64,000 bases of DNA, taken from contig JAQZDE010000063.1 of assembly GCA_037576195.1 (NCBI GenBank), positions 86,001 to 150,000 of the forward strand, read 5' to 3'. Shown in pieces: positions 1 through 64,000 of the stretch. This DNA is from Phytoseiulus persimilis. Taxonomy: Eukaryota > Arthropoda > Arachnida > Mesostigmata > Phytoseiidae. The position numbers were made by a program, and so were the translations under genes. Within the stretch, counting starts at the first letter, position 1. Each line of letters begins with the position of its first letter. The notes under the pieces are model-generated. The model searched no databases. It was not told the origin of the DNA and saw nothing but the letters and a program-made list of their open reading frames with translations.

Positions 1-3000
1 GACATCTGAACCGGACATTTTCCGCCCACGGCTCGACTCCAGAGGAAAGTACCGGAGAAGGCCATGTCCGGGTAATTTGAAGCTCTAGTAATGATACCCT
101 GACCGTTGCCCGAGGGACTCGTTGGGTCTCTGAGAAACTCCGAGTACAGATTTGAGCTAAAAACTCTCAGTGCGGAAATCGAAATTGAACGTTACCAGGA
201 ATTTTCCAAGTTCAACCGAAACGGTGGGACGAAAAAGTGACCGAGGTTGAACGAAAGTTGTCTTCATCATTTTCTACTTCCTATCATCGTAAGTTATGAC
301 AAGAAAAAAGTGAAAACAACTGAGCGATCTTCTATCGCTAGATGCCGCATCTAAGATGCGGCGACGAAATTCGCTCGGCGGCTTCATTGTCTGCCTTGAA
401 TGTTCTCAGGATGATGGATTTCCGTTTCCCGTAGAACACGAAAGCGGAAAAGTCGAGTTGGGAGCCTTTTTCGTTGAGTTCGGTGGTTTTCCACGTCAGT
501 TGTGGTAGAAATTGTTTGTCGAACGGAAAAAATGGGAGAAGATGCAAGCTGCACTCCCGAAGAACACCTGATCGTTCGGAGTCTGAGGCAAGAAGGAGGA
601 ATCGCTCACTCAGTGTGATCGCTGAATTTGTTTAATGGTTGAAAAAATGTTGCACAAAGCCTTGTAACCTCCGTCAGTCTCACTTAAGCGAGGTAGGCCG
701 AGGGAAACCACGGCTCATTCTGCGCTTTCTCTATCGACAACGTCGAAAGCCTCGAATAATACGTCGATCAGTGCTCGGACACTCGGGAGTAGATTATAGG
801 CGGCTATAGACGATTGAAACTGCGAGAAGTACCTCTACAGTCTCTGAAGAACATCAGGATCGTCTCGAACGATGAGATAGCGGGGAACATGTTTGGCTGC
901 GATTCGGCGGCAAACGAAGGCCTCCGAACACAGGATCTGCCACACCCTGTCAAGACCGTCGAACACGCCGGTGGGAACATTATGGATTTTGGGTGCTTCT
1001 CCTCCAATCGGTAGGTCCGTTTCTCCGGAAAAGGGTGTTGATGACGCAAGAGGTGTTCCGAGCCATATTCCAGACGGTTATGCTGCCTTATGCCCAAGAC
1101 CAGTGGACGATCGGTGGATATTCCAACAGTCGGTTTTCAAAGTTTGTGAGAGATAGCTCATCAGCGGACGAGCCCGACTTCTGAGATGGCCTTCGCAGTC
1201 TCCCGACCTGACCCGCATGAACATCTCCTGTCTTCCAGGATGGATTTCTATAAGAACGAGAACCGTTCTTCAAATTTTCGCCTCTGTATTTATGGATCTG
1301 ATGTGAAGGCAGGCGAGACCTAGACACAAGGCTACATTGTACATTCAGTATACATGCTTGGTTTCGCGGTAATGAGATCAAGATCAGCAGGTGTCCTCTT
1401 TGGCTCGATCAGAGCCCACTGGAATTCACAAAGATGGACAATGTCGAACCCAGTGTCTCTGACATGCTGGAGCTAGTCAATAAACATGGTATCGGAAGAT
1501 GGAGGAACTTCGGAAGCCATATTTGGCTCAAATTTCACTCACCGATGAGATCTTTCTGAGGAAGTTCGCAGCGGAGTGGTTCTGCGGGCGGTTATCATGG
1601 ACTCGATTCCGTCGCGTGCCGTTCGCTTCGGTCGTACAGCACGGTTGAAATCAGGTTTGTGTTGAGAGTTCATTGCAGCCGAGCCAGCTGATTATCTGGT
1701 AGTGACAGTACTCAATCGCTTTCAACGGATATTTCTGGCAGCAATGGCCGCCGTTCTCTGCTAAAGGTTCTCAGAAGAGGTGAGTCAGGTTTTCAGAGGT
1801 CGGGAAGTCATCTTTCCCGACACCCAGACATTCGCGGTTCTGAACCAAAACGGGCGAATGGGGTCTGATGACTAGGCTCCCCCGAATCCAGCACATTCGG
1901 ATGATATCATTCGTGAAGACCTCCGACGCGGCTGCTCGTCACCGAGGAGATATCGATTGGGCATCCCGCGATTCGTACATTGCTGCTAACTCTATTGTGA
2001 ACAAGCCCTGTTCGAAATCGACACGGAGAGATTTCGCTGAGAACTTGTACCGAGATACTCCGCTGTGTTCACCTCGGTGCGCCCTGAGCCGTTGTCATCT
2101 CTGAGGTTGGCAGCGAGACCTTCCTATAGAGAATTTATCGGAAGACAGAATCTCCACCCAGGTGCTGTTGAGACGAGAGCCTCCATCGTTGCTCTGGCAG
2201 ATTCCTTAATGTCTGCTGCTCTTCCCGGTGATTTCATCTTTTGCTCTCGTCTTGCTGTTGCTGGAGCTTGAGCCTTTTGGTTCGCGTCATGGTCTCTTCT
2301 TGGCCCGAAGCAGCGAGTGGGATGCTTACTTCTAGCTAGTCGGTTAGCCAGCCGACTAACTTGCTCGCACACTCGCTCATCTCGTTCCGCGCTCGCTCGC
2401 TTTTTCGATCTAATGCAGCGAAAGCTGCTGCTGGTGCTGTCCAAGATGTGCGGGAAGAACCGACGGAAAGTGTGGCCTCCAGATGTTTAGGATGCCGACC
2501 GAGCGGGCTGCCGACCGACAACGACGGCGTTCCCTAGAGTCGAACCGGGACGGGAGACTGCTTGGAGGGAGGTAGACTGGGAGGACGGACGGACCCGAGG
2601 TGGAACCACATGGCTCGTTGTTTTGGACCGTCGAACTGACTAGTTGGCCTGTTGCTTGCCGGTTGATTTCCGAAGCAAGAACCTTTTTCTTGAGACAGTT
2701 GTACGACCGAGCCTCCAACAATTTCGGCCTCTGGGAAGCGAAAGTCGCCGAATTTCGAGAAGAGAACGTTGGCCGGGATACTCTCCGATTTAGAGGGTCT
2801 AGAACCCTCTTATTAGGGTCGTGATAGCCTTCCATGAATTTTTTTATGACGATTTCAAGCACAAAATGTGAGACTATAGAGACCGCTGATAGATAATAAT
2901 TTTGGTTCAATGCTGTTCGTATTCCGATCGGGGACAATCGTAGTGATAAAAGTTGAGTGGGGAACGTCAATAACTACTTCGTGAAAGCCGGCCTCGATAT

Positions 3001-4860
3001 GATGGAAGAGCGGAGAAATCAGCGCCTGATGGCTTGCGCAACGTGTTATACTTCCGTATGAGGATGAAATCAACACCTCCGTCGTATTGTGATCGTCGAG
3101 CTAACCCTCAAGTTTCTCGAGAGTACAGCGATACGCTGCCGCCAAGGAAAAAGGCGGAATTCCTGGAGATTGATGCATCGAGGAGGATGATTCACACGGC
3201 ACGGTCTGCTCTTTGCGTGGGCGGCGGAAGCACCTTGTTCTCTAAGAGAACCCAACACACCCGATTGAATTCTTGCCAATATTCCAGTCGTAGGATTTTG
3301 GAGCATCAAGTTCACAAGCACTGAGCCTGAGTTTCTAGTGGAAGCAGCTCAAAGTATTCCATTATCGACTTAATCGCGTGCGTTATCGAGACTCGCGTAA
3401 GACGAGCATAATCTGATTCCGCATCAATCAGCGGGAATCGAAATCCCCAGGTAACAAGTCTCGACAGTCCAAATCCGGAACTCATGATGAAGACCCCACC
3501 TGAATACGGGAACGCAGTGATCCGTAGCTCTTGCAAGTGCGTCACCTTGGTTGCTTGCGCTGAGTCTGACACTTTTCCGGCTCCGGGACCGAGTCACTCT
3601 CGGAACTAGCTTATGCAGATTCCGAGCCAGAAAGTTCCGACTCCACCGACTTCCGTTTGGATACTTGTTCCATTCTCAGTAAGACGCTTATGAGCTGCGG
3701 TGAAATTTTGGTCATTCTGTGAGCATCCGCACCTATGGGGCAATCAATGGTGAAGTTTCATTTGCATGCCTTGGAGCTATTGCGGATTTCCCGCGGACCA
3801 GGGCTCCTATAATATACGCGTTCTTTCATCACTGTCTTCATATTTCGAGTTGCCTGGATATCTTCCTCGGATTTGGGTCGAAATCGCTCTCCGACTCTAC
3901 ACTGGATCACTCAATAAAACTCTGACACAACTCTGACCTTAATATCTTCACATGATCCATCGGTCAGTCCATCAGTCTCTTCGCTCACACTTTCGTGTAG
4001 AAGGGCATTACAAGGATTTTGGAAGATCTTCATGATTCGTTCAACTGAAAAGCCGAGATCTACCTTCCGGACAAAAGATGCTCGGGGAAGAGATTCAGAG
4101 GTCGAAGGGAAAATATAGACTAGGCGACGGGCACTCGAAGTTATGCATAGCTCATTTCATAAACTTCGGCCTTGCAAGGGCTCTGGTAGATGCTTAAGAA
4201 AACATGAGTTCAACGCTCTAAATCTCTCAGCGGAGCTGGATAGTTTCAGAACAAAGATGCAGAACGAAGTAAGCGAGGTCCGTGCTCCACGAGTTCAGTA
4301 TTGAATAGTTTCGGTGGCTTTCGTGGACTTCTCCTCCCACTCAGGGGCTCTAAGGAGCAAGAAGGGTAAGTGAAGGATACTTCCAAGTTGGAAAATCTTC
4401 GACTTTCGGAGCAGGAGTCAGAATCTCTGCTCTAATCAGTCACCGACCGGGGAGCATGAGATGAAAGGATGGACTGAAGTCGATTGACCTGATCGACTCG
4501 TACAGGGATTCTCCATGACGATCGAAAGTTTCAAGATAAGGAGCGCTGCCGAGCGTGGCATGTGGTATCCGTCCAGAAAGTAGCGTCTATGTTTAGACGC
4601 CGTCCCCGGATATTTGATTGGCCATGCCTTCCATGGGACCTGGCGTTCGAACGATGCAAGCCGTGTTCGATCGAGGGCGAAGGAGGAAGCCTCTGTTGCA
4701 GGAACGAGCGCGCGGTTATTCCGAACAAAGGGGACGGATTCCTCAGATCGTGAAGCTATGACTGTTCCTTGCTGGAAGTCTTGATATGACATCGTATTCA
4801 GGGGTCATCGAGAAAAGAAGGTGAAAGCCGCCGCTTGTCTGTAGCGACTGCCCTTCTCTC
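1..4860. other. Intergenic stretch, no supported gene
   Basis: Only short open frames are present, most without an ATG, and none resembles a protein family I recognise on either strand. No run of exon-like frames joined by good splice sites was found. Small exons or a non-coding transcript cannot be excluded. The only structured item noticed is a short perfect palindrome near the left end. Confidence 0.5.
344..362. repeat. Perfect 19-bp palindrome
   Basis: GCCGCATCT is followed by a single A and then by its exact reverse complement AGATGCGGC, giving a 9-bp-arm palindrome with a 1-base centre. It could be a dimeric protein-binding site or chance. Nothing nearby assigns a role. Confidence 0.5.
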
Positions 4861-5840
4861 TGTTGCCGACGCGTCGCAGAGAGCGAGGGTGAGTGTGGGG
4901 AGAAGGAGGAGAGTGAGGACATAATGAGCGCCCACACTGAAGCTGGAAGAGGCTCCAGAACTTGTTTGTGTCGTTCTACCTTCCTCCATCGACATCGTTC
5001 TCTCGTTGTTTCTCGATGTTCTCTTCGTACTGTGGCTATTTTCGGGTGGTCGCCAGCCAGAAGAGTTGTCGGAGTTCACGGCGCATTCGGAACTCTCGGC
5101 TCAGAGCGAGGCGGTGCGGAGAGAGCGAGAGCGCGCCTACCAAGACTCAAGTCGCCTCAGAGCCAGCCAGCAGTTCGAGATACCGAAGCTTGGCATTTGT
5201 TTGTTCTTTACTTCTACTCCGTCGTCTTGTTCCTCCCCGTCATCTTCTCCTTGTTCAACTTCTCCTCGCGTTTTTCCTCCTCACAAGAACAGAGAGACAG
5301 TGCAGCCTTTGAGCCGTTCCGGCAACTGACTCAAGCGGGAGACCAACGCAAGCCAGCGCCCGATGGCTCGCTCTCTCGCTAGCTCTGGGAAGGAAGGGGA
5401 GACCGAAAGGGGGAGGAGACTATATCCTCCAAAAAGGGGAATCTTCTAGCCGAAAGCCTCTTAAAGCTCGTGATTGGCCAGGGCAAGCTTCTCCCTCGCT
5501 TAGGGTCTTTCCCGAACCAATGGCACCGCACCCGGTTCCGCTAGAACACATGCAAGTCTCGGGCTTCTGAAATGTTTACTCCCCGCCTTGGTCCAAGTTC
5601 CTCAAAGTTTGGATAGTCTCCGCGGACCACGGCTCGGAGCACGACGGGCACCGTCGGGCCGATCTTCGCTGACAAGTTTTCGGAGAATAACATCGCAACA
5701 GCCTGCGTCGGAACTGAAAGTCGTCAGCTCTCGCGCCAGCGCTCGAGAGTTCTGTGACGAAACCGTGGACGTTGACGACGCTCCAGATGAGTCGTCTCTC
5801 CATGCCGTGCTAGTTTGAAGTCCTGGTCGGTAAGTGGAGG
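4860..5840 (+). promoter_or_regulatory. Possible 5' end of a non-coding host transcript for the miR-1 cluster
   Basis: This stretch is unusually CT/GA-rich and contains a CCAAT box (GAACCAATGG near 5515). A consensus splice donor (GTAAGT) follows at about 5830, only 0.7 kb before the first miR-1 hairpin on the same strand. No conserved protein is encoded. A first exon spliced over or into the miRNA region would produce this pattern. The assignment is inference; transcript data are absent. Confidence 0.2.
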
Positions 5841-6201
5841 TTTCCTGCTCACGTTCCTTTCAACGCATTTCCGCCTATCTGAGCGATGTTCGATCTCCTC
5901 GGATCTTCATCTATGCTCGCCTTTTTCGAATCCTCTGCTCTGGATCGGTGACCGTTTGGATCGCCTAGAAACCTGTCGAGAGAATGGGAGTTTGCGGCTG
6001 CCCGCCTTCCGCAAATGTTCAGAACTTTTCCCGCTCTCATTAGAACTTTGACGATTCGCTCGGAATCTTGATTCGAAGCCTGATCCGTGGAACCATGCCG
6101 AAGGGGCTGTCGACGACAAGAGAATGTTTTGAGTAAACTTCCACCAAGAGGAAATCAGCTCACGTCCTGAGCGATCTCTGGTTTCCTTCCGTTTGTTGAG
6201 T

Positions 6202-6290
6202 GTTAAATGTAGAACAAGAAAAAAGAAAGCCGCTGACGCTGCGCCGCCTCTACTACGTCTCGACGGTGGTGATACCCTGTGTTTCGTTTC
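6202..6290 (+). repeat. Decayed fourth copy of the miR-1 repeat unit
   Basis: The 60-70 bp after 6229 (starting GCCGCTGACGC, through GCGCCGCCTCT and GATACC.TGTGTTTCGT) match the 3' flank of the first miR-1 hairpin at 6598-6660 closely. The bases just before it (TTAAATGTAGAACAAG) look like a mutated version of the mature arm TGGAATGTAAAGAAG. No matching 5' arm is seen, so it probably no longer folds. It indicates that the unit, flank included, was duplicated at least once more. Confidence 0.5.
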
Positions 6291-6534
6291 AGTCAGATTC
6301 CGAAGCGGTCCGAGAGTCGTTGTGCCTCATCTTATCCGATGTTTTCGATTCGACCCTCGACATTGGAACTCGCCATATCTACTTTCTCCCGTCCGAGCAT
6401 TGAAGTGTTGCGCAATATTCGTTCTCCTCGACGCCAAACGACCGAGCGGCCTCACAGCAGGATCAGGGTCAATCCCGACGGAGTATCGATCGCTCTGAGG
6501 CCGCTAACGGATTCATCTGATCGACTGGAGGTGT

Positions 6535-6608
6535 GGTGTCTGTAGTACTTCTTTGCGATCCCATATGACGATCAAATTATGGAATGTAAAGAAGATGCCG
6601 CCGACGCC
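6535..6608 (+). ncRNA. mir-1: miR-1 precursor hairpin, copy 1
   Basis: The 3' arm (mature from 6580) starts TGGAATGTAAAGAAG, identical to the first 15 bases of animal miR-1, then diverges (ATGCCGC instead of TATGGAG). The 5' arm CTTCTTT at 6550-6557 pairs with AAAGAAG. CCATA pairs with TATGG across a loop of about 12 nt. A lower stem is formed by GGTGTC (6535-6540) with GACGCC (6603-6608). The seed GGAATGT is intact, so targets should overlap those of canonical miR-1; the changed 3' end may weaken 3' pairing. miR-1 is the ancient muscle miRNA. The fold was judged by eye. Confidence 0.8.
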
Positions 6609-6907
6609 ATGCGCCGCCTCTGCCGCTACGCGTGGACGGCGATACCATGTGTTTCGTCTAGGTTCCAACCTTGGCGTTCTGGAGAACATCTTCAGCTCAC
6701 GATTCTGTATGGTGTCTATTGGCCCAATTGACTGCCATACATCAGGAGTCCCTCTGTCCGAATGTGGATAAATTTTTTGATGTTCATATTCTTCCGCTCC
6801 AATCCAAACCACGCTACCAGTGCATCCACGCTTCGCTCGCTTGCTCCCCAGTCTGTGAGAGCACCAACGAAGATGCACCGAAGCTCGCGATCGAGTCGAA
6901 GCGCGGC

Positions 6908-6974
6908 GTTTGCAGTACTTTTTTGCCATCCCATATGAAGAAAGTTTTATGGAATGTAAAAAAGTACGTGAAAC
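6908..6974 (+). ncRNA. mir-1: miR-1 precursor hairpin, copy 2 (variant)
   Basis: The mature arm begins at 6950 with TGGAATGTAAAAAAGTACG. It keeps the seed GGAATGT but carries G-to-A at position 12 relative to canonical miR-1. The opposite arm carries the matching change (TACTTTTTT instead of TACTTCTTT), so the stem stays paired. Outside this, GTAC/GTAC and GTTT/AAAC continue the helix around a 3x3 internal loop. The compensatory change argues that the hairpin has been under selection. It lies 370 bp after copy 1 and 219 bp before copy 3, on the same strand, so one primary transcript is likely. Confidence 0.8.
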
Positions 6975-7118
6975 TCCCATCTCCACCCAGACAGAAAATC
7001 GCTCTGTGAGACCGACCCGTGTGTTCTTGTGGTGCGACACCGGAACATCCCTGCGTTGAATTCGACGATACGGGGTCAGCCGTCCGAGCTTCCACCGGTC
7101 CGCTCTCCGTCTGGTCAG

Positions 7119-7200
7119 AGCGTGGCGTTTGCAGTACTTCTTTGCTATCCCATATTGGTAATGAATTATGGAATGTAAAGAAGTATGGAGGACCCACGCT
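7119..7200 (+). ncRNA. mir-1: miR-1 precursor hairpin, copy 3 (canonical mature)
   Basis: Bases 7169-7190 match, as I remember it, the complete 22-nt miR-1-3p of flies: TGGAATGTAAAGAAG then TATGGAG. The 5' arm GTACTTCTTT pairs with AAAGAAGTAT. CCATA/TATGG closes the apical part. AGCGTGG (7119-7125) pairs with the CCACGCT ending at 7200 as a basal stem, giving a precursor of about 80 nt with the mature strand on the 3' arm, as in other animals. In most bilaterians miR-1 is muscle-specific and often clustered with miR-133; no miR-133-like sequence was found in this window. Confidence 0.95.
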
Positions 7201-7931
7201 CCGAACATCCAACGTTGTCCCCGCAATCGGCTGTCCTCGATATGGCGTGACTCGAGATGGTCGAGGCACGCTCTCCGAGGCGAATCGTGCAGTTCGTACA
7301 GTTCACGATATCTCGCTTGCGTGGAACCTCATGAGATCACTCCGGCTGAACGAGGTGAGTGGTTCAAAGAGGCACATGTTGTCGCTTTCCAAAGAAAGTT
7401 TGTGATCGTATTCCGTCGACATCTGGTAGTGCTCTAGCGTTGTTTTGCTTTCGACTGAATCGGCGAAAACTCTTATCTTCCCGCCAGTCAGTCTCCGTTG
7501 AGAAAAACGTCTCGCCTCTGTTCGAGTCATGCATTCTACGAATAAGCTCATATCGAGTCTCATCTGCGGGTTGCTGTTCAACGCTCGACGACGACAAACT
7601 CTAGAGTGGATCTCTGAAGCGTTCGATGGAGCATTCGCAAAAACGAGCCGAAAACTCCGGCTTTCCGCTCTTCCCTCTTTATTCGTCCGTTCCCGTGACG
7701 CTCTGCAGGGGTTGTTCGAACACGATCGATCGACCTGGCATTCGGTTTCACTCTCGGCCTCAAATGAGTGGATGCTTCCTCTTGAGTCTAGATCGGGCTA
7801 TCTAGCCGTTCTCCCAGGTTTCCAAAGCTGGAGGCGTCGAAGATGAAGTTGGGAGGGCTCGCTTGCGTCCCGAACGAACGTCTTGGCAGCATGCCAGGCT
7901 GTCATCAACGAGCGAAAGGTTCGTTTGTAGT
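7201..7931. other. Spacer between miR-1 cluster and Sidestep-like gene
   Basis: No recognisable exon or repeat. It probably holds the 3' UTR of the minus-strand Ig gene and the end of the miR-1 primary transcript, which would converge here. Confidence 0.3.
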
Positions 7932-10900
7932 CTAAACTTGTCTCTCGACGCCGGCCCTCAGGGCCGAGCGACTGCAGCGGTGAGGTTGAGCAATCGTGAA
8001 AGCTAGCTCTTGCTGGCATCGCCTTCCATTTTTATTCCATCCCCTATCTAGGAGAGCTCGTCTTCGCACCACCAAAATAATTGCACCGCCGGCGGATACA
8101 ACAAGCACGAGACAGGCGGCGACGATCGCTGTGAAACAAGAACACACTGTTTGAGGAAGCAAACTGGAGAGTTCGATGTGATTCTTCCTCCAAACATCAG
8201 AGCCGATCACTAATGAATGCTCACTGTGAAACACACGGGATTCAGCAGACAGAATTCTTACCCCACCCCGCCTCAACGGTTCCCCACGGGTTCGTGCTCT
8301 CTCCAAACGGCGATGACAGCATTTCGGCGGTGGAGACATGGAACAGACTCCCACCCACATTGAGCAGATGTAACGTTCCTGGTGAAAGTGAACGAATGCG
8401 GATCCGAGAGCTATCAACGTGCCGTCCATAAACCACCCGGCCCGAGTGAACTTCTTTGGCCTGGACAAAGCCGAGGTTTCCAGAGCACTCGACTTCAATT
8501 TCAAAATGAGTCGTATCACTGATATGGCATTCTCGAGAGACACGACTGTTGCTCGGCTGTTCCGCTGAAAAATCAGAACAGAGTCGCGATTACCGGAGAT
8601 GCAGGATCCTAATTCAAGCTGATTTGATCTCATCAACGCTGAGAGCTCTTGGGTCGACTCGATGCCTCTCGAAAATGCCCTGAACTCCGTTCTGCTTACG
8701 TTTCGGTAGGAGATAGAAAACACACGGCGAGTTCTGGAACCCAACCCAGTTTGAGGCCCAACATTGAACGGAATGATGCAGAAGATCGCGGACATCCCGA
8801 ATCACCAGGGTCGAGTTTCGTTCGAGGAACACTCGTGAGCCGATTTTCCATCTGAAAAGATCCGCAGCCGGCGATGCGACAGACTCAGACGAGTTCCCTA
8901 ATTCACAGCGCAGAACGACCTGACGCTGGTTGAGCATGTCCACGAAAACGCTGTTCACTGAGTGGCCGGTTCGGCACCGCGGGGGATCTGCGGAAGCGAC
9001 ATGATAAATTGAGATTACGACATCAGCGGTTGCCTCGAGCAGTGCTGTTTCCAGGTTTTCCACTTCGAGGGTTCCGATCGATGTTATTCAGAATTCGAGC
9101 GAGGAACACAAAGAGCTGATGAGCCCGCTAGAACCTGGTCACCACGACCTTTCAGAGTTCACCGTTCATTCCAAACCTGGCCCCTGATCTGGAACGAATC
9201 ATTCAGCACAACCGTGAAGAGGACTCTTACACTGAACCCTGATGGCGAGCTGATTGCTGGCGGCCACCAGAGTCCGCTTGTGAAGTTGGCTCTCGATATT
9301 ACAGCTATAGTGGCCTTCATCTTTGAAAGTGACATTTCGTAACACGAGGTAGCCCACCGATGTCGAAGAATGGCCTCGAATTGGCGTTCTGTCTTTGAAC
9401 CACGTCACGTCAACATCACGCTTCCTGTAATTCGAGTAGGAAGAATGTTATCTGGACACCCGCGTTGCGTTCGACCCATGGATGACCAGAACCACTGGAA
9501 ATGTCGAGAAATCTTGTCAAATCGTTGAATACGGAACATCCGATCAATCACTTGTGGCAGACGCGAGTTCCGTCCAGAAAACAGTCATCACGCTGTGAAA
9601 GTCTCTATTGTAGTCGACGTCGGAAGGATGGATTCGGATCGATACCGAGTTTGATGGATGAGATGTGAAAAAAAAAGTGACTTCAGAGAATCAAACGAGT
9701 GCTGCAGAGCGATTCAGGGTGGAGATTATCTCAAAACTTACGGAATCCAATCGGGTAGGTTCGCTAGGAGGCGACATTCAAAGAAGATGTCGGAGCCCCT
9801 TTTGATGCGTGACGCGTTGAGGCCACGACCCAGCGAGAGCTGGACCTCGGGGCCCTCTGAAGAAAAAGCGACTTAGGACCACAAACCCATCTTTGATAGG
9901 AATCTCGCAGTATAAACATACTAAGAATAACATCGGCTGAGCTATGAGGCAGGCGAGAAGCATCGGACCGCCGATACGACTAAGCATTCGAATCTCTAAA
10001 ACGCCTTTCGCCTCTATAGCTCTGGCAGCTTTCGGGCTGGAGGCTCTCCAGCGATGAGTTCCAACAACATTGCTTATCCTCCTCATAGTCGAGCAGCGTT
10101 CCATTCTGCCCGGCTGGGCACTCCTTTCCCAGGCACGGGTCTGCTGAAAAACCAAGACGAGAGACCGGGACCCCATTTTCTTTGATGAGCATGATCGCAA
10201 GCCTTAACTGTCTCTATCCCCTCAAGGTTTGTTTGAGAATCTTGAACAGGAAAAACCTGATGTTGCCTAGTTCCGAGGTAGTGAATGGTAGATGAATTAG
10301 TTTCTCGTTCAAGAGGGGCGCTCTTCCCTTAGCATCAGTGTGGAACCAACTTGGGTCTCGGAGATCTCTCAAACCTCTCCATCGGGAACGGCTTCGATCT
10401 CACTGAATCCAATGATTTCCGAAATCCGGCGAGTCAGCACCGCAATCTTCTAACAGCCACTCTTCACGATTCTCGGGAGGGCTCCCTCCGAATTCCACGA
10501 AAAATCATGGAATTGAGATGCCACAGCGGATCACTCGTGAGCTCAGCCAACATGGCTGGAATCCCTTCGGCAGGATCCTTCACGGGTCGGCCAAAATTTT
10601 GGACTCACGCAGAGAACGACATCTCTAGGTTGAATGCTATTTCTCTCAAGGAAGCGATATACCCGCTGACCGTCGTATCAGAGACCCTCGTTTGAGCGTG
10701 GAAGAGAAACTCATTTTTCACCGCCCCCTCTTTTCCGGAGAAAGTTCTATCCGCTCACCGATGCCTAAGAGGAATCAGTGACAGCCATTGTGAGTATAGA
10801 AGTTATGATATACTTTTCCATTGAAACCCGGCATGTAGATTCGCGCTACTTCCCAGAGGGCCTCAAGACAACCGAGATGACCCGTTGGCGTTCCAAATCA

Positions 10901-11271
10901 TAACGTGGCTCGAGAGTTACAGTTTTCAGATTGGAAACTTATTGAGAGATGGCTCCCTCCCTTGTTCAGTCAGGAAGACTCACTGATCAATTGGAGGAAT
11001 GTATGCGTTTCTATCTGCTTGTGAGGCATCTGGGGATTTGCAGCTCTGCATTCGAGGCGAAGTCCTTTCTGAGAAGCGTCGGGAGTGAATACGAGTACAC
11101 TCAACGATGTTGGCTCTCCTGGACGGAAAATTGATTCCGCCATATTTTGTTGATGTAGGGTCCACCAAATCGTTGGAGGTGGTCGCGATCCATGCACTAA
11201 ACAGTGAATCTCTGACGGTACACCCTCCAGCAAAGGAGACGGTGTATCGATCCGAATGGTCTGAGGAGGGG
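7932..11271 (-). CDS. Sidestep-like immunoglobulin transmembrane receptor (C-terminal part of gene)
   Basis: Exons on the minus strand: 11271-10984 (Ig2), 9856-9742 and 9424-9231 (Ig3), 8987-8700 (Ig4), 8564-8262 (FN3-like), 8128-7932 (membrane segment and tail); all junctions agree in phase. Ig2 has EIHCLVHGSRPPPTIWW and LRLECRAANP. Ig3 shows DIFFECRLLAN then VTWF and DEGHYSCNIES. Ig4 ends with CWASNWVGFQNSPCVF, the signature I associate with Drosophila Sidestep and its paralogues, which bind Beaten-path proteins in axon guidance. One hydrophobic helix (AIVAACLVLVVSAGGAIILV) is followed by only about 40 cytoplasmic residues. The first V-type Ig and signal peptide exons were not located upstream, so the gene is listed from Ig2. 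About 461 residues are covered. An intron within the FN3-like exon is possible. Confidence 0.75.
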
Positions 11272-13166
11272 CTGGAAGCAGAAGAGCGATTGAACCCGGT
11301 CCGATAGGCCGCGGTCCTTAACAGACGAAACCCGGTACCTAAATAGAACTGGAGTTCAGGTCGATATGTGTAGGGGCCTGGTCTTAGAATGATGTCTGTT
11401 GGTACCGATGATTTCGATGATGGCGCAGTCGTTTTCCACATTGTATAGATCTCTGAGTAGAGCGATGCAACAAAGCTTCTGTAGATGATGGTTCCGCTTC
11501 GGGAGAATACTGAGAGAACTGATGATTCTCTTCTTCGAGAAAACACCATGCGAGGCGATCTGAACCGACGCCAGAGTCCAAGCTGCGTTGATCTCGTTGA
11601 GTGTGTCATGCGCTGCAACATGGCCGTGGTCGCAATGTCGGTATTATCCATGGAGCCCATTCGCTCAGTCTTCCGAAGAAAAAGTTACTCACATGTGATG
11701 ACGCAAGCTAGATTGACCCGTTCATCGAGATAGAAGGGACCGATTGTCGAGGCGTTTTTCCCCAAGATGGCCACGGTGGGTTTCACGGTGAGATTGGCCG
11801 CTTACAGGAGATTGATAGAGAGTGCATAAGAGACAGGAAAGAAGTCACCAAGGTGTCGTTGGTTCAGCGCACTCGGATCTATCAGACTGCGACGCGGCAT
11901 GGAGAACCGCGCGTCGAGAGAAGCCACCCAAAAGCATGAGTGTGTATTGAGAATTCTTGTTCGCCTATGACTTACTTTCAAGATCGATCCAGAACGTCTG
12001 GGGGGCTGATGGTTGGAGCCAATCCGAGGAAATCAAAAGCAGAGTGTACAGAATCTCTTTCCAGCACATCGGGAGCGGAGCATTAGGGAAACCATGAGTG
12101 AGTACCGATAGCTGTCACAGGAGCCTCGGGACGCAGCGGCTCGCACGTCATACGGAAAACTAGCAGGCGTCGTAATTTTCCGAAATTGTTTCTGTGAGTT
12201 GATGCTTCGGCGTAACCAGCACAAGTTGATCATATTTCAGACGGCGTCCGTCAAAAACAGACCGTGCATCGAACCAGTATGTCAGTCTCTCCCTTGGAGG
12301 CGGCAGCAGAAAGAGGAAGGACTTTACGGGTCTAAGGTGTCATGTGTCGTGCTCAGGGCGTGGACACAGGAGGTTATGGTGTCCCGTGGGGGGCAATACC
12401 GATTCTAAGGAGAGGGCGGCATAGCGTGACTAGAGATTGGGCATACTAAATGGCCAAGGCTCTGAGAAAGCCGTCCGCCCATAGTATCGTCGACGAAACG
12501 AAAACATAAGAACGCCCGCACAGATACGGAGAGCGACCGCGGCGAACTCATCTTCCGATAGATGTGGTTCCCGCTTGTCTCACAACCTCCTCGCCAGCGT
12601 GTTACCGTTGCAAACATAATTCTCTCGATTCCTTAGCAACCAGTAGGACTCGCTGCACAGATTCCTCTGGTACTGCGTGATGCGCAAGTTCATCGATGGT
12701 CGACCTAAAGGTTGAAACTTGTGGCGAGCTCAGAACTTCTAGATGCGAAAGCTCTTAGATGGATTATTTGGTACCCAGTCGAAGATAGAAATATTCTCCG
12801 CCTCACGATGCCGCCCTTCACGTTTGAGAACGAAAATGTCGTCAAACGAGCGTGGAGATCGCAAGGAGACTTCTGGTATAACAAATGCCTTTGTTCGGAA
12901 TTCTATCGTCGGATCACCAGCCAGGACCATCATCGCGATCATCAAATTCGTCGATGAGAGCCGTTCCATGCCGAGGAATTCCAGGCATCGAACCCCGATA
13001 TCGATCAACTGAGCTCTCAGAGTTTGGGAAATCTCAGTGAGAGTTCGGAAGGGAGAATAATTCCAACGGTTCGGGGATCTTGTCCGATTGAGCTCAATCT
13101 TAATTGAGGAGCCATATCGGATTTTGAGAAAGACAACCGGGCCCAAAGAACACCGGTTAGGGGGGC
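11272..13166. other. Upstream of Ig2 exon; no exon identified
   Basis: The first Ig domain of the Sidestep-like gene should lie in or beyond this stretch on the minus strand, but no frame shows the expected V-set pattern. Open frames on minus near 11.4-11.7 kb and 12.7-13.3 kb were read and not recognised. The right end probably includes the promoter and 5' UTR of the Roco gene. Confidence 0.3.
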
Positions 13167-16100
13167 ATGGATTCCTGTGTCGATCCCCCGATCCATCGGT
13201 CGTATCCATGGCAACTCTTCGACACTCCGAACACCCCCAATCCCAACGACTACTCTCGAACCGAGCCGTGGGGCCAGGAGATGAAGTTCCACACATCGGT
13301 TCATGGTGAAAACGTTATTATCGATGAAGGCGGCAAACTCGCATCCAGGAAAACCTCATTCTGCGACGGAGTAGTATTTTTCGCCAAAGCGCTCTCAGTT
13401 GGCACTCGATACTCAATACTGTTACCCAACACCGACGAGTCCTGGAATGGAGGTTTGCGCATCGGACTGTCCACCAAAGAGCCTTCAACAGTGCAACCTG
13501 TCCCGAAATTCACTTTTCCTGAGCTGACTGGTGAGTTCCTATATCCTGTCAATGGAACAGAATACGAAACTTCTCGAGGTATGATCACTCGGATTGCTGA
13601 CGCAAACTCGATTTCGACAGAACAAGAAGGTTTCTGGCTTTCTGCACTGCCCGAAGAGTATTGCAAAGTCCAATCGCGGCTGACTTTCTATTTGTCCGGG
13701 ACCGGAGATCTGGCCCTGTTCGTCAATAGTGACTACAAAGGGGTGCTTCTTTCTGGCGTTCCGACGTCCGAGAATGTATATTGTTTCATCGACCTGTTCG
13801 GTATCAATACTTCAGCCCGACTCATATCTCACGGTGAGTGTGCACATAGCGAGATCGTTGATGGACAGGCTGTTTCGATCCCTCTTGGCACGGGTCTATT
13901 GTGCGAAGAGGTTTCCAATCAGATATACTCGAAAATCTGGTGAGATGACGACGGGCACCTCGTGTTCCCATGGGAAGAGAACATTTCCCACCTATTCCTG
14001 ACCTCGAGTTAACGAGACCGGCACGGAAAGAGACTTGTGACACTATGTCAGATCATTCCAGCCGTGGGAGGCTCCCTCGGACAACCTTCGGGTTCGGTCA
14101 GCACTCGTAATCGAAGAAGGGGCCTCAGCCTCGCCCATGAGTGTTCGTTCTCAATCCATAGATGATGGTAGCGCACAGGACTTTCAAATAGAATGGTTTG
14201 TTCCGTAGCCGGAAGCACTTTGGTCGAAGTACTGTCTCGAGGTCCGGAAGCGCTGCGTGCCTACAAACAAAGCTGTTCACAAGGATGTGTTCCTCTTCGT
14301 CGAACTCGGCTCTATCTCATCGGACCGAAGGGGGCGGGAAAATCTGCTCTGAAACGGGCTTTGTTAGGAGAAGCCGAGAGAACGGTACGTACATTTATTG
14401 GGCTAACGTACACGGCTCAGTTCAATGCCAATGTTCAGCTCTCCCGTCGGGTCCCGAATATGCTCGGATTAGATCTCACTGAACCCGCCTCCTTTTCCTC
14501 ATGGCAACCACGTCCCTAACAGTCCTTCTCACCCAACAGCCAGAAGAGCCTTTCGATACTATAGAATGCCTCACCTCCGAAGAAGGAGACGGCGCTGCGT
14601 GGACCCGCGCCGAGGAAGAGAGGAAATTGTTCGCAGACGACCTCGATCAACGCTTGGACAACTTCATCACCGAAGGACAGCTAGAAGAAGCAATAGCCCG
14701 CAATCTAGTCAAAGAGCTGACCCTCTCACGGAGGAAGAAGCAAGCGGCACAAGCTAAATCAACAGGTGCGGGTTCCTCGTTTCTCACCTTCACCCCCGCA
14801 GATTACCATAAGCGTGGTCTGCTCCACTCCATACTTGACTCCAATTTGCCTCGAGTTAATCAAAGTTGAGGATTCGTTCGACTGGGAGCAATAACATTTT
14901 CATGAAAATTGAAGGGGCCGTTTCTCGAAGTTCCTTGCGTGGGATACGATTGAAACGGAACGAAAATGCAACACCGTCATCAATGTCGTTTGCGGCGAGC
15001 TCAAGCAGTGACAAAGAGCTTCGTCGCGAAGATGCCCGCATCGCCCAGGATCTCCCGGAAAGCATAATGAAACTGGTTGACGGTGAATGTTTTGCCATTG
15101 ATACCTGAGTCTCATGAGAGTAGGCGAAATCTCCTTCTATCATGGCTTCGGTCGAGCTTATTTGAGAGGAGGACCGAACTTCGAACGATTATCAACCCAT
15201 GCTTGCAGGTCTCATGAAGAGTGAGGCTAAACAAGAGTTGGACAGCAAAGAGAATGAAAAATCCTCAGCAAAAGCTCCAACGCTCAAAAAACCCGTCGCA
15301 CCGTCGAAGCTTGCGGTGAACCTTGTGGACATCACCGGCGATCGTCATCTTTCGCTCAGTACTGAGACTTTTTTCACGGCCAACGGCGTCTATGTCCTGG
15401 TATTCGACCTCACGAAGGAGCTTGACGGTAGCGTCGACGACGACACTCCTTGCCCTCAAGAGAAAACTTACCTGGAATACATCCATGAGATTCTCATGTC
15501 GATCCATTTACGAGTTGCACATTCGGGAACGGAAATACCCGACGAGTCGAAGATTTTGGGTGGGTGAACTCCATCGCTCGACCAAACGGCGAAAATCCCA
15601 AAGCTGGAAACTAAAAACGATCCGGTCCTAACAGGCGAGGATTCCGACATTAGCGGACTCCAGCCCCCAGTGGTTCTGGTTGGAACTCATGCGGCTTCGC
15701 TGAATCAGGAAAGAGACAAGCGACTCAATATGGTTTCTGAGAAATTCCAAAGGATCCGAGACTCTCTCAGAGGCAAAACGTTCGCCGCTCATGTGGTGCA
15801 GATGTATTTCTCCTTGGAGCTGGTTGATCAGAGGTATCCAAGAGCATCGCCATTTGGGGATACAAGCGCTCGCCTTATCGAGTTGCTTCTAAATTTGAAG
15901 AAGGAGCGAGACTCTGGATGTGACTGAAAACTCGGAAGAAAAACTAGAGGGATCTATTTTTTCTAGCGCTGAAGAAGACTCCTCTGTCGAAGAGCTGAGA
16001 TCAAAACTCGAGCGGATCGCGTTGAGGTCGGGCGCTCTCGACTCCGACGTACCCCTGAAATGGTTGCAATTCGAGTGTCTCATCGGGAAGCTTGTGCAAG

Positions 16101-19100
16101 AGCAGAACGCCTTCTTTGCTGGGTTCTATCAATTGGAGGAAATGGCTCGGCAGGAGGGTCTGGATCACGGACAAGAGTTCCGCTCGCTGATTCACTTCCT
16201 CCACCAACAGGGGAAACTGTTTTGTTTCGGATGTTTGCACTCGTTTCAATTGGATTCGCAATGGGACGGAGTCATCATTTTGCGACCCAACTGGTTTCTA
16301 CTGCGCTGCATAGAACTCTTCTGTGTGAGTCAGCGGAGGATTCTTGAAAGGAATCACGACCACGATTGAACCCTTTTTGCATGTTGCTCATCCGCCGCCC
16401 CCTAAGCAATCAATTCTCCGTTTCCCCAGACCTCGAACAGAAACGCCCTTATGAAGCTGAGCAAATCTTATCTGGCGGATCAGGTTTGGCCACGGTTTGA
16501 CGACCAGTCGGGAACCTTGGTCTCCATTTTGGATGCCCTCGATATCCTCGTCGAAAGTTACTACGAACCTCAATCGCGTAAAACACAAGAGCATAAAGAG
16601 AGATGTTTGGCTGTTTTTCCATGGGTAGCTTTGAGACCAATGGCTCCCTTGCGGTGAGTGTCCCTTCCGGCTCCCACAACCATTGAGAGTCTGGTCTTAA
16701 GAGACCTGGCGAGGACCCACTCTGCAACGTCCCCTTACCCACAACCTGGATATTGATCTTGTTGAGTAAGAATCGTCCTCGCTCTGATTTTGCAGGTTCC
16801 AGACACAGTGCTCCCTGGACACTATGGTCTTCTTTGTAGATATGGGATATTCACTGACAGAGAGCGTTTTCCACCGATTTTCATGCAGATTACTCCGATG
16901 GACGGATTGGAGGGAATGTGATATTTATAAAAACTCACTGATTATTCCTCTCGATGTCGACCACACTCTGTTGGTTCGAATCGCCCAGAATCGCCTCATC
17001 CACATTATGGTAATCCGATCGGGTTTCCACTCGGGACAACTTGTTCAGCAATATTTGCACGTTCTCGCGCAGCTCTCAATCTGCCATGACTTCAACTCAC
17101 TGAGAGATTCCAGCTTCTATCAAAAAATCGATTGAGGTTTACTTTCAGGTTCAAAGAGTTCAACACGGTCGTGAAGACTGGCTAGCATCTTCACCACCAC
17201 AGCCCTCTATTTGTGAAAAAGTCCGACATTTGGTGCAAGCCGAGCTGGAATCATTGAGGCAGTCTTGGTATGCCAGGTTGACGTTCACGCTCGTGGTAGC
17301 CTGTCCTTGCGACGGGGTGGCCTGCGCGCTGCACGGATTGCGGCCCTGCAAAACCTGTTTGCATTTCCTCTCTCTCGAAGAGTGCATCGCCAAGAAAGTT
17401 GTTCATTGTGATTTCCGGTGAGTCCTATTGGTCTGGGAAGCCGTTTCTGTGAACCCACGACTGGACCCTGAGCTTTCAAGCATTTTTCATCCATATATTC
17501 ATTATATACTATGTATGTATTGGATGCGTGCAAAAGTTCTGAGCGCTAAACTTTGACAGCTGATAACTCCGCACCCAGGAGTCGCAGAGAGATGATGAAT
17601 TACTAAAAATACGCGGAATTCAGTCAGCTTTCAGATTGATTTTGTTCTGATCCAACGAACGGCCTGCCAAGTCCGACGCTTTTGCTGAAAGGGTCGAAAA
17701 TCGCAAAGTCACGACTTTTCGATTCCGGCGAAACTAAGATTATGACACCCTGCTTTCTCTTCGGACTCGCAATGTTTGTCTAAATTTAGGCCGTTTAAGT
17801 GAAAATTTGAGCGATTCGACCTCCGCCCAGCGGAGTTATTGGCCTCGAAAGTTCCGATTTTCAGCCCTCTCTATCTATGTTGAGTGGATAGAAAAAATAT
17901 GGGCTGCTAGAAAATGCTCCCTCTTCACCCAAAGACGAGCCAATTTAAGATGCCGCATAGCACATCTTGTAGCTGGGCTCCAAGCTTCAAAAACATGTCA
18001 TCTGATCCAATCTTTTGCTCGCCACCCATAGCTTCGAATTGCGAGCCGGATCACTAACTTCAGTTCCGCTGGCTGAGCCGTCTCATGGCTGCCACCGGCA
18101 CGAATTTCCCTGGAAACTCTTGGAAAGCCTGAAATTGGATCATATGACATGTTTTCGGAACCTCGAACCTGGCTATAAGATGTGCTATGCAGTATATCAG
18201 ATTAGCTCGTTTCTTCGAGGAGACGAAGCATTTTTGGAGAAGGCCCATATCTTTCCTATTCACTCAGCACAGATCGGGAGGGCTCAAAATGGAAACTTTC
18301 GAAGCCGATATCTCCCTTGGCAGCGGCCAAATCGCTCAATTTTTCTTTCGAAACAGCTTAATTCTCGACGAGCCTCATGATTCCGAAGAGAAAGGGGGTC
18401 ATAATCTCAGTTTCGACGGAACCGGAATTTTCGGCCTCTTCAGTGAAATCGTCAATGTTGGCAGACCGTTTGTTGAATCAGAACGGAATCTTCTGAAAGT
18501 TGACTGAAGTCCGCGTATTTTTAGCATTCAATAATCTTTCAGCGACCTCTGGGAGCGGAGTTATGAGCTGTCAAAGTTCAGCGCTCAGAACTTTTGCAAG
18601 CACCCAATTGCTTAAGAGAACGGGCATCACTCTCAGCATGCGGAGTTCACAATGGAAATATCCAGCTAATCAGGGTATGATTCCTTGGTTCCCAGGCGCG
18701 TAGAAACGGATTTCATTCGGGATCATTTTCCTCACTCCGTTATCCATGGTATGGCTTCGGGAGGAAACCGCAGAAGCTCACTTGGCTTTGCCTGGCCGTC
18801 GTCTCAGCTTACACTGAGCTCCGACAACCTGTGGGATGAGCCCGACTGGACGAAGGAAGCTGCACGTCTCGTCGGCTCGGATTGGGTGGCTCTCGCGAAA
18901 CGGCTAGGTCTGAACTGATTCAGCTGAATACGACGCAGAAACTATGGAGATGATCTTACACTCTCAGAAGGAGCAAAATCATAAAGCTAAGATTCCGTTC
19001 TCGGATCGGCAGGTTACACCGATCGCGAGCTGAGTCGTTTCTCAGAAGAACCTGCCGCAGGTCTCGCTCTCCTACGTGACTGGAGAGAGTCCAACGGAGC

Positions 19101-20484
19101 AACAATGTATTCCACAGACGTACTTGTCTCTTGCCTCCAACAGATGGAGCGCGACGACATTGCCAGGCTCATCCAGTCTGACGAAGCACCTCAGCCTCTC
19201 GTGTTCATCAGTTATCAATGGCATTCCCAGGTACATCGACTGAATATGGAAGGCTCGAACCAGGATGCGATGCTTGACTTCGTATCACCAAGAAAACTGT
19301 TTTGCGTCTATGCAGGAAGCGGTTCTGAGCATTCGTCAACGTCTAGAGTCCGCAGGTTTACCCTGTTGGATGGACGTGGGTCAACTTGGTGGTGGAGACT
19401 CCTTGTATGGCAAAATTTATGAAGGGATTTCCCGATGTAAAGTCGTCCTGTGTTGCTTGAGTGCGCGGTAAGCTGGAATTCACCACGGAAAACTACAGTA
19501 GTGTACCCTGGTCAGCGACGAAGGGCCCTCAGGAGGTCAAGAATAGTAAATAGGCCAGAATATCTGGAACTCCCAAATGCCTCGGGGAGCCTCGATTGCC
19601 CTCAAATAGCGCCACGGGGGAACAAAAATCGCTGATCTCGAGCCTCTGGGCAAATATCCGGGTCAGGGGGAATAATGATAACGGAAGTTCCCTCGAAAGG
19701 TACGCTGCGTCGGCGAGCTGCGCCCGGGAGCTGTCACTGGCTGATGTTTTGCGGAAGCCCATCATTCCGGTCATGGTTGAACCGACACCTTGGCCTCCTC
19801 CAGGTCCCATGGCAGTGATTCTCTCTTCGCTGGTATATGTGGACCTGTGCGGAGTAGGTGAGTCTGCTGTGCTCGGATGTAGTTCGTCGGAACGACTTCT
19901 GAGTTTGATAAAGCTCCAACAACATGGTTTTGACGCCGCCCACTCGTTAGGAGGCCACGGCGGATACGGAAGAGACGCCGATTGGAATTCACGCTGTCAA
20001 GATATCATCGAAAGGACGAACTCATTGATTCATTCGCCACCGTTGGCGCCCGGACCGCACCTACCGGGAGCTCCTCACCGTAAGCCTCCGCAGGGCATGC
20101 AGTCACCCAAGAGCCGCGAATTCTCTTCCGACCTTCACCTACAGATGAGCAGCCATCAAAGACGGTAGTAGCTCTCCGGTTCCGACCCTACATCGATGGA
20201 AAAGCGAGGGTTCTAGGCTTCCAAGACTCGAACTCAACTCCAGTTCTCCTGCGGTTTTCAGAGAGTCGACATCTTCAGTCGGCGGGAACCTCACGCCTCC
20301 TCCGATGGGAGCTTTGAGTGACGCAGGCGATCATCTGAGCACAGCGTCTTCCTCACTGGTGGATCCGGGCTCGCCGCAGCACGAACCTGCTGGCCCCAAT
20401 CCGGTGCTTGACGGTGCTGAGGAGAATTCGATGCAAGTGGTTTCTGGCAGAGTTTTGCGATGCTCCGTTTGTTCTATCCTCTAG
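13167..20484 (+). CDS. NHR-Roc-COR-Death-TIR multidomain protein (Roco family)
   Basis: Fifteen exons: 13167-13833, 14209-14384, 14439-14511, 14544-14765, 15209-15559, 15635-15833, 15901-16324, 16430-16653, 16796-17009, 17149-17417, 18696-18907, 19013-19230, 19316-19467, 19700-20164, 20262-20484. They total 4,089 nt, 1,362 aa plus TAG. A Neuralized repeat fills residues ~39-220. The Roc GTPase has G1 GPKGAGKS (~261), G3 DITG (~420) and a G4-like VGTHA (~510). COR follows (VPLKWLQFE onward, ~590-880), then a Cys-rich patch (CPCD, CKTC). A Death domain (~975-1065; LVGSDWVALAKRLGYTDREL) and a TIR domain (~1070-1230; VFISYQW, CWMDVGQLGGGDSLY, PWPPPGPM) end the conserved part. The last ~130 residues look disordered. 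Roco proteins couple GTP binding to dimerisation; Death and TIR are signalling adaptors. An immune or cell-death role is inference. The 32-nt intron 3 and the donors of exons 3 and 6 are the weakest points. Confidence 0.85.
17520..18608. mobile_element. 1.09-kb foldback element (long inverted repeat) in the Roco intron
   Basis: Arms of about 490 bp (17520-18011) and 475 bp (18134-18608) are imperfect reverse complements throughout, separated by a loop of about 120 bp. The outer ends read TTGGATGCGTGCAAAAGTTC and, inverted, TTGGGTGCTTGCAAAAGTTC. Shared internal blocks include CTGAGCGCT, AAAAATACGCGGA and CATGTCAT.TGATCCAAT. Arm divergence is roughly 20-25% by eye. The ends resemble some Tc1/mariner termini, but no transposase frame is present and a clean TA duplication is not evident. 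The element lies wholly in the 17418-18695 intron of the Roco gene and, if transcribed, would form a long double-stranded hairpin. Confidence 0.85.
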
Positions 20485-20601
20485 CAAGTTCGCTCCAGGC
20501 GCAGGACTCCGTTCTCAGGGCTTGCATTCAAAGTTCGGGATCGTCGGAATCCTTCTGAGTAACAATCTACTCCACAGTAGAGCAAATCGAGGAGATACTA
20601 T

Positions 20602-20886
20602 ATTAAACGAAGTTTGTTGTTTTTTTGGAGTTCATTCGACATGCCTGAGCGTGGGCGAGGTGATTTTCGAGGTTATGCTCGTGCCGGGATACATGGCGAG
20701 ATTACTGGACTTCATTCTCTCAGCTGAGCACTGTTAATTCCGATATATCTGCAGGCATGACTTCCGAGACCATTTCCATGATCGTCTTCGGAGCCGTGCG
20801 ATGTCACGTGGACCGAGTCTCTCCTAACGGAACTCTACATCGAAAATTGTTCGAGTTGAGAATCCGTGAGGTGGCAGCGGAATAAA
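20602..20886 (+). terminator. Candidate poly(A) signals of the Roco gene
   Basis: ATTAAA at 20602-20607 and AATAAA at 20881-20886 lie 120-400 bp after the Roco stop codon. On the minus strand AATAAA (20938-20933) could serve SZRD1, so the two convergent genes may share or overlap their 3' ends. Confidence 0.35.
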
Positions 20887-21551
20887 GATGTTCTCAGGCT
20901 CATATCGAAACATCTCCATCGTTCCAAATGAATTTATTCATCATCGACTTCCTAGTCATTCGATTTTGAGGCGTTTCGATCATAGCCGGGGCGTTGGTTG
21001 ATAACAAAATCCGAACTGTAACTGCCATAAAAGAGCCTTTCGAAACTGGAAGAAGCTGTTCACAAATCTCACAGAGCGGAGCACCTTGGTTCGAATTTCG
21101 TTCTGGAGCTCTGAATGCTCGGGAATTTCAATCTCAGATCGACAGGGCAACTGAGGAATTGCCCCAGAAATCTCCTGATTGTAAAGCCGTTGCGGGCTCT
21201 GGAAGTTTTCAACAATTTCCCTGCTCGATATAAAACATTTTCATCTCTCCTGTGGGCCTGGGTCTCATCCGGCCGGAGTCATCGTCCAGATCTGCGCATG
21301 GCCGGTCGACACCGACGTCGACCAGACCTCGGTCTAGAAGTAAAAGAAACCCCGTGGTTGGCGTGGAACACGCATGGAATCCCAGTTCGCGTCTCGGTCG
21401 TTCAACGATTGGTGCTTAGTCCAAATTCGCACCAATCGACCCTGTTGTTCGATGCACCGATGGACGGAAGCAGGGAGTCTCCGGAAAACCGGCCCAGGCC
21501 CACCGCCTGTCACTTCAGATTTGATTTAATCAGTATTCGGACCCATGGGAT

Positions 21552-22643
21552 TCATCGTCCGTTTGCGCGCCGATCTCTATGGAACTGCTGCTGCGGCGGT
21601 GGCGGCTGATGCTGCTGCGTGTCCTGTAGGCGATTGTTCGAAGCGTCGAGTAGCGTGGTTCGTAAATTTCCGTTCGGAATGGCGGCCGCGCTCTGATTTC
21701 CCATAATACGAGCTCTGGCTCGTGCATACTCATCTGCACGTTGAGCGAATGTTTTCGTCGTTGGGGGATTCCTCTGTGGTGGTGCTCCGTTTGCGTCGTT
21801 TTGTCCGAGCTCTTTGTTCATTGCAATTTTGGGGTTACCCGTCTCTCGTTTGAGGATCCGAACCATTGGCGTGAAAGGGGTGCGAGTAGGAGGCTCTTCC
21901 AGACGAACCTGCATTACCCGAGAGAATAATCAGTTTCCGAGTATCTCCAGCAATGGAAAGAGCTCTTCTCGGATCTCATGGCACAATTCTGCGACGGATC
22001 ATTACATGGATAGATAAATTTGACAATCGGGTCTCACCTGAACCTGAGCTTTCGGAGCTTCATTAGAACCTTTTTCGGCATCGGTACTGCCTCCCTTCCC
22101 ATTGTTTTTCATGCTCAACTTCTCTATGGCGCGATCCAAGGACTGTCGAGAAGATCAAAATCTAACTTATTCTAATCTTGACGACGGCGACTCCGGAGGT
22201 TAGGATTCGAAAGGTCGGGATCGAAAATAGTCGATCTAGGCCAGGGGTAGGCAAAGGGCGGCCCTCAGCGTGGACCTCTGTGCCCGCGAGACAGATTCTG
22301 TGGAGCGTAACACCAAGCTGCCCAACCCTGATGTGGTTTTCGTTTCATTGAGATGACAGGGCGAGAAAGAATGCTACCGAGTTCAAAGACATCAAGTGCC
22401 GGAAGGATACGACTGCTGTTCCGAGATGATCGGGGTGATTTTCCGTGTGGACAAGACTTCTCAATTTCTGATTCGTCATGATGGAGCGCGTGTCTCGAAT
22501 GACCATGGAACCACACCTCGTGCTCCAATTATCCTCAAACTTTCGATACTCACGCCGTTGTCGATCATCCGCTCCCAGTCGTCGTCAGCGGACGATTCCT
22601 TGTTGCCGTTGTTTCTTCCCATTCTCACTTCATCGGAGGCCAT
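21552..22643 (-). CDS. SZRD1: SUZ domain-containing protein 1
   Basis: Three minus-strand exons: 22643-22554, 22142-22038 and 21908-21552, all phase 0, giving 183 aa (human about 152). Exon 1 starts with ATG and ends DDDWERMIDNG, matching the acidic W-E start of SZRD1. Exon 2 has SLDRAIEKLSM, comparable to the IDRRLEKKL segment. Exon 3 carries the SUZ core: MVRILKR then KTFAQRADEYARARARIMG, against IRILKR and LAQREAEYAEARKRILG in vertebrates. The C-terminus is Gln/Pro-rich and ends RRANGR. SUZ domains are RNA-binding-associated segments; SZRD1 itself is poorly characterised. Splice sites are consensus. The gene faces the Roco gene tail-to-tail. Further 5' untranslated exons may lie around 22.65-22.96 kb. 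Confidence 0.88.
22242..22256 (+). mobile_element. hAT-like terminal sequence
   Basis: CAGGGGTAGGCAAAG followed by GGCGGCCC is the typical start of hAT-family DNA transposons and their MITEs (CAGGGGT.GGCAAA..CGGCC). The opposite end was not found, so this is probably a fragment inside intron 1 of SZRD1. Confidence 0.4.
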
Positions 22644-23116
22644 CGATCCGAGGCGAATTGAAGTGGCACAGCTCAACGCAGCTTCGAGTGGCGATTGCCA
22701 GACGCCGTTCAGTCGATGACTGTGTGCCCTGCTCGCTGTAATCTTCACTCTCAATAGTCGTCGTCGTTGCGGCCGCCGTGGATTCGACTGCAGACGGGTG
22801 CAGCTGCTGCGGTAGACTTTGGTAGCTCTGTTTGATGATTAGTCGAACACGGTTCGGGCTCGTCCGGATTCTCGTCGGGCGGAAGTGGACGCTGCAACTT
22901 CCGTTGTGCACAAACGTACGGCTGTGTTGGCGTCTTGGTCTCGTCGTTCACCTCCAACTCAGCAGCGGCACTTTATTCGGAGGTTGTTGATATACGAGTG
23001 TTACGAGCGACCCGGCATTGGAATTCTGGAACGAAGGAACGGCGTTCCTTGGGGCGGACGAACTTATGCTGCATATACCGTTGCAATGGATCGGGGAACG
23101 GTATGACAATCACTAT

Positions 23117-23347
23117 GGGTAGGGTGTGCGTCGAATGCGCCGCAATGGTCCGAGTTGGATTCAGCGCGGCGCCATTTTTAAAGGGCCCGGGCTGGTCCAT
23201 GGTGGATGTATCGAGGCGCGATTTGAGGTAGAACGTGGGGTGCTGCGCTGCAGCGCGTTTCTCGGGCTAGCCTTGTGAGAAGTGATATGATTCGTGGGGG
23301 GAAACGTCATCCAGGGAGGAAATGAGCGGCATGAGGTGGGCCTGAGG
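23117..23347 (+). repeat. Dispersed repeat, copy A (inverted relative to copy B)
   Basis: Shares long stretches with the reverse complement of 26261-26480: GCGCCG.AATGGTCC, CAGCGCGGCGCCATTTT, GATATGATTCGTG, CGTCATCCAGGGAG and GAGGTGGGC. Identity is roughly 70-75% by eye over 230 bp. No coding function is evident, although the shared segment stays partly open in one frame. Confidence 0.75.
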
Positions 23348-25013
23348 AGCAACGGCCGAGATAGCTCAGCTTGGAGAGAATGGATTCACCGAAAAAGCAG
23401 CTTGGGGAAGCGATGAAGAATGCGAATCGTTCGTATTTGATTGTCACCTCTTTTCAGTCGTCCCCAATCCTAGGTTCGAATAGATAGCGCTCATGAATAA
23501 GTTCTGGAACTTGCTTCGCTTTCCAGAATGACGGAAACAAGCGTCTCAGGTCGTGGCCACGGGACATTGGATCGGCTGACTGGCCCAAGCGGCGGGATGC
23601 TGAGTTCAGTTTCGAAGGACTTTTGAGCTATCGGCAATGAATGTTGATTCTTCATCATATCTGAGATCTGGTCGCGTCAATATTCCTAGTTAATATGGAG
23701 AAGTGTATCCGAGCGTGTGACATTGTAACATGCGGCCGCATTAGAATTTTCAATGAGCTGCGTAGTTATCGCGGTTATTGCTCGATCGAATATCTCCCAG
23801 AATGTTGCCGAAAGTCACCACATCTTTCGTTCTTCTTGTCGCATTGTCTCACCATGCTCAAATGGCGCCTACGGAACACAATGCTGTTGAACAATCGTCG
23901 ATGGACAGATGGATGATGATAACTAATGACTGAATTTCTAGGTAAATTCTATGAATTTACCTCCATTGTTTCGGAAAAGAATCTTTTATTTTCCACAATA
24001 AAAACAGCTATCATTTTATTTCTAGGTTCCAACCATAATTTGGGCTAGTGTAGGGGGGAGAATAATACACATTTCGAGTGAACATGAGACTTTCCATGGA
24101 AACAGATCCCAAGCATCGCACACGGAACAGTACGACTGTCCCCGAGAAACACGAACATATTTCGATCGCCATACACTTCAGAAATGAGAGGGTTCAGAAG
24201 TCAGGTCTCGTTCGTATCATGGCCGCAAGACATTTCGGTCCTGCTGTGCATGGTGCTCATGCACATATACAGGCTATTTCTTCATGGTTTCCATCATTTC
24301 ATGTGGGCGTAAGCGGGTTGGAACTGTTTGGTCTCTGTTGCGGTCGGAAGATCCTCCTCGAATTGAAAACGGCATGGTTCGAGGCACAACTTGGCGGCTT
24401 TTGTGCTGCTGCCAAACGTGCCTGTAGTCCGTCAGGACCGTATTGACGGCCTCTGGTGGCGGGCAGATTTGGCTTTTGTTATGATTAAGTTACATTGATG
24501 TTGACTGGATATGATAACAGTCTCGAGTCGGAAACAGTGCCATGTGCACGAGAACGAATGACACCAGTAATCTGGCAAATAATGGCGCGAAAATACGCCA
24601 GTAGCCAGATCAAGGAAGCCATGAAGTACTTGTAGACACTCAAAGTTTCAAACAAGGTGGTCGCCGCTGAGCAAACGTGTTTTTTTGGAGTGTGGTGTGA
24701 AGAATCCCTTCGGAGCCCAGAGATAGGTCCTTCCTATCTCAGACGATCAATGCTAGTGCTATCTGAAAGTCAGCTCCTATCGCGTCTGACCTGCCGGGGG
24801 TCCGGCCTGGTTTGCTGAGATTGTCGTTCTGTCCCTAGCAAGAACATCCTTCTTCCTGAGGATACATGCTATCTTCCGACTTATTCTGTTCCACTGGTGC
24901 TCTGATTCGAGCATCTTTTCCACCAGTTCCGGTTCTGTGTACCGACCACCCTTGAGGGGTTTCATTGCTTTCGAGTATACGACAGCGAGATGAGCCTGCA
25001 AGCGAGAACGTCT

Positions 25014-25072
25014 TTCGAGGTGCAGGCGAGACCGGCGAGAACGTCTTTCGAGGTGCGGGCGAGGGTCTCGCG
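25014..25072. repeat. Two-unit tandem repeat, about 30 bp
   Basis: The unit CGAGAACGTCTTTCGAGGTG followed by C(A/G)GGCGAG occurs twice in direct succession with one or two changes. Local duplication in otherwise unassigned sequence. Confidence 0.6.
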
Positions 25073-25635
25073 GCCTTCCGAGAGCCATTCCGAGAGGGGC
25101 ACTGCGTCTTCCAGAGTCAGGAAGGATTCGCCAAGTTCTCCTTCCACGTGAAGGAGCTGAGGGGCTGTCAAAGATACATTTCTTTGAGGTGTGGATGTCA
25201 AAGACCGTAAGCTCGGCCGACGACGAGAGGATCACTCTGATTCACTGAACACTCCACGCTTTGAAACTGATTGCCAAATCCTTCATTCCATCAGGATCTC
25301 GATAACGGGAAGCATCGTTTACATGCGCGGCGCGCTCAATCATCTACCGCTTGCAAGTTCAGACAGCACGGAGGAAGTGGATCGATCAGATGTAGACCCA
25401 ACCACGGGCGCACCCTCGTGTCGCACGAGAGGCCCTGCCGGTATCCCGCATTCGCACGGCTCAACGCCACGCTGCTCCGGTCAGACCCAACCACGTAAGC
25501 TCTTTACTGGAACTCCATCAGGTCATCAGCAACATCGTCATTCCGGACTACACGGTGACTGAGGACCAGGAGAGGCTGCTCAGATCCACTGTCCCGAGAA
25601 CGAGAGTACCATCCTGAGAAGTGTGCGACTTCTAG

Positions 25636-25765
25636 GCTTTCTTTCGACGCCAGAGGTGATTCTCGCAGATGCAACGTACATAGTCATCCCGCGAAACCTC
25701 CGCGAACAGCTTTCTTTGCATCCATGCCTACTGGAACGGTCATGTGAGCGCTTACCTCGTTGAGA
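25636..25765 (+). mobile_element. Possible LTR-retrotransposon pol remnant
   Basis: One plus frame reads VILADATYIVIPRNLREQL, which resembles the segment ahead of the integrase zinc-binding region in Ty3/gypsy and BEL polyproteins (..rivIP..LR..lL). The similarity covers only about 20 residues and the frame closes soon after. No LTRs were seen. Weak call. Confidence 0.2.
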
Positions 25766-26260
25766 ATCCCTCCACGGTGGTTTGGAAATAAAGGAGAGAA
25801 TCAAAGCTGACGATCTCTCATTTCAATCGAACGTGGTTGCGGCGGACAGCCCGGGAGGCTTTTCATGAATCGCGGATGTTCGAGGACATGCCAGAGAGCG
25901 ATGACTCAGTGGTACCACGATGAGCACGAAATAGCGCTCTACCCGTGATCGTGAAGCCACCCGACTTCCGTATGAGGAGCAGGATTGTATTCTAGCTAAG
26001 ATCAGTTAGGAATACTTGGAACTGCAAAATAAGTTCACAACATCTTCTATGCTCAGGTATTCCGTGTGATCTGAGGGAGTTCTGCTGTTATTCTTAGCGC
26101 CAGAACTACATGAGGCATAGCCTCGGAATGAGCACCACGGTAGTCTTAGGAACCTTGAGCTGATGAGACTTGACTTTCAGTCGGAAGACTGGGAAGAGGG
26201 ACCCAATACAGCGAGGAGAACAATCGTATGAGTTCTCGTATGAGAGCCGCCCTCAAATAC

Positions 26261-26480
26261 CTGAGGAAGAGCCCACCTCAAATCCTGCCTTCAATCTACT
26301 CCCTGGATGACGTCCCCCCTCACGAATCATATCACGACCCACAGGGCTAGCCAGCGAAACGTTCCGTCTCAAATCGCAACCCAATGCATCCAACAGAGAC
26401 AAGCCCGCGCAATTTGAAAATGGCGCCGCGCTGCATCCAGTCTGGACCATTCCGGCGCAGTTGACACCCCTTCCCCCACA
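26261..26480 (-). repeat. Dispersed repeat, copy B (inverted relative to copy A)
   Basis: Reverse-complement copy of 23117-23347. On the minus strand it encodes an open stretch including MVQTGCSAAPFSNCAGLS; copy A has MVRVGFSAAPFLKGPGWS at the equivalent place. The pair could be ends of one 3.4-kb element or two independent insertions. Confidence 0.75.
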
Positions 26481-27061
26481 TAAGGCTAGCAAGACGAGCC
26501 GAAGTACCATTTACAGCGACAGGTACGTGTGCTTGTTGTTGGACGAAAGTTCGGTTTGCGTAGGCTTTGACGTTTCAGAGAGGCGCTACCACTGAACGCC
26601 GCCTCGGTTCGGGCACAGGGCAAATCAATTCTGACGCGCGGAGAACGTGCGTGATGGAGCTGTGGAAACATAGCGACAGGAATCGTACACCATATGGTCG
26701 GGTGGGAATTCTCTATATTCCTCCACAGTCGAGGGTTCTTCCTCCTGAACGGTACCCCAAGTTCATCCTGATTGGCCTCCGGATCGTTCAATCGAGCATG
26801 CAAGAGTATCGAGAGCGAGCGTTGGAGAGAGAGGAGCTCATCTCCAGGTATATCATCATTTGCAGGGCTACACGCTACCTTCAGAGCAACGCTTGATTGT
26901 TCGAATACTTTTCGTCGACCCGATATACGGCTTGAACACATGGCTTTCGCTCCTGTTCTTCAGAGAAGACTTGCACATCTTTTTCAATGCTGTGCGCGAC
27001 TAGTATGAAGGTGAGCCGCTCGTTCGAGTGAATACTGCTCGAGTAGGAGGGAGGACTACAT

Positions 27062-27682
27062 CAGTTGCGTATCTAGCTCAAGCGGCGCCCGGGGCAAACG
27101 TTTTTTTTTCGTTCCGTCTCTCAATGCTCAAAAATGCTAATGCGCCCAGCTTCCCTTGAACCACAATGATCCCTGACACGGACCAACGTTTCACTGTCAT
27201 TTATATCATAACAAAGTTTCTCCGATAGATCGAAGTGGAAGTCTGATTCTACACTCCTCATCTCCATGGGTCGCGATTTTGTTCTTGATTCCGATTGAAT
27301 TTCTGCTGCAGTGGAGGAGATTGACAGAGCTCCGAAACCGTTAGTCTTCAGCTTCGCGCCCTCAAGACGTAGAGATGCAAGCCTTCAGCCCTCTGGTGCA
27401 TGTTGCTGTGCCTGAGTTGAGGCGAGTTTTATGGCACGCAAAGACATTTATGATTGTTCACCTCTTCCGATTCTTCAATTGCGATCTTGCGCCCTCAGAT
27501 CTCTGGGGTGTTTATCCGTTCGGAAGACGAATTCGGTTCATTTTGCGGTTAGGGCTACGGGAAAAAATCAAGTACGGTTACACGCCCCAAACCTACGCGC
27601 CCTTTAACTGAGCGCCCCATCAGCTTTGAGCCCTTTATTTGAGAGCATGAGCCCCCTCTGCCCCCCCCTCGATACGCCACTG
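27062..27682. mobile_element. Non-autonomous DNA transposon with CAGTGGCGTA-type ends
   Basis: The left end reads CAGTTGCGTATCTAGC and the right end, inverted, CAGTGGCGTATCGAGG; both are followed inward by G/C-rich tracts. The length is 621 bp and no transposase frame is present. A related terminus (CAGTGGCGTAGCGAG on minus) occurs at 57238. A target-site duplication is not obvious. The element sits directly upstream of the TMEM184 fragment, where that gene's N-terminal exons would be expected. Confidence 0.5.
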
Positions 27683-27737
27683 GACAACACATATCTGTAA
27701 GTGCCTTTCGAAACGTGATCTCTAACAACCGTTATAG

Positions 27738-28513
27738 CTTTCGTGATCTACAGTTTCCTGTCTCTATTTTACGAATACCTGGGCGGTGAATGGAATATCA
27801 TCGAAAAGCCTCTGATGGGCACTGTTATCTTGGTACTGCAGCCATTAGGGATATACAGGGCTGGTGACCGGGATCCCAACACTGGGTTCGCCTACATCAC
27901 TATGATCAACCATTGCTGCGTAACACTAGCTCAGTACGGTCTCTCCCTTTTTTATTCCGCGACGAGAGAGCTTCTCAGACCTTATAATCCGAGCTTGACG
28001 TACTTCACGATGGTATCTATCATATTCCTGACGTACTGGCAAGGAATGCTCCTGGACCTCATGGTGGAACATGGCGTGATTGGGAAGCTCCATCCCGACA
28101 TGCAGAACTCGAAAGAAACATCTGCACTTACGATCTCCGCAGCCTACCAAAATTTCTTCATCTGTATGGAGATGTTTTTCGCGGCTTTGGCTCTCCGCTA
28201 CGCATTCCCTGTGGGCGTGTATGACAAGAGGAACGGAATGCCAGCCGCGAGGAGTCACCGCGATGCAAAGGTCCAAAGGTACTGGGGGATGAGGCTTGTC
28301 AAGCTGTCTCTGCCCTCTCCATCATGACATTCCACTAACCAACCATGTTGTCCACTCATCGCCTCAGAAACTATGAATCCCAAGGATATCATGGATGATG
28401 CTATCCACAACTTTCATCCTCAGTACCATTCATATACGCAGCAGACGAACCCTCAGAGCCGACAACGCAGTGCTGGCTCCGCGCAGTCACCAGGTGAAAG
28501 ACCTAAACAATAG
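27738..28513 (+). pseudogene. TMEM184-family fragment, broken
   Basis: From the acceptor before 27738 the frame reads FVIYSFLSLFYEYLGGE, KPLMGTVILVLQ, ATRELLRPYNP, IIFLTYWQGMLL and ICMEMFFAALALRYAF, all hallmarks of TMEM184B/C, a seven-pass membrane family. After an intron (donor at 28279) the next exon gives ETMNPKDIMDDAIHNF and ends at TAG 28511-28513. Three defects are seen: no N-terminal exons upstream (a transposon occupies that place); about 40 residues missing between GGE and KPLM; and a frame change between VYDKR (first frame) and the GVTAMQRSK that must precede ETMNP (another frame). AATAAA with an A run follows at 28713-28726. Most likely a truncated duplicate; an intact copy is expected elsewhere. 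Confidence 0.65.
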
Positions 28514-29560
28514 TTGAAAGAAGCCTCCGCTCTAGCTCCCGTGTTTTCCGTCGCCCGCATCGGAGGTTTCATGCTCGATTTCAAAATGTCTGGCAGGTTC
28601 CAACGTCGCGCTGCAGGGAGAGCTGGCTTCTGTGCCAACTGTTGAGAATCAGAACCGGTCTCAAGCGAGCGTGGGACACCTCTCACGGGAAGTGCGCAGG
28701 CGCGTAGTTTTCAATAAAAAAAAAAACAGCAAAGAGAATTTCTTTGTGACTCGTTGTTTTCTCTTTGATTAACAGTGGCATTCGCCCGAGTTCCATCTTG
28801 CATGCTCTACGAGTCATTCCATAGCTCTCTCCACCAACCTCAGAAGCTAGAAGCGGGGTGGCGTCCATCATACGGTCTGGAATCACCGGGATCGTGGGAC
28901 AACAACCGCCCTCGACGTGCAACGAGCCCACGAAGCTTTTTGGGCTGTCACGAAGGCACGCCCTAGGACTCTACCAAGTAGTTCCAAACAACGTGAAGCC
29001 GTAGAGAGGGGACTCAGGAAGTCCTCCATCCCAGAGCGTGATTTAACAGCAAGATCATTCTCCGATTTATGTTCCAGGCGAGTGGTGCAGAGCGGGGGAC
29101 GAGAAGAAAAGCCCAAAAGTACCCGGAATCCAATATGACGCGTCCGTATTATCGGGGATGAGCTTTTGAACTCATAATCCGCTTAAGTTGCGAACACCCG
29201 GCCGCAAAGTCAACCCGCTGACATGATTGATTATCCCGTCAACGAAATCTGAAACAGCGGGCGGCAGAGTGTTCCAAGATGGCTGAGAGCTGCGAGAGCT
29301 GAGCCCCTGTCCTCTCGAGCGGGAGTCGAATTTACCCTCGCTGATGGGCAAGCTTGGAAGGAAATGAGCCACTGGTAAAGCTCTCGGTGGGCTCCCTGCG
29401 TGCACGCGAGCACTACTGGGAGCCGCGACTCCAGTAGCGCCCTGTCACGGCTCGCCGGGTCTTTGCATCATAATTTCAAGGCCGCATCGAGTCGGCGACG
29501 AAAGCTGCGGAGTCGATAGCGCGAAAAGCAACGCCCTGTTTGTCGACGGGTGGATCTTCT
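28514..29560. other. Spacer between TMEM184 fragment and HCN 3' end
   Basis: No gene supported. On the minus strand near 29.2-29.3 kb a frame contains SQPSWNTLPPAVSDF, reminiscent of the end of retrotransposon reverse transcriptases (WNSLP..V), so a degraded retroelement tail is possible. The part next to 29561 should be HCN 3' UTR. Confidence 0.3.
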
Positions 29561-32500
29561 TCAAATGCTTTGCCGGAGCATGGGAGCGACCCAGGGAGTC
29601 AGATCGAGCTCATCCTCCAGAACATCAATCCATAGTTGCCTGATATCGATCGGAGCCTCGTCATGTGTTAGCATGGGATCACTGAGGGATGTCGGCTGGG
29701 ATTCAAAAGTATCAGGCGCTGGACTCTGAAGAGGAGAATCTCTTGGAGAAGCTGAAAGTTTGTTTACGTTCATTTTGGGAAACTTTCTCGCGGTCACGAA
29801 TCCTCGTCTGCTCACTCGTTGCTTGTTACTGCGGCTCTGCTTCATGGTGTGCAGTATGTGAAAGAAATCCGATCGGGAACGGAATCCCGAATCATTCTTC
29901 GACGGAATAAATACACCACTGTCCCAAAGAAAATGAATTTTCTTCAAACATCAATTTTCATTTAGCGGAGAGATACCCGACGCATGATTGCCGTGTGTGA
30001 TCAACTACCTTGAAGAAATTTCTGCTGCTTCTGTCCCAATTCAAAGCAGCAAGACACAATTCATTCTAGCATACAGGTGATGTCTGAGATCACAGTCTTC
30101 TGAACGGAAAACGTCCGGCTCTTCCGAGAACAAATAAGTCAGCACATAGAGATTTGTACGGATTTGCATTTGTTTAAGAGTTCCATTAATGATCAAGTGA
30201 TCAATCAATTGATTGAATTGCTAAAAGTATTACTCATTTAAATAAAACGGCGTGGTCCATGAGGCTCGAGGAGATACTCTCCGATTTCGCATTCGGAGCT
30301 GATGCGCCAATGTCGCATACGGAGAACTTCATACTTCCTGCGTGGAGTCGTGCTTCCGTTTGCTCCCGGGCGTTGCTACGAAGGACATGGCCGTGGTCGT
30401 TACTTCACGTGTTGAGTCCAAGAGGCTCGTCACGTCGCCATCTTTCATTTGGTCTCGCATGTTTTGAATGTCTTTGGTCAATTTCCGAATCGAAGCTTCA
30501 ATATGCGGGAAGTGAATCAACACCTGCAAAGTCGAAGGAGTAGTTGGAGTTGACTTTTGCAGTGGTAGTGATCATTAAACGTTGATGGTCTCCGAAATGA
30601 GGTGAGACACACACATGATGGAAGTCAGTCGTGTCTAACGTAAGGCAGCGGCAATGGGTGGCAGCTTTGACGGTGGCGTTACGTTCGCAACGAGTCAGGA
30701 TACTCAGCTCGCCGAAATGTTGACCTTCGTGAAGAGTTGCAAGGACGATGTCATCATGATTGAGTACGGTGACCTCGCCAGTTTGTATAAAAAACATCTT
30801 TTCTCCTGCGAAAAGAAGCATTCGTGATCCTTTTCTTGCTGCATCTCCGAAGTTGGAGCCTCGAGTATTGATTTCGTCGAGGGTTGTGCTCACCAACGGT
30901 CCCGTGGGCTACAATGATGTCGTCCGGTTGATAGAGCTCAGTTTTGAGTTGAAGGACAAGCTCGTTCAAGAAAGGCGGCTCCGCAGACGATAGGAATGGC
31001 AACGAAGATATCATGGTTTCGCAATTGTGTCTCATTACCAGCTGCAAACAATCAGTGGGAGGAGTTGATTCTCAAGACGATACGTCCGCTGCGAAGGCGT
31101 TCCTACAGCCCTCTTACCTCTCTGAGCGGCTCAGACATCGATGCTATAATACTGTCCTCGTCGAAAACTCGGCCGTTGTATCTTTGTTCGAAATAATCAC
31201 GAATTTTCGAGCGCAATTTCGAGTCGAACCCTTTATACGACATGAAATCTTCCAACTCGGCCATCTGCAACGAATGAAGATGGCAGCTCAGATTGTACTC
31301 GCCACGAATGACAGGTATGTACCGCGGGGAATCTTATTCGAAAGAAAGAACAGGGAGAAATGTTACTTTTTGACGGTGAAGTTTCCTCGGAGCGTCCATC
31401 TGTTGCCAGACGGCCGCAATGTGCGCGATTATCAGACAGAAGCCAACCGACCCGCTCAGCATACCCCAAAGCGTGAACCACATGTCAACGAGAGTCTCCG
31501 GCGCCATGCGCCCGTATCCAATGCAGAGCATTTGAGAAATTGAATTGAACAGACACCACGAGTATTGCACCGTCCAGTGGGCATCCTGAAAATCCGCTTC
31601 TCAATTCTAAAAACGGTCTCGGGTATGGGGCTCAACACATCACCGACGAATGGCTCACGCCGTGCCGATTTCATTGAGTTCCTGTATAGCGAGTTCAACC
31701 TCGGTAGCGGGAGCTTGGTGAGCTATACCTTGATACCAGTCAGAGATATCCAGCCACGATCAGGGAAGTCGAGGCAGGTGTTCACCAGGAAGTGCAAACA
31801 ACCATTCCAGTGCGCTGTCAGGAGCATCAGGAGGACCATATTCAGGGTCCTCAACGAAGCCCATTGCGTCGACGACGAAAATGATGTTTGAAGCTTCGTC
31901 ATGTATCTCACCATTCGACAAACTCGTAGTAAACGGAGCAAGCCGAGGAATTTCCCCAGGGTCAACAGCCGCGCTCCCAGTAAGAAATCGGTGTCACCTG
32001 AAGGTGGGAAACACATGAAACGTTCATCGGGGTGTGAGCCGAATATTGCCCCATTCAGTCAACATCGGAGACCCGAGCTCACTCACTGAACATTTCGATC
32101 ACATGGGGAAGGGTGTAGTCGAGCGGCAGGGAAGAAATCAGGTCCACACCGAACCAGCCGTGGAAGTAATGACTTTGAATGTCTGCGGGCGACAGGTTCA
32201 GTTTATGGTGCATACCTTTATTTTGCACGAAACCTAGAAGAAAATTCCGACCTTGAAGCCATCGAATCACATTTATTCAGCATCCAGTACTGATTTGGAG
32301 CCCGAATTGAAATTATCCGACTGCGAATTTCAGAATATCGAAACGATCAGCGCTGAAAGGCCCTGCATTTGTTATGCATGGAGGTCGTTTGTACTTCAGT
32401 TAATCTTTTACACTCCACTGGTGAATTATCGACTCGGCGGATGTTCCGTTCGTGCGACCGGAGTTTCAGGTGCAGGGCCAAGCATTCAACGTCGCTGGGA

Positions 32501-35250
32501 ATGCTTTTCGCGAAAGAAGACACGCAATGTCGCTGGATCCTCAGACACATTTTCACCAGCTTGAAACATCTGGGAATCGGACCTTTCGACGAGAGAAAGT
32601 AAGTGGAATTGAGCTTCAGAGTAATGGCTTGTTTAGTTTAGGTAATAGATCCCACTGATTCCTAGACCACTTTCGAGTCCTCCAGCCCTCGAAGTTTTAC
32701 CCGACATCCGATTGCAGAGTTTCGCACGGCAGGGGTCTGTATCAAATGTTCGTTCGCAGCAATTTGGTGACATGGCTCTTGCGAGCCGTTCTCGTGTTCA
32801 TTTTTAATCAAGGCAAGGGTGACATGATCAACCGAATGTTTGAACTGCTCAAGGCCTTCGGATGCATAGTCTTTCACTGGAAGTTCGCTCAACATCACGA
32901 TGCAATCGTTGGTCTCTTCGAGAAGTTGGACGAGCTTCGGCATCATCGTGAGTCCAGCTCATCTGGCTGTTTTCTCGCGTCTTGCCGATTCGAGGAAGAT
33001 CCTCCCGAGCTGTGATTTCTCGATTTTTCAGATGCCACCGGATCGTTCATCAGCAGAATTTCGAAGTACTGCGTTCTATCAGTGTGGATATTCGAGGCTT
33101 CTCGCATTCCGACCGACTACGCTGCTTTCATTGTAGAACGCAAATTCGACAAGTTCGTCGAGCGAGATCTCTTACTGAAACCGGGCGACATATCAGGCGC
33201 AATGGCTCCCGTGGTTCATGGGCTGGCGATCCTCACTTTCACGATGGAGCGAATTCTGATTTCGGGCACAATCTCAACCGTTCTACTGGTTTTCAGCTTC
33301 ATCAACATCGTGAGAAACTCAGGATTCATTCTAGATGGCGTCTTCGAGAATCGAGTGGATTTCACAATCATTCTGGATTTCAGCTTCTGATATCGAAATT
33401 TCGACGCTACGATGGACTTATGCGAGATTTACTCGCGGCTGACACGATGGACAATCCCAGCGATATGTTCAAACTCCGGCTCATCCATGCCGGTCAGAGA
33501 ACAACTGCTCTTCGGATCGCTCGCCTCTGTCATCGATTCAAAATATAGTCATGCGCGATCCCTCTCTTCCTGTTCTCGCTCAAACTCCTTATAATCCAAC
33601 AGATCTGTGCCTCCTCACCCAAAAGATCGACGACATTTTCAGCACCATGGTGTTTGTGATGCACTCAATCGGAGTGCTGCAGCTCTGCCTCGAAGTGAAC
33701 CGTTTCTTCGTGGTGAGTTTCCGAGCGAGAGTCTTTGACGAGAACAGAGATTTTGGGTGGGAGTATGTCTCAGCGGTGGGATGTTCCTCCATGCCGTTTC
33801 GAAAGCTGTCTCAGCTGTACTTCTTGATTGCTAGATGTCGACAAAAGGATTGACAACTTTTGGATTGTACAACTGGGCCTTGGATGCTCTCTATGGAACC
33901 ATGAGTCTGTTGTTGCTCCTCTTCAGTGCAGCCTCCCTCTGCCAGAGTCCGAAAGTGTCGTTCATGACCATCAACCAATTCGGACTACGAAGCCATTCGG
34001 AGCTCTACGAGCATCAGCTCGAACTCACCCAAAGTCAAATGGGAGTCATTGGGGGGCTCCAACTGACCGCTGGAAGGTTCTACAACATGGACCGCAGCAC
34101 GTTCATCACTTCACTGGGTCTCATCGCGTCGTTCGTTGTGTTCTCCATGCAGATGCCGGAACTAGCAACCTGAAGCTCCCGCTTGGGAGAAAACTCACGT
34201 AGGACCACCCGATTCGTGGTCGGCCAGCGCTTCTCATCATTGCAAAAATCAAGCGATTGCCTCTGTGATCCACCATTTCGATTCCCGAATCAGGAAGGAA
34301 TTCTAATTTCCACACCAGACCGGAACTACAGAGATTCCCCTTTCTCGCAAACTTGCAGGTTGGGAATTGAGAACAAGAACAGGCGTTTGAGCGCAAAATG
34401 TCTCGCCATACCTCATTCTTTAAACTCACCTGTCCGAAAATTGTAGATCACGTCAAAAGCGAATATAGTATCGAAAATTATGTTGAATATCAAGCACTCG
34501 CTCCACCAATCGTAGAAGTCGAGAAAAGCGATCATGACTGGGAGAAGAACCATGTTCACGATGCAAGCGATGACCACCACGAACTCCCATCGGAGCCTTC
34601 GGACATGGGAAGGCGTTAGTGGATGGAGTACCGAAGTCTTATAAAGGAATCAATGGCGTGTTGGGCATACCGCGCGTCGCTCCATGGATGTGAGACCCAG
34701 TTCGGTGTTTCATCCTCGGGATGGAGTCTGTCATACCGCTTGAGCGCGTGTCTTCGCTTGTCCACAAAGAATCCCCGAAGGTGCTTTTCGAAAATTTTCC
34801 TCTTCTGTCTCGTGTCAGGATCAACAGACTCCTCGAAAACGCGCTGAGGACTGAATAGCCGCTCGAGATTATGCCTGCTCGACGTGCCCGAACCTGTTCA
34901 AGGATATGGGGTCATAAGTTCTGAGAGACCTCTGCAGGTCTCTGCCGAGTCCAAAGAGGAATCGATGATCCGCTGCGAGGAGACGGGTTCGCGAGCTGTC
35001 TCGTCAAACAACAGGGACCACTCACCACTGGCTCTGAGTTTGTCTTCCGCGCGCTCTTCTTTGATGGGCTTGTCGATCCCGAAATAACGGAAGTGACTCA
35101 GAGGCTCTTTCCTGCGCCGTCGATGATTCCTATGAGAATCTGTTCCTGATTCACTCGTCGAAGGCGTTCGTGCCTGCCGCGGTTGGAACACAGCGCGGAA
35201 CGATCGGAATCGTTCCCGGGCATCATTGGGGAGCCTTCAAAGAAGAGTGG
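29561..35250 (-). CDS. HCN-type hyperpolarization-activated cyclic-nucleotide-gated cation channel
   Basis: Minus-strand exons: ~35250-35036, 34893-34668, 34596-34430, 32233-32087, 31997-31729, 31585-31367, 31264-31118, 31041-30894, 30805-30615, 30523-30335, 29836-29561 (stop); phases agree. About 730 aa. The N-terminal HCN region leads to a WVSHPWSDAR motif and S1-S2. The S2-S3 link and S3 carry WFGVDLISSLPLDY, as in HCN (WFVVDFISSIPVDY). S4 is GKFLGLLRLLRVCRMVRYM. The pore reads SISQMLCIGYGRMAPE with the K+ filter GYG. The C-linker (RDYFEQRYNGRVFDED) and a cyclic-nucleotide-binding domain follow (FFIQTGEV, FGELSILTRCERNATVKA). The protein should sit in the plasma membrane and carry Ih. The first exon's start and 5' exons are uncertain. 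S4 has fewer basic residues in its outer half than classic HCN. A 2.2-kb intron hosts a gustatory receptor on the other strand. Confidence 0.85.
32501..34173 (+). CDS. Gustatory-receptor-like seven-helix protein, nested in an HCN intron
   Basis: Six exons: 32501-32600 (coding to 32598), 32718-32924 or 32947, 33033-33309, 33384-33528, 33603-33712, 33835-34173; about 400 aa, the usual size for arthropod gustatory receptors. The start ATG leads to ILRHIFTSLKHLGIGPF, a typical Gr N-terminus. Several hydrophobic helices follow (e.g. HGLAILTFTMERILISG, STVLLVFSFINI). A Y.GLMRDLL and LRLIHAGQRTTALRIA segment precedes helix 6, and the last exon ends GGLQLTAGRFYNMDRS, TFITSLGLIASFVVF. This resembles the final helix of Grs, though the insect TYhxxxxxQF motif is not exact. 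Junction 2 keeps frame only with a weak donor at 32925; the strong GTGAGT at 32948 would break it, so a pseudogene is possible. Expressed Grs are ligand-gated channels in sensory neurons. Confidence 0.6.
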
Positions 35251-37032
35251 GCCTCATGAACAATTCCACAAAGATCTGTCAACCGTACGATTCTGGGAAG
35301 CGGATACCTCCGCTGGTTAGTCTCAGCGATCTCCACGTAGATTGACGCACCCGACTGTGTAGTAGCATTCATCCAAGTTACCGTGATGCGGATGGGCACT
35401 GGCTTTATAATCGTTATCCGTCATTCTAAGCACAATTATTGAACAAGAAATCACCTCCCAAAGCCTTGCAGGGAGTACCCAAAACACACCGCAGCGCTTC
35501 AAACAAGAATTTAATTCTGTTTTCTCCGTTTAGTCGTCGGATTCGAGCACTCATGAACAGCGCATGTTGCACGTTCGCATGCAACGCCGTGGTGTTCCGA
35601 TGCAAAAACGGAAAGAGTGACGCCGTGAACCTCACACGGAGTTCTCTGACCGTAGGGCTTCGCAAAAGATGGGTCGCCCAACAATGACCGATCAATCAAT
35701 CAATGGGGAATGAGAGGGAAGATGGTTCGCCGATCGCGCAATCTCAGATAGTTCCTGCGAGGAGAGATGCCCGCAAAATCAATTGTCAAGTCCCGCGCGA
35801 TATCTCCACTAGAGAGAGCGAAATTTCCGCTCGAGGGTCCCGCCTTCTTTCCCGCTCAAAACATCCAAGTATCGATGTGTGGAGACCGTTCGTATGAGCG
35901 GGTTGATTATGCGAATGGCGCAATCGCATCTTCGTCTCCCTCAAGGGTCTTTGCCGCCACAGGTTCTTCAGAAACTGAAGGAGCTACCGAACACTTCGGG
36001 AGATGAGCCATACCCAGATTTCAGAACATTCCGGCTGTATGAGCCCGGACCCCGAATTTAAACAGAAGCCGTAACTGTTCTCTATTCGAATACGTCTATT
36101 CTTGCGAGCGCCAAGTGATGACGTGGGAGAGCCGTCTACTTTTGAACCACCGTCACTCCCACCGAAGCTCGTTCTCAAATCAAGTTAGGTAACAAAAGTT
36201 CTTCGGCATTAGGTGCGACGATCCTTCCGGAAGTCAGCCAGCAACAAGCAAGAGCGGCACTCTCCATCTTAATGATTGAGCGAGATATCCCACAGGAATT
36301 GGACAAGGTTGTTTCACAGGTGAAAGCCGATATTTTTTTCGCTTGGAGCGCTAGGCGAGGCGAACTCAACTCAAACTTCGCCGCCGCTGGTTCATCCTTT
36401 GGCTCGATGTGTAGCGGTCGCGTAACGGTTACTCCCTGTCGGGCGTCAGCCTAGTTAGGATGGCGGCGTTGCGAAGCCCATGAGAGAATCGGTCAAAATG
36501 AGTCGCCCTCTCTACGGGCCGCGCGCAACCCATGGTTCCCTGTGATTCCAACTACATCCAACTGTTGACATTTTGCAAAGATGCACAGAAGTGATCCCCA
36601 TGCTCCATAGGGACGGTTCACAGCAGTTTCTTAGTCAGTGTTCGGATCCATATGAAAGTGACAAGACCCGTGGAGCTCCTCAACTGCATAGCCCAGCACG
36701 GAGACGAGAGCACGTTACCATGTTTCCGCATGACTATACATATGTAGCCATCCCCATCACCAGCTGCAAAAGATCTGGAAATCGGGGAGGAACGAGCGCT
36801 TCCTGACAGGTGTGCCCGGGCGTCAATGAAGGCTAGATCCGTCGCTGTCTATGTCATATCGCAGGCATACGTTGCTGGCTCTCGAGAAAAATCGTCGCGC
36901 GCAACCAATGCTCCCCTCTGATTCCGACCGCAGGGCGATGTCATATGCCCGAGCTGTCTCGCGGAAAGACGTCGTTAGCTCGCGAGTCCCCCTCACCAGC
37001 TCTGCTCTCCCAGCGGCTAACTCGGCGGCACC
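35251..37032. other. Intergenic between HCN and TTLL12, with an unidentified coding-like patch
   Basis: On plus, 35897-36061 encodes a 54-residue ATG-initiated frame (MSGLIMRMAQSHLRLPQGSL...). A following stretch around 36190-36321 reads ATILPEVSQQQARAALSIL then ERDIPQELDKVVSQ and ends at a usable donor (CAG|GTGAAA). Composition and splice context look exon-like, but I recognise no family and could not join the pieces with confidence. The rest of the interval shows nothing. Confidence 0.25.
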
Positions 37033-39596
37033 ATGGCGTCTCGCGCCGCGCTGCCAACCGCTGATCGCCTAACAGAAGAGAACCCGCGCAGCATGTCTGC
37101 CTCGTTCGAGAAAGAGTTTTCAAATTTCTTGGCGATTCATAAGCCGCAGTTAGAAACAAGCTGTGTGCCGGAGCATCTATGGCAGACACTCCATCGTAAG
37201 CTGAGCTCCAATACTTTCGACGGCGGTGAAAGTTTCAGTTTCGCCCGCGTGCAGGTTTGTGAACGGCACAGCTGATCGTAGCAGTAGCCGCGACATTTGA
37301 TTCTAGAACTACTCCAAGATACCTTACAAGAAAATTCAGAGCTAGCTTCGAGTTTTCTGAATACATCTGGTCATTCTTATGCCTCGGAAGCTCTTATACC
37401 ACCGCACAGGAGTTATCGCGATGCTGCTCGCGTGGAGCGGTACGATAAACGCGGCCGGTGACCGGCGAATGAGTTGTGACCAAAGAGAGATTCCGGAAAC
37501 CCAGGAGTGGGGATCATTCATGATCGAGCCCCACGGGCCGTGGGAAATATTCGTCTCGCCGCCAGTGAAGACCTAGAAATAGCAATCAGACAATCCGGCA
37601 CTCATTCCCTTCTTCGATTCGTTAAGGACGATGACTGTAACGAAGGAGCGCTTGTGGTGGTTGCGACGAAATCCGGCGGATTGAGAGCCAACGATCCCCA
37701 AGAGATTTATCTTTGTGATCACGCTTGGACTTTTAGGTGAGAGATATCCTCCAGCACTGCTCCTTTATTTGGCTCCATATGCTTCCTTGATTCCGCTAAC
37801 CATGAACTCTGATGTTTCGTGCGACAGACCGAATGCAGCGAGAACGATACTGGAGTGTCATGAGCCGTTGAGGAAGAGACTGGCGGCACTGATGAACTTG
37901 GCTAATCCGAATGTCGAAGAAATTCTACCGAGGATCTGGCGTTATGCGCGAACCTACTCTGTCGCGACGTCGCAAGTCGAGGACGCATTGCCTGTTTGGT
38001 GAGGTTTCGACCCAGCCCACTGGAACTTCAAACGCTGCAACAGACTCCAATCGCAATCATTGGTTGTGCGCAGTTCTTGAGGCATTAAACGGTTTCATTT
38101 TGCAGGTACATTGTGGATGAACTTGGGTCTAGGATTTCGCATTCGAGGAGTCCAAACTTCCGTTTGGTGCCATTCTATTACCACAATGACCAACAAGCGT
38201 ACTCGTTGCTGTTCCCAATCGAGGACGTTGAACAGGATAGCATCGTCACGCAGAACTACATCGAGGGGCCTCCGACCGATGAGGACACGGCGAAAGCTCT
38301 ATTGCTACCTTGGGACGATTTCGACTTCCAGCATTTGGACTTCCATCAGGACGAACCCGATGAGGAATTTTTCCAAGGGGGACGACATCTCGAAACGATG
38401 CCCGAAGACCGGAATGAAGGACACAGCAAAGGTTCGCGAACATTCTGACGGGCCACCGAATTCCCTCAGGGCTCGATTTGATCGTTCGTCGGCTCGGGAG
38501 AACCGTGAAACCTCTCGGTGACGTCATGTTCCCCATTACAGATCCCCCTGTGAGATTTGACAAGGACCGGCGGCTGAAAGTGTTCACGGAATACAGGATT
38601 CTCCAGGACAATCTGACGCAGGACGGCCGACACGAGGTCACCTCCAATTTCGATGAAGCCGATATCGTTTGGCTAAATACTCATTTCAAGGACTTCGCTA
38701 ATTTCAAGGATGAGTGTCCTGCGAAGATGATAAATCAGTTTCCGTTCGAACACATCCTCACAGTCAAAGATCTGTTCGCGGTGGTGTCTCGCCGTGGAGC
38801 GCCCGAGGCAGAGGGCCTCACGACTCATCCGAAATGGATCGCTACGACTTTCAACCTGAAGACTGAACTGCCGAAATTCGTTTCGTACTATCAACGTCGG
38901 GCGTCCGAGAACTTGGACAACCATTGGATCGTGAAACCGTTCAACCTCGCTAGGTCTTTGGACACCTATATCTCGGATAACGTCGAATTCATAGTGAGAA
39001 TCGCGACCACAGGCCCGAAAATCGTGTGCAAGTATATCGTCGATCCTGTCCTGTTCGATCGAATCGGGGTCGGGAAAGTGAAGTTCGATATCCGCTACTG
39101 TCTCTTGCTCCGGAGCGTGAGCCCGCTGAAGTTGTGGGTACACAGGAAGTTCTACCTTAGATTTGCGAACCAGCCCTTCGCGCTGGACGACTTCCACGTT
39201 TACGAAAAGCACTTCACGGTCATGAACTACGCAGAAGACATGAAAATGAAGAACATGCTCTGCGACGAGTTCGTTGGGGAGTTCGAAGACCAGAATAACG
39301 TGGACTGGGCCAGTGTGGAGATTAAGATTTTCGACGCCTTCCGGGAACTGTTCCGGAACGCTGTCAGTTTGCCCCCGCCGCGTGGGATCGGACACAACCC
39401 TCAATCACGTTCCATGTACGCTGTGGACCTTATGCTCGAACGGAATGGGAAAGACATTCAGCCGAAACTGCTCGAGCTGAATTGGGCTCCAGACTGCAAA
39501 CGAGCCTGCGAGTTCTATCCCACGTTCTTTGGAGACATCTTCGACGCACTCTTCAAAGATGATCTGTCCTCGGGCAGCATCGTGGAGTTACTGTGA
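37033..39596 (+). CDS. TTLL12: Tubulin-tyrosine-ligase-like protein 12
   Basis: Exons: 37033-37254, a second ending at 37736 (start uncertain, about 37500-37566), 37828-37998, 38106-38431 and 38470-39596; about 680 aa versus about 644 in human. The N-terminal SET-like half shows FLAIHKPQLETSCVPEHLW, IYLCDHAWTFR and WYIVDELGSRI. The C-terminal TTL/ATP-grasp half shows MINQFPFEHILTVKD, DNHWIVKPFNLARSLDT, KYIVDPVLFDRIGVGKVKFD, YEKHFTVMNY and MYAVDLMLERNGKDIQPKLL. These follow human TTLL12 almost segment by segment. TTLL12 is a divergent TTL-family member for which catalytic tyrosination or glutamylation is disputed; effects on tubulin detyrosination, histone H4K20 methylation and RIG-I signalling have been reported. 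ATTAAA at 39813 is a plausible poly(A) signal. The start of exon 2 is the one unresolved splice site. Confidence 0.93.
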
Positions 39597-39806
39597 TTTG
39601 CCTTTGGTGCGTCGGATGCGTCTTCGTGATTCGTTCCTTTGTTTTCTCCGGTCGCCGCTTAATGTCCAATTGAAACACATCTGAGCTACGTTATACGTCT
39701 TCTGCGGCCTGGGTCTTATGAGCGATTTAGTGGTGTCACTGAGAATTAGGAATGATCTGAGGAGTCCGCGTCGCGCATATTCCGTGAAAAAACCTGAGTC
39801 GAATGT

Positions 39807-40313
39807 CTAAAAATTAAAGAAAATTATGTGCGTCAAGCTTGGCAGTTCTGAACAGTGATCGATTTCAAGATCAGGCAGTGGTTCATCTTCATTGTAATCG
39901 AAATCTATCATGCGGGAGTTCCGTTTGAACTTTTCTCCATGTCCGTGTGTATATCGGCCTTCCCAGAATGTGGAGTTGAAATTTCTACTGGCGGAATTTC
40001 CGTCTCGGATATGAACGTTTTCCTGCTTCCATCGCGACGACGAATCGTTTCCCTCGGCCACTATGAATGGAGTTCTTCTCGGAAAAACTGTCACGTACGA
40101 CGGCGGAGCCATTCTGTCGCTCGTTGCGGAAGCGTCCGCAGGCGCCAGTAAGTCTGCGCACTCAGGAGTCAAGGAGTATGCCAGGTCCTGGAAGAAACCA
40201 GAGGGCGCTGCATGTGGCGAAGCCAATCGAGGATGGAAGGAGTGAGGCACTCCTTGACAAGGACTCCGACAGTGGCGAAACGGCCGAATGACTCGGCACC
40301 CGGAAGATTGCAT
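39807..40313 (-). CDS. Unrecognised 168-codon open frame
   Basis: An open minus-strand frame between TTL12-like and neurobeachin genes with acidic and Ser-rich patches (DFDYNEDEPLPDLEIDH). The frame uses a non-ATG first codon and overlaps the likely TTLL12 3' UTR. No domain was recognised and it may be chance; there is no splice context to support it. The length is somewhat above random expectation at this GC content. Confidence 0.15.
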   Translation of the reverse strand: MQSSGCRVIRPFRHCRSPCQGVPHSFHPRLASPHAAPSGFFQDLAYSLTPECADLLAPADASATSDRMAPPSYVTVFPRRTPFIVAEGNDSSSRWKQENVHIRDGNSASRNFNSTFWEGRYTHGHGEKFKRNSRMIDFDYNEDEPLPDLEIDHCSELPSLTHIIFFNF

Positions 40314-40753
40314 TCGCTACACGGCTCACGTCCCGCTAGAAAAAGATAGCGTTCAGAAACAGAAACCGCGACGGTATGAGAAAACCGACCTATGATTCGA
40401 GGAGGCCTCGCAGAGTCGAATTTGAAAAGCCCGCGTCAAGACGCCAGCTGACGTATTCCTTTTGTCGTACCCTGCCACCATGGAGTGCAGGAAACTAACG
40501 GAGCTTCCGGGTGCAGGACTGCGCCCGCGGCCACTGCGTGCTCCATCGGACTGACAGACTGTCATCTGTTTTTGGTAAATATGGTGGAGGTGTAGAAGAG
40601 AGTGTCTGCTGTTGTCGTCCCTCCCTGTGAGTGGTGCTGTGCTGAGCCTAGCTGGCTCCTGCTGTTGCTCACGCTGGTCCGGATCGGTAGCCTTCGGCCT
40701 CATCGTCAGGCCACCCCCGTCCTGATGAGCTGAGCCCTGCTGCTGAACCAGCC

Positions 40754-43700
40754 ATGGACCCCGGCGCCGCAGCCCCCATCGCGAGCACCCCGACCGCTAC
40801 TTCTCCGACTTCGACGGGGCCGCTGCCCGCAGCCGTACAACAAAGCCCTCTGCCGTCAACGATGCCGGCACTACGGCGGCCTGAAGACGTGCTACGCGTG
40901 ACGGGACAGAGCGACAAGCTCAAGTTCACGATGCTCATCGGGCTCCTTCAGGCCACCCCCGAACAGGCGGGCAAGGACATTGTGCACACCGTGCTCCACC
41001 TGGTAAGTGGTTCCTGGGAACATGAGCAAAACGTGCCAACCCCTCTGTTTTATCGTAGCCCAACGTCAAGCGTTCCTATATGTGGAGGTGACGATGGCTG
41101 GAACCATTCCAATCTAGTCCTCGACGAGACCGCCCTTGCACCTCGGGGGCGCGGAGGGGGCAAACGGATCCCGTGGATTCCTTTGGACTGGAGGGACGGA
41201 GCAAGTGGGTTGTAAGAGACGGAGGTGCAAGGCTCGAAGATGATGAGAGGAGCCAGTGATCCAATCATTTACGTCGGAGTTGTGAGATCGCGCTGAGATG
41301 CGAAAGCTATGGCTCGCTTCTGAAAAGGACTGATCGCTCGAGCGATCCTTGCGTGGTGCGCGGAATCGTGGATGAGTCATATTTTGCGGAGCTGATGCTG
41401 GTCTCATTTATCAAGCTCAACTATAGAACCGATTTGCAACGCGGAGTTTATCGAACGCTTCCGACAGACGTCTAAAATATCCACAGCCGTCACGTGAGAA
41501 GCGGACGAATGTTTGTTGAAGTTTGTGACCTGTCGGGCCTCCGAACTTATGTGTATCAACGACCACCAGGCCGAACAGACGTCAGCTATTGATGTTATTC
41601 TGCAACTCCGAGCTAGACTGTTGACGTCTCTTGTGAGGCGCCTTTCCTCCGATTCGGAAAGATTCCGTTCGCTAGCTGAAACTCCCCGGCGTCGGATAAG
41701 TTCGCAGCCGTTTCAGAATTTCCCGCTGCGCTAGGCCGCAAGGTCTCCTCGACAGGCATCGGTCTCGACACAATCGTTCCACCTACAGCTTCGTGGGCTG
41801 TTATAAAACCGCTGCACAGGAAACGGGATTTATCACCTTTCAAAATTTATCTCCGATTGTGGGAACAGAAATCGTTCTCTTTTCTGCGCTGAATCGGTCG
41901 ACTCGCATCGATCGGTGCGACTGAAAAATCAACCAATTCCATAACGGCCTATGTCAGACCTAGTTCACTTGAGTACTCCGTGGCCTAATTACTGATGCAG
42001 ACCTCGAATTGCGGATCCAGATGCTCTTGGTGCGAAGACGACTTGCTCGGCGCCCGAGTATTCGTAATGGTCTCTATTCCCGCGGTTGCCTCGTGAATTA
42101 TTGTCCTCGATGCGAAACGAGGTTGGAGTAATCAAGTAAGGCCCGACGCTTGATCCTGATCTGCAATCAATCTGCAGGAATTCAATCACAGATCCCGATC
42201 GGGTAAATAGAGGGCGCCGAGCAGTCGGCGGGCCAATAAGCCTCTCCTTGTACGGCTCAGCATACGAACGTTACGAGCTTCAGCGTTGTTCCCGACGGTG
42301 TTCCGGGGAAACGTTGGCCGTCCGAGCATGATACTGAGACGGAACGTAGATCGCGGCTTCCCAGCATGGCTCAGTTGGAAAATCCCGAGTGATCGAACCT
42401 CCTAGGCTCAGGGCAGAGAGGCGTCCGTCGAACAGGTTGCATACGATGTCGACCCGGACTCGCGAATTCCATTCCCATTCGAATCGACGATCTTCCTCGC
42501 GGAAAGCCAGGCAAACGAGGAATGTTTTTCTTCCTTCCGACGTGGGAGCACCGCCAGTTTGGTGGAGGGAGCGCTCGAGACGGAGAGACGGTCGAAGCGT
42601 CTCGTGACTTTCGGTACGGGTCACATCCACAGAGAAGTTAGTCCGAGAGAAAGAGAGAGAGAGAGGTATGCATTATTCAAGTGCATGCGCGTGGCATTAA
42701 TGTTATTGTTTGGCGGGGACCAAGAGTTGGCTGGAAGTGTTCCATTATGCACCAAAAGGTGGCGAGGAATTGAAGAGCAGCGCGAGCATTTCTGTGAACG
42801 CCCCATTTCGCAACAGAGATGGGTCTTGAAACCGGTCGACCGGGCTTCCTGGACGCAGGTCAGGAGGGTGATCTAGATGAAGCGTAGCGTACTCCGAGGA
42901 GCAGTCGAAGCGGGAAGTTCCTCCTCGTTCTGGGTCGGCGAGATCGACCACAGACGAACACATTGAGACATCAGCGTGTGGTGTACGAGGCGAGCGAGGT
43001 GATTGGATGGGCTTTCTCGGCCTGGGAAGGTCCCTGAAGGAGAAGCTCATTCCAGAGCTCATCCTACTAATCGGGCCTTTGATGTGGCGGTTGTCAGCCC
43101 TCGAAACAGTCCGTGACGCAGACAGAGAGAGAGACGGGTTTGCTGTCGTTCTCTTTGAGCGAGCCGCGGTCTGCTCTTTCTATTACGTGATTTCTGGGCT
43201 GCTGGCTCCGATTCGGAACGACCGCCCAAAACAGATGGAGAGATCACGAATGATAACCCTGTATCATGCAGAGAAGTCGCGAAGCGAATCCCGACGACTT
43301 GCGATTCAGAATCACTATTGTTCCCGAAATATTCCTGACCTTATCGCAGGTGTTGGAGTCCGTCGTTCCAATCGCCTGTCTGTTTATGCCTCCGCTCTGA
43401 GTTTTAGGTGTTCAAGAACGGGACGTTGACAAAACTGCGCGGTTTCGACGATATGTCGACCATGGAGCCCAATAACTAAGCGTTTTTTTTCCTCTTTCGC
43501 AGCTCGTGGGTGGGGAGTTTGACATGGAATTGAACTTTGTAATTAATCATCCAAAAAATATAATATATATGTTAGATCTACTGGACCATAGCTCCACTCA
43601 ACTACAGGTGAGCAATAACAGAAAGAACAATACGAATACCTCTTGCAACTTTGACTTTGGGTTCCACACGTAGGATGCGACCGCCGGACAGTTGGCCCCT

Positions 43701-46700
43701 AACCGTGTTCGCATTTCCTCCCACAAAGGCTGAACTGTGGAGTGTTCTTTGCGCAATTTTGAAGAAAAGCGTTCGAAACCTCCAGGCTTGCACCGAGGTC
43801 AGCCTCATCGAGCAGATCCTTGCACGAATGAGTAACGTCGATCAGGTTGTCGCAGGTGAGAGAAGTTTCTATCGACTTCTGCAGAGCGCTCGGCTCGAAC
43901 AGAAACAGAATGATTCCACTCACAGATTTACGTTTCCAGACCTAGTAATCGAAGTACTAGGCGTGCTTGCAAGCTATTCGATCACAGTGCGCGAGCTGAA
44001 ACTGCTCGTGGGCTACTTGAAGGCCAAGGACAGCTCGTGGGGACCTCACTCGGTGCGGCTGCTCTCTGTGCTCCGGGCTCTGCCCCATCGCTCGGGGCCA
44101 GACACGTTCTTTAGCTTCTCCGGGAAAAAGGCGAGTTCCTGAATATCCTGAATATTATTTCGGATGAAGCCCAAAATGAAGTTCCGCTAAGAGACGGAGT
44201 GACCGTGCCACCGATGCTCCCTCATGAATAATGAATTTTCCCCGTCTCACACCGTTCTTTCGATGCACAGGGCTCGGCGATTGCGTTGCCGCCGCTGTCG
44301 CGTTGGCCCTACCAGAATGGCTGGACCCTCTGTACTTGGTTTCGACTTGACCCCGTGAACTCGGTCTCCATCGAGCGAGAGAAACCCTATCTCTACTGTT
44401 TCCGCACCGCCAAGGGGGTCGGCTACTCGGCTCATTTTGTTGGCAACTGTCTCATCTTCACCTCAATGAAAGTCAAGGTGGGTCCTTTCCGAAAAGTGCG
44501 CATATCGGGTTGGTCCATCGAATCTGCTCGACCTTTCTGACCGTCTCTCTGATCCACAGGGCAAGGGGTACCAGCACTGCGTCAAATACGAGTTTCAGCC
44601 ACGGCGTTGGTATATGCTCGCCGTGGTGTATATTTATAATCGGTGGAGTAAGAGTGAGATCAAATGCTTTGTCAATGGCCAGTTGGCCTCTGCCACAGAG
44701 ATGAGCTGGTTAGTCAGCACAAATGACCCGTTCGACAAATGCTGTATCGGCGCATCGCCCGAGCTCGACGAGGAACATCTTTTCTCTGGACAAATGTCCG
44801 CCGTGTACGTTTTTTCCGAAGCATTGACAACGCACCAGGTCTGCGGAATCCACCGACTCGGGCCGGGCTACCAGTCGCAATTCCGCTTCGAGGGAGAATC
44901 GCTCCAGCTCTCCGAATCCCTCAAGCGCGTGCTCTACGACGGAAAGTTGGCCTCGGCCATACTCTTCTGCTACAATCCGGTGGCCACCGATAGCCAGCTG
45001 TGCCTACAGGCTGCGCCGAAGAATCACAACACCTCGTTTTTCGTACACAATCCCCACGCGCTCATGCTCCACGAGGTGCGAGCGGTATCAACCCATGGAA
45101 TCCACTCGACTCTTAATTCCATCGGAGGGCTCCAGATGCTCTTCCCTCTGCTCGGTCAGCTCGACTTTCCCGTCGTGGGTCTCGAATCCGATCCAAACAA
45201 GAGCAACGGAATATGGTAGGTTGCCCGAACTCTATTCCCGTCCACGCGCTTTCTCAACTGCGACGTGACTCGATCGTGATAGCCTTCCGTCCCTACCACG
45301 CTTTCCATTCTCCGATTTCAGCGCCACCCTGATCGGGTTCATCTGCGAAATGTGCGAAGGCAGCACCGCTGTGCAACAGCACATGATCCAGAACAAGGGA
45401 TTCCTGGTGATTTCTCAACAGCTGCAAAAAGCGTCCCGGCACCACCTCAACGAGAACGTCCTGAACTCGTTCCTCGCGCTGGCGAGGCACCTGCTGACGC
45501 TCTCCACTCCGAACGGAGAGCTGCTGCTCAAGCACCTGCTGGATCATATCCTGTTCAACCCCGCCCTTTGGATCTACACGCCGACACCGATCCAGATCCG
45601 ACTCTACTCCTACCTAGCAACCGAGTTTCTGGCCGACACGCAGATCTACGGGAACGTGCGCCGAGTGTCCACTGTCTTGCAGACGATGCACATTCTGAAG
45701 TATTACTACTGGGTAGCGAACCCCACCGAAAAGAGCGGAATCGTCCCCAAGGGCACCGATGGCCCGAGACCGGCACCCCCCGAAATTCTGTCCATTCGAG
45801 CGTACCTCCTGCTGTTCCTCAGACAACTCATTGTCAAGGGGTCCGGTCCCAAAGAAGACGAACTGCAGAGCTGTCTCAACTATCTGACCACAGTCCACGA
45901 GGATGACAATCTCCACGACGTCCTGCAAATGATGATCGGACTGATGGCAGAACAGCCGGCGACCATGGTTCCTGCGTTCGATTGCAGAGCCGGTGTTCGC
46001 GCCGTATTCAAGCTGCTGGGATCGCCATCCGAGACGGTTCGGCTCCAGGCTCTCAAACTATTGGCGTTTTTCCTCAGCCGCAGCACGCACAAGCGTAAAC
46101 ACGACGTCATGAGTCCTCACAATCTGTACATGCTGCTCGTTGACAAGCTGCTCATGCATGCAGATCATCTGACGCTCGCGACATACAACGTACTCTATGA
46201 AATGCTGACCGAACACATCGGCGCCCACATACTCTACACCCCACATGCTGAGCCTGAGCATCATTTCCGTTTGGAGAATCCAAGTGAGTAGCGCTCCCGG
46301 CGTCCTCCTCTTTTTTTTCGCCTCCCGAGAATATCGCCCCCTCCTCTCCTGCATCCCTCCCCATCGGTCCTGATCGGACCGGCGATCATCGTCGGAGACC
46401 GCGCGCTCAATAATCGAACCCTTCCGTCCACAGTGGTCCTGAAAGTAGTCGCCAGCCTCCTTCGTCAATCGAAACCATGCGATGAGTTGATGGAAGTGAA
46501 AAGATTGTTTCTCTCTGACCTAAGCCTGTTGTGCAACGCCACGCGCGAAAACCGCAGGACAGTCCTGCAGATGTCGGTATGGCAGGAATGGCTGATCGCC
46601 CTGGCATACGTGCATCCTCAGGATCAGGAACAGAGGAGGATATCAGAAACGGTGTTCGCCCTATTTCGCACGCTGCTCCACCACGCAATCAAGTTCGAGT

Positions 46701-49700
46701 ACGGCGGATGGAGGGTTTGGGTGGACACGCTCGCGATCGTGCACTCGCGCGTAGCATTCGAGGAATACCAGCTCCACTACGCGCAGATGCTGCACGAGAC
46801 TCAGCCTCCGGCCGAAGACAGCGTTCCTGTCCTGAGCCAGAACGCGCCGAACGAGTCGATCCGCTCGCTTGGAGCCGTGCTGTCAGCAACAACGCCTTCG
46901 CAACACCCACCGGCTCCTGGCCTGGCGGAGGGCGTTGTCGAGACTGTCCTGACCTCGGAGCCGGTCGCGGCGGTCTCGACGAAAACCGCAGTCGCCACCG
47001 ATGGCGGCATAAAAGCCACCGTCCAGGCTGGCACGAACATTCCCTCTTCTCCTCCGCCCGCTGTTCCTGGCACCTGTTCCTCTCCCGCCTCGCTTTCGCA
47101 CTACCAAGAGCTTTCCGCAGTCTCGACACCGGAGAAACGAGAGACCTCCGGACCGTTGCGAGTTGAGCAAGTAGTCATCACCGAAGATGGGCAAGTCGTT
47201 TGCACGTCGAGCTCTCAGGAGACGATCGAGGAAAAATCGGATGACGGAACTGAGAAAGAGCTACAAGCCAACGATCGGAGCCAGGAAGGAGCTGATGCTA
47301 CGCTCGATCAGGAGAACAGAAGCCATGACGTCGGCGTCAATGACTCTGTCAAATACCCAGATGGGTCTTCGGAATCCCCGGAACTTTGCGACGCGGCGAT
47401 TGCCGAATGCGGGCTTAGGTCAGAGGAAACGTCTTCGGCGACTGCATCCACATCTCCTCAAGGACCGTCTGAAATTCCGATGAAGGTTTGTGTTGCCCGC
47501 GGAGAATCGGTTCAGAAATCCGGCTATTCCCCCAATTTCTCTGGTCCTCGGAGCGTTCGACTCATACGGTTTTTATGATTACAGCTCTCAACAGTAACGG
47601 AGCCGTCAGCGCATGTACGTATCGCGGATATACTGCAGACCGGAACAAACCAAGAAGAGCCAGTTGACGACGACAATGCAGCATGTACGCAGGTCGCAAA
47701 CGAAACGTCTAGCGTCAGTGTCGGCGAGCACAATGAAGACTCGGAAGTCGAGAAGAAAATCGAAGAAATCAGTCTGGATGATGACGAAGAATGCGTCTCG
47801 CCCCAAATTATCGATTGTCCGGCGATTGAGTCGCCGGCACCGTCCCAAACCTCGCAAGTCTCCGGATCCGACGTTCAGGAACAACAACATGATGACGATG
47901 AACGAGAGAAGCACGAGACCGAAGGAGAGAAAGAAATTCCCATCGATGCTGCGCTCGTAACCGAGTTGCCTTGTGATACAATCGAGTCTTCAAGTATGCC
48001 GCTGTCGCCTCTGCTAGAGAAAAAGGTAAGACCCATCTCCTCAGTAATCCTTCCTCCGGACGCGACTGAGACAGAGCTAACGAAACGTTCCTTGCGATCC
48101 CCCAGGCGGCCGAGTTGAACGCCAAAAATCAGCCGCAGTCGCAGTCTACCGATGTCGTGGAAATCAAGGAAGGAGATTCATCTCAGAGCTCACCGGACAA
48201 AGTCGGCGTCTGCAACAAGGAAGCCGCCGGAACTCCGAAAGACCCTCAGTCAATCGAAAATGCAACCAAATCCGAGCCAGACAGTTCAGAACAAACAGAA
48301 CGATCCGAGTGTGGTAATCTGGAGCAAGTGGTGTCCACCATCGAGGCCCAGATTCAACAAAGTTCGTACAACATTCGGGTGCGAGACATGGATCAGAATA
48401 ACGTCGACGCCAAGGGAGCAGATCAGGAAGAGCTCAACGAGGGCTCGACGAACAAGTCGAGACCGAAAAGCGTGTCTTTCGCCAACGCAGACACCTTCGA
48501 GAACATTTATCCGAACCAGCCCGTTGTGGGAGCTCGCGACAACGGCTCACAGGCGTCCTCAAGGTATGTCGATGTTCGAGCGGAGCATGAGCTGAACGAT
48601 CGCTCGCCGTTCTCTTGAGTGAAATCTCTTATCGCTTTTTGCAGACAATTATTCAACAGCGGGCCTTCGAGACCCCCCTTCCGCATCCCTGAGTTCCGTT
48701 GGTCAGCCATCCACCAGCGTTTGCTCTCGGACCTGCTCTACTCCCTCGAGACTGACATTCAACTGTGGAGATCGCATTCCACGAAGACCATCATGGACTT
48801 CGTTAATTCTTCAGAAAATGCAATATTTGTCGTGAACACCGTCCACCTGATATCGCAGCTCTCCGATAACATCGTCATAGCCTGCGGAGGTCTCCTACCA
48901 CTGTTGGCTGCTGCCACGTCTCCAACGGTGAGCGCTCCCTCGAGATTTCCGTCACATTCGTTCGAAAGCCTCCGCTCCCCAGATGGAGCGGAGGCGAACC
49001 GGAAGCCATTCTCTAACTCCCCCCTCTCTCTCTTTCTCTCACTCCTAATTTCAGCACGAGCTCGAAGTGGTGGAGCCTACGCAAGGGCTATCGTCGGAGA
49101 TGAGCTTTGCCTTCTTACAGCGTCTGGTGCATCTGGCAGACGTGCTGGTGTTCGCCTCGTCGCTATCGTTCTCTGAACTCGAGTCGGAGAAGAACATGGC
49201 GTCGGGTGGAATACTTCGGCAGTGTCTGCGGCTGGTGTGCACCAACGCCGTGCGGACCTGTCTCGACGGAAGGGTGAAAATCCCTCCGGCTCAAAGCGGG
49301 CACGGGCACGGCCACCATCAGCAGACGGCCCATCATCAACATCCGAGCATGGCCAGCGCTTTGCAAAGAATGCGTAATGATCTCAGCGGGACATTGATGC
49401 AGATCAAGGACCCCGAGAAACTTTTGCAAGACATGGACGTTAACAGACTCCGAGCTGTCATTTACAGAGATGACGAGACGAAACAAGCTCAGTTTTTGGC
49501 TTTAGCTGTGGTCTACTTCATCTCCGTTCTGATGGTGTCCAAATACCGCGATATTATAGAGCCCGCTAGTCCGCAAGCCGAGCGAAGAGAGCGTTGCGAG
49601 AACGGCCGTTACGGAACTTCCGGACAGGCCACATCGACGTCGAACAACAGTTGTCAGCCGCAACCAGGCCAGCAGAATTCGCCGGAAGAAGATTCGGATA

Positions 49701-52700
49701 TCTTAGCCAATCTGCATTCGTCAAGCATTCCCATCATTCCTGCTCAGCACCTGAACCAGAGCAATCCCACAGCGCACTCCCATTGTCACCAGCAGAGTTC
49801 TCACATCTCCGCCAGTGGTGGGTGTTTCTGCGAAAATCCAGAGGATAACAGAACCCTTCCTCTCCCTCTCCGAGCAGTTCCGCTGCTGCTGCTAATAGTA
49901 ATAATGATAATTATCAGCGAATCTTCTCTTTCGCAGACGATGCGTACAACGGATCCAACAAGAACACCGCGGATCCTCGGAACGGAGAATCCCGCGAGGC
50001 GACCCTCACGCAGAAGCTGGAAACCGCTCTCTGCGGTGTGTGCCCTCTGCTGCGAGAGATCATGGTTGATTTCGCACAGTTCCTCTCCAAAACGCTGGTG
50101 GGATCTCACGGTCAAGATCTCCTTGTCGAAGGCAAAGGTCTGAACACGTTCAAAAACTCGACTTCAGTCGTGGAGCTAGTGATGCTTCTGTGCTCGCAAG
50201 AATGGCAAAATTCCCTGCAGAAACATGCTGGGTTGGCATTTATTGAATTAATCAACGAAGGACGGCTCCTTTCGCACGCGATGAAAGATCACATCGTACG
50301 CGTCGCCAACGAGGCCGATTTCATACTGAACAGAATGCGCGCGGATGATGTCATCAAGCACGCCGACTTCGAACAGCTCTGCGGCCAAACCGCAGCTGAA
50401 CGCAGGGACGAGGAGAGCATGTGCGACCACTTGATAACGGCGGCTAGAAGACGGGACGCCGTCGTGGCGCAGCGGATGATCGACAAAGTGTTCAACATGC
50501 TCACGAATCGACATGGTGCCTGGAGGAGGCGGAGCTGTCCCCACAAGCCCGCCGAGAACAAGATCGACTACCTGAAGCTCGACAGCTGGGAGGACGACGC
50601 TCGGAGACGCAGGCGGTTCGTGAGGAACCCTCTGGGTTCTTCGCACCGTGGAGCGACTCTCAAAGCGGCCGAAGAGCACGGCGCCCCCGAAGACGCTATC
50701 GCCGCAGCCCGCGAGGAGATCCACAGACAGCTCGCTCAACAAAGAAGACAAACCGGATCTCCAGGGAGCGAGCTCGCGGCTGGCGAATCTGAATACTGGG
50801 AAGATAAGGAGTTGGACTCCGAGTACGCCGGCAGTGTAAGTCTGAGCACTCGATGTCGTCTCATCGCTCCAGGCATAACTGCTCCGGGCACCTTGTCTGT
50901 AACGCAGTCCGAACTCTTCTTCGAAGTCGACGAGGAAGACTCAGAATTCAAGAAAAATTGTTCCAACGTGAGTTAAGAGGGAATTTTCCGGGAAAGAATG
51001 TCCGCAGCATGAGGCGGGCTCTTCTCGATCAACGACCGGAGGGGTTCCCGGAGAACAATGAACCACTAAGGGAGACGCATGACTTTTCCGTAGGTGTTGA
51101 AGTATTGTGAGCATATTCATGGCAAGTGGCATTTTAGCGAAATCAGGGCCGTATTTTCGCGCCGCTACCTGCTTCAGAATGTTGCTCTCGAAATATTCCT
51201 CGCATCGAGAAGTGAGTAACGAGAACTTTTCTGATGAGAACTTTATTTCGCGCGGAGTTTTTATGACTGTAATCACTCGCGATTCCTCCGTGTCGTCCTG
51301 GTCAATTCTGCCGTTTCTTCCAGCATCGATCATGTTCGCATTCGACAGTCAGAAAACGGTGAAGAAAGTTGTCAAGGCTCTTCCGCAAGTTGGAGTGGGA
51401 ATCAAGTACGGCATCGGACAAACACGGAGGGCTTCCCTGATGACGCCACGTCAGATATTCCAGCAGAGCAACATGACGCAAAAATGGCAACGTCGGGAGA
51501 TCTCCAACTTCGAATACCTCATGTTCTTGAACACCATCGCCGGTCGAACGTACAGCGATTTGAACCAGTACCCAGTTTTCCCGTGGGTGTTGACGAACTA
51601 CGAAAGCGCAGAACTTGATCTCAGCCTTCCGTCGAACTACAGAGATCTGTCCAAGCCTATTGGCGCTCTGAATCCGTCCCGTAAACAGTTCTTCGAGGAG
51701 CGCTACGAGTCCTGGGAGCATGAAGTCATACCCCCGTTCCATTATGGCACACACTATTCAACCGCTGCATTTACCTTGAACTGGCTCCTGCGTCTGGAGC
51801 CTTTCACGACGATGTTGATCGCGTTGCAAGACGGCAAGTTCGACCATCCTGATCGACTGTTTTCGTCCGTAGGCCAGTCATGGAAGAACTGTCAGAGAGA
51901 TACGTCCGACGTCAAGGAGTTGGTCCCGGAATTTTTCTATTTGCCCGAAATGTTCCTCAATCAGAACTCGTTCAATTTGGGCAAACGAGAGGACGGCCAC
52001 GTAGTTTGTGATGTAGAGCTGCCTCCATGGGCGAACGACTCGGCAGAGGAATTTGTCCGCATCCATCGTATGGCTTTGGAGTCAGAGATTGTCTCGTGCC
52101 AACTCCATCAGTGGATCGATTTAATTTTCGGCTATAAGCAACGGGGGCCTGAAGCAGTGCGGAATACGAATGTGTTCTACTACTTGACCTATGAGGGAAC
52201 GGTCGATCTCGAAAACATCAAGGATCCCGTCATGAGGGAGGCCGTTGAAAACCAGATCAAGAACTTCGGCATGACGCCGTCGCAGCTCCTGCTCGAACCC
52301 CATCCGCCGAGGAGTTCTGCGATGCACATCAGCCCCCTGATGTTCTCGCCGGTGGCTGACGAAGTGTGCATGGTCATAAAATTCTTGTCCAACTCCCCCA
52401 TCGTCCACATTTCGGCCAACACTTACCCGCAACTCCCCACGCCTTCCGTGGTGACGGTCGCGGCCAATCACAACTTCGCGGTCAACCGTTGGAACCCCAA
52501 CTTCAACACGCCTCTGCATGCCGGCGGCGCTGCAGCTGCAGGGTATCATCACGATGTGTCGTCCCAGAGCGGAGGGCCTTCGCAACAGAACCAGGTCCTG
52601 CCACTGTCCATGGACCCGCTGCTCAGTAAGTGTTTCGGCGTGGGAGCGGCCCCGAATGAGTCCCTTCTCAATCTTCTGGATCACGACTGAGCTAAGGAAA

Positions 52701-53814
52701 CCCGTTCCCCCTTGCAGTGATGAACGTTTCGCCGCACAAGCGTCACCTGGGCGACGCAGACTTTTCCCAACAACTGAGGATGCGGCCCTCGTGTTTCGTC
52801 ACCACAGTTGACTCTCGCTTCATCATAGCGGCTGGCTTCTGGGATAAATCGTTCCGAGTTTTTTCGACAGAGTCTGCGAAGACGGTGCAGATCATCTATG
52901 CGCACTTCGGCGTTGTGACGTGTTTGGCGCGCTCTGAGTGCAACATCACATCTGACTGCTACATCGCCTCTGGATCCGAGGATTGCACTGTTCTGCTGTG
53001 GCACTGGAACGCCCGGACGCAATCGATCGCGGGCGACAACGCCAATCCCGGTAAGAGAGCACATCGCTTTCGTGCGCATTCCTACCGGAGCTCGTTGCTC
53101 CGCTCCTAAAGCTGATTCCGGCGTTGTGGTTAGCCTCTTCTCTCATTCTAGACGTGCCGACGCCCCGAGCCTCGCTGACGGGGCACGAAAGCGAAATCAC
53201 GTGCATCGTGGTGTCGGCCGAACTGGGCCTCGTGGTGAGTGGTTCGAGGGCGGGCGCCGTGCTCGTTCACACGACCGCGGGAGACCTACTACGCTCGGTT
53301 CAGGGTCCGGAACATTTCAAAAGTCCTCATCTGTGCTGTCTTTCGCGGGAGGGAACGATGGTGGTCTGCTACGATCTCAGCAATGTTTGCACTTTCAACA
53401 TGAACGGCAAGCAACTCAGGGACGTTACGCATCATGATGATATCGGGGTAGGTCCACGAAAGCCGGGAACTTGCCCGCTGGTTTGTTCACCCTGAAAATT
53501 CAACCGGAGGTTCGAATCAGCCCTTTCGGGACGGCTCACTAAAATGCGCGCTGTTTCTCCCTTTGTTCCAGTGCTGCGCATTGAGCCGTGACGGAGAATA
53601 TTTGATAACTGGAGGAGAAAGCGGAGTGGTTGAAGTTTGGCGCACGTACAACCTAGCGCTGCTCTACGCGTTCCCAGCCTGCGAGGGCGCCGTGCGCTCG
53701 GTGGCCCTCTCTCACGACCAGAGGTTCCTGATAACTGGTCTGTCGAATGGTTCCATCACGGTCTTCTACATTGATTTCAACCGATGGCACCACGAATACC
53801 AACAACGCTATTGA
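40754..53814 (+). CDS. NBEA: Neurobeachin (rugose/AKAP550 orthologue), complete
   Basis: Eighteen coding exons: 40754-41002, 43503-43607, 43729-43855, 43940-44130, 44271-44477, 44560-45215, 45322-46283, 46434-47485, 47585-48025, 48106-48563, 48645-48927, 49055-49817, 49937-50967, 51094-51211, 51324-52625, 52718-53050, 53152-53447, 53572-53814. They sum to 8,817 nt, 2,938 aa (human NBEA 2,946). The order is the classic one: N-terminal armadillo-like region, ConA-like lectin domain ([17 protein letters not shown], ~225-430), armadillo-like repeats, an acidic disordered stretch (~960-1480), the DUF1088 region, a PH-like domain (~2130-2240), BEACH (~2260-2540; [28 protein letters not shown]) and C-terminal WD40 repeats. 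In flies the protein binds PKA RII and controls receptor traffic and synapses. Intron 1 is 2.5 kb; the rest are 80-150 bp. Intron 4 uses a GC donor. Exon 12 holds a His-rich patch ([15 protein letters not shown]). Confidence 0.97.
41003..43502 (+). other. Neurobeachin intron 1
   Basis: The only long intron of the gene. No exon, RNA gene or clear transposon seen; a short GA microsatellite lies at 42644-42664. First introns often hold regulatory sites, but none can be named here. Confidence 0.5.
42644..42664. repeat. (GA)n microsatellite
   Basis: GAGAGAAAGAGAGAGAGAGAG run within neurobeachin intron 1; a CT run of similar length occurs at about 55637-55654. Confidence 0.85.
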
Positions 53815-54080
53815 GCGTCGAACGCAGTTGTCCCGCTGTGTGCCATTCGGTGCCTCGAGGACACGGGCAGTGAGGAACGCCCACGCCTCCGGATATCTGT
53901 GAACAACACATGTTCCCACATCGATGTATCGAACGGAGAACACATTCGTTCGGTCATTGTTTCTCGACATGCGCTCTTCGACGGCCCCGACAGTAGTCAG
54001 ACGAAGCAACAGTCTGTTAAGGGTGAACAATGGCGAGATCAAGTCAAAAATCAGAGCGTGTGTGTCAATGAATCAATAGC

Positions 54081-54192
54081 CATCCATCCATCAATCCATC
54101 CAATCGATCGACGATCCAGCTGAATCTATTCGCGATCCTTAAACCCACCTATCTACCCATTTTCTCATCTAGCCGATCATCCATCCATCCAT
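54081..54192. repeat. ATCC/CATC short tandem repeats
   Basis: CATCCATCCATCAATCCATCC and, about 80 bp later, CATCCATCCATCCA. Simple repeats in the neurobeachin 3' region. Confidence 0.8.
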
Positions 54193-57100
54193 TTTACGGT
54201 TCGAACACAAGAACCGCCTCTTATTCTGCTGAGAATTTTCGTACATCGATCTAGGGAAATCTATGTGAGGCGGGCGCAAGAGAACAAAGCTCTTTTACAG
54301 AAGTTCCTCTTTGAATTTCACGACATGAGAATCTTCCGACCGAAGTCATACAGGTAGCATGCGAGCAGTGAACGATTACCGATAAGTGCGTTGTCAAGGA
54401 ATTACGTTGGGAGCAACTCGGTGTGTCTGTGTTTCACTATTTTTTACCGAATTTTCTACGCAATCGAGAGTAGCTAGTCTTGAATCGGGAGGCATAGAAC
54501 AACCTTGAACAGACAGAAGCATTTGATCTTGAACACTGAAATTTTCATCATTCTTGACGATGTCATCGTTCTCGCGTCCATTGCAGCCTTCGACGATGTC
54601 AATCGGTGGCAATCGAAGACAAGCTTGGGGAGAGCATCCGCAGAGGTATTAGAGAGAGACTGCGCATTGTCTCTCCGTGTTACTGAACTAATACTGAACT
54701 CTGTTCGTCTACTGACCGATTGATTGATTGAGTGAGCGTGCAAGAATGCGATGATCATTACTCTATGATGTTTCTCACTTTGATGGTCTCTATTGACATG
54801 ATTATAAATGAAGGCCTTCGGAAGAGTCCTCGCCGGACTAGCTTCGCGACGAACACACGATAGCAAGCGCGGAATTAGAAGCGTCCGGACATGCAAAAAA
54901 ACCACGGACAAGTGAGCCTGACAGTCAACAAGAAGTGAGAGAGAACCTTGTCAACGTCCGATTGTCCACAGAAGCTTGAACATGATGAGAGAGATGAAGA
55001 TGATTCAGCAATACATCCGTCCCTTCGGCCAGGGTTTTTTCTTCGAGAACGGGCTCGGAGTCTGCTCGCTCCGAGTTCGGAGTCCGGTCGTTCGTGATCG
55101 AAATCCTCATGGATTTGGATCTATAGACCGCGACTCTCCCTGCCGTTTCGCCGCTGCAGAGCGGTTTCGCTCCGTCCGTAGAAGTCAACGATTCAATCAG
55201 AGAGAAATAATGAATAGCGAGTCTCGTACCCAACTACCTGCAGAAATAACTTCATACTTTAAACAGCTAGTTGCGAGCCACAGAAGAACCGTAAAAGTAT
55301 AGAGAGCCAGTTTGTCGGCCTCGGTCTATTCGTCGTCGACGTACATTGTTTGAGCGACTTCCACCAAACGAAGTTGTAGGTCGTTAGAATCGTTGTGAAG
55401 CCGGCCCGGCTAGCAGTTATGCTGTTCATGCAGCGAAGCATCTCGTGGAGGTCGCTCTTCTAGTCAAAACCGGTTCCTGTTTCGCGAGATCCGTGTTGGC
55501 GGCGGCACCGGCTGCTGCAGCCATTGCTCGCACTCACGACAACCAACCTCCGAAACTGGGGCCAGTGCTTTCCGTGTGCGCGCAGGGTTCCATTGGTCAC
55601 TCTCCCGGAAATGACCTCCAGTTCCCGTCCGCCAGCTCTCTCTCTCTCTCTCTGAAGCCTGGAATTTGTTTCTGACGCCGCTCAGTTTCAGATCGAAGCC
55701 GAAAGAGCATGAGCTCGGCATGTTACTTATACCTAATTATGATGGTGATGATGATAATTAACATGAGCGACGATGACACCGATCATTCCAACGAGGAAGG
55801 AGATGCTGCAGGCAGTCGAACAAGTTAGTCTAGGAAAACTGAGCAAGCTAGAAAAAACAACTAAGAGGAAGATGCTGAAACAATACTTTGTAAGTCCAGC
55901 TGTGGATGACACACAAATAAACAGATCCATCGAACCGCAGCCTTGGTGGTACAATAATAAACACTAAGTATGTGCTAAATGGGGATAACCGATAACTAGC
56001 GTCCTCGATTTCTCATGCGTTCTGTAGCCTCCGCAGCCGACGCGAAACTGGCTTCTCGATCGATAGTAATTTTCCTCAGCCTGAAGCTGGGATTGTCAAA
56101 CGTGATAGCAGGTCACTAACTCAGTTTTCATGAAAAAAGCCGCGGCTCGTCAGCTCCTTGCCTGGTTTTCGGAAATAGAAGCCATCACGTGCCTTTCTGG
56201 TGCTCCAAGTTGTACCCCCGTCGAGAATCACTGGTCTGATAGCTTGTTCTGATGGTTGTCGGCGATTCTTCCGCGGACAATTTCACGGTTCTTGGTCGAT
56301 GGTGGGGAGGACCATGGTTTCCTTCACATGTCGAGACATATGTTCGGGTCAGAGCTGTGCGCCGTGAGGACTCCGACGGCGACGGACGGAAGAACTGGAT
56401 GCACTAGGAGATTTCCGGGTCAACTTATTCTGTCTTCGGAGTTCCCCGCCTCGTTTCGGCAGGCACCCTATCGGGCAGGTGAATTCCTGCGCAGCATCCC
56501 GTCCCTCTTTGCATCCCTCCAGGGATCTACGTTGCCATTTCTGATAGACTTCATTAATGGCATATCGAGGAAGATGGGTGAAATTCAGGCAATCCAGTTC
56601 GCAAGAGCACCATGCCGCTTGAGATTGAGGCCACGACGTATCTCCGCCCCGGGCATCAGGTCGCTGGGGGCATCAGAATGCCTCTCCATGCCTATCACAT
56701 TAGGGTTTCTAAGCTCTTCCAGGTAACTTTTTTCCCGGAATCCTCAGAGTGGGGGCGAAGTCCGATCTTTGCATCTGATTTTCACCCTATTGACGAACCA
56801 CCATATAATTTTCGTCCTCCTTCCTGATCGAGAGGCAACGTTGAGTTCATTTTGTTTCTGCCTCGGACCAGAGATCGCGCCAACGAAGTTGACAAACCTC
56901 GCTGTCCTATCTATCGAGATGTACATCACGGATGAGTTTAACTTCAATGAGGAGTCAATAGAAGATTCGCAGATCCAGGAGCGGAGCAAATGACCCTCCA
57001 AGAATACGTAATCCAATTGCTCATATAATATTCTAGTGGCTTACATTCGGGTCAGCTCGCGCAAGTTTTCTCCATTTCTCTGAGGATCTCAATTTCAGAT

Positions 57101-57225
57101 GATCATACCTTATGTTTAAGGACATTCGAAGTTACATTCAGTGTGAATCAATAGCATTCAAGTTCTCAAACCCCAAAAAAAGAGGGGGGGGGGGCATCAA
57201 ATCCGCCCCGGGCATCATGAAGACT

Positions 57226-57238
57226 CGCTACGCCACTG
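57226..57238 (-). mobile_element. CAGTGGCGTA-type transposon terminus
   Basis: On minus the sequence reads CAGTGGCGTAGCG and continues into ATGATGCCCGGGGCGG, like the ends of the 27.1-27.7 kb element. The motif TCCGCCCCGGGCATCA recurs in the same orientation about 560 bp to the left (near 56643). An element of about 0.6 kb may therefore span 56.63-57.24 kb, but its left end is not sharp. Confidence 0.4.
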
Positions 57239-57470
57239 CTCCAGCTTGCCCATAGCCTCTCCGGCCGCCTTCTTCCGAAGCCTGGATTTTCGTATTCGAA
57301 CTTCCTCGGTTCTCCCTCCTGATCCGTAGATAAATGAGATTATGGTCACTCGAGGTGGGGACTTCCTCTCCCTCTCCAATCCACACCTCGAATCCGTGGT
57401 CGAAGCTGAGGGTATTGCGGAGTGCAAAGTCAACAGAGGACGAGAATGCACTCTGGTGTTGCGTATTCAT
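57239..57470 (-). mobile_element. Non-LTR retrotransposon endonuclease fragment
   Basis: The minus frame contains SSSVDFALRNTLSFDHGFEV then PTSSDHNLIYLRI. This corresponds to the end of the apurinic-type endonuclease of LINE elements (SSiIDvTl ... w.V ... SDHn.I...l), including the catalytic SDH motif. The upstream endonuclease part and reverse transcriptase are not intact next to it. Judged a dead fragment. Confidence 0.45.
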
Positions 57471-60400
57471 CCCTGACAGTCAGGACATGCTGAGGATGTT
57501 CAGATCGTTTCTTCCCTGGATCGTTCGCGGCCGCCGTCGTCGCCGGAATGATCCGCAGAGGAGCGCGCTCCGACCTTTGATTCTTCCATACTACTGACCT
57601 GGCCTGATGCGAGTGGGTTGATACGAACAGCAACTTGAGGAGAGGCATCTCTGCCATCAAAACTCTAGAGCTCTCCTTAGGAGCTCCCTCATTATTGCAT
57701 GCATCGATCCAATGAGCCATGGCTGGTCGTTCATGTGCGTCACTCGAGCAATGGAATCATCCCATTCCATTGTTTGAGACGTTCTGTCTGGTCCGGGAAC
57801 GATCGAATGAGGATTCCAACTCCATCCGATTGTTCGCCACCAGCCACGGCCCGACTACATTTCTGCTAGTCCTTCAATTGCCTGCTTAGAGGCTAGGCTA
57901 CCGAGCTTCGGCCTGCAGGAACTCCCTAAAAGTCCCTCTGCTCGATCACGAGACTTCAACCCGCAGCGAAACCTCTCCAATCATTCTTGGTGATCGTCCT
58001 GAGTGTTGGGCGGTCGAACTGAGGAAATCAAACTGACTCCGTAAGCCCACCCATCGCAACTCTCATCACTTGACCCGTTCAGAGAGCCGCTTTTCTCCAA
58101 CGCTCGGTTGTCCCCACTCTGCTCATCGCATATTCCCACCCCATCATTTCCGTTACTTCCTTGATGAAAGGGCAGACAAAGAGATGGACCAGCCAATCGA
58201 TGGCTTGTCCGAGGGATTTCGCATTCATTCTTCAAAAATCGAGCCGTGATCTCAAGCTAAAGCTATGCTCGGCGACGGCACCAAACCACGAAACCGTGAT
58301 TGTCATCTGCAGATTGCGGCCAGTTTCAGACTATCCGGTCTTGTTGAGAATGCCGCAAAATTCTCAGCGGTCCGGGCCGCGCCAGTCGAAATACAATTCA
58401 TGGAACGTGAAGCTTCGTCTTCCTCGGCTAATATACCTGACGCCATAGAGTTCAGAGAAGGAGTCGTGTTGGGGCTTCAGGAAGAAACGACTTCACTCGT
58501 TCTGCTGGAAAAGCTCACTGAACAACGGAATCCTCGAATTGCAGGGCCATTTCCCGAGCCGCGCAGAAGTCTTAACAGGACTTGCTCCGCCGCAGGTGAT
58601 GGTATCTCAACGGTTGTTCCAGGACGGTTCCAATGCGTCCAAAAGTAACTCGATTCCCGCGGTCTCAACCGGCGGTGGTCTAGCTGCGTCAATGTCCTGC
58701 TTCAAGATGAAAAGAGGGAATGCTTGCCTTGGGGAGCTCCACACATTGCAACTCATAGCCGAAATGTACTGGATAGCACAGATGATCTTCGCCGAGTCTG
58801 GCGTTTCTTCCGTGAAGCCAATTCAATTGAGGTAAGGTCGACAGACCATCTCTTGTTCGAACCGAGATCTCTTCAGCCCCTTTCAGTGCGGTGCATCGGG
58901 GCATGAAATCAGACATCACCGTTAGCGTCGATCTTTTGTTACGACTCAATGATGTCCTCAAACGTACTGAAGCAGTTCGACGGCAATTTCCTTCCCGTGA
59001 TCACATCTTCGTTCCATGTCAGCGAAGACTCCGAGCAAGTCGGAAAAAAATAATTCATTCGACGGAGTGGAGCGCAAGCGAAGTCGAGCCGTTCTCACCG
59101 GAATTTCTTGAATGGGTTTCGACGAATGGGATGAGGGAAGGTAGGATCTACAAAGAGAGATCTACTAAGAAAACATCGAATGCCTCCATGGCGCTCCGGC
59201 TCGGGCTTCCGGAGTTCCTACCATCTGATTGACCTCTGTTTCTCTGCTCCAACCTGGAAAAACGATTCTTCGGAACTCGCTAGTTACGGAGAATGCGCTT
59301 CACTCCCACTTCAGACACTGAGTGATCCCTTGAGTTGGAAAGCGAGATCGGTTTCTCCTCGAACACGGCCAGGAGCACTACGCCGCCGCATCCCTCCCAT
59401 TCGATTTCTTGCCCCTCCGCAAATAATGGGAAGCACTGAACCGTAGGGATTGCCGCTTGGTCTTCGACTTCCAGCTCGTGACTGTGATCCCACGAGTCTG
59501 TCCAAATGTGTGCGTAAGCCGCAGATATGGGCTCTCGACGGCTGGCATTTGAGCTCTTGAAGATTCTGGCTCTCACCGAATCAGACGGGACAGCATGCCG
59601 AAATCCCCGCATCCGAAGCAGGATAAGTTCTCCCAGGAACTCCGTTCTAGGCGCGGATTATTCTGTCTCCGCGAATGCCATCGGAAACGACGGATTATTC
59701 GTCGGTCTTCTGATTCGAAGCGGGTAAATTCCTAGCCTGTTTCTCGGACCTGTGAACGGTGACGGAACATAGGAAAAAGTCCGCGTAGGAATCACAGTTT
59801 CCCTCCCTTTGCTCTTCCATAGATACAACCCGCTTCACAGATATCCTCTGTGAGATTCCTCCTCTACGACAACGAGATGGACATCGATGGATTGTCCTCA
59901 GCAGCTCCAGGGGCTCCCTCGACAAACAATTCCCCTGAATAGTGGGCTCGATGCCGTTCCTTGTACCGGGAGGTCAGTGGATTTCGTTCCCGCGCTTGAA
60001 AACATGTCGAGTGCATGTGACTTGTATGCGCCAGCGCTAAGCCATGATTTTGGCAGTTGGGAAGCTCTCAGCTTTCACGTCATCGTTCAAGGCAACATCA
60101 GGACTCTTTTCGGGATGCAAACACGTGAGGGAAACTTGCGCGCAAAATTTCACGTAATTCCATCGCCCGGGGAGTCTCGTTCCGCAGCGACTCCGTCCGA
60201 TTAAAACAAGCCTTCCAGCCGTTCGGCTGGCTCAGCGACCATACAGCCAAATTATTCGCCGACTGTCGCGCATTGCTCATCACACTCATTGCACTTCTTT
60301 CACTTCAACGTAGAGCCCGTGGGCGCCCGGCGTCAGCACGTCGACCGAAATTGCTCGGCGCAAGGCAGTGCTCGGTGTCTGGACGGACTATACAGGCTGA

Positions 60401-60964
60401 AAGGAAATCGACAACATCGATCGCTTGTCGAGTCAGAATCATGCCACGCAAAGCGACTCAATTCCATCGAATGAGATTCTACAACGTGTCGTCAGCGCAT
60501 GCGAGAGTCCTATATCACCAATCACACTCAAAGGCACCCGCGCTCTCTCGACGGCAGAAAGAGGACTCCCCGGAAACAGGAACTCCTCAGTATGTTTTGC
60601 TCGTGCCCTGATGAACCATAAGAGTACACGCAAATCTCGGAGTTCATTAGCCGATCGTGGAGTCGCGACGCTCACTCAAATCCGCGTGGAATATCTGTTA
60701 AAACGGTCGAAAAACTGCCGTCGATGCGCTCGGCGCTTGGCCGAGCGAAGCTTCTCTCCATATCACCGGTCTGTGCCTTTGCGAGAGTTTGTGGACGGAT
60801 CGACTGTGTGTGTGCTCTGCTGGTGTCGGCCATATTGTTTTTCTGTATTGTGCTCCGACGTCTTTGCTCTCTGTGAGTCTCAGTGCAGCGGTCGTGAAGC
60901 CGCAGATCGACGTCGGAAGCCTGGGGCTATGCTCTAGTGATTGTCGCCAGAAATTCGCGTCGCC

Positions 60965-63900
60965 ATGGAGGACGAAGCGAAGCAACTGCCTCCTGGACTG
61001 ACCCAGGAGGAGTGCCCCCAGAGCCGGCCGCAGTACTCGATACCAGGCATTCTACACTTTATTCAGCATGAGTGGGGAAGGTTCGAACTCGAGAGAGCCC
61101 AGTGGGAGGTTGAACGAACAGAGCTCCAGGTGAGTGGTCGTTGGTAGCGGACAGACGGGCAAAGCGTGTCCAGCCGAAAAATTTGGTTTGAAACAACCCA
61201 CCACACACACTCACTCACACTCTCGTTCTCTGCGTCCGATAACTCGAAACTTGGACATCATCTGTCGGCCAAATTCATTTTGCCATGAACAGACGATCTT
61301 CCGGCAGTATGTGGGGATTTTCTATGCCGGATGAATCATGTCAACAAGTAGTACTCTCAATACAGTGTCTGGCTTACATCGAACCCGGTTGTCATCACCG
61401 TAGGAAAGTCCAGCAATCGCCAGAATACTGAGTTGCAATAACTGTTTTTACGCCGCAGTCGACATGGGTTGTAAATTGAGATTGCCGAGTCCGCTCAAAA
61501 CCTTAATGACGGGGGCAAACATTTTTTTGAATTTGATGATCATATTTACCATGGGGAACGATCGAGCTCGTCATGCCTCAAACACCGATAGATAGCCTGG
61601 CTTCGAGGAAGCGTGTTAACAGGCACGACTGCGTGCCTTCCTGCGTGCCTGCCAGCATGTTCGTATGTCAGGGCGTGCGTTATTTAATTGCGACGGCTCC
61701 GGTTTTCGATGGCAGCTCTGTGTCTGATCTTTCATCATCAAAAACGAGGATGGGTTCGCTTTCGAAGCACTCACCGCAGCCCGCTCGCAACCCGCTGGCT
61801 CACTCGTTCGAGTGCAGACACTCCCTTCACCTCGCCGTCCACAATACTTCATCGCGAAAGCGCGAAACTCGTCCACGGCCCAGTCAGCAGCAGTTCCGCC
61901 AAGATTCGATTCCTCAACATGATTCAAAAACTTTTCAGGCTAGAATAGCCTTCCTGCAAGGAGAACGAAAAGGCCAGGAGTGCCTGAAAAATGACTTGGT
62001 CCGCAGAATCAAAATGTTGGAGTACGCTCTCCGACAAGAAAGGTTAGTTCTAGCTGCTCTCCAGGTGGATTCGTCTGGGAACGAACTCGACGAAGAGCGA
62101 ATTTCGCTGAAAACGAATCTCCTAGAACGTGTCTGAAGCATCAGGGGGACAATGCAAAATCAAGTGGTTAGCTCTTTGAAGAATGCGCTCCATGACCAGT
62201 TCTTGCTCTGAGCAGCTCATCATTTGACAAGTACACTATCTTACTAGTATTCTACCAAATAGGGGTTCCGAGATAGGATCGAAGTCAGGAGTCTCGTTGT
62301 ATGCAGGACTCAAGGATGATGCTTTTGAGCTGACTCGTGATTGCTCTGCCTCGGAACTTCTGGTGCCTTGCTCTTGGTCTTCGTTGACAAGTGTCGACGG
62401 GGGCGTATGAAAGCTAACGATATCCAGAAAATTGACCTCGGAGTTGGTCGGACGGGTGCTTGTCAAATACTGTCCAGTGTGCCAACACCATGCAGTCCGG
62501 AAATCTATTTTCGACGTCAGCAGGTTTCCTTTGAGAACTTGAACTAGAATGTTCTTCGCGTTTTCAGAAAACACTCCACTTTTCGTTTGCGCGCGTGCGT
62601 TTGCTCAAGATTCCTCACTCGAGCTCAGTAGACAGGATGAACAATAGGAAGGATCGAACAATTTCCTCTCCCAGACCTGTGTCTGCCAACGGCGTTGTTT
62701 TTGGTGATAGAACGCTGACGTTTCGGCCCGACAATGTTTATTGTAACTGTGTCGAACAAACGGGGATACGCTCTATCGAGTCGAAGTCGCAACATTCCAA
62801 TCGAACGGAGAGCGTCGGCTTCCGAATGTTCGAGATCGTCATCCGTTCCATAACGATGCTCCACTCCCAGAGCTCGCACTCATGAGCGGAACCGAAATTG
62901 ATTAGAAGCGTCACATGTAATCCGCTCTTGGATTCCTCCAGTTGATCATGATGCGGATGGGGAGGATCTTTCGGGAACACTGCTCTCAGATTCATAGAGA
63001 GATCGTGACGAAAAATTTTTTGTTGATGCTTTTCCAGAGCGAAATACGAGAAATTACGCAAGGGCGGTACGGAAGCGACCGAGGAGGAGGAGAAGCCACC
63101 ACAATTTGAAGCGGAGGAGATGAACTTTGGCGTCTTCCAGGGCCCTGGGAGTGCCCCGGGGCCGGTCCTCACCTGGAAACAGGGAAGAGAGCTGTTACGG
63201 CAGTATCTCCAAGAGATCGGTTTCACAGACACTATGATAGACGTGCGGAGCACAAGGATTCAGACGTTGCTCGGTCTTCAGGTGAGTTATGGCCGAGCGC
63301 TTCATTGGATTGACTGAGCCATCTTGCTCACTCATCTTCCTCGTTCTAGTCAGAATCTCAAACACAGATAGGATTGTCTCGATTCGTAACTGGCTCACCG
63401 ACGCCATTCTCCGCCATTGCATCTGACTCTGAGGAAATTTCAGTCTTCGCATTCGAGTACCGACGGGCACGTCGCGGCGACGCCGGCCGCAGCAATAGGT
63501 GCTGTGAACGGCAAGGCTAATCTCGATACTCAAAAACGAGTGGCTAAAAAGGAAAGGGTGGATGTGCTCAGAGACGCCGAAGCCTCTGTTCTGGCCACGT
63601 TTGACTTTTTGGCTGCGGAAGGGGCTCCTGGTTCTGATGGCGCCGAAGAAGAGGACGAGGACGATGTTGTAATGGGAACGCCTGGAGTCGATGAAATGCA
63701 ACCTCCTTGCACTCAGGACCCCGAAGGTCAGTCCTGCTGTTGCGTCAGTCGGGTTCTCGTGTTGCGATCTATCTGAACAGCCGACCAACTATTCTCGAGA
63801 GAGCTTCATCCCATCCGTTCCAAGTGACCTCGAATCAACTGGCTCTAACTTGTTTCGCTGTTTCCGCAGGAACACTGGGTCTGGGTGAACTCGCAGGGCT

Positions 63901-64000
63901 CACGGTCAACAACGAATTCGAACCTCAATCAAAAGACCTGCCGAAAAAGTGGAACGCCAAATACACTCTACGTAGCCATTTCGACGGTGTGCGAGCCCTC
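60965..64000 (+). CDS. STRN: Striatin (5' five exons; continues beyond the window)
   Basis: Exons 60965-61129, 61939-62042, 63038-63281, 63444-63726 and 63870-64000 (open at the edge); phases agree, about 308 aa present. Exon 1 encodes YSIPGILHFIQHEW and LERAQWEVERTELQ, the striatin caveolin-binding segment and start of the coiled coil. Exon 2 is almost invariant (ARIAFLQGERKGQE, LVRRIKMLEYALRQER). Exon 3 has LTWKQGRELLRQYLQEIGF and DVRSTRIQTLLGLQ. Exon 4 is acidic and low-complexity. Exon 5 leads to KKWNAKYTLRSHFDGVRAL, the entry to the WD40 propeller. Striatins are B''' subunits of PP2A and scaffold the STRIPAK complex, holding PP2A and germinal-centre kinases; the coiled coil mediates oligomerisation and PP2A binding. 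The WD40 exons lie to the right of the window. Confidence 0.96.

Follow-up and report, generated by a model that had tools for sequence, protein, structure and literature searches.

A local triplet of mir-1-family hairpins in Phytoseiulus persimilis: a canonical copy, a compensated copy and a copy that appears to be chimeric

The window (the whole stretch of DNA that was analysed: 64,000 nucleotides of Phytoseiulus persimilis, assembly GCA_037576195.1, contig JAQZDE010000063.1, positions 86,001 to 150,000 of the forward strand) has a GC content of about 0.50 to 0.56 in 4-kb windows. Of its 106 stop-to-stop frames of at least 120 aa, 10 were scanned against Pfam: seven gave a match at E up to 0.001, six of them above the curated cut-off. 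Neurobeachin is found in two pieces, one with the BEACH domain (E 7e-125), whose nearest solved structures are neurobeachin and LRBA, the other with DUF4704 and a lectin-like domain. The other matched frames correspond to a tubulin-tyrosine ligase-family protein, a member of the organic solute transporter alpha family, a cyclic-nucleotide-binding protein and a Neuralized-domain protein. The seventh match (TIR_2) is under its cut-off. These protein matches would fit animal DNA. No tRNA genes were found in the window.

Two groups of inverted repeats are present. Nested repeats at 17519-17635 and 18492-18608 (117-nt arms, 86% complementarity, 856 nt apart) enclose inner pairs at 17911-18024/18121-18234 (114 nt) and 17753-17796/18351-18394 (44 nt), both with 73-74% complementarity. 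The whole, 17519-18608, resembles a foldback element or a miniature transposable element. Inverted-repeat pairs at 23130-23334 and 26283-26465 (107 and 79 nt, 78% and 80%) lie about 3 kb apart and are possibly the ends of a mobile element.

The feature described here is a real local triplet of mir-1-family hairpins on the + strand: a canonical copy, a compensated one and one that appears to be chimeric. Copy 1 (6527-6625) has a long lower stem, copy 2 lies at 6900-6982 and copy 3, the canonical one, at 7115-7204. Copy 1 to copy 2 spacing is 370; copies 2 and 3 are separated by 219 bp. All three carry the seed GGAAUGU (mature nt 2-8) in the 3′ arm. TGGAATGT occurs on the + strand at 6580, 6950 and 7169 and at no other + site of the 64-kb window; on the − strand it has two sites, 28327 and 62792. 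A preliminary description, made from the letters of this DNA, had announced three same-strand, seed-bearing hairpins within about 670 bases, and TGGAATGT begins at exactly the three positions that it gave. The hairpins also lie where its interval placed them, but related sequence reaches further, to about 6219.

A search of the whole window with Rfam at E up to 2 gave six matches, five of them mir-1 (three + and two −, all in this cluster). The sixth is a weak GA-cis match at 20587-20671. The gathering score of the mir-1 family (RF00103) is 45.6 bits and is passed by copy 3 only (7123-7197, +, 48.2 bits). Copy 2 (6903-6978, +, 40.2 bits) and copy 1 (core only, 6548-6594, +, 37.8 bits) are under the gathering score; they are assigned as mir-1 paralogues on sequence homology to copy 3, not by the Rfam cut-off. 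Against copy 3, blastn gives E 6e-12 for copy 1 and E 1e-14 for copy 2. An antisense reading of the cluster was rejected: the minus-strand Rfam scores are lower for all three copies (27.9, 25.4 and 20.9 bits). No mir-133 was found in the 64 kb by Rfam at E up to 2; a site outside the window is possible.

A similarity due to chance or to an inverted-repeat artefact is scarcely credible. The 11-mer GGAATGTAAAG, allowing at most one mismatch, is found three times for 0.76 expected, and at least three matches are reached in 4 of 100 shuffles, so that this motif alone is weak evidence and leaves some room for chance. Covariance scores, folds and the inter-copy homology (62 to 76 nt, 78-84% identity, blastn E 2e-11 or lower) argue strongly the other way.

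Folded alone, each copy forms one hairpin. Folding energies are −39.4 kcal/mol for copy 1, −24.1 for copy 2 and −39.9 for copy 3, with z −4.97, −3.82 and −6.73, respectively (200 dinucleotide shuffles each); shuffles as good as the real hairpin number 0/200, 1/200 and 0/200. In all three copies the hairpin is stable, with the mature arm paired, whether the copy is folded alone or pairs are held to 120 nt. Copy 2 also folds well on its minus strand (6903-6978): −25.8 kcal/mol, with a z of −5.86, better than the −3.82 of the sense stretch, which was slightly longer.

The unconstrained fold of 6500-7220 (−245.4 kcal/mol, single-structure energies being poor guides for a 721-nt RNA) pairs the copy 1 3p arm with the copy 3 5′ arm, and the reverse, and copy 2 retains its own hairpin. 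The cross-paired arms are 6548-6594 (copy 1) and 7135-7185 (copy 3). With pairs held to 120 nt, the same stretch gives −227.4 kcal/mol and the three local hairpins. Hairpins fold during transcription. The predicted pairing between copies 1 and 3 nevertheless speaks against assuming local folding; single hairpins, which had been proposed as a check of the triplet, are thus obtained for the three copies taken alone but not for copies 1 and 3 in the long unconstrained fold. One further hairpin lies between copies 1 and 2 (6700-6755, 56 nt, −18.1 kcal/mol, TGTATGG/CCATACA arms); it has no Rfam family match at E up to 2.

The predicted mature 3p arms are TGGAATGTAAAGAAGATGCCGC (copy 1, 6580-6601), TGGAATGTAAAAAAGTACGTGA (copy 2, 6950-6971) and TGGAATGTAAAGAAGTATGGAG (copy 3, 7169-7190), all on the + strand. 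The copy 3 22-mer is the canonical miR-1 form. It is printed in 30 papers; among the 20 matches listed, titles concern mostly insects, a crustacean or mites. It had no match in viral contigs, and a 21-base pattern had none in bacterial or archaeal genome contigs. The first 20 bases of the copy 1 and copy 2 mature arms gave no literature text match, in a search with most subscription papers, figures and supplements outside its scope.

Copy 2 shares 17/22 bases with copy 3. Nucleotide 12 is changed from G to A with a matching change in the 5′ arm, a paired double change from C-G (copy 3) to U-A (copy 2), and the change at nt 18 turns a G-U pair into G-C. The preliminary description was right about a substitution accompanied by an opposite-arm change; the mature arms differ, however, at five positions (nt 12, 18, 20, 21, 22) and not at one. 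Stem covariation, for which 260/500 shuffles reach the observed value, is uninformative, since two sequences only are compared. Copy 1 is identical to copy 3 to nt 15 and then different at 7/7 bases (15/22 the same). Its miR-1-like part consists of the 5′ arm and 3p nt 1-15; the 3′ side of its lower stem would be captured flank, as argued below.

The CNNC motif is a Drosha cue. In copies 1 and 3 it starts 16 nt past the end of the mature arm; in copy 2 it is absent at 16-18. This says little, because the GC-rich flank of copy 1 holds nine CNNC in 30 nt.

The DNA that follows copy 1 is itself repeated. An upstream flank (6219-6442, +) is homologous to a second flank copy (6588-6812, +) that is joined to the copy 1 3p arm, as found by alignments, blastn and a repeat scan. 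The upstream flank would represent the left part, in its first copy, of a duplicated unit of about 370 bp. Local alignment of the DNA from 6219 with that from about 6588 onward has a score of 79, for which 0/300 dinucleotide shuffles are as good. Aligned with 6589-6812, the segment 6219-6442 scores 72 (z 11.0, 500 mononucleotide shuffles; 0/490 genomic segments as good). The best-supported part is 6219-6287 versus 6588-6657 (blastn E 6e-6, search of the window). Taken alone, 6219-6300 has z 9.1; 6301-6442 is weaker (z 3.9; 0/483 genomic segments as good). Identity over ungapped columns drops along the unit: 0.83, 0.75, 0.67, 0.63. The left end (6219-6300, 60/72 ungapped columns) is better conserved than the rest of the unit.

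The flank offset is 370 and equals the spacing between copies 1 and 2. Among offsets of 50-999 over 5900-7600, only 219, 370 and 589 (their sum) have a 40-nt window with at least 26 matches. Ungapped direct repeats of at least 40 nt (seed 12) form two families only in the 64 kb: the three hairpins, with spacings 370 and 219, and the flank pair (6240-6287 / 6610-6657), with spacing 370. Homology breaks inside the 3p arm of copy 1. The proposed duplication junction, placed from these alignments at 6588-6598 (+), would coincide with an AAAGAAG-like microhomology that covers nt 9 to about 19 of the copy 1 3p arm; the breakpoint is placeable only to about nt 9-19 of that arm, and a junction inside the 3p arm is likely rather than proven.

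Homology is detected only in parts of the unit. Left of the junction, 6140-6218 versus 6510-6588 shows none (z 0.0; 243/485 genomic segments as good). The unit middle, 6443-6515 versus 6813-6885, shows none either (z −0.8; 375/487 genomic segments align as well). The DNA downstream of copy 1 and that downstream of copy 2 have a weak residual signal (z 2.0; 26/486 as good). A continuous 370-bp duplication is therefore not demonstrated throughout, because the middle is without homology and 6301-6442 reaches z 3.9 only.

These gaps leave a place for a different account, in which drift or small indels produced the copy 1 tail, and the flanking 370-bp repeat had an origin of its own or formerly contained a fourth mir-1 copy, now wholly decayed. 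It is unlikely. Allowing a one-base deletion (ATG after GAAG), copy 1 can indeed be aligned to copy 3 beyond nt 15, and the middle of the unit is without homology. The common offset of 370 in flank and hairpin speaks against this account. The expected site of a fourth copy, 6140-6218, is unlike the copy 1 hairpin (z 0.0), while the adjoining 6219-6300 has z 9.1; a decayed copy at that site was rejected as unsupported. The copy 1 tail is thus read as captured flank and not as drift, because flank and hairpin have a common offset of 370. The divergence of copy 1 after nt 15 had been correctly noticed in the preliminary description, but it was taken there for ordinary divergence, and the 370 offset points instead to a junction.

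The cluster of three mir-1 genes is thus probably the product of local tandem duplication, with an event of about 370 bp that broke inside a 3p arm and spared copy 2. One duplication event would have separated copies 2 and 3. The 219-bp duplication may be older than the 370-bp one; this is guessed from the fact that its detectable flank is shorter. In the other event, which would have duplicated about 370 bp, the DNA would have broken near 6219, at an A/G-rich stretch, and within the 3p arm carried by the ancestor of copy 2. Such an event would leave copy 2 whole and make copy 1 miR-1 in its 5′ arm, its loop and the first 15 nt of its 3p arm, after which upstream-derived flank follows. The captured flank would by chance have been complementary to the lower 5′ stem, so that the copy 1 hairpin survived.

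Folds of the lower stem bear on this last step. Copy 1 with its own 36-nt flank gives −39.5 kcal/mol. Of 3000 random window flanks, 0.4% do as well; when the GC-rich flank of this copy is shuffled instead, 5.5% of the 3000 shuffles are as good. With swapped flanks, the copy 1 5′ side gives −40.4 kcal/mol (flank of copy 3), −36.8 (flank of copy 2) and −36.1 (6219-type flank). The copy 3 5′ side gives −42.4 with the copy 1 flank versus −40.9 with its own. A proxy for the state at birth (copy 2 5′ side and 6219-type flank) gives −32.8, equalled by 3.7% of 1500 random flanks. The lower stem of copy 2 is unremarkable: 59% of 3000 random flanks are as good. Co-adaptation of the two sides of the copy 1 stem was considered and is not supported by the flank swaps, the copy 3 flank being slightly better in place. 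From these swap and shuffle folds, the captured flank would have been complementary by luck, and later co-adaptation is unsupported.

Between copies 1 and 2, the arms are identical at 39/42 positions and the loop at 3/9. The proposed duplicated flank is identical at 152/201 ungapped columns, plus 50 gap columns. One-sided Fisher tests of arms against flank give p 0.007 ungapped and p 1e-5 with gaps counted, on the understanding that arm boundaries were set after the folds were seen and that the flank figure omits the unit middle. Arm conservation above that of the flank suggests constraint.

Could copy 1 be a decaying pseudogene, truncated at birth and giving little or no miRNA, with its seed kept through short time only? 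Its 3′ arm is altered past nt 15 and its Rfam match is limited to the core (37.8 bits), as a pseudogene would predict. The flanks of the same proposed duplication have meanwhile come down to the identity given above and the loop has diverged, yet the arms have not; the hairpin, moreover, is stable, with the energy and z already reported. A pseudogene is accordingly considered improbable.

Gene conversion instead of selection could also keep the arms alike, and the triplet would then chiefly add dosage of one miR-1. The tandem copies are close by and the seeds are identical in 3/3. Loop identity in the three copy pairs is, however, 3, 4 and 4 of 9, and conversion tracts that span the hairpin would have homogenised the loops. 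The tails differ in all three copies as well. Gene conversion is disfavoured as the cause, because the loops have diverged between conserved arms, and it is rated as quite unlikely, below the pseudogene.

Function of copies 1 and 2 may be proposed from their conservation. The three copies would be transcribed together, cut by Drosha and Dicer and loaded as 3p arms, and all three would repress through the miR-1 seed. Copies 1 and 2 would differ in 3′ supplementary pairing. Selection may retain copy 1. That copy 1 is a functional, seed-preserving chimera, with a breakpoint in the mature arm, a flank that gave the tail and the lower stem, and selection that kept it, is possible and is put forward tentatively, with less confidence than the tandem origin of the cluster.

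miR-1 is an ancient muscle microRNA and one of the most conserved of animal microRNAs. The triplet has the seed, the 3p mature arm and the hairpin in common with the mir-1 family (RF00103); it differs in having three copies in about 670 bp and in the copy 1 tail, which is unrelated. The family is known; its local expansion here is new. In the text parts of PMC8136511, two mir-1 members are given for scorpions, pseudoscorpions, two spiders and horseshoe crabs, so that there is precedent for chelicerates with several miR-1 genes. Arachnopulmonates and horseshoe crabs, like the triplet, have more than one mir-1 gene (PMC8136511; survey base PMC4987109, text parts); their copies are taken there as evidence of an ancient genome duplication that these groups share (PMC8136511). 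The text parts of these two papers, figures being outside the comparison, do not describe a local mir-1 triplet. miR-1 is stated to be single-copy in Drosophila in a passage of PMC8061306. Passages of PMC6902594, PMC8966896 and PMC12220506 hold no statement on mir-1 copy number.

Tandem duplication is described, in the relevant passage of PMC1388199, as a frequent mechanism of microRNA cluster growth. The mir-1/mir-133 cluster (PMC1388199) has mir-1 clustered as here, but consists there of two members of two families; the triplet has three mir-1 and no mir-133 detected in the window. The chelicerate microRNA survey PMC4987109 includes Metaseiulus occidentalis; its text names this species and Ixodes scapularis with five multicopy families and reports tandem duplication of mir-2 and mir-3791. 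The whole-word count of mir-1 in its main text is 0. Local tandem duplication within one microRNA family is thus a known likeness to the triplet, but in families other than mir-1, and for these the text parts describe no duplication junction inside a mature arm. Among the matches listed, no title or abstract opening names a local mir-1 triplet; figures and supplements lie outside this statement, and such a triplet may be in print.

The claim that miR-1 forms a local tandem triplet here, with its seeds conserved and its 3′ ends divergent, is supported, and extra dosage or broader targeting, as first suggested, may follow from it. The triplet is a modest, testable example of microRNA family growth. 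Its canonical, compensated and apparently chimeric copies provide a natural experiment on the weight of sequence beyond the seed. They also probe whether one step, a duplication junction inside a mature arm, can be enough to give a new microRNA isoform. If the chimera is true, a muscle microRNA would have gained, in one step, a form with the same seed and new 3′ supplementary pairing.
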